From: Streptomyces glaucescens | GTDB lineage: Bacteria; Actinomycetota; Actinomycetes; Streptomycetales; Streptomycetaceae | Direction of reading: 5' to 3' | Length of the DNA stretch: 64,000 bases | NCBI RefSeq assembly: GCF_000761215.1 | Contig: NZ_CP009438.1 | Coordinates: 5,101,501-5,165,500 of the forward strand | Shown here: positions 1 to 64,000 of the stretch, piece by piece | Numbering within the stretch: the first letter of the stretch is position 1 | How the letters are laid out: the number at the start of each line of letters is the position of its first letter | The notes under the pieces: generated by a model | What the model saw: only the letters and a program-made list of their open reading frames with translations | Database searches by the model: none | What the model was told of the DNA's origin: nothing | Position numbers and translations under genes: made by a program

Positions 1-72
1 GCGACAGCGAGCATGAGCATACATCTTGTGCCGGGCTGCCGTGCCACCCCCAGATGTTGTGTCGAGGCGGCT

Positions 73-579
73 TCAGAGTGTCAACTCATAGGTGACGAGC
101 GTGATGTCGTCCAGCTCCGGGAGCGGGTTCCAGTCCCGCTCGGGAGTGCGAACGAAGCCGAGACGCTCGTAGAGACGGTGGGCGGCGTGCATGGTGCGCT
201 GGCTCGACAGCACGACCCGGACGCAGCCCTCCGTCGCCCGCGCCCGGTCCACGCAGGCCCGGACGAGGGCCTCCCCGGCGCCCCGGCCACGGGCCGCATG
301 GGCCACGGCGAGCATGCGGATCTCGGCTTCGCCGGGCCCGGCTATGTCGGCCATGGGCCCGCCGGAGGGGACGAAGGTCACGCTGCCGAGGACGCGGTCG
401 TGCTCCACGGCGACCAGCACCTCGGCGGCGGCCGCGCGTCCGGCGACGTCCCTCAGCACGCCCAGGTACGCGTCGCTCTCGCCGAAGTCGAGGAGGCCGT
501 CCCGGAGGTAGGCCTGCGCGGTGAGCTCGGCGACGGCGTCGTGGTCGGCGGGGGTGGCGGGGCGGATGAGGATGTCCAT
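73..579 (-). CDS. GNAT-family N-acetyltransferase
   Basis: A 168-residue single-domain acetyltransferase that would move an acetyl group from acetyl-CoA to an unknown amine. It opens with IRPATPADHDAV, typical of GNAT strand 1 and helix 1. The acetyl-CoA loop is in MLAVAHAARGRGAGEALV, and the C-terminal part has the usual AHRLYERLGF. The reading frame stays open upstream to about 861, but only from this ATG does the protein look like the family, and the length is normal. It faces two small unknown genes upstream on the same strand and is probably transcribed separately. The substrate cannot be read from the sequence. Confidence 0.85.
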   Translation of the reverse strand: MDILIRPATPADHDAVAELTAQAYLRDGLLDFGESDAYLGVLRDVAGRAAAAEVLVAVEHDRVLGSVTFVPSGGPMADIAGPGEAEIRMLAVAHAARGRGAGEALVRACVDRARATEGCVRVVLSSQRTMHAAHRLYERLGFVRTPERDWNPLPELDDITLVTYELTL

Positions 580-664
580 GGACCGAGTGTGCCGGACCTG
601 CGCGAGGCGGGATCCGGGTTGTCCACAAAACCACAGAGGCGGTGTGACAAGCCGACAAATCCAC

Positions 665-1066
665 TCACACGGTGAAGACCCGCGCCCCGACGACGTCCCC
701 GGACGTGATGAGGGAATACTCGCAGGAGCCGGTCGGGGTGCTCCCGTCCCCTTGCGGGGGGAAGCCGGTGAACTGGATCCACAGCCCGCCCGACTCGCCG
801 TCGTTCCAGTCGAGTGTGCCCTCACCGAAGAACGCGCCGCTGCCCGACTGGTCGCTGACACTGGCCGTCACGGAGTTGGCCGTGCCCCGGTCGTTCTCCA
901 CGAGGATGTCCACGGTGAGGAGTTCGCCGGGAGTCGACAGAGCCGTCCCGGTCACGGGCGCCTGGCTCCCCACGTTGAAGGCACTGCCGAGACCGCTCGA
1001 GCTGGTGCCGGAGACCTGCCGGACGGTCACGCCGAAGGTGTTCCCGCTGGGGGATACCGAAGCCAT
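665..1066 (-). CDS. Unknown small protein, probably beta-rich
   Basis: I do not recognise this 133-residue protein. It is rich in Ser, Thr, Gly and Val, with alternating hydrophobic stretches (VTVRQV, LLTVDILVEN, VTASVSD) that suggest a beta-sandwich. It has no signal peptide and no membrane segment. The start was set at the ATG behind the ribosome binding site AGGGAGG. A start six residues further out is possible but has no such site. It begins 14 bases after the end of the preceding gene on the same strand, so the two probably form one operon. Confidence 0.7.
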   Translation of the reverse strand: MASVSPSGNTFGVTVRQVSGTSSSGLGSAFNVGSQAPVTGTALSTPGELLTVDILVENDRGTANSVTASVSDQSGSGAFFGEGTLDWNDGESGGLWIQFTGFPPQGDGSTPTGSCEYSLITSGDVVGARVFTV

Positions 1067-1080
1067 GAGGGCCTCCCTGG

Positions 1081-1380
1081 TCAACCGGAGGAAGGCGGGC
1101 AGAAGCCGCCTTGCGCGGTCATGAGCGGCTGGTGACCGAAGTTCGCGGCCTGCTGGTTGAACCGGTCGGCCATCTGCCGGGCGGTGAGCAGTGCCAGCTC
1201 CGGGCTGGGAGCGTTCAGCATGATCGAGAACGCGGGGCGGCCGGCGTACAGGAAGCAGACCGGCCAGGGCAGGACCTGCACGGTGGAGTCCTGCGAGAGG
1301 ATCGAGAGCTGCTCACCGTCGAACGAGATATCCGGGTCCGCCGCGACGACGTCGTCGACGGTGGGAATGCTGTCACCCAC
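1081..1380 (-). CDS. Unknown small protein, first gene of a pair
   Basis: I do not recognise this 99-residue protein. It contains DISFDGEQLSILSQDSTVQV, a hydrophobic middle (LPWPVCFLYAG, too short and mixed to be a clear membrane span), and a Gln/Asn-rich helix (ARQMADRFNQQAANF). The GTG start is chosen because GAGGAGG lies six bases upstream. A GTG five codons further out would put that site inside the gene. It is followed closely by the beta-rich unknown gene, so the two products may work together. The C-terminus ends in FCPPSSG. Confidence 0.65.
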   Translation of the reverse strand: MGDSIPTVDDVVAADPDISFDGEQLSILSQDSTVQVLPWPVCFLYAGRPAFSIMLNAPSPELALLTARQMADRFNQQAANFGHQPLMTAQGGFCPPSSG

Positions 1381-1436
1381 TGTTCGCCTCCTCACGGCAC
1401 GCGAGGACAGTCGGGACCCCCTTTCAGGGTTTCGCG

Positions 1437-1473
1437 CCCGGCGGCGCCCCGCAACTCGCGGGGCGCCGCCGGG
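1437..1473 (-). terminator. Hairpin after the symporter gene
   Basis: A near-perfect inverted repeat of about 16 base pairs, all G and C, with loop AACTC. It lies just beyond the stop codon of the sodium/solute symporter gene. There is no T-run, which is usual for streptomycete terminators. Confidence 0.65.
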
Positions 1474-1491
1474 GCGTGGGGTGGGCCGGGG

Positions 1492-3120
1492 TCAGTGGGC
1501 CGATCCGGCCGTGGCCGGCGGCAGCTCCACCTGGACGCCCGGGTCGCCCGCGTCCGCCGTGTAGTCCTCCGGCCTGGTCTCGTCGACGCCCTCGGGCGCC
1601 TTGACCGCCTTGAGGACGAAGGTGAGGACCACGGTGACGACGACGTTGAGCACGAACGCCGTCAGACCGATGTAGCCGATCTCCCCGATGCCCGGGATCT
1701 CCTTCGACGAGCCGCCGAAGTGCTTCTGCGTCGGCGAGGCCACCCCGTACGCGGCGACCGTCCCGTAGACCATGCCGACCGCCCAGCCCGCGAGCAGCGC
1801 CCAGCGGTGGAACCAGCGGGTGAACAGGCCGCCGACGAGCGCCGGGAAGGTCTGCAGGATCCAGATGCCGCCCAGCAGCTGGAAGTTGATGGCGACGGTC
1901 TTGTCCATGGTCAGGACGAAGACCAGCGCGCCGACCTTCACCAGCAGCGACACCAGCTTGGAGACCTTGGTCTCCTGCTCGGGCGTGGCGTCCTTGCGGA
2001 TGAAGTCCTTGTAGATGTTGCGGGTGAAGAGGTTGGCCGCCGCGATGGACATGATGGCCGCCGGCACCAGCGCGCCGATGCCGATCGCCGCGAACGCGAC
2101 ACCCGCGAACCAGTCCGGGAACATGGTCTCGAACAGCTGAGGGATGGCCAGCTGGCCGTTCTGCACCTTGATGCCGGCCGCGATCGCCATGAAGCCCAGC
2201 AGGGCCAGCAGCCCGAGCATGAGGGAGTACAGCGGCAGGATCGTGGTGTTGCGGCGGATCACCTCGCGGCTCTTGGAGGAGAGCGTCGCGGTGATCGAGT
2301 GCGGGTACATGAACAGCGCCAGCGCGGAGCCCAGCGCCAGCGTGGCGTAGGTCCACTGGCCCGCGTCGCCCGGGACCAGTGCCCCGCGCGGCGCGCCGGT
2401 CGCCGGGTTGGTCTGGCCGAACGCCTCGCTCGCCTTGGCGAAGATGTCGTCGAACCCGCCCAGCTTGATCGGGATGTAGATGATCGCCACGGCGATGACG
2501 ATGTAGATCAGGGTGTCCTTCACGAACGCGATGAGCGCCGGGGCCCGCAGACCCGAGGAGTAGGTGTACGCGGCCAGCACACCGAAGGCGATGAGCAGCG
2601 GCAGGTCCTTGATGAACCAGTTGGTGTCCTCGCCGCCGCCGACGCCCATCACGTCCAGCACGGCCTGGATGCCGACGAGCTGGAGGGCGATGTACGGCAT
2701 GGTGGCCAGGATGCCGGTCAGCGCCACCGCCAGCGACAGCCCCTTGGAGCCGAACCGGCCGCGCACGAAGTCCGAGGTGGTCACGTAGCCGTGCTTGTGC
2801 GAGACCGACCACAGCCGCGGCAGGAACGTGAAGATGAGCGGGTAGACCAGGATGGTGTACGGCACGGCGAAGAAGCCGGCCGCGCCCGCCGCGTAGATGG
2901 CCGCCGGGACGGCGACGAAGGTGTAGGCCGTGTAGAGGTCGCCGCCGAGCAGGAACCAGGTGATCCAGGTGCCGAACGACCGGCCGCCCAGACCCCACTC
3001 GTCGAGGCTGTGCTCGTTCTCGGCCTTGCGCCAGCGCGCGGCCAGGAAGCCCATGACCGTGACGGCCAGGAAGAAGAAGATGAAGACGGCGAGTGCGACG
3101 CCGTTCACGCCGTCCTTCAT
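1492..3120 (-). CDS. Sodium:solute symporter (SSS family, monocarboxylate permease-like)
   Basis: A cytoplasmic-membrane protein of about 542 residues with some 13 hydrophobic spans, the size and layout of the SSS family. Family features include GLGGRSFGTWITWFLLGGD near residue 45, SGLRAPALIAFVKD near 195, and a conserved core around PAAIMSIAAANLFTRNIYK near 365. It would carry a small organic acid or similar solute inward with Na+ or H+. The likely start is the ATG whose A is also the last base of the upstream TGA; a GTG one codon earlier is equally open. The DUF3311 gene directly upstream is the usual small partner of these permeases. The substrate is not decided by the sequence. Confidence 0.9.
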   Translation of the reverse strand: MKDGVNGVALAVFIFFFLAVTVMGFLAARWRKAENEHSLDEWGLGGRSFGTWITWFLLGGDLYTAYTFVAVPAAIYAAGAAGFFAVPYTILVYPLIFTFLPRLWSVSHKHGYVTTSDFVRGRFGSKGLSLAVALTGILATMPYIALQLVGIQAVLDVMGVGGGEDTNWFIKDLPLLIAFGVLAAYTYSSGLRAPALIAFVKDTLIYIVIAVAIIYIPIKLGGFDDIFAKASEAFGQTNPATGAPRGALVPGDAGQWTYATLALGSALALFMYPHSITATLSSKSREVIRRNTTILPLYSLMLGLLALLGFMAIAAGIKVQNGQLAIPQLFETMFPDWFAGVAFAAIGIGALVPAAIMSIAAANLFTRNIYKDFIRKDATPEQETKVSKLVSLLVKVGALVFVLTMDKTVAINFQLLGGIWILQTFPALVGGLFTRWFHRWALLAGWAVGMVYGTVAAYGVASPTQKHFGGSSKEIPGIGEIGYIGLTAFVLNVVVTVVLTFVLKAVKAPEGVDETRPEDYTADAGDPGVQVELPPATAGSAH

Positions 3121-3374
3121 CACCGCTCACCGCCCCGGCGGGCGCGCTGGTCGCGCTGCCACAGCTTGAACGCGATCATGGTCAGCGCGGTGGAGATGAG
3201 CACCCACGCCATCTGGTACCAGTAGAAGAACGGGATGCCGATGAACGTGGGGTCGGTCTTGGCGTACGAACCGACCCAGAGCATCGCCACGAACGGCGCT
3301 ATGAGGCAGAGGCCGATGACGACGCGCACCGGCGTCACCACCGCTCCTCTGCCGACTTCCGGGGCTTGTGACAT
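3120..3374 (-). CDS. DUF3311 small membrane protein, symporter partner
   Basis: An 84-residue protein with two membrane spans (VRVVIGLCLIAPFVAMLWVG and FYWYQMAWVLISTALTMIAF) joined by YAKTDPTFIGIPF, the pattern of the DUF3311 family. These genes regularly sit before an SSS permease and may be a small subunit of it; no activity is established. The chosen ATG has GGAG at a suitable distance, and an ATG 11 codons further out is less well placed. The stop codon overlaps the start of the permease gene, so translation is probably coupled. Confidence 0.85.
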   Translation of the reverse strand: MSQAPEVGRGAVVTPVRVVIGLCLIAPFVAMLWVGSYAKTDPTFIGIPFFYWYQMAWVLISTALTMIAFKLWQRDQRARRGGER

Positions 3375-3526
3375 CGGTGGCTCCGTCCCCTCGCTGATCA
3401 CCTGCAATGTGCGGGAAATCTAGGTCAGGGGACGGCGCGCACGGAACCCCTCGTCCGCATATCGGTCGCGGCACGGTCGCCGAGACCAGCGGAAACCTTG
3501 ACAAGGGGCCCTTTCCGCCGGGCCGG

Positions 3527-4441
<915 letters not shown>

Positions 4442-4510
4442 TTAAAGGTTCCTGCATATGTAGGTCCCATAACGGCTGGTGGGGCCGTACTTCAGACCCT
4501 TGACACACCT

Positions 4511-4563
4511 TTTGGTCTGGGCCAAGCTCCCGGTACTGGTCTACACCATTGGTCCAGGTCCCG
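4511..4563. promoter_or_regulatory. dre cluster in front of dasA
   Basis: TTTGGTCTGGGCCAAG (4511-4526) and ACTGGTCTACACCATT (4535-4550) lie 24 bases apart. A third partial copy starting ATTGGTCCAGG runs on from the second. The middle one matches the dre consensus best. They end about 70 bases before the dasA start, so DasR bound here would block the dasABC promoter. The rest of the 341-base gap holds no gene. Confidence 0.85.
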
Positions 4564-4632
4564 GCCCCATGGGCGGTACGTCGGTTCACCGCGGGGAGCA
4601 GGGGGGTTTGTGGCATCCCTGAGGAGGGTGGC

Positions 4633-5910
4633 GTGAAGCGCAAGCTGATATCCGCGATCGGTGTCGCGGGCATGATGATCTCGCTCGCCGCGTGCGGCGG
4701 CGACGACGGCGGCGACGAGGGCAAGACCGGGGCGGACGGTTACGCGGGCCAGACCCTGACCGTCTGGGTCATGGACGGCTCCTCGCCGGACCAGTGGCAG
4801 AAGGACGTGGCCGCGGCCTTCGAGAAGAAGACCAAGGCCAAGGTCAAGTTCGAGATCCAGCAGTGGAACGGCATCCAGCAGAAGCTGACCACCGCCCTGT
4901 CGGAGGAGAACCCGCCGGACGTCTTCGAGATCGGCAACACCCAGACCCCGGCCTACGCCAAGACCGGCGGCCTCGCCGAGCTCGCGGACCTCAAGTCCGA
5001 GATCGGCGCCGACTGGACCGAGTCGCTCAACAACTCCTCGGTGTACGAGGGCAAGCAGTACGCGGCCCCCTGGTACTTCGCCAACCGCGTCGTCATCTAC
5101 AACAAGAAGGTCTGGGCCGACGCCGGCATCAAGGACCTGCCCAAGACCCGCGACGAGTTCTACGCCGACCTCAAGCAGATCGACGCCAAGACCGACGCCG
5201 AGCCGATCTACCTGCCCGGCCAGAACTGGTACCACTTCGTCGGCCTGGTGGTCGGCGAGGGCGGCGAACTGGTCAAGAAGGACGGCGACAAGTACGTCTC
5301 CAACCTGGCCGACCCGAAGGTCGCCGCCGCCATGGAGACGTACAAGAAGTTCCAGTCCCTCTCCAAGGCCCCCAAGGACAAGGACGAGGCCACCCCGCAG
5401 CAGGGCGAGGTCTTCGGCAAGGGCAACGTCGGCGCCTTCATCGGCATGGGCTGGGAAGCCGGCATCGCCATCGAGGCCAACCCGAAGATCGAGAAGGAGA
5501 TCGGCTACTTCACCATCCCCGGTGTCACGGCCGGCAAGCCCGAGGGCGTCTTCCTCGGCGGCTCCAACCTCGCCGTCGCCGCGGGCAGCAAGAAGCAGGA
5601 CCTCGCCAAGGAGTTCCTGAAGATCGCCCTGTCCGACCAGTACGAGGGCCAGCTGGCCAAGCTCAACGGCGTCATCCCCAACAAGGAGTCGCTGCAGGGC
5701 AACGTCAAGGGCAACGCGGCCGCCGAGGCCATGGCGCCGGCCGCCGCGGGCGGTGGCACCACGCCGCTCATCCCGGAGTGGGCCGCCGTCGAGAACGCCC
5801 CCAACCCGGTCAAGACCTACATGACCGCGGTGCTGAACGGCAAGTCCCCGGCCCAGGCCGCCAAGCAGGTCGAGGACGAGTTCAACAAGCGCCTGGCGCA
5901 GCAGCAGTAA
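4633..5910 (+). CDS. dasA: DasA, chitobiose-binding lipoprotein of the ABC transporter
   Basis: A 425-residue extracellular solute-binding protein (family 1). The N-terminus has Lys/Arg residues, a hydrophobic stretch and the lipobox LAAC, with Cys21 as the lipid anchor, then an acidic Gly/Asp linker. LTVWVMDGS opens the mature fold. In S. coelicolor DasA binds N,N'-diacetylchitobiose for import by DasBC. The GTG start has GAGGAGG eight bases upstream; an ATG further upstream lacks a binding site and would bury the signal peptide. The three das transport genes follow each other, and the upstream dre cluster implies control by DasR. Confidence 0.95.
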   Translation: MKRKLISAIGVAGMMISLAACGGDDGGDEGKTGADGYAGQTLTVWVMDGSSPDQWQKDVAAAFEKKTKAKVKFEIQQWNGIQQKLTTALSEENPPDVFEIGNTQTPAYAKTGGLAELADLKSEIGADWTESLNNSSVYEGKQYAAPWYFANRVVIYNKKVWADAGIKDLPKTRDEFYADLKQIDAKTDAEPIYLPGQNWYHFVGLVVGEGGELVKKDGDKYVSNLADPKVAAAMETYKKFQSLSKAPKDKDEATPQQGEVFGKGNVGAFIGMGWEAGIAIEANPKIEKEIGYFTIPGVTAGKPEGVFLGGSNLAVAAGSKKQDLAKEFLKIALSDQYEGQLAKLNGVIPNKESLQGNVKGNAAAEAMAPAAAGGGTTPLIPEWAAVENAPNPVKTYMTAVLNGKSPAQAAKQVEDEFNKRLAQQQ

Positions 5911-5990
5911 GGCGCTCGCCGAGGGCGGGGGCCGCCGCGGACACGCGCCGCGGCCCCCGCCCCGCGAACAGTCGTAGGTCTAGAGAAGAG

Positions 5991-6989
5991 ATGGCGAGCA
6001 TGACCGTGCAGACCGAACGGCCGCCCTCCGGCCCGGCGGACGTCCGCAAGGGGGCGGACGTCGTGGGACCCGGCCGGCCCACCAAGCGAGCCGCGTCCCG
6101 CGCCGGCGCGCTCGGCCCCTACCTCCTGCTGCTGCCGGCCTGCACGGCCACCGTGCTGCTGCTCGGCTGGCCGCTGGTCAAGGACGTCCTGCTGTCGTTC
6201 CAGAACCTCAACATGGCGCAGCTGATCCAGCACGTCACCGAGTGGAACGGCGTCGACAACTACAAGGAGGTCCTCACCGGAGAGGACTTCTGGCGGGTCA
6301 CCCTCCGCTCGATCCTGTTCACGGCGGTCAACGTCGTCCTGACGATGCTCCTGGGCGCCCTGATCGGCCTGCTGCTCGCCCGCCTCGGCAAGCGGATGCG
6401 CTTCACCCTGATGTCCGGCCTGGTGCTGGCCTGGGCGATGCCGGTGGTCGCAGCCTCCACCGTCTACCAGTGGCTGTTCGCCCAGCGCTTCGGCGTCGTC
6501 AACTGGGTGCTGGACAAGCTCGGCTGGCACTCCATGGCCGACTACAGCTGGACGAGCAGCCAGATGTCGACGTTCTTCGTCGTCACCGTGCTGATCGTGT
6601 GGATGTCCGTCCCGTTCGTCGCGATCAACCTCTACGCCGCGACGACCACCATCCCCACCGAGCTGTACGAAGCCGCCTCCCTCGACGGCGCGGGCGCCTG
6701 GCGCAGCTTCACCACGGTCACCCTGCCCTACCTGCGCCCCTTCCTCTACGCGACGACCTTCCTCGAGATCATCTGGATCTTCAAGGCGTTCGTGCAGGTC
6801 TTCACCATCAACGGCGGCGGGCCCGACCGGCTCACCGAGATCCTGCCCGTCTACGCCTACATCGAGGGCGTCGGCAACCAGCACTACGGCATGGGCGCGG
6901 CGATCGCCGTCCTGACCATCCTGATCCTGCTCGGCCTCACCGCCTACTACCTGCGGATCGTGCTCAAGCAAGAGGAGGACGAGCTGTGA
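5991..6989 (+). CDS. dasB: DasB, ABC transporter permease
   Basis: A 332-residue inner-membrane permease of the MalF type. After a 40-residue cytoplasmic N-terminus come six hydrophobic spans, starting with LGPYLLLLPACTATVLLLGW. The EAA loop that docks the ATPase reads EAASLDGAGAWRSF near residue 225. With DasC it would form the channel for chitobiose delivered by DasA. No ATPase gene is present in the locus; in streptomycetes the shared ATPase MsiK, encoded elsewhere, powers such sugar transporters. An internal ATG three codons in is also possible. Its stop overlaps the start of dasC. Confidence 0.93.
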   Translation: MASMTVQTERPPSGPADVRKGADVVGPGRPTKRAASRAGALGPYLLLLPACTATVLLLGWPLVKDVLLSFQNLNMAQLIQHVTEWNGVDNYKEVLTGEDFWRVTLRSILFTAVNVVLTMLLGALIGLLLARLGKRMRFTLMSGLVLAWAMPVVAASTVYQWLFAQRFGVVNWVLDKLGWHSMADYSWTSSQMSTFFVVTVLIVWMSVPFVAINLYAATTTIPTELYEAASLDGAGAWRSFTTVTLPYLRPFLYATTFLEIIWIFKAFVQVFTINGGGPDRLTEILPVYAYIEGVGNQHYGMGAAIAVLTILILLGLTAYYLRIVLKQEEDEL

Positions 6990-7816
6990 AGCGCTCGCTC
7001 TTCGGCCGCCTGTGGCCCAACCTGACGGCCGTCGTCCTGTTCATCGGCTTCGTCTTCCCCGTGTACTGGATGTTCGCCACGGCGTTCAAGCCGACCGGCG
7101 ACATCATCTCCGAGGACCCGGTCTGGTTCCCGACCGACTTCACCTTCGAGCACTTCAAGACCGCGACCGGCGTCGACCACTTCTGGACGTACGTCACCAA
7201 CTCGCTGACGGTGACGGTCCTCGCGGTGGTCTTCTCCCTGATCATCGCGCTCGCCGGCTCCTTCGCCCTGGCCCGCATGCGGTTCAAGGGGCGGCGCGGC
7301 TTCATCATCGGCTTCATGCTGGCGCAGATGGCGCCCTGGGAAGTCATGATCATCGCGATGTACATGATCGTCCGGGACGCTTCGATGCTCAACAGCCTCG
7401 TCCCGCTGACGCTCTTCTACATGATGATGATCCTCCCCTTCACCATCCTGACGCTGCGCGGCTTCGTCGCCGCCGTCCCGCAGGAGCTGGAGGAGGCGGC
7501 CATGGTCGACGGCTGCACCCGCGTCCAGGCCTTCCGCCGGGTGATCCTGCCGCTGCTCGCCCCCGGACTGATGTCGACCTCGATGTTCGGCTTCATCACC
7601 GCCTGGAACGAGTTCGCGCTGGTGCTGATCCTCAACAAGGAGGCCGAGTCCCAGACGCTGCCGCTGTGGCTGTCCAGCTTCCGCAGCGCCTTCGGCGACA
7701 ACTGGGGCGCCACCATGGCCGCCTCCTCGCTCTTCGCGATCCCGATCCTCATCCTCTTCGTCTTCCTCCAGCGCAAGGCCGTCAGCGGCCTGACCGCCGG
7801 CGCCGTGAAGGGATAA
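6986..7816 (+). CDS. dasC: DasC, ABC transporter permease
   Basis: A 276-residue inner-membrane permease of the MalG type with six spans. The EAA loop reads EEAAMVDGCTRVQAFRRV near residue 170. The second hydrophobic stretch is followed by the periplasmic FKPTGDI segment usual in this family. The GTG start overlaps the dasB stop as GTGA, so the two permease subunits are probably made in equal amounts. It is followed after eight bases by the dasD glycosidase gene, which joins uptake to hydrolysis of the imported disaccharide. Confidence 0.93.
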   Translation: MKRSLFGRLWPNLTAVVLFIGFVFPVYWMFATAFKPTGDIISEDPVWFPTDFTFEHFKTATGVDHFWTYVTNSLTVTVLAVVFSLIIALAGSFALARMRFKGRRGFIIGFMLAQMAPWEVMIIAMYMIVRDASMLNSLVPLTLFYMMMILPFTILTLRGFVAAVPQELEEAAMVDGCTRVQAFRRVILPLLAPGLMSTSMFGFITAWNEFALVLILNKEAESQTLPLWLSSFRSAFGDNWGATMAASSLFAIPILILFVFLQRKAVSGLTAGAVKG

Positions 7817-7824
7817 CCCCCTCG

Positions 7825-9312
7825 ATGACGACATTCGCCAGCGAAACCGACACCCTGACCCGGGACGCGCTGACGGTCCTCCAACCCGGCTTCACCGGCA
7901 CCACCGCCCCCGACTGGCTGCTGCGCCGCCTCGGTGAAGGCCTCGCCTCGGTCGGCCTCTTCGGCCGCAACATCGCCTCCCCGGAGCAGCTGGCCGCGCT
8001 CACCGCGCAGCTGCGCGCCGAACGGGACGACGTCCTGGTCGCCATCGACGAGGAGGGCGGCGACGTCACCCGCCTCGAAGTGGGCACCGGCTCCTCCTTC
8101 CCCGGCAACCACGCGCTGGGCGCCGTGGACGACGTCGAACTGACCCGCGAGGTCGCCCGCGAACTCGGCCGCCGCCTGGCCGCCTGCGGCGTCAACCTCA
8201 ACTGGGCCCCGTCGGCGGACGTCAACTCCAACCCCGGGAACCCGGTGATCGGCGTCCGCTCCTTCGGCGCCGACCCCGACCTGGTCGCCCGGCACACCGC
8301 GGCCTATGTGACGGGCCTGCAGTCCGCCGGTGTCGCCGCCTGCACCAAGCACTTCCCCGGCCACGGCGACACCGCCGTCGACTCCCACCACGCGCTGCCC
8401 CGCATCGACGCGGACCCGGTGGTGCTCGGCGACCGCGAGCTGGCCCCCTTCCGCGCCGCCATCGCGGCCGGCACCCGGGCCGTGATGAGCGCCCACATCC
8501 TGGTCCCCGCCCTCGACCAGGACCTCCCGGCAACGTTGTCCCGCCGCATCCTCACCGACCTGCTGCGCGGCGAACTCGGCTACGACGGCCTGATCGTCAC
8601 CGACGGCATGGAGATGCAGGCCATCGCCGCCACCTACGGCATCGAACGCGGCAGCGTGCTCGCCATCGCCGCGGGCGCCGACGCGATCTGCGTGGGCGGC
8701 GGACTCGCCGACGACGAGACGGTCCGCCGCCTGCGCGACGCCCTGGTCGCCGCCGTACGCTCCGGTGAACTCGCCGAGGAACGGCTCGCCGACGCGGCGC
8801 GCCGGGTCCGGGAACTGGCCCACTGGACGGCGGGAGCCGCCACCGCCGAAGCCGGCCGGGACGGCACCGCCGACGTCGGGCTCACCGCGGCCCGGCGAGC
8901 GGTGCGGACCACCGGGGCGGAGGGCTTCACCCCGCTCACCGAGGCGCCGTACGTGGCCGCGTTCACCCCGGTCGCCAACATCGCCGTCGGTGACGAGACC
9001 CCCTGGGGTGTGGCCGCCGAACTCGCCGGGCTGCTCCCCGGCACCGAGGCGGGCACCTTCACCGGCCCGGACGCCGGCGGCTCCGCCCTCGCGGCGGCCG
9101 GCGACCGGCGCATCGTGGCCGTCGTGCGCGACGAGCACCGCCATCCCTGGATGGCGGCGGCCCTCGACACCCTGCTGACCGTCCGCCCCGACACCCTCGT
9201 GGTGGAGATGGGCGTCCCCCAGGCCCCGGCACGGGGCGCCCTGCACATCGCCACCCACGGCGCGGCCCGGGTGTGCGGACGCGCGGCGGCGGAGATCATC
9301 GCCGGCGTGTAG
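7825..9312 (+). CDS. dasD: DasD-like beta-N-acetylglucosaminidase (GH3)
   Basis: A 495-residue glycoside hydrolase family 3 enzyme. It has no signal peptide, so it acts in the cytoplasm. The GlcNAcase signature KHFPGHGDTAVDSHHALP lies at residues 175-192 with the His that serves as acid/base, and Asp260 in VTDGMEM is the expected nucleophile. It would split imported chitobiose into GlcNAc; in S. coelicolor the gene after dasABC, dasD, encodes such an enzyme. The C-terminal 150 residues look like a GH3 accessory domain. The gene begins eight bases after dasC and belongs to the same operon. Confidence 0.88.
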   Translation: MTTFASETDTLTRDALTVLQPGFTGTTAPDWLLRRLGEGLASVGLFGRNIASPEQLAALTAQLRAERDDVLVAIDEEGGDVTRLEVGTGSSFPGNHALGAVDDVELTREVARELGRRLAACGVNLNWAPSADVNSNPGNPVIGVRSFGADPDLVARHTAAYVTGLQSAGVAACTKHFPGHGDTAVDSHHALPRIDADPVVLGDRELAPFRAAIAAGTRAVMSAHILVPALDQDLPATLSRRILTDLLRGELGYDGLIVTDGMEMQAIAATYGIERGSVLAIAAGADAICVGGGLADDETVRRLRDALVAAVRSGELAEERLADAARRVRELAHWTAGAATAEAGRDGTADVGLTAARRAVRTTGAEGFTPLTEAPYVAAFTPVANIAVGDETPWGVAAELAGLLPGTEAGTFTGPDAGGSALAAAGDRRIVAVVRDEHRHPWMAAALDTLLTVRPDTLVVEMGVPQAPARGALHIATHGAARVCGRAAAEIIAGV

Positions 9313-9451
9313 CCGCGTAGCCGCGGGTCCGGGTCCCCGTCGCCGGCGCCGGGCGACCCGGTGCGCGTGCCGGAGCGTCGGGGGGCGCTGCCGGCACGAC
9401 GCCGGGGGCCTTCCGCGCTGGCGCATGGGTCTGGTGGCGCGGTGCCGGGGG

Positions 9452-9548
9452 CCGTGTCGGGTTCTGCCCGCGGGCGGCTGCGGGTCGGTTGTGGTTGGTC
9501 GCGCAGTTCCCCGCGCCCCTTGGTGGGTGGGGTGGGCGTGGGTGTGTC
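9452..9548 (+). repeat. Copy 1 of a 97-base direct repeat
   Basis: Runs from CCGTGTCGGGTTCTGC to GGGTGTGTC and is almost identical to a second copy 162 bases downstream. Its core GCGCAGTTCCCCGCGCCCC is, to my knowledge, a motif scattered between genes in many Streptomyces genomes. It includes no open gene; the reading frames across it are low-complexity. Confidence 0.85.
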
Positions 9549-9613
9549 GGCGCGCGGGTTCCGCGGGCCTGGTCGTGGGGTCGTATGGGCCTGGTCGCCG
9601 GGTCTCGGGAGGA

Positions 9614-9710
9614 CCGTGTCGGGTTCTGCCGGCGGGCGGCTGCAGGTCGGTTGTGGCTGGTCGCGCAGTTCCCCGCGCCCCTTGGTGGGTGGGGTGGGCG
9701 TGGGTGTGTC
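9614..9710 (+). repeat. Copy 2 of the 97-base direct repeat
   Basis: Same sequence as the copy starting at 9452, with only a few substitutions. Weaker similarity continues past its end into a GGTTCCGCCGGCCTGGTC stretch that also follows copy 1, so the duplicated unit may be about 130 bases. The whole 624-base gap between dasD and nagB holds these repeats and hairpins but no gene. Confidence 0.85.
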
Positions 9711-9753
9711 TGGGCCGGGGGGTTCCGCCGGCCTGGTCTTGGTGTGGGGCGTC

Positions 9754-9784
9754 GGCCACCTGGAGAAGGTGGCCGGCGCCTTTT
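9754..9784 (+). terminator. Hairpin with T-run after dasD
   Basis: GGCCACC and GGTGGCC pair around a seven-base loop, then GGCGCC and four T. This is the best candidate for the end of the das operon transcript, although it lies 440 bases past dasD with the repeats in between. Confidence 0.6.
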
Positions 9785-9891
9785 CGTACGGTGCGCGCGG
9801 GACAGACGGATCGCGAGCAGGGCTCGGACGAGTCGCCTCGTCGACCCGTTCGGGTCGTGGAGACGCACGGCACCGTCGGGTCGGGCGGGAC

Positions 9892-9923
9892 CGGCCGGGT
9901 GCTGAGCGCCACCCGCCCGGCCG
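9892..9923 (-). terminator. Hairpin after nagB
   Basis: CGGCCGGG pairs with CCCGGCCG across a 16-base loop, 14 bases beyond the nagB stop codon. No T-run. Confidence 0.5.
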
Positions 9924-9936
9924 CTGCCGCCGAGTG

Positions 9937-10722
9937 CTAGATCCCCTGCCACTCCGGCTTGTTGGCGTAGGTGTGCCGGAAGTAGTCCACGAGCTTCAGC
10001 TTGGACGCCGCGGCCTCGTCGACGACAACCGTGGCGTGCGGGTGCAGTTGCAGCGCGGAGGCGGGACACACCGCGGCCACCGGCCCCTCCACCGTCGCGG
10101 CGACCGCGTCCGCCTTGCCCTCCCCGGTGGCCAGCAGCACCAGGTGCCGTGCCTCCAGGATCGTCCCGATGCCCTGGGTGATGACGTGGTGCGGGACCTG
10201 GTCGATGTCGCCCTCGAAGAAGCGCGCGTTGTCGATCCGGGTCTGCTCGGTCAGCGTCTTGATCCGGGTGCGCGAGGCGAGGGAGGAGCAGGGCTCGTTG
10301 AACCCGATGTGCCCGTCGGTGCCGATCCCGAGCAGCTGCAGATCCACCCCGCCGGCCTCGGCGAGCGCCCTGTCGTAGGCCGCGCAGGCCGCCTGGACGT
10401 CCTCCGCCTCGCCGTCGGGTCCCATGAACGCGTCCATCGACAGCCCCAGCGGCTCCAGCACCTCACGCCGCAGCACGGAACGGTACGACTCCGGGTGCGA
10501 GGAGGGCAGCCCCACGTACTCGTCGAGCTGGGCGATCCGCGCCCGCGATGCGTCCACGGCCCCGGAGCGCACCTTGGCCGCGAGGGCCTGGTAGATGGGC
10601 AGCGGCGTCGAGCCGGTGGCCACACCGAGCAGGGCATCGGGCTTGCGCCGGAGCAGCTGGGCCATGGCCTCGGCAATCAGCTCGCCGCCGGCCGGTGCGT
10701 CCGGAACGATGACAACTTCCAC
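9937..10722 (-). CDS. nagB: Glucosamine-6-phosphate deaminase NagB
   Basis: A 261-residue cytoplasmic enzyme that turns glucosamine-6-phosphate into fructose-6-phosphate and ammonia, the last step that feeds GlcNAc into glycolysis. Family marks include the substrate loop GVATGSTPLPIY near residue 35, the catalytic region AQLDEYVG near 65 and GIGTDGHIGFNEP near 137. The length matches bacterial NagB. It starts with GTG. Its substrate is also a DasR ligand, so this enzyme sets the level of the signal, and a dre-like site about 50 bases before its start closes that loop. Confidence 0.96.
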   Translation of the reverse strand: MEVVIVPDAPAGGELIAEAMAQLLRRKPDALLGVATGSTPLPIYQALAAKVRSGAVDASRARIAQLDEYVGLPSSHPESYRSVLRREVLEPLGLSMDAFMGPDGEAEDVQAACAAYDRALAEAGGVDLQLLGIGTDGHIGFNEPCSSLASRTRIKTLTEQTRIDNARFFEGDIDQVPHHVITQGIGTILEARHLVLLATGEGKADAVAATVEGPVAAVCPASALQLHPHATVVVDEAAASKLKLVDYFRHTYANKPEWQGI

Positions 10723-10773
10723 GCTGGGCCTGCCGATCTGAAGAGGGGACTCGAAGGCACCCGGGAGGGGCCA

Positions 10774-10803
10774 TGTGGTTTAGACCAATCTGGAGACCAA
10801 TCT
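10774..10803. promoter_or_regulatory. dre-like site and repeated half-site before nagB
   Basis: TGTGGTTTAGACCAAT (10774-10789) matches the dre palindrome at most positions. The half AGACCAATCT then occurs twice with a two-base spacer (10782-10791 and 10794-10803). Together they lie 52-81 bases before the nagB start, the right place for DasR to repress nagB. I see nothing else in the 255-base gap. Confidence 0.8.
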
Positions 10804-10977
10804 AACAGAGCGGCGGTACCCGTTCCCAGGTGTCGTGGGCCGTTCGACGGAGGGGTGACGGCGGGATGAACCCGAGGGGGAGGCATGGTCCCGCCCGGCC
10901 CGCCATCTCGCTCCTGCCGCGCACCGACGCCCGGCCGGATCGCATCCCGCGAGGCGGCCGAGCGGCCGCCCGCCGGC

Positions 10978-11727
10978 TCAGGTCAGTGACCCTCCCGTCG
11001 CGTCGACCCAGCTGCCCGTGATCCACCGGCCGCCGTCCGAGGCGAGGAACGCCACCACGTCCGCGACATCCGCCGGCGCGCCCACCCGGCCGAGCGCCGA
11101 TATGGCCGCGGCCTGGGCCCGGCCCTCCTCCGTGCCGAGGAGCCCGGCCGTGTTGTCGGTGGCGATGATGCCGGGAGCCACCGAATTCACCGTGATGCCC
11201 CGTGGGCCGAGCACCTTGGACAGGTCCCGGGTGAACACGTCCAGGGCGCCCTTCGTCATCGCGTAGGCCATCTTGTCCGGCATCACCGCGGTGCGGGCGA
11301 GCCCCGAAGAGATGTTGACGACCCGCCCTCCGTCGCGCAGCCGGGTGAGACCGTGCTGGACGATGAAGTGGGGCGCCTTCACGTTCACCGCGAAGACCCG
11401 GTCGAACTCGGCCTCGTCGATCTCCTCGAGGGCCGGCGCCGTGCCGATCCCGGCGTTGTTCACGATGATGTCCACGCCGTCCGCGTGCCGGTCGAACTCG
11501 GCCCACAGCGCCTCGGCGTCCCCGGGCCGTCCCAGCTCCACGCCGAGCGGGAAGGCCGCGCCGCCGGCCGCCTCGATCGCCGCGACCGTCTCCTTCGCCG
11601 CCGCCTCGTTCGTGCCGTAGTGCACCGCGACCCGCGCGCCGTCTCGCCCCAGCCGCTCGGCGATACCGCGCCCGATCCCCCTGCTCGCCCCCGTGACGAG
11701 TGCCGTCCTGCCGCTCAGCGCGCCCAT
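10978..11727 (-). CDS. SDR-family oxidoreductase
   Basis: A 249-residue classical short-chain dehydrogenase. It has the nucleotide loop TGASRGIG near residue 13, NNAG near 90, and the catalytic Ser-Tyr-Lys set in NISSG and YAMTK. The sequence RVAVHYGTNEAA after the second strand suggests NADP(H). The substrate is unknown. It is read away from a TetR-type regulator with a 97-base shared promoter region that holds a clear inverted repeat, so that regulator very likely controls it. The length is standard. Confidence 0.88.
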   Translation of the reverse strand: MGALSGRTALVTGASRGIGRGIAERLGRDGARVAVHYGTNEAAAKETVAAIEAAGGAAFPLGVELGRPGDAEALWAEFDRHADGVDIIVNNAGIGTAPALEEIDEAEFDRVFAVNVKAPHFIVQHGLTRLRDGGRVVNISSGLARTAVMPDKMAYAMTKGALDVFTRDLSKVLGPRGITVNSVAPGIIATDNTAGLLGTEEGRAQAAAISALGRVGAPADVADVVAFLASDGGRWITGSWVDATGGSLT

Positions 11728-11763
11728 GCCGACGCCCCCTCCGCAATTTGCTAGTGGTCGATA

Positions 11764-11799
11764 CAGAAATGACCGTAGAGCACGCCTCTGTCATTTGTC
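11764..11799. promoter_or_regulatory. Inverted repeat between SDR and TetR genes
   Basis: ACAGAAATGAC and GTCATTTGTCT face each other around a 15-base centre, midway between the two divergent starts. This is a likely operator for the TetR-type protein, covering both promoters. Confidence 0.6.
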
Positions 11800-11824
11800 T
11801 AGCGTCCGCTATAAAATCCACACC

Positions 11825-12463
11825 ATGGTGAGCGCGCAGGACAACGAGGCGCGGAGCGCCCCGGCCGCCGGGCAGCGCGGCCGCGGCCGGCCCCGCTCCT
11901 TCGACCGGGAGACCGCCCTGGAGAAGGCGATCATGGCCTTCTGGGAGCACGGGTACGAGGCCACGTCCGTCTCCGACCTCACCCGCGCCATGGGGATCGG
12001 CGCCCCCAGCCTCTACTCCGCCTTCGGTGACAAGCGCGCCCTGTTCGACGAGGTCGTGCAGGTGTACGGCGTGCGGTACGGGTCGTTCGCCGTGCGCGCC
12101 CTCGCCGAGGAGCCCACCGCCCGGGCCGCCGTCGAGCGCACGCTGCGCGAGGCCGCCGCCGAGTACACCGCCCCCGGCCGCCCGCACGGCTGCCTCGTCG
12201 TCCACGCGGCGACCAACTGCACCACGCCCGAGGTGGAGCAGTCCCTGAGGGAGCGGCGCAACGCCAACATCGCGGCGTTCGAAAGCCGGATAAGAGCCGA
12301 CATCGCCTCAGGGGTGCTGCCGCCCGGCACCGACGCGGCGGCGCTCGCCCGGCACGTGGGGGCCATGATCCAGGGCATGTCCCAGCAGGCGCGCGACGGC
12401 GCGAGCCGGGCGGAACTGGAAGCGCTCGCGGAAATTGCCATGTCCGTTTGGCCCCGCGGATGA
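11825..12463 (+). CDS. TetR/AcrR-family regulator
   Basis: A 212-residue regulator. After a basic leader (RGRGRPRSFDRETALEKA) comes a TetR helix-turn-helix at about residues 25-75 (GYEATSVSDLTRAMGIGAPS, then LYSAFGDKRALFDEV), followed by an all-helical ligand domain with GCLVVHAATN. The GRPRSFDRE...GIGAPSLYSAFG pattern is shared with the YbjK/RutR-like branch often paired with oxidoreductases. It is read away from the SDR gene and probably represses it. An upstream in-frame extension exists but lies across the operator. Confidence 0.88.
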   Translation: MVSAQDNEARSAPAAGQRGRGRPRSFDRETALEKAIMAFWEHGYEATSVSDLTRAMGIGAPSLYSAFGDKRALFDEVVQVYGVRYGSFAVRALAEEPTARAAVERTLREAAAEYTAPGRPHGCLVVHAATNCTTPEVEQSLRERRNANIAAFESRIRADIASGVLPPGTDAAALARHVGAMIQGMSQQARDGASRAELEALAEIAMSVWPRG

Positions 12464-12562
12464 CCGGAGCGGGTTAGGCTTCCCAAGGCCGGGAAACGGC
12501 TGTCGGCCCCGCGCCGCACTGGTCTTCAGACAACAAACAGCTTCCGACGCATGGACACGCCG

Positions 12563-12578
12563 AGTGGTCTAGTCCACA
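12563..12578. promoter_or_regulatory. dre-like DasR site before the small RNA
   Basis: AGTGGTCTAGTCCACA is a near-perfect dre palindrome with the central GTCTAG of the consensus. It stands alone in the gap between the TetR gene and the PdtaS-like kinase gene, about 12-27 bases before the proposed 5' end of the scr5239-like RNA. In S. coelicolor that small RNA is known to depend on DasR. Confidence 0.8.
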
Positions 12579-12589
12579 ATCGTTGCAGG

Positions 12590-12765
12590 CCACCGTCATG
12601 GGAACTCACCGTGCGGTAGTCCCGCGACGGCGGGACCATGCGGGGGAACAAGCATCCGTCTTCCCCGCACAGGAAGACGGACCGAGGAACCGGAGCTCTC
12701 TGCCCTGACTGCCCCGGCTCCTCATCCTTCGGCCGACCGGGACCGCACACCCCACGGCCGATATT
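12590..12765 (+). ncRNA. scr5239: Probable scr5239-type small RNA
   Basis: The 445-base gap has no convincing protein gene but holds a run of hairpins. GTCCCG/CGGGAC lies near 12617. A perfect nine-base stem CCGTCTTCC/GGAAGACGG lies near 12655-12679. A longer imperfect stem follows, and a final CGGCCG/CGGCCG hairpin near 12733-12764 could terminate. In S. coelicolor the 159-base RNA scr5239 lies in this gap, between SCO5238 and SCO5239. It acts on agarase, methionine synthase and PEP carboxykinase messages. The position, folding and dre site fit that RNA; the exact ends here are estimates. Confidence 0.7.
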
Positions 12766-12908
12766 GCTCCGGGCTGCGGTGCCGGGAGGGTTGAGGGTCC
12801 CTCCCAGGCGCCGCGGCCCGCGGGTGTCTCAGGGCCCCCGAAGCCGTGCGCCGGCGCCCGAGGCCGTACATTTCAGTGCCGTACGGGCCCCCGGGTACGC
12901 TCGCACCC

Positions 12909-14384
12909 GTGCCCTCCATGAACGAACTGGTCCGCCAGCACACCGCCCTCGACGACTCCGACCTCGAGTGGCTGCACCTGCTGGTCTCGGAGTGGCAGCT
13001 GCTCTCCGACCTCTCCTTCGCCGACCTGGTCCTCTGGGTCCCCACCCGCGACGGCACCCGCTATGTCTCCGTCGCGCAGATGCGGCCCAACACGGGCCCG
13101 ACCTCCTACCAGGACGACATGGTCGGCCACCTGGTCCCGCGCGGCCGCCGCCCGATGCTGGACGTGGCGCTCGACGAGGGCCGGATCGTGCGCGAGGGCG
13201 ACCCGGAGTGGCGCGAGGAGGTCCCCGTCCGGGTCGAGTCCATCCCCGTACGGCGGGAAGGACGCGTCCTCGGCGTCATCGCCCGCAACACCAACCTGCT
13301 CACCGTGCGCACCCCGAGCCGGCTGGAGCTGACCTACCTCCAGTCCGCCTCGGACCTCGCCCAGATGATCGCGGCCGGCGCCTTCCCCTTCGCCAACCAG
13401 CAGGTCGACATGGACGCCTCGCCCCGCGTGGGCGACGGCCTGATCCGGCTCGACGCGGACGGCATCGTCCAGTACGCCTCGCCGAACGCCCTCTCCGCCT
13501 ACCACCGTATGGGTCTCGCCGCCGACCTGGTCGGCCACCACCTCGGCCGGACCACCGCCGAACTGGCCCCCACCCGCGGACCGGTGGACGAGGCGCTGGC
13601 CAAGGTCGCCAGCGGATGGGCGCCCCGCGAGTTCGAGATCGAGGCCAAGGACGGGGTGATCCAGTTCCGGGCGATCCCGCTCAAGCCCAAGGGCACCCGC
13701 ATCGGCTCCCTGGTGCTGCTCCGGGACGTCACCGAACTGCGCCGACGCGAACGCGAGTTGATCACCAAGGATGCCACCATCCGGGAGATCCACCACCGGG
13801 TGAAGAACAACCTCCAGACGGTGGCCGCCCTGCTGCGCCTCCAGGCCCGGCGCATCGAGTCGGAACGGGGCCGCGCGGCGCTCGAAGAGGCCGTACGGCG
13901 CGTGGGCTCGATCGCGATCGTGCACGAGACGCTGTCCCAGAACCTCGACGAGCGGGTGGAGTTCGACGAGATCGCCGACCGCGTGCTGGCCATGGTCGCC
14001 GAGATCTCGCCGGGCAAGGTCACCGGCCGGCGCACCGGCCGCTTCGGCATCCTGGACGCCGAGGTCGCCACCCCGCTGTCCATGGTGCTGACCGAAGTGC
14101 TGCAGAACGCCCTGGAACACGGATTCCGGGAGGGTGACACCGGAACGGTGGAGGTCTCGGCGGTCCGCGGCGGCACCTCGAAGGAGGGCCGCCTCCTGGT
14201 CACCGTCCAGGACGACGGCGTCGGCCTGCCCCCCGGCTTCGACCCGCGCACCTCCGGCAATCTGGGCCTGCAGATCGTGCGGACGCTGGTCGAGGGGGAG
14301 TTGGGCGGCACCTTCGACATGGTCCCGGCCCCGGAGCGCGGCACGCAGGTGCTCCTGGACCTGCCGGTACGGGCGCAGAAGTAG
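12909..14384 (+). CDS. pdtaS: PdtaS-like sensor histidine kinase
   Basis: A 491-residue soluble histidine kinase. Residues 1-150 form a GAF-like sensor region (HLLVSEWQLLSDLSFADLVL is highly typical of actinobacterial PdtaS). Residues 170-290 form a PAS domain. Residues 295-370 are a HisKA_2 helix pair with the phosphoacceptor in REIHHRVKNNLQTVAALL. The ATPase domain ends the protein (LQNALEHGF, DDGVGLPPGF). In mycobacteria PdtaS phosphorylates PdtaR, an ANTAR RNA-binding regulator; no such partner is encoded here. The GTG start sits seven bases after TACGCT, so the message may be leaderless; an ATG three codons on is the alternative. Confidence 0.88.
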   Translation: MPSMNELVRQHTALDDSDLEWLHLLVSEWQLLSDLSFADLVLWVPTRDGTRYVSVAQMRPNTGPTSYQDDMVGHLVPRGRRPMLDVALDEGRIVREGDPEWREEVPVRVESIPVRREGRVLGVIARNTNLLTVRTPSRLELTYLQSASDLAQMIAAGAFPFANQQVDMDASPRVGDGLIRLDADGIVQYASPNALSAYHRMGLAADLVGHHLGRTTAELAPTRGPVDEALAKVASGWAPREFEIEAKDGVIQFRAIPLKPKGTRIGSLVLLRDVTELRRRERELITKDATIREIHHRVKNNLQTVAALLRLQARRIESERGRAALEEAVRRVGSIAIVHETLSQNLDERVEFDEIADRVLAMVAEISPGKVTGRRTGRFGILDAEVATPLSMVLTEVLQNALEHGFREGDTGTVEVSAVRGGTSKEGRLLVTVQDDGVGLPPGFDPRTSGNLGLQIVRTLVEGELGGTFDMVPAPERGTQVLLDLPVRAQK

Positions 14385-14492
14385 GACGGACGGGACGGAC
14401 GGCGAGCAGGACGCGGCAGCGGGACGGCGGACGGGGGAGCCGGCGGGCGCGCGGCCGGAGGAGAGGCCGGGGAGCGGGCGGGAAAGCAAAGA

Positions 14493-14518
14493 GCCCCGGA
14501 CCGTGGTGGGTCCGAGGC
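14493..14518. terminator. Hairpin between the convergent kinase and wblE genes
   Basis: GCCCCGGACC and GGTCCGAGGC pair with one mismatch around a six-base loop, about 110 bases past the kinase stop. A weak candidate terminator. The surrounding 261 bases show no gene. Confidence 0.4.
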
Positions 14519-14645
14519 CAGTGCTCGCTGCTGCTCTGCTCGTGTGCTAAGCGCATCGGGGTACTGCGCGCTGCGTGCTCGGGGGCGGGAGTTGCGTACT
14601 CGCTGTACGCGCCGCCAAGCTCAGGCTGTCAGCGGGGTGGGTGTG

Positions 14646-14903
14646 TCAGGCGGAGGCCTGACGGGCCCGGTTGCGGGCGGCGCGGCGCTTCATCGCGCGG
14701 CGCTCGTCCTCGCTGAGACCACCCCAGACGCCGGAGTCCTGGCCGGACTCGAGCGCCCACTGCAGACACTGCTCGATCACCGGGCAGCGACGGCAGACGG
14801 CCTTGGCTTCCTCGATCTGCAGCAGCGCAGGACCGGTGTTGCCGATGGGGAAGAAGAGCTCGGGGTCTTCCTCGCGGCAAACGGCGTTGTGACGCCAGTC
14901 CAT
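14646..14903 (-). CDS. wblE: WblE, WhiB-like iron-sulfur regulator
   Basis: An 85-residue WhiB-family protein. Four cysteines (Cys9, Cys37, Cys40, Cys46) in the C-x27-C-x2-C-x5-C pattern hold a [4Fe-4S] cluster. The turn GVWGG follows, and then a basic tail (RRAMKRRAARNRAR) that contacts DNA. Such proteins act by binding the main sigma factor. Position next to the PdtaS-like and diacylglycerol kinase genes matches wblE of S. coelicolor. The role of WblE is poorly known; it is one of the two most widespread Wbl proteins in actinobacteria. Confidence 0.93.
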   Translation of the reverse strand: MDWRHNAVCREEDPELFFPIGNTGPALLQIEEAKAVCRRCPVIEQCLQWALESGQDSGVWGGLSEDERRAMKRRAARNRARQASA

Positions 14904-15220
14904 GGCTGCTACCTCTCCTTGGTATTACGTGCAGATTGCTTGTGAATGTGAACGCTTTCACGAATCCCTCAACAAGTGAAGGGCCGACTGCCAGGTTCAC
15001 TGGCGTGGTCCTTGGTTTGAGGAGGGGTTCCGGTGATCTGTGGGGCCGTTCCTGCGGGCCGTCCCGATCGCCACGTAGAGACTCGCAAACCTCAGCGGCG
15101 GATACAACCCCTTCCGGAAAGTTTTTTTTGATTCCTCGGTGTCGACTAGGTCACAGCCGTACTTCCATGGGGTGGATCCTGGCCTAAACGTTCGAGTGAA
15201 AGGACTTTGGCCCGTTCTGC
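14904..15220. other. wblE upstream region, no gene
   Basis: A 317-base gap between wblE and the lipid kinase gene, both on the minus strand. It holds the perfect inverted repeat GTGAA-CGCT-TTCAC at 14948-14961, 45 bases before wblE, a plausible operator. It also holds a run of eight T at 15122-15129 flanked by TTCCGGAAAG. The gap must contain the wblE promoter and the end of the kinase transcript. I could not place a convincing -35/-10 pair. Confidence 0.5.
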
Positions 15221-16189
15221 TCACACAATCACACGCAGTGCACGGCGTACGCCTGTGAACGTCACGCTCGTACGCAGCCCCAGGTGGTCACCGTCCATCT
15301 GGAGGGGCAGGGGCACCTTCGAATGCAAGGTGAACTCGGTCAGATCGTGCAGGGACACGGCGTGCCTGCCCCGGGGTCCGCGCTCGGGGGACGAAGTGAG
15401 CAACTGGGTGCCATACCGGGCAACCGAGGCCGTCGACAGTCGGCTGAGACCGAACACGTCGAGACCCGTGTCGAACGAAGCCTTAGGCGACGCATACATG
15501 GGGCGATTGCCGAGGAACGTCCACGGGGCGGTGTTCGAGACTATGGACAGCACCAGATCCGACGCCAGCTCTTCGCCGTCCCGCTCCAGGGAGATCGTGC
15601 CGTGCCGGCGGTGCGGCTCACCGAGCAGCTGGCGCACCACCTGGCGGACGTAGAGGGCGTGCGTCGACTTCTTGCCGCGCTCGCGCTGCTGCTCGACCCG
15701 GCCCACCACGCCCGCGTCGAAGCCCAGGCCCGCGTTGAAGGTGAACCAGCGCGACGGGACGGACTCGTCCTCGGAGCCCGGGGTCCCGGAGGTCAGTCCC
15801 AGCCCGACCGTGCGCTCCCGGCCCTCGCGCAGCGCGTCCAGCAGGGCGCCGGTCGCCTCCACCGCGTCGTTCGGCAGCCCCAGCGCACGGGCGAAGACAT
15901 TGGTGGAGCCGCCGGGCACCACGGCGAGGCGGGGCAGCCGGCCGGGGTCCGGGCCGTCGTGCAGCAGGCCGTTGACGACCTCGTTGACCGTGCCGTCGCC
16001 GCCGAGGGCCACGACCAGTTCGATGTCCTGGCTCTGCGCCGCATGCCGACCGAGGTCGCGTGCGTGGCCGCGGTACTCCGTGGTGACCGCGTCGAGCTTC
16101 ATCTCGCTCGCGAGCGCGTGGATCAGGACATCGCGCGTACGTGCGCTTGTGGTGGTTGCCGCCGGATTGACCACGAGAAGTGCACGCAT
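15221..16189 (-). CDS. Diacylglycerol/lipid kinase (DAGK_cat)
   Basis: A 322-residue lipid kinase that would phosphorylate diacylglycerol or a related lipid at the membrane face. The N-terminal half is the DAGK catalytic domain: VNPAA near residue 8, the ATP loop GGDGTVNEVVNGL near 65 and VPGGSTNVFARALG near 90. The C-terminal half is the usual beta-rich domain. The ATG is preceded by TACGCT and seven bases, so the transcript is probably leaderless. Upstream in-frame extension is rejected because it has no family character. Confidence 0.9.
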   Translation of the reverse strand: MRALLVVNPAATTTSARTRDVLIHALASEMKLDAVTTEYRGHARDLGRHAAQSQDIELVVALGGDGTVNEVVNGLLHDGPDPGRLPRLAVVPGGSTNVFARALGLPNDAVEATGALLDALREGRERTVGLGLTSGTPGSEDESVPSRWFTFNAGLGFDAGVVGRVEQQRERGKKSTHALYVRQVVRQLLGEPHRRHGTISLERDGEELASDLVLSIVSNTAPWTFLGNRPMYASPKASFDTGLDVFGLSRLSTASVARYGTQLLTSSPERGPRGRHAVSLHDLTEFTLHSKVPLPLQMDGDHLGLRTSVTFTGVRRALRVIV

Positions 16190-16412
16190 GGATGGCAGCG
16201 TACCTACTGGGGGGTACTTGGCCCAGACCGGAGTGGGGATCACGTGAGGGTTCCCGGCGTGAACCTCGACACGAGGGCGCGAGGCGGGTAAAGGGCGCCT
16301 CGCCGGCCCACGCGCGCCGGGGACCGGCTCCCGCTCCGTGCCGCGCGGCCCGTCATGCCGGTGCACCGCACCTCGCCCGCGCGGACCCCGTCCCGGCCGC
16401 TACCCTGCAAGG

Positions 16413-16859
16413 GTGAGCTCTGCCCAGAACCCCAGCCCCGAGACCGCCGACCTGACGGGCCCGCGTCCCGTCCGGCTGACCGCCGCGGCGGCCCTGGCCG
16501 GGCTGGAGGGCCTGGCGCTGGTGGCCGGCGGCGTCTGGATGCTCGTCCTCGGGCTGACCGGGGAGCCGGACGACCGCCGGCAGGCCGTCACCGGAGGCGT
16601 GACCCTGATCGTGCTCGCGCTGCTGCCGCTGCTCGCGGCGCGGGGGCTGCTGGCCCGCCGCAGCTGGAGCCGCGGACCCGCGATCATCACCCAGATCATG
16701 GCGCTGCCCGTGGCCTACAACCTGCTCCAGGCCGACAGCATGTCGATCCCCGCGGGCATCGCCCTGGCCGTCGTCGCCGTCGCCACGCTCGTGCTGCTGA
16801 TCAACGCGGAGACGACCCGGGCCCTCGGCATCCGCGGGCCCGGCAACGCCGAGAAGTGA
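16413..16859 (+). CDS. Small integral membrane protein, unknown role
   Basis: A 148-residue protein with a Pro/Thr-rich cytoplasmic start and four membrane spans: LAGLEGLALVAGGVWMLVLG, VTLIVLALLPLLAARGLL, AIITQIMALPVAYNLLQ and GIALAVVAVATLVLLI. It is typical of conserved actinobacterial hypothetical membrane proteins, and no activity can be inferred. The GTG start has TACCCT six bases upstream and no ribosome binding site, so it is probably leaderless. It runs toward the sigma factor gene and ends 25 bases from it. Confidence 0.8.
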   Translation: MSSAQNPSPETADLTGPRPVRLTAAAALAGLEGLALVAGGVWMLVLGLTGEPDDRRQAVTGGVTLIVLALLPLLAARGLLARRSWSRGPAIITQIMALPVAYNLLQADSMSIPAGIALAVVAVATLVLLINAETTRALGIRGPGNAEK

Positions 16860-16884
16860 GCCGGGAAGCAACCGGCCCTTTCGG

Positions 16885-18039
16885 TCACTCCTCCACCAGC
16901 AGCTTCTCCCGCAGCTGCGCCAGCGTGCGCGCCAGCAGCCGGGAGACGTGCATCTGCGAGATGCCGACCTCCTGCGCGATCTGCGACTGGGTCATGTTGC
17001 CGAAGAACCGCAGCAGCAGGATCCGCTTCTCGCGCGGGGGCAGGTCCTCCAGGAGTGGCTTCAGCGATTCCCGGTACTCGACGCCCTCCAGCGCCTCGTC
17101 CTCCGCGCCCAGGGTGTCCGCGACCGCCGGTGACTCGTCGTCGGTGTCGGGGACGTCCAGGGACAGCGTGGAGTACGCGTTGGCGGACTCCAGGCCCTCC
17201 AGGACCTCCTCCTCCGAGATCGCCAGCTTCTCGGCCAGCTCGTGCACCGTGGGGGAGCGGCCGTGCAGCTGCGACAGCTCGGCCGTCGCCGTGGTCAGGG
17301 AGAGACGCAGCTCCTGCAGCCGGCGCGGCACCCGCACCGCCCAGCCCTTGTCGCGGAAGTGCCGCTTGATCTCGCCGACGACCGTCGGGGTCGCGTAGGT
17401 GGAGAACTCCACGCCGCGGTCCGGGTCGAAGCGGTCGACCGACTTGATCAGGCCGATGGTGGCGACCTGGGTCAGGTCGTCCAGCGGCTCGCCCCGGTTG
17501 CGGAACCGGCGCGCGAGGTGCTCCACCAGCGGCAGATGCATCCGGACCAGCCGGTTGCGCAGCTCCGCGTACTCCGGGCTGCCCTGCGGCAGCGAGCGCA
17601 GCTCGACGAACAGGGCGCGCGCCCCGCTGCGGTCCTGAGGGCCGTGGTGCGCGGGAGGCGCGCCCCGCGCGGCCACCGCGTCGTCCTCGGAATTTCGCTC
17701 GTGCTCGCTCATCGTCCCGCCCGTCGCCCTTCCCCGAGCCCGTCCCTCGGCCCGGACAGGGAAGCCCCCGCTTCGCCGCTCCAGAGGCGCGCCCTGCACG
17801 GCACTGTCCTGATCCCGCTGCCCGTCGCCGGGGAAGTCCGCCCGAGGGGAGTCCTCCTCCGGGTGCGGCCGGGCCTGCTCGGGGATGCCGTCGATGCCGT
17901 CCGCCATGCGCCGGGAACCGCCGGGGCCGCCCCGGGCACCCGCCGGACCGTCCGGTCCGGCGGGCCGGACCGCGCCCTCGGCCGGCAGCTCCCGTGTGCC
18001 GCGCTCTTCGTCCCGCACCGGACCGTCCCCGTTCCTCAC
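16885..18039 (-). CDS. sigH: SigB-family stress sigma factor, SigH-like
   Basis: A group 3 sigma factor of the SigB/F/G branch. The conserved core starts near position 17712 (MSEHERN) and has region 2 (HLPLVEHLARRF, FSTYATPTVVGEIKRHFRDK), region 3 and region 4 (QSQIAQEVGISQMHVSRLLA). The GTG start at 18039 was chosen because it overlaps the stop of the anti-sigma gene as GTGA, giving 384 residues with a 109-residue disordered extension. Internal starts at 17907 and 17712 would give shorter forms. S. coelicolor SigH, involved in osmotic stress and development, is known to exist in several sizes. The frame stays open to 18477. Confidence 0.85.
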   Translation of the reverse strand: MRNGDGPVRDEERGTRELPAEGAVRPAGPDGPAGARGGPGGSRRMADGIDGIPEQARPHPEEDSPRADFPGDGQRDQDSAVQGAPLERRSGGFPVRAEGRARGRATGGTMSEHERNSEDDAVAARGAPPAHHGPQDRSGARALFVELRSLPQGSPEYAELRNRLVRMHLPLVEHLARRFRNRGEPLDDLTQVATIGLIKSVDRFDPDRGVEFSTYATPTVVGEIKRHFRDKGWAVRVPRRLQELRLSLTTATAELSQLHGRSPTVHELAEKLAISEEEVLEGLESANAYSTLSLDVPDTDDESPAVADTLGAEDEALEGVEYRESLKPLLEDLPPREKRILLLRFFGNMTQSQIAQEVGISQMHVSRLLARTLAQLREKLLVEE

Positions 18040-18449
18040 GCCGGCCCGGGTCCCGCGCCGCGCTGTTTGTAGAGGCTGATCGAAACGGTCTTGTCGTCGT
18101 CCACGGCGGAGGAGACCTTGCCCGCCAGTGCGGACAGCACGGTCCAGGCGAAGGTGTCGCGCGAAGGGGCGTGACCGTCCGTGGTGGGCGCGGAGACGGT
18201 GACCTCCAGCGAGTCGTCGACGAGCCGGAAGACACAGCTGAGCACCGAGCCGGGCACGGCCTGCTGGAGCAGGATCGCGCACGCCTCGTCCACCGCGATG
18301 CGCAGGTCCTCGATCTCGTCCAGGGTGAAGTCCAAACGGGCCGCGAGACCGGCCGTGGCCGTCCGCAGCACCGACAGGTAGGCACCCGCAGCCGGCAGCC
18401 GGACTTCGACGAAGTCCTGGGTCGCGGGCTCGCCTGCGATCTGGGACAC
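18036..18449 (-). CDS. Anti-sigma factor, RsbW-type kinase (PrsH/UshX-like)
   Basis: A 137-residue GHKL ATPase-fold protein like RsbW. The N-box region reads DEIEDLRIAVDEACAILL, and the protein ends with a short beta sheet (TVSISLYKQ). It should bind and silence the adjacent sigma factor and be freed by an STAS anti-anti-sigma factor such as BldG, which is not in this window. The GTG start is set by GGAGG five bases upstream; a TTG four codons earlier would leave that site inside the gene. Its stop overlaps the sigma gene start, consistent with balanced synthesis of both partners. Confidence 0.88.
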   Translation of the reverse strand: MSQIAGEPATQDFVEVRLPAAGAYLSVLRTATAGLAARLDFTLDEIEDLRIAVDEACAILLQQAVPGSVLSCVFRLVDDSLEVTVSAPTTDGHAPSRDTFAWTVLSALAGKVSSAVDDDKTVSISLYKQRGAGPGPA

Positions 18450-18727
18450 CCTCACCTCCAAGGTGGTACAAGCTCAACGGGGCCGAGGGTCGCCCCCCGG
18501 GGGTAACGCGATGTGTGGTGCAGCGGTGACGCTACCGCGCTCTCGATTTTCCTGTTCCTCGGGACCCCAACCCCCTGCTGTCACTCATAGTAAACACCCG
18601 AACACGCACAGTGGCTAGGGGGAGGGCGGACCCAATTCGGAACAGTGGGCGCCGGGTTGACGTACCCCGGCGTCAGACGCTCGAACCGTCCTGATCCGGG
18701 CCCGTGGAGCCCCGGGTCGCGAGCGGG

Positions 18728-18988
18728 TCACACCAGCACGTGGTCGACGAAGCACCAACGCCAATTCTCACCCGGTTCGAACGTCCGCATCACCGGGTGG
18801 CCCGACTTTTCATGGTGCTCCGTCGCGTGCCGCCCCGGCGAGGAGTCGCAGCAGCCGACGTGACCGCAGGTGAGGCAGAGCCGCAGCTGCACCGGGTGCG
18901 TACCGGCCGCCAGGCACTCCGGACAGGTCTCGCTCAGCGCGGCAGGTTCGGGGTGCGGCAGCGCGTCGGCATGCGTGCACTGTTTCAT
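18728..18988 (-). CDS. UBP-type zinc finger protein
   Basis: An 86-residue protein that is almost entirely one zf-UBP domain: CTH near residue 4, CPECLAAG near 22, LCLTCGHVGCCDSS near 37, then HATEHHEKSGHPV. Cys and His pairs are placed to hold zinc. In eukaryotes this fold binds the C-terminus of ubiquitin; in actinobacteria the free-standing version has no known partner. It ends with WRWCFVDHVLV. It is read away from the antiporter gene 61 bases upstream and into the sigH promoter region. Confidence 0.88.
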   Translation of the reverse strand: MKQCTHADALPHPEPAALSETCPECLAAGTHPVQLRLCLTCGHVGCCDSSPGRHATEHHEKSGHPVMRTFEPGENWRWCFVDHVLV

Positions 18989-19049
18989 GATTGCCAGATT
19001 ACGACGGGTGCGCGCGTGACCGCGCGGAAAACGAAGGCGGACGAGAGCC

Positions 19050-20642
19050 ATGGACGTGATGCCCCTGCTGTTGCTGGTGGCCGGGAGCGCCGTGATCGCC
19101 GCGGCCGGCCGCCGCACACCGGTGCCGGCACCGCTGCTGCTGGTCGCGGCAGGACTGGCGGTGTCGTCCGTACCGGGCGTCCCCGAGTTCGCCCTCGACC
19201 CGCACGTCGTCCTGCCCCTGCTGCTCCCCCCGCTGCTGCACACCGCGGCCACCGACAGCTCGTACCTCGATCTGCGCGCCCAACTGCGGCCCGTGGCCCT
19301 GCTCTCGGTGGGCTACGTCCTCTTCGCCACCGTGGCCGTCGGCTGGGCCGCCCACCTGATCGTGCCCGGGCTGCCGCTGACCGCCGCGCTGGTGCTGGGC
19401 GCCGTCGTGGCACCGCCGGACGCGGTCGCCGCCACGGCGATCGCCCGCCGCGTGGGACTGCCCTCCCGGATCACCACCATCCTCCAGGGCGAGTCCCTGG
19501 TGAACGACGCGACCGCGATCACCGCCTACCGGGTGGCCCTCGCCGCGGCCGTCGGCGAGGGCGCCACCTGGCCCGAGGGCGTCGGCGACTTCCTCCTCGC
19601 CGCGGTCGGCGGCATCGGCATCGGACTGCTGCTGATGGTGCCGATCCACTGGCTGCGCACCCACCTCAAGGAGGCGCTGCTGCAGAACACGCTCTCGCTG
19701 CTGATCCCGTTCGTGGCGTACGCCGCCGCCGAGGAGGTGCACGCCTCCGGAGTGCTCGCCGTGGTGGTCGTCGCCCTCTACCTCGGTCACCGCGCGTGGG
19801 AGGTCGACTTCGCGACCCGGCTCCAGGAGGAGGCGGTGTGGAAGATGGTCGCCTTCGTCCTGGAGTCGTCGGTGTTCGCGCTCATCGGGCTCCAGCTGCC
19901 GGTGGTGCTGCGGGGCCTCGGGGACTACGAGGGCGCCGACGCCGCCTGGTACGCGCTCGCCGTCTTCCTCGTGGTGGTCGCCGCGCGGTTCCTCTGGGTC
20001 TACCCGGCGACCTTCCTGCCCCGGGCGCTGTCCGCGCGGATCCGCAAACGAGAGGACAACCCCACCTGGAAGGGGGCGTTCGTCATCTCCTGGGCCGGGA
20101 TGCGCGGCGTGGTCTCCCTGGCCATCGCCTTCTCCATCCCGGTGACGGTGGACGGCGAGCACTTCCCCGGCCGCAATCTCATCCTCTTCCTGACCTTCAC
20201 CACCGTCATCGGCACCCTCGTCGTCCAGGGCCTCACCCTGCCGCCGCTCATCCGCCTGCTGCGCCTGCCCGGCCGCGACCCGCAGGCCGAGACCCTGGCC
20301 GAGGCGAACGCCCAGGCCCAGGCCTCCCGAGCGGCCGAACAGCGCCTCGACGAGCTCCTCGCCGACGAGCGCAACGCCCTCCCGCAACCGCTCGCCGACC
20401 GGCTGCGGACCGTCCTGGAACGCCGCCGCAACGCGGTGTGGGAACGCCTCGGCCAGCCCAATCCGATCACCGGGGAGACCGCCGACGACACCTACCGCCG
20501 GCTCGCGCGGGAGATGATCGGCGCCGAACGCGAGGTGTTCGTCAAGCTCCGCGACCTGCGCTACATCGACGACGAGATGCTGCGGACCCTGCTGCGCCGG
20601 CTGGACCTGGAGGAGGCGGCGGCGTACCGGGAGGCCACCTGA
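19050..20642 (+). CDS. CPA1-family Na+(K+)/H+ antiporter
   Basis: A 530-residue membrane protein with about 12 spans, followed by a cytoplasmic tail of roughly 120 residues rich in Ala, Glu and Arg. The ion site motif ND is in GESLVNDATAI near residue 148, and VAPPDAVAATAI near 115 is the usual partner helix. It exchanges protons for sodium or potassium and so helps control internal pH. GMRGVVSLAIAFSIP near 350 is another family mark. The charged tail probably regulates the transporter. No ribosome binding site is strong, but the ATG opens directly into the first span. Confidence 0.92.
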   Translation: MDVMPLLLLVAGSAVIAAAGRRTPVPAPLLLVAAGLAVSSVPGVPEFALDPHVVLPLLLPPLLHTAATDSSYLDLRAQLRPVALLSVGYVLFATVAVGWAAHLIVPGLPLTAALVLGAVVAPPDAVAATAIARRVGLPSRITTILQGESLVNDATAITAYRVALAAAVGEGATWPEGVGDFLLAAVGGIGIGLLLMVPIHWLRTHLKEALLQNTLSLLIPFVAYAAAEEVHASGVLAVVVVALYLGHRAWEVDFATRLQEEAVWKMVAFVLESSVFALIGLQLPVVLRGLGDYEGADAAWYALAVFLVVVAARFLWVYPATFLPRALSARIRKREDNPTWKGAFVISWAGMRGVVSLAIAFSIPVTVDGEHFPGRNLILFLTFTTVIGTLVVQGLTLPPLIRLLRLPGRDPQAETLAEANAQAQASRAAEQRLDELLADERNALPQPLADRLRTVLERRRNAVWERLGQPNPITGETADDTYRRLAREMIGAEREVFVKLRDLRYIDDEMLRTLLRRLDLEEAAAYREAT

Positions 20643-20787
20643 TGGGCACCGGCCCGTGCGCTCACCGGGACGAGGGGGGATCATTGACCCCGGTACGCGG
20701 GAACTGCGCAGCCGCGGCGATCGTGGAACACCTGGGAAGCGCGGAGACGCGGGACACGAGCGGGACTTGGCGACTCGGAGGGGTGCG

Positions 20788-21339
20788 GTGAGCGGCACCA
20801 CACAGCGGTACTTCATCAGTTACGCGGGCGTGGACCGCTCCTGGGCCGAGTGGGTGGGGTACCACCTGGAGCAGGCCGGCCACCAGGTCACGCTCGACGT
20901 GTGGGACTGGCGCACCGGCGACGACTTCGTGCAGCGGATGGACGAGGGGCTGGTGCAGGCGGACGCCGTCGTGGCGCTGTTCTCCAAGTCCTACTTCGAG
21001 CCCGGCCGGTGGACCGGCGAGGAGCGGTCCGCCGTGCTCGCCCGCCGTGACCGTGTCATCCCGCTCGCCATCGAACCCCTCACCAACCACGACATCCCCC
21101 CGCTGCTCGCCAGCCGGGTCCGCAAGGACCTCCACGGGCTGGACGAGAAGGACGCCGTCGCGGCCCTGCTGGCGGCGGTCCAGGGAGGCGTGCGGCCCAG
21201 CAGCCCGCCACCGTTCCCGGGCGCGCCCGCCGCGCCGCGCGGGCCGGGCAGCCCGCCGCCGTACCCGGGAACCGTGACGGCCGCGCCGGCGGCGGCCGCC
21301 CCGGCGAAGCCGGACCAGCCGAAGACCGGGACGGCCTGA
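20788..21339 (+). CDS. Free-standing TIR-domain protein with Pro/Ala-rich tail
   Basis: A 183-residue protein. Residues 8-130 form a TIR domain: YFISYAGVDRSWAEWVGYHL at the start, then DVWDWRTGDDFV, VVALFSKSYFEP and RWTGEERSAV. Glu78/Glu79 stand where TIR NADases carry their catalytic Glu. The last 45 residues are Pro-, Gly- and Ala-rich with two PPPYPG/PPPFPG motifs, probably a flexible arm. The GTG start has GGAGGGG upstream. No obvious effector or sensor gene lies beside it. It could be an NAD-degrading defence protein or an adaptor; its domain is the intact relative of the degenerate TIR segment in the vWA protein at 46.5 kb. Confidence 0.88.
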   Translation: MSGTTQRYFISYAGVDRSWAEWVGYHLEQAGHQVTLDVWDWRTGDDFVQRMDEGLVQADAVVALFSKSYFEPGRWTGEERSAVLARRDRVIPLAIEPLTNHDIPPLLASRVRKDLHGLDEKDAVAALLAAVQGGVRPSSPPPFPGAPAAPRGPGSPPPYPGTVTAAPAAAAPAKPDQPKTGTA

Positions 21340-21469
21340 GCCGGCCGGGGCCCGGGACCGGGGTCCGCCTGTTCGGGCCGGGACCGGGACCGCCGGAACC
21401 AGCCGGAGACCGGGCGTGCCGCGGCACGGCCGTCGCCGCCGGCCTCACCGTGACCGGCCCGGGCCGCGC

Positions 21470-22372
21470 TCACGGCTGGGGCGCACCGGTGATCACGGCG
21501 GCCACCACGGTCCCCGGCGCGTACGCGCCCTCGTCCGCGAGGGCGACGAGGGCGTACAGCATCTTGGCGACATAGAGACGCTCCACGCCCTGGCCGTGCC
21601 GTCTCTCGAAGTCGTCGGCGAACCGGTGGAGTTCGGGTGTGGTCCGGGCGTACCCCCCGAAGTGGAACCGCTCGTCGAGCCGCCAGTCGCCCCGCGGCCC
21701 GCCGAACGCGCTGTGCTGCAACGCCCGTATCTCGTCGCCGAGGAAGCCTCCCTTCAGCACGGGTATGCCCAGCGCCCGCTGTCCCGGTGCCAGGCCCGCC
21801 GCCAGTCCGGCCAGCGTGCCCCCGGTACCGCAGGCGACCGCCACCACGTCGGCCCGCCCGCGCAGTTCCTCGCCCAGGGCCCGGCAGCCGCGGACCGCGA
21901 GGGCGTTGCTGCCGCCCTCGGGGACGACACGGGCATCCTCGGCGCCGGCCGCGCGCAGCACGCGCGCGAGAGTGGCCGGATCCGACTTGTGGCGATACGT
22001 CGATCTGTCGACGAAGTGCAGCCGCATGCCGTCGGCCGCGCACCGGGCGAGGGTGGGGTTGAGGGGGCGTCCGGCCAGTTCGTCGCCGCGGACCACGCCG
22101 ATCGTGGGGATGCCGAGCAGGCGGCCCGCGGCGGCGGTGGCGCGCAGATGGTTGGAGTACGCGCCGCCGAAGGTCACGATCGGCCGGCCGTCCGCCGCCG
22201 CGAGATTGGGCGCGAGCTTGCGCCACTTGTTGCCGATCAGGTCGGGGTGGATGAGGTCGTCCCGCTTGAGCAGCAGCCGCACGCCGTGCCGGGCGAACCG
22301 CTCGTCCCGTATCTCCTGCAGGGGGGAGGGGAGCCGCGGGCGCAGGGCGGCTAGGGCGTCGTCGCTGGTCAC
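21470..22372 (-). CDS. PLP enzyme of the D-cysteine desulfhydrase/ACC deaminase family
   Basis: A 300-residue fold-type II pyridoxal-phosphate enzyme. The N-terminal region LLLKRDDLIHPDLIGNKWRK carries the cofactor lysine in GNKWRK. TFGGAYSNHLRATAAAG and the phosphate-binding CGTGGTLAG loop follow. It would split D-cysteine or a related amino acid to pyruvate, sulfide and ammonia, or act on 1-aminocyclopropane carboxylate; the two cannot be told apart here. The GTG start has GACAAT six bases upstream and no ribosome binding site, so it may be leaderless. Confidence 0.85.
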   Translation of the reverse strand: MTSDDALAALRPRLPSPLQEIRDERFARHGVRLLLKRDDLIHPDLIGNKWRKLAPNLAAADGRPIVTFGGAYSNHLRATAAAGRLLGIPTIGVVRGDELAGRPLNPTLARCAADGMRLHFVDRSTYRHKSDPATLARVLRAAGAEDARVVPEGGSNALAVRGCRALGEELRGRADVVAVACGTGGTLAGLAAGLAPGQRALGIPVLKGGFLGDEIRALQHSAFGGPRGDWRLDERFHFGGYARTTPELHRFADDFERRHGQGVERLYVAKMLYALVALADEGAYAPGTVVAAVITGAPQP

Positions 22373-22414
22373 CGCACCATTGTCACCCGATCCGCGGCCC
22401 ACGTCCCGGCGGTC

Positions 22415-23005
22415 TCACTTCAGCCGGGCGCGGATCCGCTCGCGCATCGACTCCATGGTGAAACCGCGCGGATCGACCTTCCCGGGCTGCCACTCCTTGT
22501 GCCCGATGACCGACCGCTCCGTCCACCCGTGGTGGCGGCAGACCGCGGCGGCGGCCCGCTCCGCGGCCTCCAGCTGGGCGCTGGGCCAGGGATCCTCGCC
22601 GTCGCCGAGGTTCTCGCACTCGAAGCCGTAGAAGTGGCGGTTGCCGTCGGTGTTCGCCTCGTTCTCGGGCGGCAGCGCCTTCTCCGCGATCACCGCCCGC
22701 AGGACCTCGTCGTCTCCCAGCCCGGCGTGGTTGGCCCGGCCGTGGCCGACGAGGTGGACGGTGCCGTCCTTGGTGATGACGCCGTGGCACAGCGGCCCCG
22801 GCAGGCCCGCGTGGCCCCGCCGGCACAGCTCGACGGTGTACTCGCTGCCCCGGGTGACCGTGTGGTGCAGCATCACGCCGTGGACGGGCCCCCACGGTCC
22901 CTTGTGATTGCGGTTGTGGTGCCGCCAGTCGCCGACTTCGACGACCGTGACGCCTTCCGCCCGCAGCACGTCGAGGAACCGGTCCGCGGACATGGGTGAG
23001 GCCAT
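22415..23005 (-). CDS. N-acetylmuramoyl-L-alanine amidase (amidase_2 fold)
   Basis: A 196-residue enzyme with the zinc-amidase fold that cuts between muramic acid and the peptide of peptidoglycan. Zinc ligands are likely in MLHHTVT near residue 46 and IGHKEW near 168; FYGFECEN supplies another part of the site. There is no signal peptide, so the protein would need another way out or act on cytoplasmic or phage-released wall. Many streptomycete amidases of this size are annotated the same way. It ends 42 bases before the PLP enzyme gene on the same strand. Confidence 0.87.
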   Translation of the reverse strand: MASPMSADRFLDVLRAEGVTVVEVGDWRHHNRNHKGPWGPVHGVMLHHTVTRGSEYTVELCRRGHAGLPGPLCHGVITKDGTVHLVGHGRANHAGLGDDEVLRAVIAEKALPPENEANTDGNRHFYGFECENLGDGEDPWPSAQLEAAERAAAAVCRHHGWTERSVIGHKEWQPGKVDPRGFTMESMRERIRARLK

Positions 23006-23316
23006 GGTGCGCCCCCTTCGCTGGTGCGGGGCGGCCGCCCTCCGCGACCGCCCGTACCGCTGCTTCTACCGAAGCGCGGGGACGCGGAACCATCCGTTCG
23101 CACAGCGTGCGAGCCGATCCGGACAGAGCGCTTCCGGATGTGCGCCCGGGCGGACCCGGTGGGGATCCCTATGTGTGCCCCGGGCCGCGGTGATCCATTC
23201 CCCCTCTTTCGTGTAATAGCACGAGCACGTTGAGTGATGGAAGGCTTGGTCGCGAGATCGTGAGATCGGTGCCCGGCGCAGATCGCTGCCAGGCATGACC
23301 GGGAGGGCAATTTTCT
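23006..23316. other. Divergent promoter region before the encapsulin gene
   Basis: A 311-base gap between the amidase (minus) and encapsulin (plus) genes. Its right part is less GC-rich (near 23200-23235, with TTTCGTGTAATAGCACGAGC), the best place for the encapsulin promoter. GTGCTATTACAC-like symmetry is present but imperfect. No gene is seen. Confidence 0.45.
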
Positions 23317-24723
23317 ATGTCGGTAGGCGAAGAGGTCCGCACGGAGCAGAACAGGCCGCAGCAGAGCCTCGGCACGGCTGCCGCGCGGAACCTGGCCACC
23401 ACCACCAAGTCCGTTCCGCAGATGCAGGAGATCAGCTCCCGCTGGCTGCTGCGCAACCTGCCCTGGGTGGACGTGCAAGGCGGTACGTACCGGGTGAACC
23501 GACGGCTGACCTTCGCGGTGGGCGACGGACGCATCACCTTCGTGAAGACCGGTGACCGCGTCGAGGTCATCCCCGCGGAGCTCGGCGAACTGCCCGCGCT
23601 GCGGTCGTACGAGGACGAGGAGGTGCTGACCGAGCTGGCCCGGCGCTGCGAGCAGCGGGAGTTCGCCGCGGGCGAGGTGATCGCCTCCTTCGGCAGCCCC
23701 ACCGACGCGGTCTACCTCCTCGCGCACGGCCGCGTGGAGAAGGTCGGTACGGGCCCCTACGGCGAGGACGAGAGCCTGGGCGTCCAGGCCGACGGCTCCT
23801 ACCTGGGCGACCAGGCCCTGCTCGGCGGGGACGGCATCTGGGAGTACACGGCCCGCGCGGTCACCCCGTGCACCGTCCTCGTGCTGTCCCGGCAGCACTT
23901 CCAGCAGGTCGCCGAGCGCTCCGAGTCCCTCAGCGGCCACCTCGAGCAGCTGCGCTCGCTGCCCCAGCAGCGCACCAACAAGTACGGCGAGAAGGCGATC
24001 GACCTGGAGGCCGGCCACACCGGTGAGCCGGACATCCCGCACACCTTCGTCGACTACGAGAGCCGGCCCCGCGAGTACGAACTGAGCATCGCCCAGACCG
24101 TGCTGCGCATCCACACGCGCGTGGCGGACCTCTACAACCAGCCGATGAACCAGACCGAGCAGCAGCTCCGGCTCACCGTGGAGGCGCTGAAGGAACGCCA
24201 GGAGCACGAGCTGGTCAACAACCGTGAGTTCGGCCTGCTCCACAACTGCGAGTACGACCAGCGGATCCAGCCGCACGACGGGGTGCCCGGCCCCGACGAC
24301 ATGGACGAGCTGCTCAGCCGGCGGCGCGGCACCAAGATGTTCCTCGCGCACCCGCGGGCCATCGCCGCGTTCGGCCGCGAGCTGAACAAGCGGGGCCTGG
24401 TGCCCGAGACGATCGACATCGCCGGCAACCGCATCCCCACCTGGCGGGGCGTGCCGATCTACCCGTGCAACAAGATCCCGGTCACCGAGGCGCGCACCAC
24501 CTCGATCATCGCGATGCGTCTCGGTGAGGCCGACCAGGGAGTCATCGGTCTGAGGCAGTCCGGCATCCCGGACGAGATCGAGCCCTCCCTGTCGGTGCGG
24601 TTCATGGGCATCAACGAGCAGGCGATCATCAAGTACCTGGTGACGGCGTACTACTCGGCGGCCGTGCTCGTCCCGGACGCCCTCGGTGTCCTGGAGAACG
24701 TCGAGATCGGCCGCTGGGGGTGA
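23317..24723 (+). CDS. Family 2B encapsulin shell protein with cyclic-nucleotide-binding domain
   Basis: A 468-residue protein of the EshA/SrpI-like family. Residues 1-85 are the N-terminal arm ([20 protein letters not shown]). Residues about 95-205 are an inserted cyclic-nucleotide-binding domain ([37 protein letters not shown]). Residues 230-468 are the HK97-type shell fold ending in [19 protein letters not shown]. Many copies should assemble into a closed protein shell that holds an enzyme. The phosphate cassette of the nucleotide domain has Asp where the usual Glu stands. GGGAGG lies 11 bases before the ATG. The next gene, a polyprenyl synthase, is a known cargo type. Confidence 0.92.
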
Positions 24724-24835
24724 CCTTCCTGGCCACGCGTCCGTGTCCCCGCGTCCCCGGGCGGGTAGATCTTCCGGGTACACGCCTGTCCGGAACGGAC
24801 TCGCCACCGTCCGCGCGGCCCGTGAGGGGGAACCT

Positions 24836-26089
24836 GTGACCGAGTCCATGACGCAGGCCGAGCCGCGCCGCGCCGGGACGCGCGGCGCCGTCACCGGTTC
24901 ACGCCCTGCGGCTTCGCACCGAGGCGCCGACACGCGTGAAAGGCGGACTCCCATCGCGACGGACCCGGACCCGGACCGGTGCCCCGACCCCGATGCGGGC
25001 ACGGACCCGGACGCACGCACGGGCGCCGGCGAGGGCACGGACCCGGACAGCCGACCGGGAGGGTCCACCGGAGACGAGGCCGCGGTGATCCTCGACCGCG
25101 CCCGCGCGTCGGTCGGCCCCCAGCTGCGCTCGGCCGTGGACTCCTTGCCGGGTGCGATGCGCCGGATCGCGCGCTACCACTTCGGCTGGGAACACGTCGA
25201 CGGCACCCCGGCAACCGGCAACCCGGGCAAGGCGATACGGCCCGCCCTCGTCCTCACCGCGGCCGCCGCACTCGGGGGCCCGGGCGCCCGGGCGGCGGCC
25301 GTGCGGGCCGCCGCGGCGGTGGAGCTGGTGCACAACTTCACGCTGCTGCACGACGACGTGATGGACCGGGACACCACCCGCCGGCACCGCCCCACCGCGT
25401 GGACGGTGTTCGGCGACGCCGCCGCGATCCTCGCCGGTGACGCCCTCCAAGCCCTCGCCCTGCGACTGCTCGCCGAGGACCCGCACCCGGCGTCGGCGCC
25501 CGCGGCGGCCCGGCTCGCGGCCTGTGTGGTCGAGCTCTGCGAGGGCCAGCACGTGGACACCGCGCTGGAGCGGCGCGCTCCCGCCGAGGTCGCCCTCGAC
25601 GAAGTGCTGGCCATGGCCGAGGCCAAGACCGGGGCGCTGCTGGGCTGCGCGTGCGCGCTGGGCGGGCTCTACGCGGGGGCGTCCGCCGAGGACGTCGAGG
25701 CGCTGGACGCGTTCGGCCGGGAGGCCGGGCTCGCGTTCCAGCTGATCGACGACGTGATCGGCATCTGGGGCGACCCCGGCCGCACCGGGAAACCGGCCGG
25801 CGCGGATCTCGCGGCCCGCAAGAAGTCCCTGCCGGTGGTCGCCGCGCTGGCCTCCGGCACCCCGGCGGCCGCGGAACTGGCCGAGCTGTACCGAGAGCCG
25901 TACGACGGCGGCGACCTGGAGCCCACCGTCGTCGCGGTGGAACGGGCGGGCGGCCGGGACTGGGCCCAGGGCCAGGCGGCCGATCACATGGCCCGGGCGG
26001 TGCAGGAACTGGCCCGCGCCGTCCCGGACCCGGAGGCGGCGGGCGGCCTCCTCGCCCTCGCGGAGTTCGTCACCCGCAGAACCGCCTAG
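24836..26089 (+). CDS. Polyprenyl diphosphate synthase, probable encapsulin cargo
   Basis: A 417-residue trans-prenyltransferase. Residues about 85-417 are the catalytic helical fold, with the first Asp-rich motif DDVMD near residue 171 and the second region LIDDVIGIWGD near 302. It would join isopentenyl units into a chain such as geranylgeranyl or longer; chain length is not readable. The first 80 residues are disordered and rich in Asp, Pro, Arg and Thr with repeated DPD units, absent from ordinary synthases and like the cargo-loading extensions of family 2 encapsulin enzymes. The GTG start has GAGGGGG upstream. It follows the shell gene by 112 bases. Confidence 0.9.
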   Translation: MTESMTQAEPRRAGTRGAVTGSRPAASHRGADTRERRTPIATDPDPDRCPDPDAGTDPDARTGAGEGTDPDSRPGGSTGDEAAVILDRARASVGPQLRSAVDSLPGAMRRIARYHFGWEHVDGTPATGNPGKAIRPALVLTAAAALGGPGARAAAVRAAAAVELVHNFTLLHDDVMDRDTTRRHRPTAWTVFGDAAAILAGDALQALALRLLAEDPHPASAPAAARLAACVVELCEGQHVDTALERRAPAEVALDEVLAMAEAKTGALLGCACALGGLYAGASAEDVEALDAFGREAGLAFQLIDDVIGIWGDPGRTGKPAGADLAARKKSLPVVAALASGTPAAAELAELYREPYDGGDLEPTVVAVERAGGRDWAQGQAADHMARAVQELARAVPDPEAAGGLLALAEFVTRRTA

Positions 26090-26165
26090 GCACGCCCCCA
26101 GACCCCGGAGCACCCGGCACCGTGCGGCTCCTGACCCCGGACGGTGACCGGGGGCTCCGGCCCAT

Positions 26166-26198
26166 GGGTCCCGCACTTCCCCACGGTGTGCGGGACCC
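26166..26198 (+). terminator. Hairpin after the polyprenyl synthase gene
   Basis: GGGTCCCGCAC pairs perfectly with GTGCGGGACCC around an 11-base loop, 76 bases past the stop codon. It probably ends the encapsulin/cargo transcript. Confidence 0.65.
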
Positions 26199-26289
26199 GC
26201 CCCGCCCCCCGCCGCGACCGGCACTGCGCCCGCGACCGGCTAGGCTCAACGGCCGTAACGGCTCGGCACGTCGAGGCTAAGGGGCGGGA

Positions 26290-26895
26290 ATGGGTGTGGC
26301 GATCCGGACGGCGGGGGAGAGCGACCGGGAGCTGGTCGTCCGGCTGCTGGACGAGTCGTTCCGGGAGGACCCGGTCAGCCGCTGGGTCTTCCCGGGCGGC
26401 GCGTACCTCGCCCGCACCCATCACAAGCTCATGGCCGCCTTCACCGACATCGTGCTCGCCGCCGGATGGGTGGACGTCACCGAGGACGGCTCGGCCTGCG
26501 CGCTCTGGCTCCCGGTGGCCGCGGCCGACCCGGCCGGCGCGGGGCCCGACGATGACGGGCCCGCCCAGGTCAGAGCGGCCGTCGACCCGGCGAACGAGCG
26601 CGTGGAACTGATCGGCCGGCTCACCGCGGGGATCCATCCCGCCGACCGCGCCCATGACTACCTGTGGATGATCGGTGTGGCGCCGCAGCGCCAAGGCGAG
26701 GGCCTCGGCACGGCGCTCATGACACAGGTCCTCGACCGCTGCGACCGTGAGGGACGGCCGGCCTACCTGGAGGCGAGCAACACCGGCAGCCGCCGGCTGT
26801 ACGAGCGGCTCGGCTTCACCGTGATGACCGACCGGGTGCTGACCCTGCCCGACGGTCCCACGATGTGGCCCATGTGGCGCGAGCCGCGCGGCTGA
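26290..26895 (+). CDS. GNAT-family N-acetyltransferase
   Basis: A 201-residue acetyltransferase. IRTAGESDRELVVRLLDESF opens the fold, and the acetyl-CoA loop is in MIGVAPQRQGEGLGTALM near residue 130. ASNTGSRRLYERLGF closes it. AGGGGCGGG lies just before the ATG. The substrate is unknown. It meets a TetR gene tail to tail with eight bases between them. The polyprenyl synthase upstream is separated by a terminator, so a link to the encapsulin pair is not indicated. Confidence 0.87.
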   Translation: MGVAIRTAGESDRELVVRLLDESFREDPVSRWVFPGGAYLARTHHKLMAAFTDIVLAAGWVDVTEDGSACALWLPVAAADPAGAGPDDDGPAQVRAAVDPANERVELIGRLTAGIHPADRAHDYLWMIGVAPQRQGEGLGTALMTQVLDRCDREGRPAYLEASNTGSRRLYERLGFTVMTDRVLTLPDGPTMWPMWREPRG

Positions 26896-26902
26896 TCCGG
26901 CG

Positions 26903-27493
26903 TCACCCCTCCGGCACCACCGCCGTCACGATCCTGGCGATCAGGCCGTCCGGGACGGGCGTCCCCGCCAGTACGCCGTCCAGCACGCCCGGGAGCGTGG
27001 TCAGTTCGACCATCAGCCCGAGCATGGCCAGGTAGAGCACCACGACCGTCGTGTCGCCGCCCGGCAGTCCCGCCTCGCGGTGGAACGTCATGCCGGTCTC
27101 CAGCTGGGAGCGGACCGACGTGGTGTACGACGCGTGCAGTCCGGGGCGGCGGGTCGCTTCCAGGCGCAGTTCCAGGAGGGCCAGATAGCCGGTGCGGTCG
27201 CGGGTCACCCGGCCGATCAGGTCGTGCATCAGTGCGGTGACCAGGGCGCGGTCCTTCGGCGCGCGCATCAGCTCCTCCAGCACCCGGGGATCGGGCGCCA
27301 GCCGGGCGTGCACCCGGGCGTCGATCTGGGCCAGCAGATCGTCGCGCCCGGCGAAGTAGTTGGACGCGGTGCCCACCGGAACCCCGGCCTCCGTGTCCAC
27401 GGCGCGGAACGTGAGGCCGCGCGCCCCCTCACGGGCGAGTACCTCGATACCGGCGTCCACGAGGGCGGCCCGGCGCTCCGGATTCCTGGCCAT
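26903..27493 (-). CDS. TetR-family regulator
   Basis: A 196-residue regulator. The DNA-binding part covers residues 5-55 (RRAALVDAGIEVLAREGARG, then FRAVDTEAGVPVGTASNYFA). The rest is a helical ligand domain. It is read away from a reductase-like gene, with repeated ACTACA half-sites between them, so it probably controls itself and that gene. An ATG at 27541 would add 16 residues but overlaps the putative operator; the chosen start matches the family. Confidence 0.88.
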   Translation of the reverse strand: MARNPERRAALVDAGIEVLAREGARGLTFRAVDTEAGVPVGTASNYFAGRDDLLAQIDARVHARLAPDPRVLEELMRAPKDRALVTALMHDLIGRVTRDRTGYLALLELRLEATRRPGLHASYTTSVRSQLETGMTFHREAGLPGGDTTVVVLYLAMLGLMVELTTLPGVLDGVLAGTPVPDGLIARIVTAVVPEG

Positions 27494-27540
27494 GCGGAAC
27501 TTCCTCTCCCACTTGTCACCCGAGACGAAAAAGGCTTGCA

Positions 27541-27574
27541 ACCACTACATGTGAAGTACTACAACTGGAGTGGT
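27541..27574. promoter_or_regulatory. Operator candidate between TetR and reductase genes
   Basis: ACCACT (27541-27546) and AGTGGT (27569-27574) form an outer inverted repeat. Inside it, ACTACA occurs twice 14 bases apart (27544 and 27558). The region is AT-richer than its surroundings and lies between two divergent starts. Confidence 0.5.
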
Positions 27575-27606
27575 CACGGTGGCGCAGCCTACGAGAAGAG
27601 GCCCAC

Positions 27607-28191
27607 TTGCGAAAGCTCACCTACTTCATCGCCTGTTCGATCGACGGGTTCATCGGGGACCCGGAGGGCGACGCGTCGTCGATGCTCCGCTTCGTCGACG
27701 AGGAGTTCGTCTCCTTCCTCAAGGAGGAGTATCCGGAGACCATGCCGACCCAGGGCCGCCTGGCGTTCGGCATGGACGACCTGCCGAACAAGCGGTTCGA
27801 CACCATCATCCAGGGCCGCAGCAGCTACGACCTGGCCCTGAAGGAGGGCATCACCAGCCCCTACGCCCATCTGCGCGAGTACGTCGCCTCGCGCACCCTG
27901 ACCGAGTCGCCCGACCCGAACGTCGAGATCGTCGCCGACGACCTGCTCGGCAAGGTCCGCGCGCTCAAGGCGGAGGACGGCCCGCTCGGCATCTACCTGT
28001 GCGGCGGCGCGCGGATCGCCGGCGAGCTGATGGACGAGGTCGACGAGATCGTCATCAAGACCTACCCCCTCGTCTACGGCTCGGGCATGCCGATGTTCCG
28101 CTCGGGCTTCGCAGTCACCGAGTTCGCCCTGGAGTCGGTGCGCGGTCTGAACAACGGCGTCGTGGTGAGGACGTACGGCAGGAAGCGGTGA
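27607..28191 (+). CDS. RibD C-terminal/dihydrofolate-reductase-fold protein
   Basis: A 194-residue protein of the DHFR-like fold. KLTYFIACSIDGFIGDPEG opens it (strand 1 with the usual S-x-DG), IIQGRSSYDLAL near residue 68 is the nucleotide-side segment, and IYLCGGARIAGELMDEVDEI near 130 is the Gly-rich loop. It probably uses NADPH to reduce an unknown small molecule; this family is often regulated by a neighbouring TetR or MarR protein. The start is TTG with GAAGAGG upstream, unusual but the only one that fits. It is read away from the TetR gene. Confidence 0.82.
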   Translation: MRKLTYFIACSIDGFIGDPEGDASSMLRFVDEEFVSFLKEEYPETMPTQGRLAFGMDDLPNKRFDTIIQGRSSYDLALKEGITSPYAHLREYVASRTLTESPDPNVEIVADDLLGKVRALKAEDGPLGIYLCGGARIAGELMDEVDEIVIKTYPLVYGSGMPMFRSGFAVTEFALESVRGLNNGVVVRTYGRKR

Positions 28192-28245
28192 GGGGCGGTC
28201 GTCCGGCGGCGGGCGCGCGGGCGTCGGCCGTCCTACCCTGAGGAC

Positions 28246-28527
28246 ATGGGCAGCGAACAGCACGCCTGTCCGGTCTGCGGGCAGCCCGTCGAGACGGTCG
28301 TCCGGCGGCACAAGACGCTGGGCGCCTGGGTGCCGACCTGGGTGGCGGGCTCGTGCCGCAACCCCCGGTGCGAGGTGTCCGCCCGAGGCGACGCCGGCAC
28401 GGAGCGGCCCGGGCGCTCCGCCGCGCCGGCACCGTCCGCCCGGGAGGCGCGGCACACCGGTCCCGCCCGGGAACCGGACGCGGGCCCCGGTCGCGGCCCG
28501 GCGCGCGGCCCCTGGGCAGAGCACTGA
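28246..28527 (+). CDS. Small zinc-ribbon-like protein with disordered tail
   Basis: A 93-residue protein. CPVCGQP near residue 8 and CRNPRC near 37 supply four cysteines placed to bind one zinc. The last 45 residues are Ala/Pro/Arg/Gly-rich and disordered. No function is known. The ATG has TACCCT six bases upstream and may be leaderless, although GAGGAC could also serve as a weak ribosome binding site. It is followed after 28 bases by the YCII-related gene. Confidence 0.7.
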   Translation: MGSEQHACPVCGQPVETVVRRHKTLGAWVPTWVAGSCRNPRCEVSARGDAGTERPGRSAAPAPSAREARHTGPAREPDAGPGRGPARGPWAEH

Positions 28528-28555
28528 ACCCGTATCCGAACCGAGGAGCGCGCCC

Positions 28556-28987
28556 ATGAAGTACCTGGTCGTCGTACAGGGCACCCAGGCGGACTACGAG
28601 GGCATGCGCGGCAAGGCCACTCCGCACGCCCCCGTGTGGTCCGAGGACGACGTGAAGGCGATGTACGCGTACATGGGGGCGATCAACGCCGAACTGGCCG
28701 AGACCGGTGAGCTGGTCGACGCCCAGGGCCTGGCCGAACCCGCCCGCATCCGGCTGGTCACGCGGGGCGCGCAGGGCCGCACGGTGGTCGTCGACGATCC
28801 GTACGACGTGGCGGAGGTGCTGCCGGCCGGCTACTGGGTGCTGGACTGCGCGAGCCTGGAGCGCGTCACGGAGATCGCCGAACGCGTCATCCACTGCCCC
28901 GCTCCGGACGGCGTCCCGGACCTGCCGGTGGTGATCCGGCCCATCATGGACGGCATCGACGACGTCCGGGCCACCCCGGAGCGCTAG
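28556..28987 (+). CDS. YCII-related domain protein
   Basis: A 143-residue protein of the YCII/DGPF family: KYLVVVQGTQADYEG opens the ferredoxin-like fold, and LPAGYWVLDCASLERVTEIA near residue 90 is its second half. Such proteins often accompany ECF sigma factors but none is nearby. The role is unknown. GAGGAGC stands before the ATG. It ends four bases inside the end of the next gene, which is on the opposite strand. Confidence 0.8.
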   Translation: MKYLVVVQGTQADYEGMRGKATPHAPVWSEDDVKAMYAYMGAINAELAETGELVDAQGLAEPARIRLVTRGAQGRTVVVDDPYDVAEVLPAGYWVLDCASLERVTEIAERVIHCPAPDGVPDLPVVIRPIMDGIDDVRATPER

Positions 28988-29727
28988 ACCGCGCCCGGCA
29001 GGCCGCCCGACTCCGGGTCGCGGCCCGTCAGGCAGTACGTGCCGCCCGCCGGGTCGCGCAGCACCGTCCAGTGGGCGCCCCGCGACACCGGTACCGCACC
29101 GAGCCGTTCGTGGTCCGCGCGGGTCGCCTCGACGTCCACGCAGGCGAGGTCGAGGTGCGCGGCGACCGGCCGCTCGTCACCGAGGCGCTGCAGCAGCACC
29201 CGCACCGGCAGTCCGCCCGGCGGCACCACCGCGTGAAACTCCGGCAGCGACCCGGGCCGGGACGTCCAGTCGGACAGCAGTGCGCTCCAGAAGGCGACCT
29301 CGGCGGCGTAGCGCGACGGCGGGACGTCGACGCAGACCTGGTCCAGACGGCTGCCGCGCACCACGGGCGGCCGCACCGACTCCCCGTCCCAGGGCACCGC
29401 GCAGAACGCCTGCCCGGCGGGTGACCGCAGCACGGCCCAGTCCTGGTGGTCGGCGACCGTCCGCGCGCCCAGCCGCAGCGCGCCGTCGACGAAGCGCCGG
29501 ACGTCCTCCACGGCGAAGTCCAGGTGGGCCCCGCCGTTCCCGGAGTCCACCCCCTGGAGCTTCACGCAGGCGTCGGCCCCGCCGGCCGGCAGCAGCGTGG
29601 CGAACTCGCCGCGCTCACCGCGGGGCTCGGACAGCCGGGTGTCCGTCACGGCGGTCCAGAAATCGCGGGCCCGGCCGAGGAGGGGAGCGGGGCGGTCGAT
29701 GAAGGCGTATGTCCAGCGGATGGTCAT
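28984..29727 (-). CDS. VOC-family (glyoxalase/dioxygenase fold) protein
   Basis: A 247-residue protein made of two VOC modules: residues 1-120 (WTYAFIDRP, AHLDFAVEDVRRFVDGAL, FCAVPWDG) and 125-245 (LDQVCVDVPPSRYAAEVAFW, AHLDLACVDVEATRADHERL). Metal-binding His residues in both AHLD motifs are present. Members include glyoxalases and antibiotic-resistance proteins; the substrate is not evident. The frame is open far upstream into the HIT gene region, but the ATG at the family-typical start was taken. Confidence 0.83.
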   Translation of the reverse strand: MTIRWTYAFIDRPAPLLGRARDFWTAVTDTRLSEPRGERGEFATLLPAGGADACVKLQGVDSGNGGAHLDFAVEDVRRFVDGALRLGARTVADHQDWAVLRSPAGQAFCAVPWDGESVRPPVVRGSRLDQVCVDVPPSRYAAEVAFWSALLSDWTSRPGSLPEFHAVVPPGGLPVRVLLQRLGDERPVAAHLDLACVDVEATRADHERLGAVPVSRGAHWTVLRDPAGGTYCLTGRDPESGGLPGAV

Positions 29728-29799
29728 GCGCGTGATCGTAGAAGCAAGCAGCGCGCGGGCTCCGCGGATTTCCCGTGCGCCCCGAGGAGAGGACTCCCG

Positions 29800-30231
29800 A
29801 TGGAACCCTGCCCCTTCTGCGCCGTCGTCGCCGACCCGAGCCGTGCCAGGGTCGTCCACGAGGACGCCCACACGGTCGCGTTCTTCCCGCTGACCCCGGC
29901 GACCTGGGGGCACACCCTGGTGGTGCCGCGGGCGCACTCGGCGGATCTGTGGGAGATGACCGCGGCGCAGGTGCGGCGGCTGACGGACGCCGTACTGAGG
30001 GTGGGCGGCACCCTGCGCTCGGTCCTCGCCCCGGAGGGCATGAACATCATCAACTCGGCCGGGCGGGCCGCCACCCAGACGGTCTTCCACACCCATGTCC
30101 ACCTGGTGCCACGTCACTCCGGCGACCCGATGGGCGACTTCTGGCCACCGCGCGAGGCTCCTCGGGACGAGGCCGCCCTGGACGGGCTGGCGGAGCGGCT
30201 CAGGGCGGCCGGCCTCAGTTCAGCACGATGA
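29800..30231 (+). CDS. HIT-family nucleotide hydrolase/transferase
   Basis: A 143-residue histidine-triad protein. CPFC near residue 4 with the later His residues suggests a structural zinc, and HTHVHLVPRH near residue 103 is the catalytic triad. Such proteins hydrolyse AMP-linked or dinucleoside polyphosphate substrates. EVCVVH-type opening is replaced by ARVVHEDAHTVAFFPL, normal for the family. GAGGAGAGGA lies upstream. Its last 17 bases overlap the membrane protein gene on the opposite strand. Confidence 0.9.
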   Translation: MEPCPFCAVVADPSRARVVHEDAHTVAFFPLTPATWGHTLVVPRAHSADLWEMTAAQVRRLTDAVLRVGGTLRSVLAPEGMNIINSAGRAATQTVFHTHVHLVPRHSGDPMGDFWPPREAPRDEAALDGLAERLRAAGLSSAR

Positions 30232-30676
30232 CGAGCGCCAGGTCCGTGAGGATCAGCGCGCCGTAGAACAGTCCCAGGGTGTCGGACAGGACGGCGCGGC
30301 GCAGCGGCACGTCCGGGCGGAACGGGCGTACGTCCATGGACAGCACCTCGACCGTGCTGTCCGGGCGGCGGGCGGCGTCGTAGAGCCGGCGGTAGAGCCG
30401 TTCCTGGCGCAGGAAGTGCGCGTCGAGGAACCAGAAGCACAGCAGCGGCACCACCCCGGCCCCTGCCACCGTCCCGCTCTTCTGGCCGGCCGACAGGGCG
30501 AGGAAGCCCGCGCCGAGGGTGAGCGCCCAGCCCTTGACCAGGAACGAGTTGGTGCCGAGGCGGGTGATGGTCGCCTGGATGAACTCCAGGTGCTTGACCC
30601 GGTCGGCGTCCAGCGGCCGTCGGCCGGCCCCGCCCGCACCACCCGCTGCGCCGACGCCGTCGTCCAAGGCCGTCAC
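30215..30676 (-). CDS. Membrane protein of the LEFIQ/KGW type
   Basis: A 153-residue protein with a Gly/Ala-rich start, then VKHLEFIQATITRLGTNSF, two adjacent spans (VKGWALTLGAGFLALSA and AGVVPLLCFWFLDAHFLRQ), and a C-terminal hydrophobic helix (LFYGALILTDLALVIVLN). Similar proteins with LEFIQ, NSF, KGW and FWFLD occur widely in bacteria, often in variable regions. I know of no proven function. A pore-like effector or a simple membrane scaffold are both possible. It overlaps the HIT gene end by 17 bases. Confidence 0.75.
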   Translation of the reverse strand: MTALDDGVGAAGGAGGAGRRPLDADRVKHLEFIQATITRLGTNSFLVKGWALTLGAGFLALSAGQKSGTVAGAGVVPLLCFWFLDAHFLRQERLYRRLYDAARRPDSTVEVLSMDVRPFRPDVPLRRAVLSDTLGLFYGALILTDLALVIVLN

Positions 30677-30737
30677 GCGTCAAGTCCCCCGTCCCGGGGG
30701 CCGGTTCCCCCTGCCGTCCGATGCTAGCGAACACCGA

Positions 30738-30770
30738 AGGGGGCCGGCCGGGTGTTCCGGCCGGCCCCCT
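30738..30770 (-). terminator. Hairpin after sodN
   Basis: AGGGGGCCGGCCGG pairs with CCGGCCGGCCCCCT around five bases, 60 bases past the sodN stop. It is very stable and probably works in both directions. Confidence 0.75.
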
Positions 30771-30830
30771 GGAATGCCCGGGTGACCTGCGATGGTGCAC
30801 CGACCGCGGATCACGGGCGGGGCCCTTGGG

Positions 30831-31226
30831 TCAGGCCTTCTTGGTCTCCCAGAAGATCTTGTCGATCTGGGCGATGTAGTCCAGCGCCTTCTGGCCGGTC
30901 GCCGGGTCGGTGGACGCCTTGGCGGCCGAGAGGGCCTTCAGGGTGTCGTTGACCAGCTGGTGCAGCTCCGGGTACTTCTCGAAGTGCGGGGGCTTGAAGT
31001 AGTCGCTCCAGAGCACCGAGACGTGGTGCTTGGCGAGCTCCGCGCGCTGCTCCTTGATGACCGTGGCGCGCGCCTGGAAGTGCGGGTCGTCGTTGGCGGC
31101 CATCTTCTCCTGGACGGCCTTCACCGACTCCGCCTCGATGCGGGCCTGGGCCGGGTCGTACACGCCGCAGGGCAGGTCGCAGTGCGCGCTGACCTTGACC
31201 TTGGGGGCAAACAGGCGGGAAAGCAT
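30831..31226 (-). CDS. sodN: Nickel superoxide dismutase precursor SodN
   Basis: A 131-residue precursor. A 14-residue leader is removed before His15, and the mature end HCDLPCGVY is the nickel hook: the N-terminal His, Cys2 and Cys6 (mature numbering) bind Ni. The rest is the four-helix bundle (HVSVLWSDYFKPPHF, ending DKIFWETKKA). It converts superoxide to peroxide and oxygen in the cytoplasm and needs the protease SodX, encoded beside it. In Streptomyces, sodN is made when nickel is plentiful, and its message is a target of a small RNA from sodF. GGAAGGA lies before the ATG. Confidence 0.98.
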   Translation of the reverse strand: MLSRLFAPKVKVSAHCDLPCGVYDPAQARIEAESVKAVQEKMAANDDPHFQARATVIKEQRAELAKHHVSVLWSDYFKPPHFEKYPELHQLVNDTLKALSAAKASTDPATGQKALDYIAQIDKIFWETKKA

Positions 31227-31371
31227 GGAGCATTCCTTCCTCGTGATCGTCTTCTCAGGTGGGACATTACTCCCTGCGGGACGGGTTTTCGCGAGTGCCC
31301 CCATGGGCTTAGGACAAAAGTCCGGGGTGAGACGGAGACTGGTGGAGGATCGAACCGGGGAGGTGCAGGGC

Positions 31372-31806
31372 ATGCGGGAGCCGTCGCAGGAGACCGAGCG
31401 CACGGGAGCGGTGGCGCCCTTCGGGCTGGCCGAGGTGACCGGGCCGTCCATGGTGCCCACCCTGCTGCACGGGGACCGGCTGGTGGTGCACTACGGGGCC
31501 CGGATCCGGCCCGGTGACGTGGTGGTCCTGCGCCATCCGTTCCAGCAGGACCTGCTGGTGGTGAAGCGGGCCGCGGAGCGCCGCGACGGCGGCTGGTGGG
31601 TGCTCGGCGACAACGCCTACGCGGGCGGCGACAGCACCGACTACGGCGCCGTGCCGCAGGAGCTGGTGCTGGGCCGGGTCCGCTTCCGGTACCGGCCGCG
31701 CAGGCCGGATCAGCGCTCGCCGCTGGCGGTGCTGCGCTGGGCGCTGTCGGCGGCCAGGCCGGTGCTGTGCGACCGGTCGGCCTCCAGGCGCTTGCGGGCG
31801 CGGTAG
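31372..31806 (+). CDS. sodX: Nickel SOD maturation protease SodX (S26 family)
   Basis: A 144-residue signal-peptidase-like serine protease that trims the SodN leader. The catalytic Ser is in TGPSMVPTLL near residue 26 and the Lys in LVVKRAAERR near 65. LGDNAYAGGDSTDYG near 83 is the third family box. There is no membrane anchor, as expected for a cytoplasmic SodN processor. GGGGAGG is placed upstream of the ATG. It is read away from sodN. Its last 97 bases lie over the 3' end of the CGNR gene on the other strand. Confidence 0.93.
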   Translation: MREPSQETERTGAVAPFGLAEVTGPSMVPTLLHGDRLVVHYGARIRPGDVVVLRHPFQQDLLVVKRAAERRDGGWWVLGDNAYAGGDSTDYGAVPQELVLGRVRFRYRPRRPDQRSPLAVLRWALSAARPVLCDRSASRRLRAR

Positions 31807-32339
31807 GCGGCCACGTTGGCCCGGGTGGCGCAGCGGTCGGAGCAGTAGCGCCGGGAGCGGTTGGTGGAGGTGTCGAGGTAGGCGTTGCGGCACGGCGCCG
31901 CCTCGCACAGGCCGAGGCGGTCCACGCCGTACTCGGTGAGGTGGAAGGCCAGGCCCATGGCAGCGATGGCCGCGTAGCCGGCGGTCGCGTTCGACGGGTG
32001 GTCGGCGAGGTGCATGTGCCACAGGGGGCGGCCGTCCTCGTCCCGGAAGTCGTGGCCGGAGATCTGCGGGCTCACCGGGAACTCGAGCAGCAGGGAGTTC
32101 AGCAGGTCCACCGCCAGGGTCTCGTCGCCGTCGTTCGCCGCCTCGAAGACCGCGCGCAGCCGGGCCCGGACCGAGCGGAAACGGGTGACGTCCGCCTCGG
32201 TGGCGCGCCGGGCGGCCGACTGGTTCTCCACGAAGAGGCCGCGCACGGCCTCGACGGACGTCAGAGAGTCCTTGCCCCGGGCCGGCTCCTCGCTGTTGAC
32301 GAGACGTACGGCGTAGTCCGAGTAATAGGCCAGTTCCAC
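31710..32339 (-). CDS. CGNR zinc-finger, stress-response regulator type
   Basis: A 209-residue protein. Residues 1-130 form an N-terminal helical domain (FVENQSAARRATEADVTRFR, LLNSLLLEFPVSPQISGHDF). The CGNR-type zinc finger near residues 145-185 has CEAAPC, then RRYCSDRCATRANVAAYRAR. The tail is Ser/Ala/Arg-rich. Members are thought to bind DNA and control small regulons. The 3' end overlaps sodX by 97 bases tail to tail; it is the poorly conserved tail that is involved. It is read away from the methyltransferase gene. Confidence 0.87.
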   Translation of the reverse strand: MELAYYSDYAVRLVNSEEPARGKDSLTSVEAVRGLFVENQSAARRATEADVTRFRSVRARLRAVFEAANDGDETLAVDLLNSLLLEFPVSPQISGHDFRDEDGRPLWHMHLADHPSNATAGYAAIAAMGLAFHLTEYGVDRLGLCEAAPCRNAYLDTSTNRSRRYCSDRCATRANVAAYRARKRLEADRSHSTGLAADSAQRSTASGER

Positions 32340-32440
32340 TTGTAGTCCTTACGCGGGCGCTCTAAGGTCGTGCTTGCGGTCGGGTAACAGACGATCGTGC
32401 TTCCAGGGTATTACGTACGCGTACGTCAGGGAGGGCGACG

Positions 32441-33211
32441 ATGACGGAGACGGGCACCACGGGCACCGGCACCGACTGGCAGGCCTGGCAGGACAGCTGG
32501 GACCGCCAGCAGGAGTGGTACATGCCCGACCGCGAGGACCGGTTCCGGATCATGCTGGACATGGTCGAGGCACTCGTCGGCCGCGCACCCCGCGTCCTGG
32601 ACCTCGCCTGCGGCACCGGCACCATCACCGCCCGGCTCCTCGCCCGCTTCCCCGAGGCCACCAGCACCGGCGTCGACCTCGACCCGGCGCTGCTCACCAT
32701 CGCCGAGGGCACCTTCGCGGGCGACGACCGGGTCACCCTGGTCACCGCCGACCTCAAGGACCCCGGCTGGCCGGCGAAGCTGCCGTACGACTCCTACGAC
32801 GCCGTGCTCACCGCGACCGCCCTGCACTGGTTGCACAGCGAACCCCTCGCGGCCCTCTACGGTCAGGTCGCGGGGCTGGTCCGCGACGGCGGCGTCCTCA
32901 TGAACGCGGACCACATGATCGACGACAGCACTCCCCGGATCAACGCCGCGGAGCGCGCCCTGCGCCACGCCCGGATGGATCAGGCCAAGCGGGACGGCGC
33001 GCTCGACTGGGCGCAGTGGTGGCAGCTCGCCGCCGAGGACCCGGTGCTCGCCGAGCCCACCGCCCGCCGCTTCGAGATCTACGGCGAGCACGCCGACGGC
33101 GACACCCCGTCGGCCGCCTGGCACGCCCGCGTCCTGCGCGAGAAGGGCTTCACCGAGGTCCGCCCGGTCTGGTGCTCGCCGTCGGACACGCTGCTGCTGG
33201 CGCTGAAGTAG
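32441..33211 (+). CDS. SAM-dependent class I methyltransferase
   Basis: A 256-residue methyltransferase. VLDLACGTGTITARLLARF near residue 50 is the SAM-binding loop; GVDLDPALLTIA is the acidic end of strand 2; VLTATALHWLHS near 125 is motif IV. The length and layout fit the methyltransferase type 11/12 family. The acceptor is unknown. GGGAGGG stands before the ATG. Only about 100 bases separate it from the divergent CGNR gene, whose product might regulate it. A perfect hairpin follows the stop. Confidence 0.87.
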   Translation: MTETGTTGTGTDWQAWQDSWDRQQEWYMPDREDRFRIMLDMVEALVGRAPRVLDLACGTGTITARLLARFPEATSTGVDLDPALLTIAEGTFAGDDRVTLVTADLKDPGWPAKLPYDSYDAVLTATALHWLHSEPLAALYGQVAGLVRDGGVLMNADHMIDDSTPRINAAERALRHARMDQAKRDGALDWAQWWQLAAEDPVLAEPTARRFEIYGEHADGDTPSAAWHARVLREKGFTEVRPVWCSPSDTLLLALK

Positions 33212-33222
33212 CCCGCACGGGC

Positions 33223-33259
33223 GGAAGGGGCGGTACGGGAATCCCGTACCGCCCCTTCC
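33223..33259. terminator. Perfect bidirectional hairpin
   Basis: GGAAGGGGCGGTACGGG and its exact complement face each other with AAT between: a 17-base-pair stem. It lies 11 bases after the methyltransferase stop and 79 bases beyond the transporter operon end, so it can end transcripts from both sides. Confidence 0.85.
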
Positions 33260-33338
33260 GGCGTCCCGAAACGGCGCGGGAACCCGCGCGGACGAGCCGC
33301 ACCGCTCCCGAGGGCGGGGGCGGCGCGCCCGGCGGACC

Positions 33339-34145
33339 CTAGAGCACCTTGGACAGGAACGCCTTCGTGCGCTCCTGCTGCGGGTCGGTCAGGACGTCGC
33401 GCGGGTTGCCGGACTCGACCACCACACCGCCGTCCATGAAGACCAGGCTGTCGCCGACCTCGCGGGCGAAGCCCATCTCGTGGGTGACGACGACCATCGT
33501 CATGCCGGACTCGGCCAGGTCGCGCATGACGTCGAGGACGTCACCGACCAGCTCCGGGTCGAGCGCCGAGGTCGGCTCGTCGAACAGCATCAGCTTCGGC
33601 TCCATGGCCAGCGCGCGGGCGATCGCCACGCGCTGCTGCTGGCCGCCGGAGAGCTGCGAGGGGTAGTTCCCGGCCTTGTCGCCGAGGCCCACGCGCTCCA
33701 GCAGCGCCATCGCACGCTCCTTGGCCTCCGCCCTGTTCTTGCCCCTGACCTGGACCGGGGCCTCCATGACGTTCTCCACGGCCGTCATGTGCGGGAACAG
33801 GTTGAAGCGCTGGAAGACCATGCCGATGTCCCGGCGCTTGAGGGCGACCTCGCTGTCCTTCAGCTCGTAGAGCTTGTCGCCCTTCTGGCGGTAGCCCACC
33901 AGCTCGCCGTCGACGTACAGCCGCCCGGCGTTGATCTTCTCCAGGTGGTTGATGCACCGCAGGAAGGTCGACTTGCCCGAGCCGGAGGGGCCGATGAGGC
34001 AGAACACCTCGCCCTGCTTGACCTCCAGGTCGATGCCCTTGAGGACCTCGACCGGGCCGTAGCTCTTGTGGACGCCCTCGGCCTTGACCATGGGGACGGC
34101 GGCCTGCTTCACGGGCGCGTCCGTGGTGCTGAGCTTCTCGGTCAT
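33339..34145 (-). CDS. Amino-acid ABC transporter ATPase
   Basis: A 268-residue ABC ATPase of the polar-amino-acid type. Walker [10 protein letters not shown] near residue 52, signature LSGGQQQR near 165 and Walker [13 protein letters not shown] near 185 are all intact. It powers the permease encoded just upstream. The start overlaps the permease stop as ATGA. The family handles glutamate, glutamine, arginine or similar; the operon order (binding protein, permease, ATPase) and single permease do not decide the substrate. Confidence 0.93.
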
Positions 34146-35080
34146 GCCATGCCCCCCTTCGGGCGGCCCAGGGACAACATGTTGGCGCGTACCTTCTGCC
34201 ACGGCGTGGGCGGCAGCTGGCGGGAGGAACCGCGGGCGTAGTAGCGCTCCAGGTAGTACTGGCCGACGCTGAACACGGAGGTCAGCAGCAGGTACCAGGC
34301 CGCGGCGAGGAACAGCATCTCGGCCGGGGCGCCGGAGGTCTGGCCGATGTCCTGGGCGACGCGGAACAGCTCCGAGTACTGGACCACGGAGACCAGCGAG
34401 GTCGTCTTCAGCATGTTGATGACCTCGTTGCCCGTCGGCGGCACGATCACCCGCATCGCCTGCGGGATCACGATCCGGCGCAGGGTCTTGGAGTGGCTCA
34501 TGCCCAGGGCGTGCGCCGCCTCGGTCTGGCCCTCGTCGACCGCGAGCAGACCGGCCCGGCAGATCTCCGCCATGTACGCGGCCTCGTTGAGGCCGAGGCC
34601 GAGCAGCACGGTCAGGAACGGGGTCATGAAGTCCGACCACTCGTCCTTGTACACCGGACCGAGGTTGATGTACTCGAAGACCAGGCCCAGGTTGAACCAG
34701 ACCACGAGCTGCACCAGGACCGGCGTACCGCGGAAGAACCAGATGTAGAACCACGCGATGGACGAGGTCACCGGGTTGCGGGAGAGCCGCATGACGGCGA
34801 GCAGGATGCCGCCCACGATGCCGATCGCCATGGACAGGACGGTCAGCAGAAGCGTCTTGCCGACGCCTTCGAGGACACGGTCGTCGAAGAAGTAGTCGGG
34901 GATCGCGTCCCAGTTGATCTTGCCCTGGGAGAACGCGTACACGACCGCGCCGAACAGCGCGAGGGCGACGACGGCGGAGACGTACCGCCCGTAGTGCCGG
35001 ACCGGGATGGCCTTGATGGCCTCCGGCCCGGCCGGCGGCGTGTCGGCCGGCCCGGTCGTCTTGTCGATGTCAACAGTCAC
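34142..35080 (-). CDS. Amino-acid ABC transporter permease
   Basis: A 312-residue inner-membrane permease of the HisM/GlnP type. A cytoplasmic N-terminal extension of about 35 residues ([10 protein letters not shown]) precedes the spans. [16 protein letters not shown] near residue 130 is characteristic. The loop that meets the ATPase reads [17 protein letters not shown] near 205. One permease gene only, so it must work as a dimer of itself. It lies 41 bases after the binding-protein gene and overlaps the ATPase gene. Confidence 0.92.
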
Positions 35081-35121
35081 GGGTGTTGCCTTTCAGTGCC
35101 CGCAGTGCGGTGGTCACGCCG

Positions 35122-36090
35122 TCACTTGCCGCCGTTGATGACGGCTTCCTCGACGGCGCCCTCGGCGACGCCCCACTTGTCGAGAATCTTGCCGTACTCG
35201 CCATTGGCGATGATCGCGTCCAGGGCGGCCTTCAGCGCGTCCCGCAGCTGGGCGTCGTTCTTGGCGACCGCGATGCCGTACGGCGCGGCCTCCACCTGCT
35301 CGCCGACGAGCTGGAAGTCCTTGCCGCCGCCGGAGGTCTTCACGGCGTACGCGGCGACCGGGAAGTCGGAGGAGCCGGCGTCGGCGCCGCCGCCGCGCAG
35401 GCGGGTCTGGGCCTGCTGGTCGTTGTCGAAGGCCTCGATGGACAGCTTCTTGTTCTTCGGGCACTTCTTCGCCTCGGCCTTGGCCAGGTCCTCGGAGACC
35501 GTGCCCCGCTGCACCACGACCTTCTTGCCGCACAGGTCGGACCAGGTCTTGATGCCCTGGTCGTCGCCCTTCTTGGTGTAGATCGAGACGCCCGCGGTGA
35601 AGTAGTCGACGAAGTCGACGCCCTCGCCGACCTTCTTGCCGGTGTCGGAGTCGATGCCCTCCTGGCGGTCCTTGGTGTCGGTCATCGCGGACATGGCGAT
35701 GTCGTAGCGACCCGAGCGCAGACCGGTGATCAGGGAGTCGAAGGTGCCGTTCTCGAACTGGAACTCGACACCGAGCTGCTTGCCCATGGCGGCGGCGATG
35801 TCCGGGTCGATGCCGACCGTGTTGCCGGAGGCGTCCTTGAACTCGACCGGCGCGTACGCGATGTCCGAACCGACCTTGATGGCGCCCTTGTCGCGGATCT
35901 CCTGGGGGAGCCGGTCGGCCAGCGGCGCCTCCACGGCCCTCGTCGCGCTGTCCGTGCTGCCCGAGCCGCCGGTCTTGTCCGTCTGGTCGCCGCAGCCGGT
36001 GAGCAGCAGGGCGCCTGCGACCGCGATCGAGCCGACCGCGGCTAGCCGGGAACGCGCGGCGGTCGGACGACGGGTGGAGCTTGCGGTCAT
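35122..36090 (-). CDS. Amino-acid-binding lipoprotein of the ABC transporter
   Basis: A 322-residue extracellular binding protein (family 3). A basic start, the hydrophobic VAGALLLTGC lipobox and a Gly/Ser/Thr linker show a lipid-anchored protein outside the membrane. GAIKVGSDIAYAPVEFKDAS and DIAAAMGKQLGVEFQFENG are typical of the SBP_bac_3 fold. A twin-arginine-like start is not present (RSRLAAVGS only). GGAGGAAC is well placed before the ATG. First gene of the transporter operon; its promoter must lie in the 550-base gap upstream. Confidence 0.92.
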   Translation of the reverse strand: MTASSTRRPTAARSRLAAVGSIAVAGALLLTGCGDQTDKTGGSGSTDSATRAVEAPLADRLPQEIRDKGAIKVGSDIAYAPVEFKDASGNTVGIDPDIAAAMGKQLGVEFQFENGTFDSLITGLRSGRYDIAMSAMTDTKDRQEGIDSDTGKKVGEGVDFVDYFTAGVSIYTKKGDDQGIKTWSDLCGKKVVVQRGTVSEDLAKAEAKKCPKNKKLSIEAFDNDQQAQTRLRGGGADAGSSDFPVAAYAVKTSGGGKDFQLVGEQVEAAPYGIAVAKNDAQLRDALKAALDAIIANGEYGKILDKWGVAEGAVEEAVINGGK

Positions 36091-36640
36091 GGTGGGTTCC
36101 TCCGGCGGATGGGTGGAGTTGCCGATGGGTCGACGAGAACACACACCTTCGGGTGTCGCGACCTCGTGTGATTACGGCATCTTGCCATTCGGACTAAGCC
36201 ATTCAGGTGACTCGCTATGTCAAAATCGGATAACGGGTGACCCCCGAACCACATCACTCCGGACAACACGACCGCACCTTCTGCGGGAATCCGTCCCTCC
36301 GGCCGGAAGATCTTCGGTCTGTCTCACGATGTGGATGTTCGATAGCTGCGGTATGCCGCTTGTTGATCGTTTGTCAAGGGTTTGTCGAGCCCTTGTCCCC
36401 ATATTCATCCATGAGTCGTGGCACCGGCATGTGATCTTCGCGTTATGGACTCGTCGGCGACGCCCTCTGTCCGGTAAGAAGGTTCTTTACACCCCTCATC
36501 CGGGGCAGGGCGCGTGTGCGGCGCGCCCGTCGCGTGGGAGCCCGACGCATCCCGTCACTGGGGCCCACGCGGTGCCCGCCCACCCCTCACCAGGAGTGGA
36601 ACCAACCCTCAACCAATGAACACTTAAGGGGTAAAACGAA
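36091..36640. other. Divergent regulatory region, transporter and malic enzyme
   Basis: A 550-base gap, AT-richer than average between 36160 and 36440. On the minus strand TTGACA (36218-36223) is a good -35 for the transporter operon, though I could not fit a clean -10 at the usual distance. CAAGGG and CCCTTG form an inverted repeat at 36375-36395 and TTTGTC is repeated there. Near 36420-36480 are TTCGCGTTATGG and TAAGAAGG stretches. No gene was found. Confidence 0.5.
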
Positions 36641-37864
36641 GTGGCAGCGGAGATCGTCAATCCTCGCAGCGAGACACATACGGATCGGGAGGGCGGTGCG
36701 GAGCCCCTCGATTCCTTCGATCCGGCCTTTGCGCTGCACCGCGGCGGCAAGATGGCCGTGCAGGCCACCGTGCCGGTCCGGGACAAGGACGACCTGAGCC
36801 TGGCGTACACGCCCGGCGTCGCGAAAGTGTGCACCGCGATCGCCGAGCAGCCGGACCTCGTGCACGACTACACGTGGAAGTCGTCGGTCGTGGCCGTCGT
36901 CACGGACGGTACGGCCGTGCTCGGCCTCGGCGACATCGGACCCGAAGCCTCCCTCCCCGTGATGGAGGGCAAGGCCATCCTCTTCAAGCAGTTCGGCGGC
37001 GTCGACGCGGTGCCGATCGCGCTGGCCTGCACCGACGTCGACGAGATCGTCGAAACCGTGGTGCGGCTCGCCCCCTCCTTCGGCGGCGTGAACCTGGAGG
37101 ACATCTCGGCACCCCGGTGCTTCGAGATCGAGCGCCGCCTCCAGGAGCGGCTCGACATCCCGGTCTTCCACGACGACCAGCACGGCACGGCCGTCGTCAC
37201 GCTGGCCGCGCTGCGGAACGCGGCCCGGCTGAGCGGACGCGAGATCGGGCAGCTGCGCGCCGTCATCTCGGGCGCCGGCGCGGCCGGTGTCGCCATCGCC
37301 AAGATGCTGGTCGAGGCCGGCATCGGCGACGTCGCGGTGGCGGACCGCAAGGGCGTCGTCTCGGCGGACCGGGACGACCTGACGGACGTCAAGCGCCGGC
37401 TGGCCGGGTTCACGAACAAGGCAGGGCTCAGCGGCTCGCTGGAGGACGCCCTCGCGGGCGCCGACGTCTTCATCGGCGTCTCCGGCGGCACGGTCGCCGA
37501 GGAGGCCGTCGCCTCCATGGCCGAGGGCGCGTTCGTCTTCGCGATGGCCAACCCGAACCCCGAGGTGCACCCGGACGTCGCGCACAAGTACGCGTCCGTC
37601 GTCGCCACGGGCCGGTCCGACTTCCCGAACCAGATCAACAACGTGCTGGCGTTCCCCGGCATCTTCGCCGGTGCGCTCCAGGTCCGGGCCTCCCGGATCA
37701 CCGAGGGCATGAAGATCGCGGCGGCGGAGGCGCTGGCCTCGGTGGTCGGCGACGACCTCGCCGCCGACTACGTCATCCCCTCGCCGTTCGACGAGCGCGT
37801 CGCCCCCGCCGTCACGGCCGCCGTGGCCGCGGCCGCCCGGGCGGAGGGTGTCGCCCGGCGCTGA
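36641..37864 (+). CDS. Malic enzyme (malate to pyruvate)
   Basis: A 407-residue enzyme that decarboxylates malate to pyruvate with NAD(P). [11 protein letters not shown] near residue 54 is the N-terminal signature, the metal site is around [14 protein letters not shown] near 170, and [13 protein letters not shown] near 207 is the dinucleotide loop. The short single-subunit form matches bacterial MaeA/MaeB-type enzymes without a phosphotransacetylase tail. Streptomyces have two such enzymes; this map position corresponds, from memory, to the NAD-dependent one. GTG start with AAGGGG upstream. Links the TCA cycle to pyruvate and supports lipid supply. Confidence 0.93.
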
Positions 37865-38240
37865 CGCCGGGCCGGACCGCCCTCGGCCCGTTTGGCCGGC
37901 CCGGCTCCGTGAGTCGTGCCGGCCGGTCCCGGCCGCAGGGAACCGGCGGCACGGTCCCGGCCGCGGCGGGCCGGCCGACACCGTCCCGGCCGCGGCGGGA
38001 CCGAATGGTCGCGTCGGGCGCGGTGGTCGTGTCCGGCGCAGTCGCCGTATCGGACTCAGCGGCCCCGTTCTCTTCGGACGGGGCCGCTTTGCCGTGCCGT
38101 GCGAGCCGTCCGGGCCGGGGCGACTTCTCGGACGGCCGCCGGTGCGGAGTGCGGCTCGGCGGGGGCGGCCGGCGCAAGAGGGCGTGTGTCACAGCGCGGT
38201 GCGGTTCCGTTGGCTCAGGTGGGCGCCTATCGTCGCCACC
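37865..38240. other. Low-complexity gap after malic enzyme
   Basis: A 376-base gap with no gene. Its first half repeats CCGGCC/GGTCCCGGCCG units several times (37916-38000), which gives long but meaningless open frames. A strong terminator follows at 38058 and the oxidoreductase promoter lies at the right end. Confidence 0.6.
38058..38090 (+). terminator. Terminator with T-run
   Basis: AGCGGCCCCGT pairs perfectly with ACGGGGCCGCT around a nine-base loop (TCTCTTCGG), followed by TTT. This is one of the most standard terminators in the window, 194 bases past malic enzyme. Confidence 0.8.
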
Positions 38241-39206
38241 ATGTTCGCTGTCTACGCCGCCCGAATCGACCGCGACCAGCCGCTCGCCGGCCTGGAGTTG
38301 GGGCAGCGCCCCGCCCCCGAGGCCCGCCCCGGCTGGAGCGTCGTCAACGTCAGGGCCGCCTCCCTCAACCACCACGACCTCTGGTCCCTGCGCGGTGTCG
38401 GCCTCCCCGAGGACCGGCTGCCGATGATCCTCGGCTGCGACGCCGCCGGGATCGACGAGGACGGCAACGAGGTCGTCCTGCACTCCGTCATCGGCCAGAG
38501 CGGCCACGGCGTCGGACCCAAGGAGCCCCGCTCCATCCTCACCGAGCGCTACCAGGGCACCTTCGCCGAGCAGGTCGCCGTACCGGCCTGGAACGTCCTG
38601 CCCAAGCCGAAGGAGCTGTCCTTCGAGGAAGCCGCCTGCCTGCCGACCGCCTGGCTGACGGCGTACCGGATGCTCTTCACCAACGCCGGGGTGCGCCCCG
38701 GTGACTCGGTGCTCGTGCAGGGCGCGGGCGGCGGGGTCGCCACGGCCGCCATCGTGCTGGGCAAGGCCGCCGGGCTGCGCGTCTTCGCCACCAGCCGCGA
38801 CGAGGCCAAGCGCAAGCGGGCCCTGGAGCTCGGCGCCGTGGAGGCGCTGGAGCCGGGGGCGCGGCTGCCGCAGCGGGTGGACGCGGTGATCGAGACGGTG
38901 GGCGCCGCGACCTGGTCGCACTCGGTGAAGTCGCTGCGTCCCGGCGGCACGCTGGTCATCTCCGGTGCCACCAGCGGCGACCGGCCCTCGCACGCCGAAC
39001 TGACGCGGATCTTCTTCCTGGAGCTGAAGGTGGTCGGGTCGACCATGGGCACCAAGGACGAGCTGGAGGATCTGCTGTCGTTCTGCGCCGCCACGGGGGT
39101 GCGCCCGGTGATCGACGAGGTACTGCCGCTGGACCGGGCCCGGGAGGGCTTCGAGCGGCTCGCGGCCGGGGACCAGTTCGGCAAGATCGTGCTCACCAAC
39201 TCCTGA
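38241..39206 (+). CDS. Zinc-type alcohol dehydrogenase-like (MDR) oxidoreductase
   Basis: A 321-residue medium-chain dehydrogenase/reductase. The N-terminal catalytic domain has SLNHHDLWSLRGVG and ILGCDAAGI near residue 70. The nucleotide domain has VLVQGAGGGVATAA near 157. The cysteine ligands for structural zinc are missing, so it is closer to the quinone-reductase branch, probably NADP-dependent. The substrate is unknown. TATCGT lies seven bases before the ATG and no ribosome binding site is visible, so the message is probably leaderless. Confidence 0.87.
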   Translation: MFAVYAARIDRDQPLAGLELGQRPAPEARPGWSVVNVRAASLNHHDLWSLRGVGLPEDRLPMILGCDAAGIDEDGNEVVLHSVIGQSGHGVGPKEPRSILTERYQGTFAEQVAVPAWNVLPKPKELSFEEAACLPTAWLTAYRMLFTNAGVRPGDSVLVQGAGGGVATAAIVLGKAAGLRVFATSRDEAKRKRALELGAVEALEPGARLPQRVDAVIETVGAATWSHSVKSLRPGGTLVISGATSGDRPSHAELTRIFFLELKVVGSTMGTKDELEDLLSFCAATGVRPVIDEVLPLDRAREGFERLAAGDQFGKIVLTNS

Positions 39207-39245
39207 GCCCGGCCTGCTCCTGAGCCCTCTCGGCTCCGTCGGCCC

Positions 39246-39280
39246 ACGGCCGGCCCGGTGGTTTCCGGGCCGGCCGTTTT
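39246..39280 (+). terminator. Terminator with T-run after the MDR gene
   Basis: ACGGCCGGCCCGG and CCGGGCCGGCCGT pair around a short loop, followed by TTTT, 40 bases past the stop codon. Confidence 0.8.
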
Positions 39281-39292
39281 CACACCGTCGAC

Positions 39293-39336
39293 GTCAACTA
39301 GGGTTGACGGTCAGGCGGATGTCAACGTAGGTTGAC
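39293..39336. promoter_or_regulatory. Twin palindromic operators before the HTH/Clp-N operon
   Basis: GTCAACTAGGGTTGAC (39293-39308) and GTCAACGTAGGTTGAC (39321-39336) are two copies of GTCAAC-N4-GTTGAC, 28 bases apart centre to centre. The second ends three bases before the ATG of the HTH gene. They are very likely binding sites for that small HTH protein. Confidence 0.75.
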
Positions 39337-39339
39337 GGT

Positions 39340-39549
39340 ATGACCGAAGCAACGGATCTCGCCGAGCGGGCGGGCGACCGCGACCCGCGGGTCGGACTAC
39401 GGGCCGTCGCCGCGCTGCGCAGGCTGCTGGAGCAGTTGGAGGCCGTGCAGGTGCGCAGTGCGCGCAACCAGGGCTGGTCGTGGCAGGAGATCGCCGCGGA
39501 GCTCGGAGTGAGCAGGCAGGCCGTGCACAAGAAGTACGGGAGGCGATGA
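39340..39549 (+). CDS. Small helix-turn-helix protein
   Basis: A 69-residue protein. An N-terminal helix (LRAVAALRRLLEQLEAVQV) is followed by a helix-turn-helix (GWSWQEIAAELGVSRQAVHK) ending in KYGRR. It is a short DNA-binding protein that probably forms a dimer through the first helix. The ATG sits directly after the second of two palindromes, so it likely represses its own operon; the transcript may be nearly leaderless. The stop overlaps the start region of the Clp-N gene (ATGATG). Confidence 0.87.
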   Translation: MTEATDLAERAGDRDPRVGLRAVAALRRLLEQLEAVQVRSARNQGWSWQEIAAELGVSRQAVHKKYGRR

Positions 39550-40127
39550 TGTTCGAGCGGTTCACCAAGGACGCCCGTGAAGTGGTGAAGGGGGCCGTCG
39601 CCCGGGCCGAGGACGAGCGGGCGCGGACCGTCGACCCCGGGCACCTGCTGCTGGCGCTCCTCGACCGGGAGCGGAGCCGGGGTTCCTTCGTGCTCGCGGC
39701 GCTGGGAGTCACCGCGCGCCGGGACTCGATGACCCGGGCGCTGGCCGAGGCCCGCCGCCGGGCCGGCCTGTCCCAGGCCGAGACCGAGGCCCTGGCCGGG
39801 CTGGGGATCGATGTCGCGCGGATCGTGTCCCGGGTGGAGGAGGTGCACGGCACGGGTGCGATGTCCGGGTCCCCGAAGGGCAAGGCGTGGTGGGGCGGCG
39901 GCCGGCCGTCCTTCGGGCGCGACGCGAGGACGGTGCTGGAGAAGTCCCTCCGCATCGCGCTCGCCCGCCGTGACCGCAGCATCGGCGACCAGCATCTCCT
40001 GCTCGCCCTGACGGCCCTCCCGGGCGTACCCGCGGAGGTGCTGGCGGACCACGGGGTCACCTACGAGTCGGCGACGCGGGTGCTGGACGGCGGGCTGGAC
40101 GGCGGGGGCGAGGCGAAGGCCGGCTGA
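39549..40127 (+). CDS. Clp N-terminal domain protein (ClpC-N-like, no ATPase)
   Basis: A 192-residue protein with two Clp_N repeats: residues 1-75 (FERFTKDAREVVKGAVARAE, DPGHLLLALLDRE) and 105-180 (FGRDARTVLEKSLRIALARR, IGDQHLLLALTAL). It has no ATPase module. It could bind substrates or adaptors that ClpC also binds. A glycine-rich linker with KGKAWWGGG joins the halves. The second of two adjacent ATG codons is taken because it is five bases from GGGAGG. It is made with the small HTH protein, probably under its control. Confidence 0.88.
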   Translation: MFERFTKDAREVVKGAVARAEDERARTVDPGHLLLALLDRERSRGSFVLAALGVTARRDSMTRALAEARRRAGLSQAETEALAGLGIDVARIVSRVEEVHGTGAMSGSPKGKAWWGGGRPSFGRDARTVLEKSLRIALARRDRSIGDQHLLLALTALPGVPAEVLADHGVTYESATRVLDGGLDGGGEAKAG

Positions 40128-40152
40128 TCCGGCCGGTCCCGGCCCCCGCCCC

Positions 40153-40184
40153 GAAAGGCCGGCCGCCCTGCCGGCCGGCCTTTC
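40153..40184. terminator. Bidirectional hairpin between convergent operons
   Basis: GAAAGGCCGGCC pairs perfectly with GGCCGGCCTTTC around eight bases. The A and T ends make it work as a terminator in both directions. Confidence 0.8.
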
Positions 40185-40201
40185 AGGGCCGCCCTCTCCT
40201 C

Positions 40202-41197
40202 CTACGCCTTCGGCGCGCGGAGCAGTGCGCCGATGTGGGCGGCCGCCGTGGACAGGTGGCGGCGCGCGTCGCGGAACTGGTCCGGGGTGACGCCGTGGTC
40301 GCGGGCCGCGTCGCGGATGTCGTCGCGGAAGCGGTCCAGCAGCCGGTCCAGGTCCCGGGCGGGGTCTCCGGTGGGACCCTCATGGGCCCAGGACGGCTCG
40401 TACGCGGCGGGGAAGTCCTCGGGGGTCGTGGAGTGCTCCGGCCGCGGGCCCGCCTTGGGCGGACTCGGGCGGCCGAAGCCCTTGCCGAAGTCACCGAACT
40501 CCTTGGCCAGTTCGGTGAGCCCCTCGCGCAGCCCGTTCGGCCAGTCACCCCGCGCGAAGTGGTCCTGGACCTGCTCCTGGACCCGCCGGGCGATGCGCTG
40601 CACCTCCTCCTGGGCCTGTGCGCGCGCCCGCTCCTGCGCCTCCTTGGCCTGGCGCCGCGCTCGTTCGGCCTCCTCGCGGGCCCGGCGGCTCTCGTCCTTG
40701 GCGCGGCGGGCCTGTTCCCGCCACTCCTGCTTGACGCGCCGGATCTCCTCCTTGGCCGCGCGCCAGGCGTCGCTCTCCGCGGGCTCCTCGGCCGCCCCGG
40801 CGCCCTGCCGGGCCTGGTTCGCGGCGGCGGCCCGCATCTCGCGCCGGAGGTCACCCGCCGCGCCCCGCACGTCGGCGCGGATCTCGGCGGCCAGTTCGGC
40901 GACGGACTCCCGGATCTCCAGCTCCAGATCGGCCAGTTCGCCGCTGCGGTCGGCCAGTTCGGCGCGGCCCGCGTCCGTGATGGCGTACACCTTGCGGCCG
41001 CCCTCGGTGGTGTGGGTGACCAGGCCCTCGCTCTCCAGCTTGGCCAGGCGTGGATAGACCGTGCCGGCCGAAGGCGCGTACAGCCCCTGGAAGCGCTCCT
41101 CCAGGAGGCGGATCACCTCGTAGCCGTGGCGCGGGGCCTCGTCGAGCAGCTTCAGCAGATAGAGGCGGAGGCGGCCGTGGGCGAAGACGGGGGGCAT
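40202..41197 (-). CDS. PadR-family regulator with long coiled coil
   Basis: A 331-residue regulator. Residues 1-85 form the PadR winged helix (LRLYLLKLLDEAPRHGYEVI, YAPSAGTVYPRLAKLESEGL, YAITDAGR). Residues about 90-245 are a long charged helix rich in Arg, Glu, Ala and Gln, a strong coiled coil; ordinary PadR proteins are half this size. The C-terminal 85 residues contain a disordered part and a helix. It starts one base after the stop of the DUF4097 gene, so the two are coupled. A palindrome before the operon is the probable operator. Confidence 0.9.
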   Translation of the reverse strand: MPPVFAHGRLRLYLLKLLDEAPRHGYEVIRLLEERFQGLYAPSAGTVYPRLAKLESEGLVTHTTEGGRKVYAITDAGRAELADRSGELADLELEIRESVAELAAEIRADVRGAAGDLRREMRAAAANQARQGAGAAEEPAESDAWRAAKEEIRRVKQEWREQARRAKDESRRAREEAERARRQAKEAQERARAQAQEEVQRIARRVQEQVQDHFARGDWPNGLREGLTELAKEFGDFGKGFGRPSPPKAGPRPEHSTTPEDFPAAYEPSWAHEGPTGDPARDLDRLLDRFRDDIRDAARDHGVTPDQFRDARRHLSTAAAHIGALLRAPKA

Positions 41198-41198
41198 G

Positions 41199-42290
41199 TC
41201 AGAGCACCTTCTTGTCGGTCGTGCCGTCGGCCGGGGCGCTGGCCGGGGGCGGACTCCCGCCCGGGCCGGCGGCGGCATTCTCCCCCGGGTCGTCCCGCAC
41301 GGTGTCCTCGTGCGCCCCGGCCACGGGTCCGCCGGGCGCCTCCCCCGTTCCGCCGGGCCGGGCGCCTCCCGGCTCCGTGTCCTGCGACTGTCCGTCCCGT
41401 GGCTGCGCGCCCTCAGGCCGCTCGTCCTGTGGCTGCGCGCCCTCAGGCCGCTCGTCCTGTGGTTCCGTCCCCCACGGCTGCGCCGTCTCCGGCGGCCGGC
41501 GCAGGAGGGCGATCGAGCCGGAGACGGTGGTCGCCCTCAGGCGGCCGCTGCCCGTGCCGAGCCGGCCGGTGATGCGCTTGGCACCCCACTGGCCGGTGAC
41601 ACGCAGGTCCTCGAAGGCGCTCGAGACGGTCCCACTGGCGGTGTTGGCCTCGACATCGGCGTCCGCCGGCTGCGGCAGACGGATGGCGATCTCCCCGGAC
41701 ACGCTGGTGAGGCAGATGTCGGTCGGGCTGCTCGCCGGATCGAGGTCGACGATCATGGAGCCGCTGACCGAGTCGGCCTTCACGGTGGAGCCCGCCTCGA
41801 CGACCGTCAGGTCCCCGGAGACGGAGTGGAAGCGCAGATCGCCGGTGAGGGCCTGGGCCTCCAGGTTCCCGGAGACGGTGTCCGCGCGGACCGGGCCCGC
41901 GAGGCCGACCAGTGTGGTGTCCCCGGAGACGCCCTTCAGCTCCACGGGCCCGTCGACGCCGGAGACGACGGCCGCGGCGCCGATCGCGCCCACCTCCACC
42001 CGGGTGCGGGCGGGGACGGCCAGTGAGACCACGGCGCTGCGCCGCCAGCCCTGGGGATCGAGCCATTTCAGCAGGCCCTTCCAGGGCAGGTCCTCGTAGG
42101 CCACGGTCAGGGTGCCGTCCTGCTGGGTCACCGCCAGGGGCGGGCCCTCCAGTTCGGTGACCTCCAGGCGGGCGGAGCTCTCGTCGGTGCCCACCACGTT
42201 CACGGTTCCGCCGACGATGCGGACGCGCAATTCCCGCACGGGGTCGTCGAAGTCGAGCTCGGTGGGCTCCGCGACGGACCACTCGGACAT
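41199..42290 (-). CDS. DUF4097-family beta-repeat protein with disordered tail
   Basis: A 363-residue protein. Residues 1-255 are stacked short beta strands with the recurring V(S/T)G(D/N/S) turn (GVSGDTTLVGL, TVSGNLEAQAL, SVSGDLTVVE, SVSGSMIVDL, SVSGEIAIRL), the DUF4097 solenoid. Residues 265-363 are disordered, rich in Pro, Gly, Glu and Gln, and hold a tandem duplication PQDERPEGAQ x2. There is no signal peptide. The function is unknown; the partner PadR gene follows. AGGAGG stands before the ATG. Confidence 0.87.
   Translation of the reverse strand: MSEWSVAEPTELDFDDPVRELRVRIVGGTVNVVGTDESSARLEVTELEGPPLAVTQQDGTLTVAYEDLPWKGLLKWLDPQGWRRSAVVSLAVPARTRVEVGAIGAAAVVSGVDGPVELKGVSGDTTLVGLAGPVRADTVSGNLEAQALTGDLRFHSVSGDLTVVEAGSTVKADSVSGSMIVDLDPASSPTDICLTSVSGEIAIRLPQPADADVEANTASGTVSSAFEDLRVTGQWGAKRITGRLGTGSGRLRATTVSGSIALLRRPPETAQPWGTEPQDERPEGAQPQDERPEGAQPRDGQSQDTEPGGARPGGTGEAPGGPVAGAHEDTVRDDPGENAAAGPGGSPPPASAPADGTTDKKVL
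41401..41460. repeat. 30-base perfect tandem repeat inside the DUF4097 gene
   Basis: Two identical 30-base units in direct contact, each encoding ten residues of the disordered tail. The perfect identity points to recent duplication. Confidence 0.9.
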
Positions 42291-42353
42291 GGTGAGACCT
42301 CCTCGAAACACACCCCGGCACACGGTGGGACACCACAGGCAGAACCTCACGCC

Positions 42354-42390
42354 ATATCGCGTCTCACACGATTCACGATATATCGCGGAT
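42354..42390. promoter_or_regulatory. Operator candidate before the DUF4097-PadR operon
   Basis: CGATATATCG (42376-42385) is a perfect palindrome, and ATATCGCG occurs both at 42356 and at 42380, 24 bases apart. These AT-rich motifs stand out in GC-rich DNA, 65-100 bases before the DUF4097 start, and resemble known PadR sites. Confidence 0.6.
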
Positions 42391-42640
42391 CGCCGAAGTC
42401 AAGAGACCCGTCCGAGTGACCGGCAAGCGCCATGAACCGGGCGAAGTTCCGACGGACCGCGGACCGCGGACCGCAGGCCGCAGGCCGCCGGCCACACGCA
42501 CGCGCGCGACGGACCGGCCACGCAACCGACCGGGCGCGCAACCGACCGGCCGCGCGACCGACCGGGCCGCGCGACCGGGCAGCCACGTCCGTCCGCGGGC
42601 GCATGAGAAACGGGGCGCCCGCAGGCGCCCCGTCCGTCCG
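42391..42640. other. Low-complexity gap with a terminator
   Basis: From 42450 to 42595 the sequence is built from short units such as CGGACCG, CAGGCCG and GCGACCGACC in imperfect tandem; no gene is supported. At 42611-42632 CGGGGCGCC pairs perfectly with GGCGCCCCG around four bases, a probable terminator for the small gene at 42689-42868. Confidence 0.65.
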
Positions 42641-42688
42641 GCGCCGGGCCCGCCCCCGCAGGTCCGGCCCGGTCCGTCCCGTTCCGTC

Positions 42689-42868
42689 CTACTCGTCGTC
42701 CTCGTCGTCCAGCCGCGCCAGCCACGTCGCCAGCCGCTCCACCGGCACCTCGAAGTCCGGGTTGAGATCGACGAACGTCCGCAGCTGCTCGGCGAGCCAC
42801 TCGAAGGTGACTTCTTCCTCGCCGCGCCGCTTCTCCAGTTCTTCGATGCCTCGGTCGGTGAAGTACAC
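42689..42868 (-). CDS. Small acidic protein (DUF6104-like)
   Basis: A 59-residue protein that starts with GTG. It reads YFTDRGIEELEKRRGEEEVT, then FEWLAEQLRTFVDLNPDFEV and ends ARLDDEDDE. The N-terminal helix is charged and the C-terminus strongly acidic. Very similar short proteins are, to my knowledge, conserved across streptomycetes without known function. GGAGAGC stands six bases before the GTG. It is read away from the protease operon and faces the terminator near 42620. Confidence 0.82.
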   Translation of the reverse strand: MYFTDRGIEELEKRRGEEEVTFEWLAEQLRTFVDLNPDFEVPVERLATWLARLDDEDDE

Positions 42869-43022
42869 GGGTGCTCTCCTGGGGCTGGGCCTGGGGCCTT
42901 GAGGTCGTACCCCACCAGGTTATGCGCCCCGTGGCCTGCCGGGCTGGCCGGATCCGGACCCCCGCCGACGCCGGTGCGTGCAGAATGTCCGCACGTACAG
43001 TCACGAGACGCACGGGGGCGTC

Positions 43023-43517
43023 ATGGACCACCGCAGAATCCAGGAGATCGAGCTGCCCGGCGGCGGAACGGTCCTCGCGCGCGTGAGCGTGCTGGAACCG
43101 GACGAGATGCCCGGCGCGGCCGACGAGTTCTCCTTCGAGGACGTCGGCGCCCTGGATCACGTGGCGGCGCGCGTCGACCAGCTCAACGAACTGGTCCGCG
43201 GGGTCGGCTCGGCCGTGCTCCAGGCGGCGCGCACGGTACGGCCCGACGAGGTCAGCGCCACGTTCGGGGTGGAGCTCGCCGTCAAGCCGGGCAAGGCCGT
43301 CGCCCTGCTCGCCGACGGCGAGGCGAAGGCGGCCCTGTCCATCACCCTCACCTGGCACGGCGACCCGCCCCGGCCCGCCGCCGACGCGACCGCCACGGCC
43401 ACCGGCGAGATCACCACGCCCACCGGCGAGACCGCCGCGGCCACCGGCGAGACCCCCACGGCCACCGGCGAGACTTCCGCGACCGCCGCCGCCGGGCAGG
43501 GCGCATCGACCGTATGA
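43023..43517 (+). CDS. Trypsin-co-occurring-domain protein (CU044_2847-like)
   Basis: A 164-residue protein. Residues 1-120 form a compact domain (IQEIELPGGGTVLARVSVLE, LDHVAARVDQLNELVRGVGS, VRPDEVSATFGVELAVKPGK, ALSITLTWHG) of the kind found beside trypsin-like genes in predicted conflict systems. The last 40 residues are four 7-residue repeats with TGE and a Thr/Ala tail. The stop overlaps the protease start as ATGA. TACAGT at 42996-43001 is a possible -10. Its task is unknown; it may be a substrate, inhibitor or adaptor of the protease. Confidence 0.85.
   Translation: MDHRRIQEIELPGGGTVLARVSVLEPDEMPGAADEFSFEDVGALDHVAARVDQLNELVRGVGSAVLQAARTVRPDEVSATFGVELAVKPGKAVALLADGEAKAALSITLTWHGDPPRPAADATATATGEITTPTGETAAATGETPTATGETSATAAAGQGASTV
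43398..43481 (+). repeat. Four 21-base tandem repeats in the gene end
   Basis: ACCGGCGAG starts at 43401, 43422, 43443 and 43464, exactly 21 bases apart. Each unit encodes seven residues with TGE. Changes in copy number would keep the frame and only alter the length of the tail. Confidence 0.9.
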
Positions 43518-45499
43518 CGGGCAGGCTCGACGCGCTGATCGTCCGGGCCACCGTGCGGATAGGCCCGGAGGGCGAACCGGACACCCTGTGGGGCAGCGGT
43601 TTCTTCGTCGCGCCCGGCTGGGTGCTGACCTGCGCCCACGTGCTGCCGGCCCACGCACGCGGAGACCGCCGCGCGACGCTCCGGGTCCACGGGCACCACG
43701 GCCTGGACGCGCGGGCGGTGACGGCGTACTGGCTGGACGGCACCGATCCGGAGCAGGACCTGGCGCTGCTGCGCGTCACCGACCCCGTCGACCACGTCTG
43801 CGTGCGCCTGACCGACCGCTACGACCCCCCGCTCGCCGTCACCGCCCACGGCTGGCGCTCGCCGGGCGGCGGCCCGCCCCAGCGGTGGAGCGGGCACACC
43901 GAGTGCAACGGCAAGGACGGCGCGCACGGTCTGACCCTCGCGCCGCTGGTGGAGATCCCGCACGGCGCGTCCGGCGGACCGCTGCTGGACCGCGAACGCG
44001 GGCTGGTGGCGGGGGTCGTCAAGGCACGCCGCGCGAACAAGGACGGCGGTCTCGCCGTCGCGACCACCGCCCTGCGCGGCTTCCGGCGCGCGCTGCCCGT
44101 GGGCGGCGAGTCCTCGCTGGGCGCCGACCCGTACTCCGCCCTGATCCGCGCCCACGACGTGTGGCACGACCGGGTGCGCGGCGGGCAGGCCTGGGTGAAG
44201 GCGCAGCAGGAGCTGTGCGGGGGCGGCGTCCGCCGGTGGACGCCGCGGGACAGCGCTCAGGCCTGCGCGCTGCTCGCCGCCCTGCCCGGGCCGGCCTCGC
44301 CCGCGCAGTTGCAGGAGCTGATCGAGCTGGTGCTGGGCGACGAGCCGCTGTGGGAGGACGAACGCGCCCCGCACGACTGGCGCGACGGCCAGGGCTGGCT
44401 CTACGACCACGCGGAGGGCGCCGACGTGGTCTCCCTGCACTACCTGCGCGTGGTGGCGCACGCCTGCGCCGACCGCGCGCCGGAGGCCGCCGCGCGCCTC
44501 GAACGGTGGGTGGCGGAACGGGCCGGGCAGCTCCCCGACCACCTGCGCGCCCTGCTGCTGAACGTGACACCCGCCGCCCCCGCGCCCTGGGCCGCGGCCC
44601 CGCACCCGACGGCCGCCGACGAGCCGGGCGGCTCCACCGGGACGTGCGAACCGGGCCTCGCCCCCGAGGACACCGCCGAGCACGACGACGGCCCGGTCGT
44701 CGCGGTCGAACTCGAACCCGACCTGTTCCGTCCCCACGACCGCTTCCACTGGCGCATCTGGACGTGGACCGGCGGGCACGACACCGCGCGGGCCGTGGAC
44801 CAGGACACCGACGGCGAAGGCGCCTCCCTGGCCGAACTGCCCTACGTCCTCAACGAGCCGCTGACCCGCACCTTCGGCCTGCTCGACACCGGCCGCCGGG
44901 CCAGACTCGAACTCGCGGTCCCCGTCGACCACTTCGGTGTGGACGCCCACCTGTGGCGGCCCGGCCCCGTCGCCCGCAGCCTCAAACCGCACCCCGCCGA
45001 CCGGCCCTTCGGCGTGCACCGGCAGGTCGTCCTGCGCTGCCTCAAACGCCGCGGCGAGCCGACCGACGTCTGGCGCGAGCGCTGGCGCGGGGTCGCCGAG
45101 GGCACACCCAAAGCGCTGCCGGTGCAGTCCCCGGCCCTCGCCGCGCAGACCCTCGGGCAGGCGCCGCCCGGGGCCGTGCCGGTGCTGTGCCGGCCGCCCG
45201 CCGAGAGCACCGAGCCGCTGACCCGGGCGATCGGCGCCGGCTACGGGATCATGCTGTGGAACCTGCGCGGCGAACACGCCCACGGATGCGGGCCCGACTG
45301 CGAGCGGTTGCACGACAAGGCCGCCGAACTGCTCGGCTCCACCAGCCGCGCGAGCGCCCTGCCCGAGCGGCTGCGCGCCCTGCGCGAACGCGTCAGCAGG
45401 TGCGACGAGGACGCCTACTGGGCGGAGGACCTGGCCCTGCTCTACGACGACCCCCGCCGCCCGATCCCCCTCTGCGACGACCTGCTGGAGTCCCCGTGA
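43514..45499 (+). CDS. Trypsin-like serine protease with VMAP-C-like tail
   Basis: A 661-residue protein. Residues 5-200 form a trypsin fold with an intact triad: His42 in LTCAHVLP, Asp82 in EQDLALLRV, Ser153 in HGASGGPLL. It has no signal peptide, so it works inside the cell. Residues 210-375 form a helical adaptor region (PHDWRDGQGWLYDHAEGADV near 285). Residues about 400-660 form a beta-rich C-terminal domain like VMAP-C (GAVPVLCRPP, GIMLWNLRGEH). It overlaps genes on both sides by four bases. In predicted vWA-MoxR-VMAP systems such proteases are held inactive until a signal, then cut an effector or partner. Confidence 0.88.
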   Translation: MTGRLDALIVRATVRIGPEGEPDTLWGSGFFVAPGWVLTCAHVLPAHARGDRRATLRVHGHHGLDARAVTAYWLDGTDPEQDLALLRVTDPVDHVCVRLTDRYDPPLAVTAHGWRSPGGGPPQRWSGHTECNGKDGAHGLTLAPLVEIPHGASGGPLLDRERGLVAGVVKARRANKDGGLAVATTALRGFRRALPVGGESSLGADPYSALIRAHDVWHDRVRGGQAWVKAQQELCGGGVRRWTPRDSAQACALLAALPGPASPAQLQELIELVLGDEPLWEDERAPHDWRDGQGWLYDHAEGADVVSLHYLRVVAHACADRAPEAAARLERWVAERAGQLPDHLRALLLNVTPAAPAPWAAAPHPTAADEPGGSTGTCEPGLAPEDTAEHDDGPVVAVELEPDLFRPHDRFHWRIWTWTGGHDTARAVDQDTDGEGASLAELPYVLNEPLTRTFGLLDTGRRARLELAVPVDHFGVDAHLWRPGPVARSLKPHPADRPFGVHRQVVLRCLKRRGEPTDVWRERWRGVAEGTPKALPVQSPALAAQTLGQAPPGAVPVLCRPPAESTEPLTRAIGAGYGIMLWNLRGEHAHGCGPDCERLHDKAAELLGSTSRASALPERLRALRERVSRCDEDAYWAEDLALLYDDPRRPIPLCDDLLESP

Positions 45500-46551
45500 C
45501 CGAGATCCCCGAGAGCCCCGACACGCAGTGGCACATCTTCCGGGGCACCGGTGAACCGCACGACGGGATCACCCGGCTGCCGCCCCCGCCGCCGTGGCGC
45601 GACTTCGACGGCGGCCCCGCCCTCGACACGGTGCCCCCGCTCGGCACCGAGTCCCTGCGCCGGCTGGGTGCCCACGGCGACCACGGGATCGCCTGGGGAC
45701 CGCAGGAACTGGAACTGATCAACGCCGCCCTCTACCTGCGCCGCCCGCTGCTGGTGACCGGCGACCCCGGCTCCGGCAAGTCCACGCTCGCCCACGCCAT
45801 CGCCCACGAGCTCGGACTCGGCCGCGTCCTCCAGTGGCCCATCGTCAGCCGCACCACCCTGCGCGACGGCCTCTACACCTACGACGCCATCGCCCGGCTC
45901 CAGGACACCCAGATGGCGGAGCTGAGCGGCGAGGGCCGCAAGGACATCGGCGCCTACCTGCGGCTCGGCCCGCTCGGCACCGCCCTGCTGCCGCGCACCC
46001 GCCCCCGGGTCCTGCTCGTCGACGAACTCGACAAGAGCGACATCGACCTGCCCAACGACCTGCTGAACGCGCTGGAGGAAGGCGAGTTCCGCATCCCCGA
46101 ACTCCAGCGGGTCGCCGACCGGCAGCAGGAGGTGCGGGTGCTCACCGACGACGACGAGCACGTCCCGGTGCGCGACGGGCGCGTCCGCTGCCACGCCTTC
46201 CCGGTCGTCGTCATGACCAGCAACGGCGAACGCGACTTCCCCGCCCCGCTGCTGCGCCGCTGCCTGCACCTGGACCTGCCCTCGCCGCGCAACGACACCT
46301 GGGGCCGGGCCCGGCTCGGCGCCATGGTCGGCGCCCACTTCGGCGCCGCCGACGCTGAACGCAACGACGACCTCGTGCGTTCCTTCCTCGGCTCCGCGCC
46401 GGGCGCCCTGCGCGCCGCCGACCAGCTGCTGAACGCCGTCTACCTCACCCAGCAGGCCGCCCGGCAGGGCGGCGGCGACCGGCAGCGGCTCGCCGAGCTG
46501 CTGATGCGGCCCCTCGACCACGGCGAGCAGGGGAGCGGACGCCGCGCATGA
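45496..46551 (+). CDS. MoxR-type AAA+ ATPase
   Basis: A 351-residue AAA+ ATPase. Walker A is GDPGSGKST at residues 89-97, Walker B is VLLVDELDKSD near 172, and sensor 1 is VVMTSNGERDFP near 240, with the arginine finger likely in PLLRRCLHLDL. It is the ATPase class that works with vWA-domain proteins to remodel targets. An N-terminal 60-residue segment with a Pro run (PPPPPW) is extra to the family core. The GTG start overlaps the protease stop and its own stop overlaps the vWA gene, so it is made with both. Confidence 0.92.
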   Translation: MTEIPESPDTQWHIFRGTGEPHDGITRLPPPPPWRDFDGGPALDTVPPLGTESLRRLGAHGDHGIAWGPQELELINAALYLRRPLLVTGDPGSGKSTLAHAIAHELGLGRVLQWPIVSRTTLRDGLYTYDAIARLQDTQMAELSGEGRKDIGAYLRLGPLGTALLPRTRPRVLLVDELDKSDIDLPNDLLNALEEGEFRIPELQRVADRQQEVRVLTDDDEHVPVRDGRVRCHAFPVVVMTSNGERDFPAPLLRRCLHLDLPSPRNDTWGRARLGAMVGAHFGAADAERNDDLVRSFLGSAPGALRAADQLLNAVYLTQQAARQGGGDRQRLAELLMRPLDHGEQGSGRRA

Positions 46552-49500
46552 CCACACCGGACGGGCGGCTGGCGGAGCTGGCCGAGCGGCTGCGCGCGCT
46601 CGGCGGCGAGCCGTCCGCGCGCGAACTCGCCGAGGCGCTCTGGCTGGCCCGGTACGTGGCGCCCGCCGCCGTACGCCCCGATCCGGCACCGGCCGCCCCG
46701 CGGCCCGCGGACGGCCCCCTCCAGGACCCCGGTCCTGACCCGTGCGACCCAGACGCCGCGCCCGACCCGCCCGCACCGGACGAGCCGGACGCCCGCACGC
46801 TGCTGCGCGCCGACCGGCCCCGCCCGGCCGGCCCGGAAGCCGAGCCACCGGCCGGCGACACGCCCGGCGCCGTCCGCGTTCGTGTCCCGATGGCGACCGC
46901 CCTGCCCCAGCCGCTGGTCCTCCAGCGGGCCCTGCGCCCCCTCCAGCACTACCGGCCACCGGTCCGCGCCGCCGCCCTCGACCTGGACGAGCAGGCCACC
47001 GCCGAGCACGCGGCGGAGACCCGTCTGCTGCTGCCCGTGCTGCGCGCCACCGACCGCCGCGAGGCCCGGCTGCGGCTGCTGATGGACGTGTCCACCTCCA
47101 CCGGGGTGTGGGACACGGCACTGGAGGAACTGCGCCAGATCTGCGCGGGCCTCGGCGCGTTCCGCGAAGTGGCCGTGCACTACCTCAGCGAGGACGCCGA
47201 CGGCACCCTCGTCGCCAGCCCCGCGCGCCACGGCGGGCGGGTGGTCCGCGCCGCCGAACAGCTGCGGGACCCCACCGGACGGCAGCTCACCATCGTGCTC
47301 AGCGACTGCGCCGGACCGCTGTGGCGCTCCGGGCGCATGCAGCGGCTCCTCCACCACTGGGGCCAGGCCGCGCCCGTCGCCGTCGTCCAGCCCCTGCCCC
47401 AGCGCATGTGGCGGCGCACCCACCTGCCCGCCCTGCCCGGCACCCTCCGGCGCCGCGAGGGGCTCGGCGCCCGCCTGGAGTTCCTCCCGGCGGACGGCGG
47501 CCGGCCGCCGGGCGCCCTGCCCGTCCCCGTCCTGGCCCCCACCCGCACCGCGCTCGGCACCTGGGCCCGGCTGCTGGCCGGGAGCACCGGCCTCGCGCTG
47601 CCCGCGCCCGCCGCCTGGGTGCACGCCGACCACCCGGCCGCGCCGCCCCGCGCGGCCCGCGCCGAACCCGACGCCGAGGCGCTGGTCCGCGCCTTCCGCC
47701 GCACCGCCTCCCGCCAGGCCGTGCAGCTGGCCGTCACCTTCTCCGCTGTCCCGCTGCTGCTCCCGGTGATGCAGCTCGTCCAGCGCGCGATGCAGCCGCA
47801 GTCCGGCCCGACGGTGCTGGCGGAGGTGCTGCTGAGCGGGCTGCTGGAGCGCGGCGCGCAGGACGAGTGGTACGAGTTCCGGCCCGGGGTGCGCGAACTG
47901 CTGCTGCGCCTGCTGCCGCCCGGCGACGCCCTCCTCGTGCTCAAGCACTGCGGCGACTACGTCGACCGCCACTTCGGACGCCGGGCCCGCAACTTCCCGG
48001 CCCTGGCACTGGACCGGCTGACCGGGAACAGGACGCCACCGCCCCAGGACGACCCCGCCGTCCCCGTGCCGGACGCGTTCGCCGAGGTGTCGGCACTGGT
48101 GCTGGACCGGTTCGCCGAGCCCGCCCCGCCGCCCCCGCCCGGCCGTCGCGTCGAGGTCCTGCACGACGGAGCGGACGCGGACTGGGGAGCGTGGGCGGCG
48201 CACCTGCTGTCCGCGGGGGGCCTCCAGGCGGTGCACCGGCCGGTGCACGGCCGCGCGACGCTGGCGGGCGACCTGGAGCAGCTCCTCGCCCGCCCCGACA
48301 CGCTGGTGGCCCTGCTGATCGGGAGCCGGCCCCGCGAGGCCACGGAGCGCGGACGGCTCCGCGCACTCGTCGAACGCCATCCGGACCGGGTGGTCCCGTT
48401 CGCGGTGACGAGGCCGGCCCCCGGCGCGTGGCCGGCCGGGACGGGCTCCCTCGTCGCGCTGTGGGACACCGGTGAGGCCGAGGCCCAGCGGAGGCTCCTG
48501 GCCGCGTTCGGCGTCGAGGTGCCCCCCGCCCGCCCGGACGACGCCGTGCCGCGGGCGGTGGCGGACGCCGTACCGGAGGAAGCCCTGCGCCGGGTGCGCG
48601 AGAGCCTCGCGCCGGACCGGCTCGACGCCGCGTGCGTCGTCATCGGGACGTCCGCCGAGGCCAGGGCGGAACTCGCGGCGGAGTACGTGCGCCGGCACGG
48701 CGCGGAGTACGACATCGTCTGGTGGATGGGCGACGCCGGCCCCGAGCACCGCCGCGAGGCACTGGCCCGGCTCGGCGTCGAGTTCGGCCTGCCGGCCAGG
48801 GGCGCCCTGGAGAACCGCCTCGCCGAGCTGTCCCACGTGCTCGGGGACAACGCGGTCAAGTGGCTGCTCGTGCTCGCCGACTGGGACGACGCGGCGGTGG
48901 GGGCCCATCTGCCGGAGGGCGGCCACACCTTGATCACCTCGGTCCGCGAGCGGTGGCCGAGGACGTTCGACGTCGTACGGATGGAGCGCCCGGCCCTCGC
49001 GGACGCGTCCGTGCGCAGGGTCCTGGTCCGGGTGACCGGCGCGGACGGCGTCACGTGCACCGGGTTCTTCGTGGCACCGGGCGTCGTGGTCACGTCGGCG
49101 CGCGTGCTGGGGCCGGACGGGACCGTCACCGTGACGACGGCGGACGGCGGCCGGCACCGGGCGCGGCCGAGACGCTCGGCCGGCGAGCTGGCGTTCTACG
49201 AGGTGCGGGGGGCACCGGAGGTCCCCGGCCTGTGGCTCAGCGACCGCCCCGACAGCCGGCCCGAGGACGTCACCCTGTACGCGGCGCCCGGCCGGGCGAC
49301 CCGGGCCCGCGCGGAGGGCCCGCCGGGCAGCCGCCACATGCGGCTGCGGGACGCGCCCGCGGTCCACGAGGGCATCGGCGGCCCGGTGCTCAGCCGGGTG
49401 GACGGCTCCCTCGTCGGCGTGGTCACGGAGCCCGGCAGGGCGGTGCGCGTCGAGACGCTGCGGGAGCTGTGCGAGCAGGGACCCCAGGGAGCGGACCTGT

Positions 49501-50579
49501 GGCACAGCATCGTCCGCCACGCCGACCGGCCGGACACGGCGGGCCAGCCGGCCCGCAAGCGGTTCCTGTACGCCTCCCTGGCCCGGCTGGAGCCGCCACC
49601 GGACCCGGGGACGGTGGAGCGGCTGACCGACCCCGAGGAGAGGCTGCCGCGCCCGCCGCACCGCCCGCGCAGCTGGCGCGACGGCGCCGGGCACCTGTAC
49701 GCGCTGGCCTCCCAGGACGCCGTCGTGCGGTACGCCGCCCGCATCCGGGACCACCTCGCCGCGCGGCGCTCGACCAAGGGCCACTTCATGCTCCAGCAGT
49801 GGCTCGACCGGGAGGTGGCCGGGCTCCCCGAACAGGAACGGCTCCGGGTGCTGGGCGGGGCCACCGGGTGCCGCATCACCGTGGAGGTCTCCGAGAGCCG
49901 CCTGGCCTACGACTGGAAGCTGCGCGCCGTGCAGGGCGGCACGTCCCTGCACCGCGCCTCCGGCCGCCTGCACGGACCGCGGGACACCCCGGTCACCTTG
50001 CTGGAGAACAGCCTGCGCAAAGCGCTCGAACTGGCCGACACCAGCAGACTGCGGCCGGTGGTCGAGTACCGGCTGCCCGAGCCGCTGCTGTGGACCGCCG
50101 CGGTGGAGGACTGGACCCCGGACCTGGCCCTGCGCGCGGAGTGCACCGTGGTCGTCCGCGGGCTCACCCCGTACCCGGGGACGCGGCACACGCCGCGCCG
50201 GGACGCGGTGCGGCGGGGCCCGCTGACGGGCCTGCGGCCGGCCGGCGACCTGCCCCGCGTGCGGACGCTGCTGGCCGGGGCACCGCCCGGCGCCGTCCCG
50301 CTGCTGTGCCCGCACACCGGCGGGGTGAGCCCCGCGCAGGTGCTCGACGAGGCCCGTTCCCTCGGCTATCCCCTGATGCTCTGGAGCCGCGCGGAGCGGC
50401 ACCGCGACTGTGCCGACCTCCACGACCGGGCGGAGCGGGAACTGGTCAGGTCGGCCGGCGGCGTGGAGCTGCTCGCCCGGCTGCGCGGGCTGTGGATCCG
50501 CGGGCTCTCCGGCGGCGGGCGCGGCCCGCTCGAACACCTCACCGTCTACTGCGACCTCCCGGACCGGGCCGCCGCCTGA
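46548..50579 (+). CDS. Giant SAV_2336/vWA protein with degenerate TIR, NB-ARC and trypsin segments and VMAP-C-like tail
   Basis: A 1343-residue protein. Residues 1-50 are a SAV_2336-type start and 50-110 a Pro-rich linker. Residues 110-520 are vWA-like, with metal site DVSTS near 182 and LSDCAG. Residues 533-670 are TIR-like (DADWGAWAAHLLSAGG, DTLVALLIGSRPREA). Residues 690-805 match NB-ARC (ELAAEYVRRHGAEYDIVWW, HTLITSVRERWP) but the P-loop is gone. Residues 818-965 are trypsin-like, with Arg852, Glu880 and Ile943 replacing the His, Asp and Ser. Residues 1030-1342 resemble the neighbouring protease's tail. It is probably the sensing or holding partner of the MoxR ATPase and protease. It overlaps the MoxR gene by four bases. 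Confidence 0.87.
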   Translation: MTTPDGRLAELAERLRALGGEPSARELAEALWLARYVAPAAVRPDPAPAAPRPADGPLQDPGPDPCDPDAAPDPPAPDEPDARTLLRADRPRPAGPEAEPPAGDTPGAVRVRVPMATALPQPLVLQRALRPLQHYRPPVRAAALDLDEQATAEHAAETRLLLPVLRATDRREARLRLLMDVSTSTGVWDTALEELRQICAGLGAFREVAVHYLSEDADGTLVASPARHGGRVVRAAEQLRDPTGRQLTIVLSDCAGPLWRSGRMQRLLHHWGQAAPVAVVQPLPQRMWRRTHLPALPGTLRRREGLGARLEFLPADGGRPPGALPVPVLAPTRTALGTWARLLAGSTGLALPAPAAWVHADHPAAPPRAARAEPDAEALVRAFRRTASRQAVQLAVTFSAVPLLLPVMQLVQRAMQPQSGPTVLAEVLLSGLLERGAQDEWYEFRPGVRELLLRLLPPGDALLVLKHCGDYVDRHFGRRARNFPALALDRLTGNRTPPPQDDPAVPVPDAFAEVSALVLDRFAEPAPPPPPGRRVEVLHDGADADWGAWAAHLLSAGGLQAVHRPVHGRATLAGDLEQLLARPDTLVALLIGSRPREATERGRLRALVERHPDRVVPFAVTRPAPGAWPAGTGSLVALWDTGEAEAQRRLLAAFGVEVPPARPDDAVPRAVADAVPEEALRRVRESLAPDRLDAACVVIGTSAEARAELAAEYVRRHGAEYDIVWWMGDAGPEHRREALARLGVEFGLPARGALENRLAELSHVLGDNAVKWLLVLADWDDAAVGAHLPEGGHTLITSVRERWPRTFDVVRMERPALADASVRRVLVRVTGADGVTCTGFFVAPGVVVTSARVLGPDGTVTVTTADGGRHRARPRRSAGELAFYEVRGAPEVPGLWLSDRPDSRPEDVTLYAAPGRATRARAEGPPGSRHMRLRDAPAVHEGIGGPVLSRVDGSLVGVVTEPGRAVRVETLRELCEQGPQGADLWHSIVRHADRPDTAGQPARKRFLYASLARLEPPPDPGTVERLTDPEERLPRPPHRPRSWRDGAGHLYALASQDAVVRYAARIRDHLAARRSTKGHFMLQQWLDREVAGLPEQERLRVLGGATGCRITVEVSESRLAYDWKLRAVQGGTSLHRASGRLHGPRDTPVTLLENSLRKALELADTSRLRPVVEYRLPEPLLWTAAVEDWTPDLALRAECTVVVRGLTPYPGTRHTPRRDAVRRGPLTGLRPAGDLPRVRTLLAGAPPGAVPLLCPHTGGVSPAQVLDEARSLGYPLMLWSRAERHRDCADLHDRAERELVRSAGGVELLARLRGLWIRGLSGGGRGPLEHLTVYCDLPDRAAA

Positions 50580-50587
50580 CCGGACGA

Positions 50588-50625
50588 CCGAGGGCCCGGT
50601 CCCCCGCGGGGGACCGGGCCCTCGG
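50588..50625. terminator. Very strong bidirectional hairpin
   Basis: An 18-base-pair perfect stem starting CCGAGGGCCCGG with only two bases between the arms. It lies nine bases past the conflict operon and 27 bases past the kgd stop, and so closes both transcripts. Confidence 0.88.
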
Positions 50626-50651
50626 ACCGGGCCGGTGTCAGTGACCGGGGC

Positions 50652-53600
50652 TCACGCCTCGAACACCTCACGCACCAGCTGCTCCTGCTCGGCCTGGTGC
50701 CGCTTCGCGGAACCCACGGCCGGGGACGAGGAGTGCGGGCGCGAGATGCGGCGCAGGCGCTCACCGTGCGGGACGTCCGCGCCGACCGCCAGGTCCAGGT
50801 GGTCGATCAGGTTGAGCGCGATGAACGGCCACGCACCCTGGTTCGCCGGCTCCTCCTGCGCCCACAGGTACTTCTCGGCGTTCGGGTACTTCTTGATCTC
50901 CGCCTGGAGCTCGGCACCCGGCAGCGGGTACAGCCGCTCGATGCGGATGATCGCGGTGTCCTTGACGCCCCGCTTGACCCGCTCGGCCTCCAGGTCGTAG
51001 TAGACCTTGCCCGCGCAGAAGACGACCTTCTTCACGGCCGCCGGGTCCACCGAGCTGTCGCCGATGACCGGGCGGAACTGGCCCGTGGTGAACTCCTCCG
51101 CCTTCGACGCGGCGGCCTTCAGGCGCAGCATCGACTTCGGGGTGAAGACGACCAGCGGCTTGTGGTGCGGGTTGTGCACCTGCCACCGCAGGAGGTGGAA
51201 GTAGTTCGACGGCAGGGTCGGCATGGCGACCGTCATGTTGTTCTGCGCGCACAGCTGGAGGAAGCGCTCCGGGCGGGCGGACGAGTGGTCCGGGCCCTGG
51301 CCCTCGTAGCCGTGCGGGAGGAGCAGGACCACACCGGAGGTCTGGTTCCACTTCTGCTCCGCCGACGAGATGAACTCGTCCACGACCGTCTGGGCGCCGT
51401 TGACGAAGTCGCCGAACTGCGCCTCCCACATCACGAGCGCGTCCGGGCGGGCCAGCGAGTAGCCGTACTCGAAGCCCATGGCCGCGTACTCGGAGAGGAG
51501 GGAGTTGTAGACGTTGAGCCGCGCCTGCTCCTCGGCGAGGTACTGCAGCGGCGTGTACTCCTCGCCCGTCTCACGGTCGATGATCACCGCGTGGCGCTGG
51601 CCGAAGGTGCCGCGCTGGGAGTCCTGGCCCGCCAGGCGGACCGGGACGCCCTCCAGGAGCAGCGAGCCGATGGCGAGGGTCTCGCCCATGCCCCAGTCGA
51701 TGGTGCCGTCCTCGACCATCGCCGCCCGGCGCTGGAGCTGCGGGAGCAGCCGCGGGTGGACGGTGATGTGGTCGGGGATGTTGACCTGGGACTCGGCGAT
51801 CCGCTTGACGACCTCGGCGGTGACCGCGGTGCCGACGGCGACCGGGAACTCGGCCTGCGGGTCGGGCGTCTCCACCGCGGACGGCTGCGAGGTGGCCTCG
51901 CGGACCTCGGTGAAGACCTTCTCCAGCTGGCCCTGGTAGTCCTGGAGCGCCTGCTCGGCCTCCTCCAGGGTGATGTCGCCGCGACCGATCAGCGACTCGG
52001 TGTACAGCTTGCGCACCGAGCGCTTCTTGTCGATCAGGTCGTACATCAGCGGCTGGGTGAAGGCCGGGTTGTCCGACTCGTTGTGACCGCGGCGGCGGTA
52101 GCAGATGAGGTCGATCACCACGTCCTTGTTGAACGCCTGGCGGAACTCGAAGGCCAGGCGCGCGACGCGCACGACCGCCTCCGGGTCGTCGCCGTTCACG
52201 TGGAAGATCGGGGCCTCGATCATCCGGGCCACGTCCGTCGCGTACATGGAGGAACGCGAGGACTCCGGGGCGGCGGTGAAGCCGACCTGGTTGTTGATCA
52301 CGATGTGGACGGTGCCACCCGTGCGGTAGCCGCGCAGCTGCGACATGTTCAGGGTCTCGGCCACCACGCCCTGGCCCGCGAAGGCCGCGTCGCCGTGGAT
52401 CGCCACCGGCAGGACCGTGAAGTCCGTGCCGCCCTTGTTGATGATGTCCTGCTTGGCGCGGGCGACGCCCTCCAGGACCGGGTCGACGGCCTCCAGGTGG
52501 GACGGGTTCGCGACCAGCGACACCTTGATCTGCTCGCCGTCGAGGCCGGTGAAGGTGCCCTCGGCGCCCAGGTGGTACTTCACGTCGCCGGAGCCGTGCA
52601 TCGACTTCGGGTCGAGGTTGCCCTCGAACTCGCGGAAGATCTGCGCGTACGACTTGCCGACGATGTTGGCGAGGACGTTGAGGCGGCCGCGGTGGGCCAT
52701 GCCGATGACGACCTCGTCCAGGCGGGACTCGGCGGCCGAGTCCAGCACCGCGTCCAGCAGCGGGATGACGGACTCGCCGCCCTCCAGCGAGAAGCGCTTC
52801 TGGCCGACGTACTTCGTCTGCAGGAAGGTCTCGAAGGCCTCGGCGGCGTTCAGGCGGCGCAGGATGCGCAGCTGCTCCTCGCGCTCCGGCTTGGCGTGCG
52901 GGCGCTCCACGCGGTCCTGGATCCACTTGCGCTGCTTGGGGTCCTGGATGTGCATGAACTCGATGCCGGTGGTGCGGCAGTACGAGTCGCGCAGCACGCC
53001 GAGGATGTCGCGGAGCTTCATCATCGACTTGCCGGCGAAGCCGCCGACGGCGAACTCGCGCTCCAGGTCCCACAGCGTCAGCCCGTGCTCGACGATGTCG
53101 AGGTCGGGGTGCTTGCGCTGGCGGTACTCCAGCGGGTCGGTGTCGGCCATGACGTGGCCGCGGACCCGGTAGGAGTGGATCAGCTCGAAGACGCGGGCGG
53201 CCTTGGTGACGTCGTCGTCGTGGGACGCGTCGATGTCCTTGAGCCAGCGGACCGGCTCGTAGGGGATGCGCAGCGCCTCGAAGATGTCGTCGTAGAAGTT
53301 GTTCTCGCCGAGCAGCAGGTTGGCGACGGTGCGCAGGAACTCGCCGGAGGCGGCGCCCTGGATCACCCGGTGGTCGTAGGTCGACGTGAGCGTCATGACC
53401 TTCGAGATGCCGAGCTTGTTCAGGGTGTCCTGGGAGGTGCCCTGGAACTCCGCCGGGTAGTCCATGGAGCCGACGCCCATGATCACCGACTGGCCGGGCA
53501 TCAGGCGCGGCACGGAGTGGACGGTGCCGAGGCCGCCGGGGTTGGTCAGGGAGACCGTGACGCCGGTGAAGTCGTCCATCGTCAGCTTGCCCTCACGGGC

Positions 53601-54452
53601 GCGGCGGACGATGTCCTCGTAGGCCTGCCAGAACTCGAAGAAGTTCAGCGTCTCGGCCTTCTTGATCGCCGCGACGACGAGCTGGCGGTCGCCGTTGGGC
53701 TTGACCAGGTCGATGGCGAGGCCGAGGTTGATGTGCGGGGGCTTGACGAGGGTGGGCTTGCCGTCCTTCTCCCCGAACGACCAGTTCATCGACGGCATGG
53801 CCTTGATGGCCTGCACCATCGCGAAGCCGATGAGGTGGGTGAAGGAGATCTTCCCGCCCCGGGCCCGCTTGAGGTGGTTGTTGATGACGATGCGGTTGTC
53901 GAAGAGCAGCTTCACCGGCACCGCGCGGACCGAGGTGGCGGTCGGCAGCTCCAGCGAGGCGTTCATGTTCTTGGCGACCGCGGCGGCCGGGCCGCGCAGC
54001 GTGACCAGCTCGGGGCCCTCCGGGGCCTCCGCGGCGGGCGCGGCCTTGGCCTTCGGCCGAGCGGGCGCCTGTGCGGGTTGCGCCGGCTTGGCCGGGGAGG
54101 GGGCCGCGGCCTTCGCCGCGGGAGCGGGAGCCGCGGGGGCGGCCGGGGCGGCGGGTTGCGCCGGTGCGGCCGGTGCGGCGGGCTGCGGGGCCGGGGTGGG
54201 CGTCTGGGGGGTGGTCTCCGCGGCCCCCGCGGCCGCAGGTCCCGCCGGAGCCGGGGCGCCGGCGGCGCCTGGCTTGTAATCGGCGAAGAAGTCCCACCAG
54301 GCGCGGTCTACCGAATTCGGGTCCTGGAGGTACTGCTGATAGATCTCGTCGACGAGCCACTCGTTGGCACCGAACGCGGCAGCGGGGTTCTTGCCCGCTT
54401 GGTCTGCGTCGGTGGAGATGCTCGATGCGTTACTGGGGGACTGTGGCGACAC
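50652..54452 (-). CDS. kgd: 2-oxoglutarate decarboxylase/dehydrogenase E1-E2 fusion (Kgd)
   Basis: A 1266-residue enzyme of central metabolism that acts on 2-oxoglutarate with thiamine diphosphate. Residues 20-60 ([20 protein letters not shown]) are the E1 N-terminal element. Residues 60-145 are an Ala/Pro linker. Residues 145-380 are an E2-type acyltransferase domain ([15 protein letters not shown]). The rest is the E1 part ([32 protein letters not shown]). There is no lipoyl domain, as in other actinobacteria, where the fusion works with an E2 elsewhere and is controlled by the FHA protein OdhI/GarA. The GTG start fits the conserved SPQSPSN opening; a GTG nine codons earlier is possible. 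Confidence 0.93.
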
Positions 54453-54743
54453 GGCGGCAACCGCCCTCTTCCGCTTCACAAGGTGATGGACAGCGGGAAT
54501 AAAGGCTACGCCTCCCCGACCGGGAAGGTCAGGCCGGGCCCGTTCATCGTCGTGTAAGTCACATCTGGATCCGTGTTTCGGGCCTGATAATGGCGGGAAA
54601 CTAGCGAGGTTCCGGTTTGTGAGAGGGCGTCCTGGGTACGCCGACGCGGGCCCGGCGCGCCGACCGCGCGGGGCCGTGCCTGATCACACGTGTCCGGCAG
54701 CGCGGACGCCTGTGGATCTTGTGGCTCCGCTTCGAACTTTACG

Positions 54744-55853
54744 TCAACTTGGCACGGATGGAAGTCCTGGAAGAGTGACAAGAATCCGGCAACCCCGCTC
54801 GGATTCGGCCACCCCGATCCGGCCGCCGTGCAGATCCACGGCCCAGCGCGCGATCGCCAGCCCCAGGCCCGTGCCGCCGTCGCTGCCGGGGCCGTGCGGC
54901 CGGCTCACCACACCCCGGTTGAACCGCTCGAAGACCCGGTGCCACTCCGAGCGCGGGATGCCCGGACCCTCGTCCAGCACCTCCAGCTCCAGCGACTCCG
55001 GCTGCGTCCCGCGCCGCGCCCGCACCGTCACCCGGCCGTGCGGCGGACTGTGCTTGACCGCGTTGTCGATCAGGTTGGCGACGACCTGGTGGATGCGCTC
55101 GGGGTCGGCGTGCGCGACCAGCTCCGGCGGTGACACGTCCAGGTGCAGGTGGACGTCGGTACGGCTGTGACTGCCCGACCCGGAGGCGATCCCGGCGCGC
55201 GCCGAGGCGACCATGTTCGCCTCCTTCAGCACGCCCGACAGATACGGCCACACCTCGAACCGCCGCTTCTTCAGCGGGACCACGCCGTTGTCCAGCCGGG
55301 ACAGGTCCAGCAGCGTCTCCACCAGCCGGCCCAGCCGCTCGGTCTGCTTCAGCGCCGTGCGCATGGTCTCGGGGTCCGCCTCGGTGACCCCGTCGACGAT
55401 GTTCTCCAGCACCGCGCGCAGCCCGGCGATGGGGGTGCGCAGCTCGTGCGAGACGTTGGCGACCAGCTCCTTGCGCTGGCGGTCCTGGGCCTCCAGCTCG
55501 TCGGCCATGACATTGATCGTCTGGGCCAGGTTCCCCAGTTCGTCGCGCCGGCTCTCGCGCACCCGGCGGCTGTAGTCGCCGTGCGAGATGGAGCGCGCCA
55601 CCGCGTTCATCTCGTCCAGCGGGGAGGTGAGCGAGTGCGCCACGAACTGCGTGATCAGCAGGGTGGCGATCATCGAGAAGACCGTGATGAAGCGCAGCTC
55701 GGTCTCGGTGCGCATGGCCACCATCATCAGCCCGGTGGTGATCAGCACGGAGATGACGACCAGCGCCCCCAGCTTGGTCTTGATCGAGAACGGGCGTACG
55801 CCGCCCCAGGGCTGCCCGGGACTCCTCCGTGCGGCTCTCCGCCCGTCGCTCAT
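54744..55853 (-). CDS. Sensor histidine kinase (HAMP type)
   Basis: A 369-residue membrane kinase. Two close hydrophobic segments (LGALVVISVLITTGLMMVAM and FSMIATLLITQFVAHSL) leave little outside the membrane, so it probably senses within or near the membrane. HAMP is near 75-130. The phospho-acceptor His is in ELVANVSHELRTPIAG near 140. ATP-binding boxes are NLIDNAVKHS near 265, DEGPGIP near 300 and GGTGLGLAI near 328. The start overlaps the regulator stop as ATGA. The signal is unknown. Confidence 0.92.
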   Translation of the reverse strand: MSDGRRAARRSPGQPWGGVRPFSIKTKLGALVVISVLITTGLMMVAMRTETELRFITVFSMIATLLITQFVAHSLTSPLDEMNAVARSISHGDYSRRVRESRRDELGNLAQTINVMADELEAQDRQRKELVANVSHELRTPIAGLRAVLENIVDGVTEADPETMRTALKQTERLGRLVETLLDLSRLDNGVVPLKKRRFEVWPYLSGVLKEANMVASARAGIASGSGSHSRTDVHLHLDVSPPELVAHADPERIHQVVANLIDNAVKHSPPHGRVTVRARRGTQPESLELEVLDEGPGIPRSEWHRVFERFNRGVVSRPHGPGSDGGTGLGLAIARWAVDLHGGRIGVAESERGCRILVTLPGLPSVPS

Positions 55854-56590
55854 GGCGTCGGCGTCTCCAGGGCGTAGCCCACGCCGTGCACCGTGCGGAT
55901 CCGCTCGGCGCCGATCTTCCGGCGCAGCGCCTTGATGTGGCTGTCGACCGTGCGGGTGCCGGAGGCGTCCGCCCAGTCCCAGACCTCGGCGAGCAGCTGC
56001 TCACGGGAGAGCACCGCGCGCGGGGTGTTCGCCAGGCACACCAGCAGGTCGAACTCGGTGGGCGTCAGGTGGACGTCCTCCGACTTCACCCGCACCCGGC
56101 GCTGCGCGTGGTCGATCTCCAGCTCGCCGAGCCGGAGGATGCCGCTGCGCGGCGTGGAGGCGGCCAGCGCGGCCCGCTCGACCCGTCGCAGCAGGACGTG
56201 CACCCGGGCCGCCAGCTCGCGCATGGAGAACGGCTTGGTCATGTAGTCGTCGGCGCCCACGCCGAGCCCGACCAGCATGTCGGTCTCGTCGTCGCGCGCG
56301 GTGAGCATCAGGACCGGGACGGGCCGCTGGGCCTGCACCCGGCGGCACACCTCCAGGCCGTCGAAGCCCGGCAGCATGATGTCGAGGATCAGCAGGTCGG
56401 GCTGCCAGGCCTCGGCCGTGTCGACCGCCGCGGGCCCGTCGCCGGCCGTCTGCACCAGGAACCCCTCGGCGCGCAGGCGGGCCGCGATGGCGTCGACGAT
56501 CGTCGCGTCGTCCTCGACCACCAGGACCCGGCGCTGTGCGCCGGGGGTGGTCGTCGCCGTGCCGTTGTGGGAGGTGTGTGTCTGCTCCAT
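55850..56590 (-). CDS. OmpR-family response regulator
   Basis: A 246-residue regulator. After a short Thr-rich start the receiver runs from residue 20 to 140: VLVVEDDATIVDA, the phosphorylated Asp in LLILDIMLPGFDG near 70, and DDYMTKPF near 122. The C-terminal winged helix has LTPTEFDLLVCLANTPRAVL and RTVHGVGYAL. It is cognate to the kinase gene that overlaps its end. The frame is open a further 19 codons upstream, but the ATG with GGGGCGGG before it was chosen. Confidence 0.93.
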   Translation of the reverse strand: MEQTHTSHNGTATTTPGAQRRVLVVEDDATIVDAIAARLRAEGFLVQTAGDGPAAVDTAEAWQPDLLILDIMLPGFDGLEVCRRVQAQRPVPVLMLTARDDETDMLVGLGVGADDYMTKPFSMRELAARVHVLLRRVERAALAASTPRSGILRLGELEIDHAQRRVRVKSEDVHLTPTEFDLLVCLANTPRAVLSREQLLAEVWDWADASGTRTVDSHIKALRRKIGAERIRTVHGVGYALETPTP

Positions 56591-56713
56591 CGCCCGCCCC
56601 AAGAGTGTGCTTTCCGGAATCAGTGGGGTGATCCCATGTCTGCGCATGACTGCGATTGACGCTTGAATGATCGGCGTCAGGGAAGCAGCGTACGGGGAGT
56701 CGCCGCGGCTTTG

Positions 56714-57391
56714 CTATCCAGGTCGGACGCCGAGGTGCACGACGTCCGGAACGCCCCGGGCAACGGGGATCTCTTCGGTACGCACATGCCGGAATCCGGC
56801 ATTCCGCAAGGTTTCTTCGAATTCCGGGGAGGGCTCGGCGGACCACACCGCGAGCACTCCGCCGGGCCTCAACAGGCGTGCGCAGCCTGCCAGTCCGGCC
56901 GGTTCGTACAGCCCGCCGTTGTCCTCCGTGACGGTCCAGCCGGGACCGTTGTCGATGTCCAGGCACAGCGCGTCGTACGTGGCGGATGTCTCATTGACGA
57001 AGGCGACCAGATCCGCCTCCACGATCTCCGTGCGCGGATCGGACAGGGCCGCCCGGGACAGGCCGGAAAGCGGCCCCCGCCGGTGCCAGTCGATCACGGC
57101 GGGCTCGCGCTCGACCACCGTGATCCGGCCCCAGCGGGAATTCGCGGCGGCGTGTGCGAGCGAGAACCCGACCCCGAGACCACCGATGAGCAGCCGGGGT
57201 CCGGGCCGCTCGTCGAGCGCCGCGAGCGCCGCGTCGACCAGCCGCCGTTCCGAGCGGCCGTCGGAGGTGTCCATCAGGAAGCAGCCGTTCGCGATGATCT
57301 GGAGCAGGTCGCCGTGCCGGCGCAGCACGACCTCGCCGTAGGGGCCCTCGCGACGGTCCAGGACTTCGGGGATGTCGTAAGCGGTGGGCAT
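56714..57391 (-). CDS. Spermidine-synthase-like methyltransferase-fold protein
   Basis: A 225-residue protein of the spermidine synthase fold. LLIGGLGVGFSLAHAAA near residue 65 is the cofactor loop, VVEREPAVIDWHR near 95 the acidic strand end, and YDALCLDIDNGPGW near 140 the catalytic region. Short free-standing members lack the N-terminal beta sheet of true spermidine synthases, so the real reaction is uncertain; a plain methyltransferase is possible. It lies 123 bases before the response regulator on the same strand but with a clear gap. Confidence 0.82.
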   Translation of the reverse strand: MPTAYDIPEVLDRREGPYGEVVLRRHGDLLQIIANGCFLMDTSDGRSERRLVDAALAALDERPGPRLLIGGLGVGFSLAHAAANSRWGRITVVEREPAVIDWHRRGPLSGLSRAALSDPRTEIVEADLVAFVNETSATYDALCLDIDNGPGWTVTEDNGGLYEPAGLAGCARLLRPGGVLAVWSAEPSPEFEETLRNAGFRHVRTEEIPVARGVPDVVHLGVRPG

Positions 57392-57451
57392 CCGTCCATC
57401 CTGGCACTTCACGCGCGGACCGTTGCGGGAATTAATCACCCGGGCCCGGGA

Positions 57452-57943
57452 CTACTTCGCCATCCCCTGGTTGAGCTGCTGCAGCAGCCGGGCCAGTTCC
57501 GCCACCTCACGGCGGTCCCAATGGGCCAACTGGCTGACGTACCGGGCCCGGCGTGCCTCCCGCACCCGCTGCACCCGGCGGCGGCCCTCCTCGGTGAGGT
57601 GCACCAGCCAGGCGCGGCCGTCGGCCGGGTCGGGCTCGCGGGCCACCAGGCCCAGGTCCTCCAGGGCGCGCAGCTGGCGGGACATGGTGGCCTTGCCGAC
57701 GCCGATGTAGGCGGCCAGTTCGGTGGCCCGCTGCCGGCCGCACTCGTCCAGCCGGACAAGCAGGCCGTACGCCGCCGACTCCAGGTCGGGGTGGACGGCG
57801 CGGGCCATCTCGCCCTGCTTGGCGCGGGCCCGCCGCATCAGGACCGTCAGCTCCCGCTCCAGCGCCAGGTATTCCTGGTCCACACCACTCGGCGTCGCCC
57901 CGGCTCCGCCTTCGTGTCCGCCGCCGTTTCCGCCCTCGTGCAC
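57452..57943 (-). CDS. MarR-family regulator
   Basis: A 163-residue regulator. An N-terminal Gly/His-rich piece (HEGGNGGGHEGGAG) is unusual. The winged helix occupies residues 60-125 (GRQRATELAAYIGVGKATMS, DLGLVAREPDPADGRAWLVH) with the wing in between. The GTG start has AGGGG upstream; the long frame beyond it has no family character. It is read away from the lysozyme gene. The palindrome CTACGTGCGTAG about 130 bases upstream is a possible operator. Confidence 0.88.
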   Translation of the reverse strand: MHEGGNGGGHEGGAGATPSGVDQEYLALERELTVLMRRARAKQGEMARAVHPDLESAAYGLLVRLDECGRQRATELAAYIGVGKATMSRQLRALEDLGLVAREPDPADGRAWLVHLTEEGRRRVQRVREARRARYVSQLAHWDRREVAELARLLQQLNQGMAK

Positions 57944-58250
57944 GTCAGCACCCCTGATCCGGTTTCCCGCTCCTGAAAGTTCCTGCCAAAGGCCGCCATC
58001 GCCGCAGCTCCGCCAGTATTTCGCAGGCGTAGACCAACGGCGGCGACCGGGCCCTCTTCCCTCCCGCACATCTACGTGCGTAGCTTCTTCACCAGGCAAC
58101 CATTGCTGGCATGCTCACGCCAGCCAGTGGACGGTGACGTCCACCTCCCCGTGTTCCCCCACCGGACACCCCCCACCGAGCACCCCACGAACACCTCGGA
58201 ACACCCCCACCGAGCACCTTCATCGAGTCTTCAGTCCTCGGAGGCACGTC
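57944..58250. other. Divergent region between MarR and lysozyme genes
   Basis: A 307-base gap. CTACG-TG-CGTAG at 58072-58083 is a palindrome suited to a MarR dimer. Around 58164-58220 the unit CACCGAGCACC is repeated twice with CACCCC stretches, a probable untranslated leader. No gene is supported. Confidence 0.55.
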
Positions 58251-59072
58251 ATGCCCGTGCACAGATCCGGAACGACCCGACGCCGGCGCCGTCTGACCGT
58301 CACCGGCACCCTGCTCGCCGCCTTCTCCCTGCTGTTCGCCGTCCCCTCGTCCGCCGCCGACCTGCCCGCCCGCGGCACCGCCCACATGGGCATGGGCGTG
58401 CCCGCCCACGACGGTGTGCACGGCACGCCGACCCCCGGCGGCGCCACCCAGACCGAAGGCGTGGACGTCAGCAGCCACCAGGGCAACGTCGCCTGGACGA
58501 CCCTGTGGAACAGCGGCGTGAAGTGGGCCTACGTGAAGGCCACGGAAGGCACGTACTACAAGAACCCGTACTTCGCGCAGCAGTACACCGGCTCGTACGG
58601 CGTGGGCATGATCCGTGGCGCCTACCACTTCGCCACCCCCGACACGACCAGCGGCGCCACCCAGGCCAACTACTTCGTCGACAACGGCGGCGGCTGGTCC
58701 CGCGACGGCCGGACCCTCCCCGGCGCCCTCGACATCGAGTGGAACCCCTACGGCGCCGCCTGCTACGGCAAGACGCAGTCCGCGATGGTCACCTGGATCC
58801 GCGACTTCCTGAACACCTACAAGGCCCGCACCGGCCGCGACGCGGTCATCTACACCGCCACGAGCTGGTGGAAGCAGTGCACCGGCAACTACGGCGGCTT
58901 CGCCCAGTACAACCCGCTGTGGATCGCGCGCTACGCCTCCACGGTGGGCGAGCTGCCGGCCGGGTGGGGCTACTACACGATGTGGCAGTACACCTCCACC
59001 GGACCGACCGTGGGCGACCACAACCGGTTCAACGGCGCGCTCGACCGGGTGCAGGCCCTGGCGTACGGCTGA
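58251..59072 (+). CDS. Secreted GH25 lysozyme (muramidase)
   Basis: A 273-residue enzyme that cuts the glycan strands of peptidoglycan. An Arg-rich start, the hydrophobic LTVTGTLLAAFSLLFAVPSS and an AA cleavage site near residue 36 form a signal peptide. The catalytic fold runs from about residue 68 to the end; Asp in EGVDVSSHQG and the Asp-Glu pair in ALDIEWN near 160 are the active acids. Cys pairs in AACYG and QCTGNYG may form a disulfide. GGAGG precedes the ATG. It resembles cellosyl-type lysozymes of Streptomyces. Confidence 0.93.
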   Translation: MPVHRSGTTRRRRRLTVTGTLLAAFSLLFAVPSSAADLPARGTAHMGMGVPAHDGVHGTPTPGGATQTEGVDVSSHQGNVAWTTLWNSGVKWAYVKATEGTYYKNPYFAQQYTGSYGVGMIRGAYHFATPDTTSGATQANYFVDNGGGWSRDGRTLPGALDIEWNPYGAACYGKTQSAMVTWIRDFLNTYKARTGRDAVIYTATSWWKQCTGNYGGFAQYNPLWIARYASTVGELPAGWGYYTMWQYTSTGPTVGDHNRFNGALDRVQALAYG

Positions 59073-59080
59073 CGCACGGG

Positions 59081-59118
59081 GGAAGGCCCGGACCTCCCGC
59101 ACGGGGGCCGGGCCTTCC
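59081..59118. terminator. Hairpin between lysozyme and lon
   Basis: GGAAGGCCCGG pairs perfectly with CCGGGCCTTCC across a 16-base loop, nine bases past the lysozyme stop and just beyond the lon stop. It probably serves both convergent genes. Confidence 0.75.
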
Positions 59119-59135
59119 TCGTCCGGTGGCGTCCG

Positions 59136-61559
<2,424 letters not shown>

Positions 61560-61581
61560 GATCTCCCCTTCGGCAGTCAAG

Positions 61582-61600
61582 TTGAGTTATGCCGACTCAA
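61582..61600. promoter_or_regulatory. HAIR element, HspR operator for lon
   Basis: TTGAGT-N7-ACTCAA, the core of the HAIR consensus CTTGAGT-N7-ACTCAAG with the right spacing. It lies 23 bases before the lon start. In Streptomyces HspR binds such sites at dnaK, clpB and lon. Confidence 0.88.
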
Positions 61601-61772
61601 TGCGCGGGGGATCGTGAATGTTCCCAGAGGGCTGTTCGCTGTGAGCGATCACCGGGCGGGTGCGGTGTTCTCGCTGGTCAGGTGGGTCGTGCCGACGGGC
61701 CGGTCCGGCCCCCTCGGCCGGAGCCGACCGGGGGGAGCCGACGGATCAGCCGGCCGGGGGAGCCGGCGGACG

Positions 61773-62573
61773 TCAGCCGGCCGGGGGCAGCTCCACCCGC
61801 ACCACCGTGGCGTCGTCGTGCGTCTTGCTCCGGCCCAGGTACGCGCGGGTCTCCCGGTCGGCGGTCTCCAGGGCGCGGACGCGGTCGACCAGCCACTGGG
61901 CGCCGTTCTTGCGGACGGCGGTGTGCAGATCGGTCCAGTCGCCCTCGCGGAACCTCTCCGTCCAGCGGGCGGCGCCGTCGCTGAGGGCGGTCAGGGAGCG
62001 GACGCGGGCGCGCGGCACCGCCCCGGTCACGGCGCGGGCGGCGACGGCGGGGTCGGCGGCCGCGGTGAAGAAGCCGCCCTCCTTGTTGCGGTAGCCGGCG
62101 TCGGTCACGGCGTCGGAGACGAGGGCCTCGCGCGGGAGCCGGGAGAGGCGGTCGTCGAGGACCGGGGTGACCGCGCCGTCGGGGGACTCCAGGAGGAGGG
62201 CGGAGTCGGAGAGCACCAGATAGTCGAACGTCTCCTCGGTCCAGCGGGCCAGCACGACGGTTGCCTGGGGCGTCCGAGGGTGAGAAAGGTCACAGCTTGC
62301 GGCGTGCGCCTCGGAGGTACGGGCGATCGCGCGGGCCAGTGCGCCGGACAGCGGAACATCCGGGAGTGAAACGGTCAGTTCGGTCAGTGCCCCGCCCAGA
62401 CGCGCGGTGTACCAGGGGACGGAATGCAGACAGCCGGTGTCGCCTCTCGGCGGAGTCACCCCGTCCAGGACGACCAGACAACCGCCCTGTCCGGAAGCGG
62501 GAAGCGCGACACTCGCGAAGTCCTCGTTGGGGCGTGCGGGATCACCGGGCACCGAGACAAGTTCCGTACGCAT
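61773..62573 (-). CDS. PP2C-like protein phosphatase fold protein
   Basis: A 266-residue protein with the layout of small PP2C-type phosphatases: NEDFASVAL near residue 17, LVVLDGVTPPRGDTGC near 37, LTALSDGAARW near 195 and KTHDDATVVRV near the end. The Asp residues that bind metal in PP2C are mostly present (LDGV, LSDG, HDD). It could remove phosphate from protein Ser/Thr or be a divergent relative. The start was set where the family fold begins; an in-frame extension to 62762 has no such character. It is next to lon but with a 213-base gap that holds the lon promoter. Confidence 0.82.
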   Translation of the reverse strand: MRTELVSVPGDPARPNEDFASVALPASGQGGCLVVLDGVTPPRGDTGCLHSVPWYTARLGGALTELTVSLPDVPLSGALARAIARTSEAHAASCDLSHPRTPQATVVLARWTEETFDYLVLSDSALLLESPDGAVTPVLDDRLSRLPREALVSDAVTDAGYRNKEGGFFTAAADPAVAARAVTGAVPRARVRSLTALSDGAARWTERFREGDWTDLHTAVRKNGAQWLVDRVRALETADRETRAYLGRSKTHDDATVVRVELPPAG

Positions 62574-62928
62574 CCGGTCAGTCTGCACGACCCCTTCACA
62601 CGGTGCGCGAAAGACCGGAGCCGGTCCCCGATTCACCGGACCGCCGCAGGTCAGCGGCCGGTTTTGGGCGGGATTGGCGTACTCCGGCAAGGCGTGGCGG
62701 CGAATACTGCCAAAGCCTGCCCCGGACGTCCAACCGGCCCACCGCGCAAGGCGGTCGCACACGCCAGAGGAACTTGCCCGCCAACTCCGGTCCGATGTTC
62801 ACTCCTTCGGGTGGCGGGTCAGGCGATGCACGCCCCCTGCCCACCGGCACTGGGAGGGTCGGGAACTGTACCGGGAGTACGCGCCAGTTGACGGTGCGTC
62901 ACCCGGGTCCACGGGTACACGAGTCAGG
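62574..62928. other. Divergent promoter gap before the sensor kinase
   Basis: A 355-base gap with no gene. TTGACG (62887-62892) and TACACG (62915-62920) lie before the kinase start, but 22 bases apart, too far for a normal promoter; TACACG alone would be well placed as a -10 for a leaderless ATG at 62929. The rest shows no repeat or strong hairpin. Confidence 0.4.
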
Positions 62929-64000
62929 AATGCGAGCACCGGTGCAGAAGAAGCGGCCTCGGCGCACAGGCAGGCAGACGGCCCCCGAGGGGGCAGCGGA
63001 GCACACCCCCGTCGGGAAGGGCCGCCCCACCCACGTACGCAACCGGCTGATCGTGGCCGTCGCCGTGGTGGCCGCCGCGATCGCCGGCGCGGGAGCCCCG
63101 TCCGTGCTCGCCGCGACCGCGCAGGCGAGCGACACACAGGAGCTGGTCACGCTCGCCGAGCGGACCCAGGACGCGCTGGCCCTCGCCCACGCGCTCGCCG
63201 ACGAGCGCGACGAGGTGACGTCGTACGTCGCGGCCGGCCGCCCCAAGTCCAAGGCGCCCTCCGAGCAGCGCAGCGCGCGGGTCGACCGGCAGGTCGAGGA
63301 GCTGCGCGCCGACAGCGACACACCGGGCGGGCTGCTGCGGGACCTGGACGCCATCGCGGCCGTCCGCAGAGCGGCGCTCACCGGGAAGAGCACCGCTCTC
63401 GAAGCCCACCAGGCGTACTCCGACGCCATCGCGGAACTCCACCGCCTCGCCGAGGACCTGGCCGAGCGGCTGCCGTCCCGCGCGGGCTCCGGAGCGTACG
63501 CCCTCGCCGAACTCGACTCCGCCGTCCAGCAGGCCGCCGCCGCCCGCGGACTCCTGCTCGCCGCGCTCAGCGTGCCGCGCGGCACCGAGACGGTGATCGA
63601 CCCCATCACCGGCCTGCCCGCCACGGTCACCACCTCCTCCGAGGCCGACAGCAAGCAGCGCGCCGCGCTCTCCGCCGCCGCCCAGCAGGCCCGGCTGCGC
63701 TCCGACGCCGCCCTGGAGGACTTCCGCGAGACCGCCACCAAGGCCGCCCGCGCCTCCTACGACTCCACGGTCACCGGCCACGAGGTCAACTCCGCCGAGG
63801 AGTACCTGGCGAGCCTCACCGACCAGCCCACCCTCTCCGACGGGGAACTCGGCACCGACGCCGGGAAGCTGAACGCCGCGCTGTCCGCCCGCGTCGACGC
63901 CATGCGCGGTGTCGAGGCCGCGCTGTACGAACGGCGCACCACCGACCTGGAGCGGCTGCGCGACGACGACGTCACCGAGCTGGAGATCCGCATCGCGGTC
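62929..64000 (+). CDS. Nitrate-sensor-type membrane histidine kinase, N-terminal part
   Basis: An open frame of at least 357 residues that runs off the window. After a basic cytoplasmic start (QKKRPRRTGRQ, RPTHVRNRL) comes one membrane span (LIVAVAVVAAAIAGAGA). A long helical extracytoplasmic region follows, with ERTQDALALAHALADERDEV near 75 and QQAAAARGLLLAAL near 205, typical of the NIT sensor domain of streptomycete kinases. The kinase domain must lie beyond the edge. The ATG is taken as start; a GTG four codons later is possible. The ligand is unknown; nitrate is only the family name. Confidence 0.85.

Follow-up and report, generated by a model that had tools for sequence, protein, structure and literature searches.

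The scr5239 locus

The window, that is, the whole 64,000-nucleotide stretch of Streptomyces glaucescens DNA analysed here, contains a gap of 445 bases (12464-12908) with a TetR-type gene on one side and a PdtaS-type kinase gene on the other. A preliminary description made from the sequence had singled out this gap and proposed that a DasR site stands there directly in front of a probable scr5239-type small RNA. The features of the locus are as follows.

3527-4291, minus strand: dasR-type regulator gene, 254 aa, with UTRA and GntR domains
11693-12463: TetR-type gene
12552-12557, plus strand: TGGACA, predicted as the -35 hexamer for scr5239, part of the only sigma70-like site in 12400-12950
12563-12578, plus strand: dre, the predicted DasR operator, with the sequence AGTGGTCTAGTCCACA; it occupies spacer positions of the promoter and bases 1-4 of the -10 hexamer
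12575-12580, plus strand: predicted -10 hexamer CACAAT
12587-12652, plus strand: predicted transcribed leader with a hairpin, putative start near 12587
12653-12811, plus strand: scr5239 small RNA, 159 nt (RF02605)
12656-12680, plus strand: stem P1 of scr5239, with compensatory changes
12763-12779, plus strand: target-binding segment of P4, AUUGCUCC at 12763-12770 and GCUCCGG-GCUGCGG at 12766-12779, predicted to pair with the pepck leader of the same genome
12909-14384, plus strand: PdtaS-type histidine kinase gene (GAF_PdtaS, PAS_4, HisKA_2, HATPase_c), an SCO5239-like neighbour separate from the RNA

The covariance model of scr5239 (Rfam RF02605), with which the preliminary description had proposed to check its reading, matched 12653-12811 on the plus strand in full length (model positions 1-158) with 171.6 bits and an E-value of 7.1e-30, above the gathering score of 64, and the genome (7,623,774 bases in two contigs) has only this one copy. 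Together with the dre at 12563-12578 this match bears out the overall reading; the end of the feature had been set at 12765, which cuts the RNA short. The perfect nine-base stem noticed in the gap is P1, with CCGTCTTCC (12656-12664) facing GGAAGACGG (12672-12680). An alignment that took in 38 of the 149 RNAs of the genus gave 35 predicted consensus pairs, 12 of them with changes on both sides, mainly in P1 and P5, while P4 was weak. The hairpins are therefore kept with compensatory changes, and the loss of hairpins in other Streptomyces, which the preliminary description had named as counter-evidence, was not what we found. If the start is 12653, the published RNA positions 113-114 correspond to U12765 and G12766, and the P4 binding motif GCUGCGG reported for scr5239 (PMC4365011) is present at 12766-12779 in tandem with GCUCCGG. 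It is near certain that the object at this locus is scr5239 under DasR, and the finding as such is already known, because binding of DasR to dre and repression of scr5239 have been published for S. coelicolor.

The DasR operator and its conservation

The dre AGTGGTCTAGTCCACA differs at one position from the palindrome ASTGGTCTAGWCCAST, in keeping with its first description as near-perfect, and no other site in the window matches so well; it is also within one mismatch of the consensus A(G/C)TGGTCTAG(A/T)CCA(G/C)T. Its core is the asymmetric TGGTCTAGTCCA, the same as the published core of S. coelicolor, which was reported to lie 49 nt from the scr5239 start (Swiatek-Polatynska 2015, PMC4398421) as against 76 nt from core end to RNA here. 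In S. coelicolor, binding of DasR in front of scr5239 was reported both in vivo and in vitro (PMC4398421), DasR was reported to repress the RNA via dre (Engel 2020, PMC7025569), and loss of dre raised promoter activity about threefold (PMC7025569); the preliminary description had likewise named scr5239 as dependent on DasR. Among the 149 RNA-bearing loci of the genus, the core was exact in 138 and within one mismatch in 146, and in all 33 loci fetched from other genera the core was either exact or one mismatch away.

Three further dre-like sites lie upstream of dasR and a solute-binding protein gene (4366-4381, 4389-4404 and 4535-4550), and the same asymmetric core as in the scr5239 dre recurs at 4368-4379. 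Another dre-like site, TGTGGTTTAGACCAAT, with three mismatches, is found at 10774-10789, where about 0.35 such sites are expected per strand.

RF02605 was detected at E <= 0.001 in 149 of 150 genomes of the genus, 148 over the cut-off, and the sole miss is a genome that is 79% complete. Across the family it matched 176 of 200 genomes, 103 of them over the cut-off, in 12 of 17 genera; of 296 genomes sampled from the class, 28 matched, all of the own genus. The exact block TRGACA-N7/8-TGGTCYAGTCCASAAT, which joins promoter and operator, was located in 172 of the 200 genomes of the family, again from 12 of 17 genera; block and Rfam match come apart in two genera, g4 having only the block and g11 only a weak Rfam match. 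The printed figure for the spread of scr5239 is two thirds of genomes (PMC7025569), and the RNA is also named in PMC8079986 and PMC11180011.

Named genomes gave at least 119 block stretches, and 118 of the 119 listed carry scr5239 motifs downstream. The sole exception among those listed is an Acidothermus MAG (block at L177:3611-3640, minus strand) with no scr5239 behind the block, where the following open frame may be NagA-like. Two loci from Kitasatospora and Streptacidiphilus (L175, L218) keep the promoter block and the core motifs, and the Rfam model under-detects them because stem P1 is seemingly missing. One genome (G127, locus L140) gave two scr5239 matches in tandem, of 80.8 and 44.7 bits, with about 75 bases between them. 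In genus g14, a second inverted dre-like element, TTGTCCAGACCAAT, stands shortly upstream of the promoter block in 8 of 13 loci fetched (L294-L299, L302 and L303), and L307 has the variant TTGTTTAGACCAAT. In 9 loci of this genus, including that of G306, the start of the Rfam match already takes in the exact core.

A probable promoter on the operator

The predicted promoter of the window is TGGACA-N17-CACAAT, with the dre inside the spacer and the -10 hexamer. The same embedding of dre in a -35/-10 pair was present in 138 of 149 genus loci, with a spacing of 18 bp in 100 loci and 17 bp in 38, and the -10 hexamer was CACAAT or CAGAAT in 135 of these 138 blocks. A generic sigma70 criterion was passed by 137 of the 138. 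In an S. tendae locus (L162), the promoter-dre site was the sole match of the same sigma70 scan, as in the window stretch. The remaining 11 loci were inspected individually: four differ in the -35 hexamer (G024, G095, G040, G086) and one in the -10 hexamer (G100), the dre is displaced in two (G144, G014), an N hides one (G010), and three (G037, G120, G121) have lost the dre and kept TGGACA-N18-CA(C/G)AAT. The DasR proteins of these last three genomes, with 85-86% identity, are the most diverged among the best matches listed. As judged from the hexamers, such dre-less genomes separate promoter from operator.

The distance from the -10 hexamer to the Rfam 5' end varied from 2 to 127 nt across the 138 loci and was at most 18 nt in 78 of them. 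The distance from dre to the hexamers is thus fixed in the genus loci while that from dre to the RNA is free, and on a pdtaS tree the class of leader length changed at least 23 times. The leaders fold: those of at least 24 nt (n = 47) had a mean folding z of -1.84 against dinucleotide shuffles, with 35 of 47 below -1, whereas controls of equal length averaged -0.29 just upstream of the -35 hexamer, 0.28 further upstream and -0.11 after the RNA. The mean was -1.62 in 35 loci of one orientation and -2.48 in 12 of the other, and the p-values of leader folding overstate the case because the rows are related. The leader of the window has 66 nt and a z of about -2.

Because the block is conserved, leader length varies, dre-less genomes keep the hexamers and the leaders fold, we suggest that DasR probably blocks the polymerase, that transcription starts near 12587 and that the 5' end is processed. 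From these sequence patterns, it appears likely that the dre sits directly on the scr5239 promoter; that processing yields the 5' end of the 159-nt RNA is likely too, with less assurance.

The main alternative follows the published S. coelicolor arrangement: scr5239 would be transcribed from a separate promoter immediately before 12653, with dre as an upstream operator outside that promoter. The published start works out at 5,699,861 (Vockenhuber 2015, PMC4365011) and coincides with the Rfam 5' end, and a construct cut down to the first 50 bp of promoter sequence, without dre, reportedly had about three times the wild-type activity (PMC7025569). The activity of this construct argues against a promoter on the operator, which would then need a second promoter or read-through, and one genome (G062), where the -10 hexamer is only 2 nt from the RNA, also counts against our reading. 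However, in the 32 loci with leaders of at least 40 nt, no column between positions -45 and -4 ahead of the RNA exceeded 0.42 bit, and only the last three bases before it are purine-rich; in none of the 138 loci was another sigma70-like site placed for the annotated 5' end, by a criterion that leaves other sigma factors outside its reach. The free distance from dre to the RNA likewise speaks against a separate promoter, and we regard it as unlikely.

The portions of the scr5239 literature available to us contain no statement of an overlap between promoter and dre, which does not prove that none exists. The new detail of the present analysis is that the dre apparently lies directly on the promoter of the RNA across the family, so that the true start is probably upstream of the published one. 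We also lean, somewhat more cautiously, towards a wider reading in which dre is fused to the scr5239 promoter family-wide, the published 5' end arises when a fast-evolving hairpin leader (structured, with no conservation of sequence) is transcribed and then removed by processing, and the cassette of promoter, operator and RNA has flipped several times between tetR and pdtaS.

Neighbourhood and orientation

Since scr5239 lies 97 nt upstream of the PdtaS-type gene on the same strand here, and that of S. ambofaciens has also been called as a UTR (PMC8388888), the RNA might mainly be a cis-acting 5' leader of this gene. Against this, of 149 loci the cassette shares the direction of pdtaS in 79 and points away from it in 70, with at least 7 changes of orientation on the pdtaS tree, and the SCO5239 transcript was reported to be leaderless (PMC4365011). 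As its orientation relative to pdtaS flips, scr5239 is not simply a pdtaS leader; a main role of this kind was rejected for want of conserved orientation, and we consider it highly improbable. The start codon of the PdtaS-type gene is GTG at 12909, and a TACGCT 7 bases before it (within 12896-12911) fits a leaderless transcript as reported for SCO5239. Nor was evidence found for scr5239 as an ANTAR target, as the PdtaS-type neighbour might suggest; PMC8164766, as far as its text was available, cites scr5239 in the reference list only.

The das locus, placed 8 kb away in the preliminary description, is indeed close: the dasR-type gene lies 8.3 kb from scr5239. A DasR homologue is present in 150 of 150 genus genomes (99% identical in the near relative G017), and in 133 of the 134 of 149 genomes with both on one contig among the matches listed, dasR lies 1.2-21.6 kb from the RNA, and 5.9 Mb away in one. 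In 13 genomes (G117, G003, G132, G131, G027, G130, G142, G080, G146, G111, G020, G033, G016) the distance is only 1.2-2.9 kb, so the das transporter genes seem to be gone there, with regulator and RNA still together.

A chance palindrome beside unrelated hairpins can practically be dismissed: a genome-wide search gave 4 distinct sites for the 12-bp core TGGTCTAGWCCA against 3 hits for a reversed control pattern, but the RF02605 match already contradicts chance, as do family-wide conservation, covariation and published function. The core alone is weak evidence genome-wide and its conservation is strong evidence; the genome-wide rarity of the core was accordingly dropped as proof, since the reversed control is similar. 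Twenty 64-kb sequences from an order-1 Markov model, searched on one strand, contained no site within two mismatches of ASTGGTCTAGWCCAST.

Targets

In S. coelicolor, scr5239 was reported to pair via P4 with the pepck, metE and dagA messages, to repress PEPCK through P4 (Engel 2020, PMC7025569), and to act on metE, with induction by methionine (Vockenhuber 2015, PMC4365011); dagA, whose agarase message the preliminary description had also named, has been reported from S. coelicolor only (PMC7025569). The PEP carboxykinase message, named as a target in the preliminary description, holds here to the extent that a pairing is possible: the pepck leader of this genome, GGAGCGAUC-GUG, could pair through its ribosome-binding site GGAGCGAU with AUUGCUCC (12763-12770) over a predicted 8 bp including one G-U. 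The gene pepck is present in 61 of 61 genus genomes examined. Its start could be placed in 23 of 30 loci and not in the other 7, and a pairing of at least 8 nt at the ribosome-binding site was found in 5 of those 23 genomes. As the segment of the small RNA also varies, a conserved pepck pairing is unsupported as the cause of the conservation of the RNA. For metE, TIGR01371 matched 46 of 61 genus genomes (39 over the cut-off) and had no match in the own genome. The RNA is conserved here while metE is undetected, which suggests that other targets keep scr5239.

Proposed mechanism and related systems

We propose, with a probability of roughly 0.78 for the explanation as a whole, that the locus encodes a trans-acting, DasR-repressed orthologue of scr5239 with its promoter on the operator, whose leader is processed and which lowers PEPCK. 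DasR at 12563-12578 would physically block RNA polymerase until a sugar-phosphate ligand releases it and transcription can begin near 12587. The 66-nt leader would fold as a separate hairpin and would probably be removed by cleavage within the purine-rich linker that precedes P1, and the resulting 159-nt RNA may lower PEPCK by covering its ribosome-binding site.

The S. coelicolor system is the same RNA family of 159 nt with the same dre core and in the same setting, near dasR and before an SCO5239-type gene; it differs in the distance from dre to RNA given above and in metE, a target there that was undetected in this genome. In E. coli, the small RNA Spot 42 is repressed by CRP-cAMP, a carbon-sensing regulator, and tunes central metabolism. 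The two systems work alike, yet RNA, regulator and signal are unrelated.

From the genomes compared, an N-acetylglucosamine-linked regulator would control a central-carbon small RNA in almost every Streptomyces and in several genera related to it, a wider spread than the printed two thirds. Should the promoter indeed sit on the operator, DasR would act by simple promoter blocking, the transcript would exceed its assumed length, and reporters built around the published start would need re-examination. Elsewhere in the window, Sernc350 (RF02735), a Saccharopolyspora antisense RNA family, has an Rfam match at 23347-23855 on the minus strand with 115.5 bits.

Follow-up and report, generated by a model that had tools for sequence, protein, structure and literature searches.

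A family 2B encapsulin operon of Streptomyces glaucescens with a polyprenyl diphosphate synthase as probable cargo

Two neighbouring genes of Streptomyces glaucescens encode a family 2B encapsulin shell protein of the EshB/SCO5249 type and a polyprenyl diphosphate synthase of the SCO5250 type, and the synthase is likely the cargo of the shell. They lie in a window of 64,000 nucleotides, which is the whole stretch of DNA that we analysed, and the locus is a standard member of an operon class that has been published before. The reading that we favour, and consider fairly probable, is an EshB-type family 2B operon in which the synthase, as probable cargo, is loaded by features common to the shell-linked enzymes, its long N-terminal tail being a linker.

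The shell protein and its inserted domain

The shell gene (window 23317..24723, + strand) encodes a protein of 468 aa. This protein scored 770 bits against the curated NCBI model NF041163 (encap_f2b), which has a cut-off of 400 bits, and 459 bits against PF19307, and it matched the solved 2B shell 9bhu with E=1e-194 and 650 bits; the assignment to family 2B made in the initial annotation is therefore borne out. A profile search of the S. glaucescens genome returned one 2B shell gene and one synthase gene over the cut-offs.

Regarding the layout of the protein, a cyclic-nucleotide-binding domain had been placed before the HK97 fold. Instead, two blocks of the protein, residues 11-62 and 232-466, can be aligned with the 2A shell 6x8m, and PF00027 matches between them (63 bits, residues 114-201), so that the cyclic-nucleotide-binding-like domain (residues about 95-215, 23599..23961, + strand) is an insertion within the fold. 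In the literature, the E-loop of the HK97 fold is given as the place of the inserted domain in 2B shells.

Furthermore, the shell carries the motif SRRRGTK at residues 334-340 (24316..24336, + strand). It is of the RRR type described in PMC12407261, where this type is that of Enc2 of two-shell systems (Sl-Enc2), and the RRR motif is also present in 9bhu. Where other families have two shells in one operon, it is the RRR-type shell that adjoins the synthase, with the TVWK-type shell upstream. The motif thus groups our shell with the Enc2 type, which is in line with single-shell assembly, and from the similarity to 9bhu together with the RRR motif we predict that the protein probably self-assembles alone into an icosahedral shell. 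We also considered whether the luminal loop (motif 2) could mark the cargo type of a shell, and discarded the idea because the loop did not cleanly separate linked from unlinked shells.

The binding-cassette region of the inserted domain reads G164-D165 ... I174-W175-E176. We aligned this pocket with the genome's own CRP-like protein, which retains GE...RT, and with 168 distinct shells. The Asp noted in the initial annotation in place of the usual Glu is indeed there, as D165, but it is not a divergence of this protein, because residue 165 is Asp in 112 of the 168 shells and Glu in 40. In the region of the phosphate-binding Arg of CRP, 167 of the 168 shells have a Trp at position 175. Therefore the phosphate-binding Glu and Arg that would mark a cyclic-nucleotide-responsive cassette are replaced here by D165 and I174-W175-E176. 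In PMC12407261, the domain of a related 2B shell is stated, with a preprint as the source, to bind no cyclic nucleotide, and another ligand is suggested for this domain, which lies over the two-fold pore. The absence of the phosphate-binding Arg and that statement on a related shell both speak against the gating by cyclic nucleotides that had been suggested for this compartment. From its position over the pore, the inserted domain may influence the flux, although not through the usual binding of a cAMP-like ligand.

The synthase and its linkage to the shell

The gene next to the shell gene had been named as a polyprenyl synthase, and this was confirmed: its product scored 486 bits (cut-off 450) against NF041169 (f2_encap_cargo4, 'family 2 encapsulin cargo polyprenyl transferase') and 197 bits against PF00348. 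The mechanical open reading frame, 24686-26089, opens within the shell gene. Translation likely begins at the GTG at 24836, behind gaggggg and 113 bp past the last base of the shell gene, which gives a protein of 417 aa (24836..26089, + strand). A simple consensus scan, a method that is hardly informative for Streptomyces, found no promoter or terminator between the two genes. In one Streptomyces subgroup (L142 1396, L145 1399, L032 6404 and their relatives) the GTG of the synthase overlaps the TGA of the shell gene, which suggests translational coupling in that subgroup.

The enzyme has the motifs of a class I trans-prenyl diphosphate synthase, namely the first DDxxD (D173, D174, D177), the second Asp motif (D305, D306), K264-T265 and G131-K132 ... 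R135-P136. All of them, as well as F168, are invariant in 34 aligned sequences, the unlinked paralogue included. Its AF2 model matches 3nf2 at a TMt of 0.90 and is also like archaeal GGPP synthases. Given F168 at position -5 of the first motif and the nearest models, the product is most likely C20, so that the enzyme would be a geranylgeranyl diphosphate synthase.

Regarding the linkage, in 61 Streptomycetaceae genomes all 30 synthases over the cut-off have a 2B shell gene at a distance of 47-928 bp and lie downstream of it on the same strand, and none of the below-cut-off paralogues listed for those genomes lies closer than 15 kb to a shell. Of 65 full-length Streptomyces loci, all 65 have the synthase after the shell, but the next gene along, a GNAT gene, was found in only 35, a TetR gene in 25 and a TIR-domain gene in 3. 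In a class-wide sample the shell adjoins 35 of the 40 synthases over the cut-off. The other five are not beside a shell, although shells are present on other contigs in four of the genomes concerned. We also observed that the synthases L193, L195, L196 and L197 of one genus (g30) exceed the cargo-model cut-off and have no adjoining shell, with two shells elsewhere in the genomes; therefore a match to the cargo model does not prove linkage by itself. One Streptomyces metagenome-assembled genome (L080, 3357-3702) keeps a shell of 86% identity and lacks the synthase, with the GNAT gene directly next, which reflects either a true loss of the gene or an error of the assembly. This case, together with the five unlinked synthases, indicates that the partnership is not obligatory. 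Nevertheless, the curated models and the linkage at both levels uphold the initial proposal that the two genes form a probable cargo system.

Upstream of the pair are a WhiB gene, a sigma-70 factor gene, a sodium/proton exchanger, a TIR-domain gene, a PLP enzyme and an amidase, and downstream are GNAT and TetR genes. The TIR-domain gene (window 20656-21339), beside the exchanger, occurs in only 3 of the 65 related loci (5 kb flanks) and thus is perhaps a recent arrival. Elsewhere in the window there are two very long open frames, 46548-50579 and 50652-54479, of 1343 and 1275 aa. Outside the window, about 29 kb upstream, there is a terpene cyclase gene (G000:C1:5095654-5096241). It was considered as a partner and rejected, because in other genomes of the genus it also lies at a similar distance, 26-37 kb, from the shell, which is likely plain synteny.

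The N-terminal tail and the loading of the synthase

The initial annotation had described a disordered, Asp/Pro/Arg-rich N-terminus of 80 residues as the packaging element of the synthase. The low-complexity tail itself is real (residues 1-80, 24836..25075, + strand) and is predicted disordered: in the AF2 model, pLDDT is below 50 at residues 1-5 and 7-76, order begins at residue 77, and confidence is good for the helix 77-102 and for the residues after it, so that the stretch from 77 to the Pfam match at 128 is predicted to be mostly ordered. It is not conserved in the orthologues. At the DNA level, the Asp/Pro-rich part of the tail comes from 4.6 tandem copies of an 18-bp repeat (24966..25048, + strand, score 66).

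Among 94 relatives, with the starts chosen by our script, the tails ranged from 9 to 108 aa and were dissimilar in sequence. The limits set by in-frame stops do not depend on the choice of start codon, and by these limits the tail was 22 aa or shorter in 14 of 29 shell-linked synthases of the family-wide set. In other families the shell-linked synthases have tails of 9-15 aa with the chosen starts, and nearly all are stop-limited at 9-16; taking other genera and families together, most of the shell-linked orthologues have 9-22 residues before the ordered fold. The unlinked close relatives have equally short tails. In a tree for which the tails of the 86 enzymes were left out, those whose tails have at least 20 residues fall into one clade of 38 rows (support 99) and a few single rows or pairs, and the label needs 10 changes. 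The length limits, the tree and the tandem repeat together argue that the tail is a late, variable, low-complexity expansion and not a general loading domain. A disordered N-terminal domain of 50-100 residues is present in the S. glaucescens synthase and missing from many shell-linked orthologues, and therefore it does not define the cargo group. The role in packaging given to the tail was thus not sustained, since outside one Streptomyces clade the corresponding stretch of most shell-linked orthologues is no more than 9-22 residues long, although a long tail could still matter within that clade.

It is for these reasons very unlikely that the 80-residue N-terminus is the cargo-loading domain of a shell gated by a cyclic nucleotide or something similar. 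Such a reading has on its side the predicted disorder of the tail, the Pfam membership of the inserted domain in the cyclic-nucleotide-binding family and the proposal that family 2 cargo is loaded via disordered termini, one of which has been demonstrated for the cysteine desulfurase; the absence of the tail outside one clade, its partial origin in a tandem repeat and the pocket described above all weigh against it. Rather unlikely, but less so, is that a short N-terminal peptide is the loader, present in Streptomyces as MGEFMTE- or TLERR-like pieces, and that the long stretch is a spacer. Nearly all of 21 sister-genus shell-linked synthases begin with MG-x-[FS]-T-L-[DE]-R-[ED] or close variants, which none of 21 paralogues has, and L137 keeps the N-terminal peptide ahead of a 60-residue repeat linker. 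Furthermore, Streptomyces N-termini scored better than shuffles with the sister-genus matrix (mean -10.1 against -17.0, 0 of 500), and T-x-E-R or E-R-R pieces inside the Streptomyces tails exceeded those in shuffles. However, the gain in score may come from a shared composition of the start region and from shared ancestry, and the motif is not visible in other families, whose shell-linked synthases begin with MATTERTDGR, MSITEDTTRGR and similar sequences, nor in several members of Streptomyces (MTISDTTQGR). MG-x-x-TLDRE was therefore rejected as a universal tag, since it holds inside Streptomycetaceae and was not seen in the other families; we keep the short peptide as a lead.

Loading without the disordered tail through a folded surface, for example the D-x-H-P-A loop (residues 215-219) or the V-T-R-R end (412-415), seems to us decidedly unlikely as a specific proposal. 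Both elements are typical of shell-linked enzymes; the H217 loop and the C-terminal RR occur in 95-97% of the linked and 3-5% of the unlinked enzymes. Nevertheless, we did not retain them as specific signatures, because the linked enzymes all belong to one subfamily and a TRR end is found in L203 and L205 as well, which are unlinked; they serve only as a lead. If it were true, loading by a folded surface would be a principle unlike the loading by tag or tail proposed for other encapsulins. The synthase might also be co-regulated and not packaged, working outside the shell, with its product handled, for instance, by the shell or another protein. The linkage is also compatible with a synthase acting on the shell or outside it, which is a point against our preferred reading, there is no tag conserved across families, and the partnership is at times lost, as in L080 and the 5 of 40 synthases of the class-wide sample. 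Against it, the cysteine desulfurase and the terpene cyclase, in the same family 2 position, are reported cargo, and we consider an unpackaged synthase to be rather improbable. In the literature searched we found no experiment on the S. glaucescens pair or on any synthase cargo. According to the preferred reading, an operon with the synthase as probable cargo, loading would most likely take place via features common to the shell-linked synthases, namely the body of the folded enzyme and/or some ten residues at the N- or the C-terminus, and the long Asp/Pro/Arg stretch would serve one Streptomyces clade only as a linker that can expand.

Comparison with known systems

The locus very probably corresponds to the region from SigH (SCO5243) to SCO5249/SCO5250 of S. 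coelicolor, with orthology judged by family, neighbourhood and literature. The type of neighbourhood is alike, with a WhiB gene and a sigma factor gene and then EshB/SCO5249 and SCO5250. SCO5249 is eshB, a cyclic-nucleotide-binding-like protein that is up in development (PMC3878966), and a possible AtrA target (PMC13170358), whereas SCO5250 was reported 4.4-fold higher on glucose (PMC7494193). EshA/SCO7699, the 2-methylisoborneol-linked shell, and 9bhu have the same domain order as our shell along the whole length. However, EshA shares its operon with genes for 2-methylisoborneol (PMC6428758), and the S. glaucescens shell is paired with a prenyl synthase. Regarding the enzyme, the S. coelicolor polyprenyl synthetase 3nf2 has the same fold, with 42% identity and the N-terminal helix included, but it is closer to the unlinked paralogue of the genome (L005, 43% identical to the window synthase) than to the shell-linked enzyme.

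About 900 family 2B polyprenyl-transferase encapsulin operons have been published (Andreas and Giessen 2021, PMC8346489), almost exclusively from Actinobacteria, and the shell type, the cargo type and the order of shell and then synthase are as here. That survey reported no targeting motif for the prenyl synthases and pointed to their disordered N-terminus. Our analysis narrows the route of these enzymes into 2B shells, because the long tail appears as a late expansion in one clade, and therefore loading tests should turn to short-tailed orthologues and to the folded body. In the survey, a disordered N-terminal domain of 50-100 residues is consistently present, whereas here many shell-linked synthases have 9-22 residues. 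Furthermore, a stretch of about 45 residues ahead of the Pfam match is predicted mostly ordered here, which suggests that the published length partly counts an ordered helical stretch outside the Pfam match.
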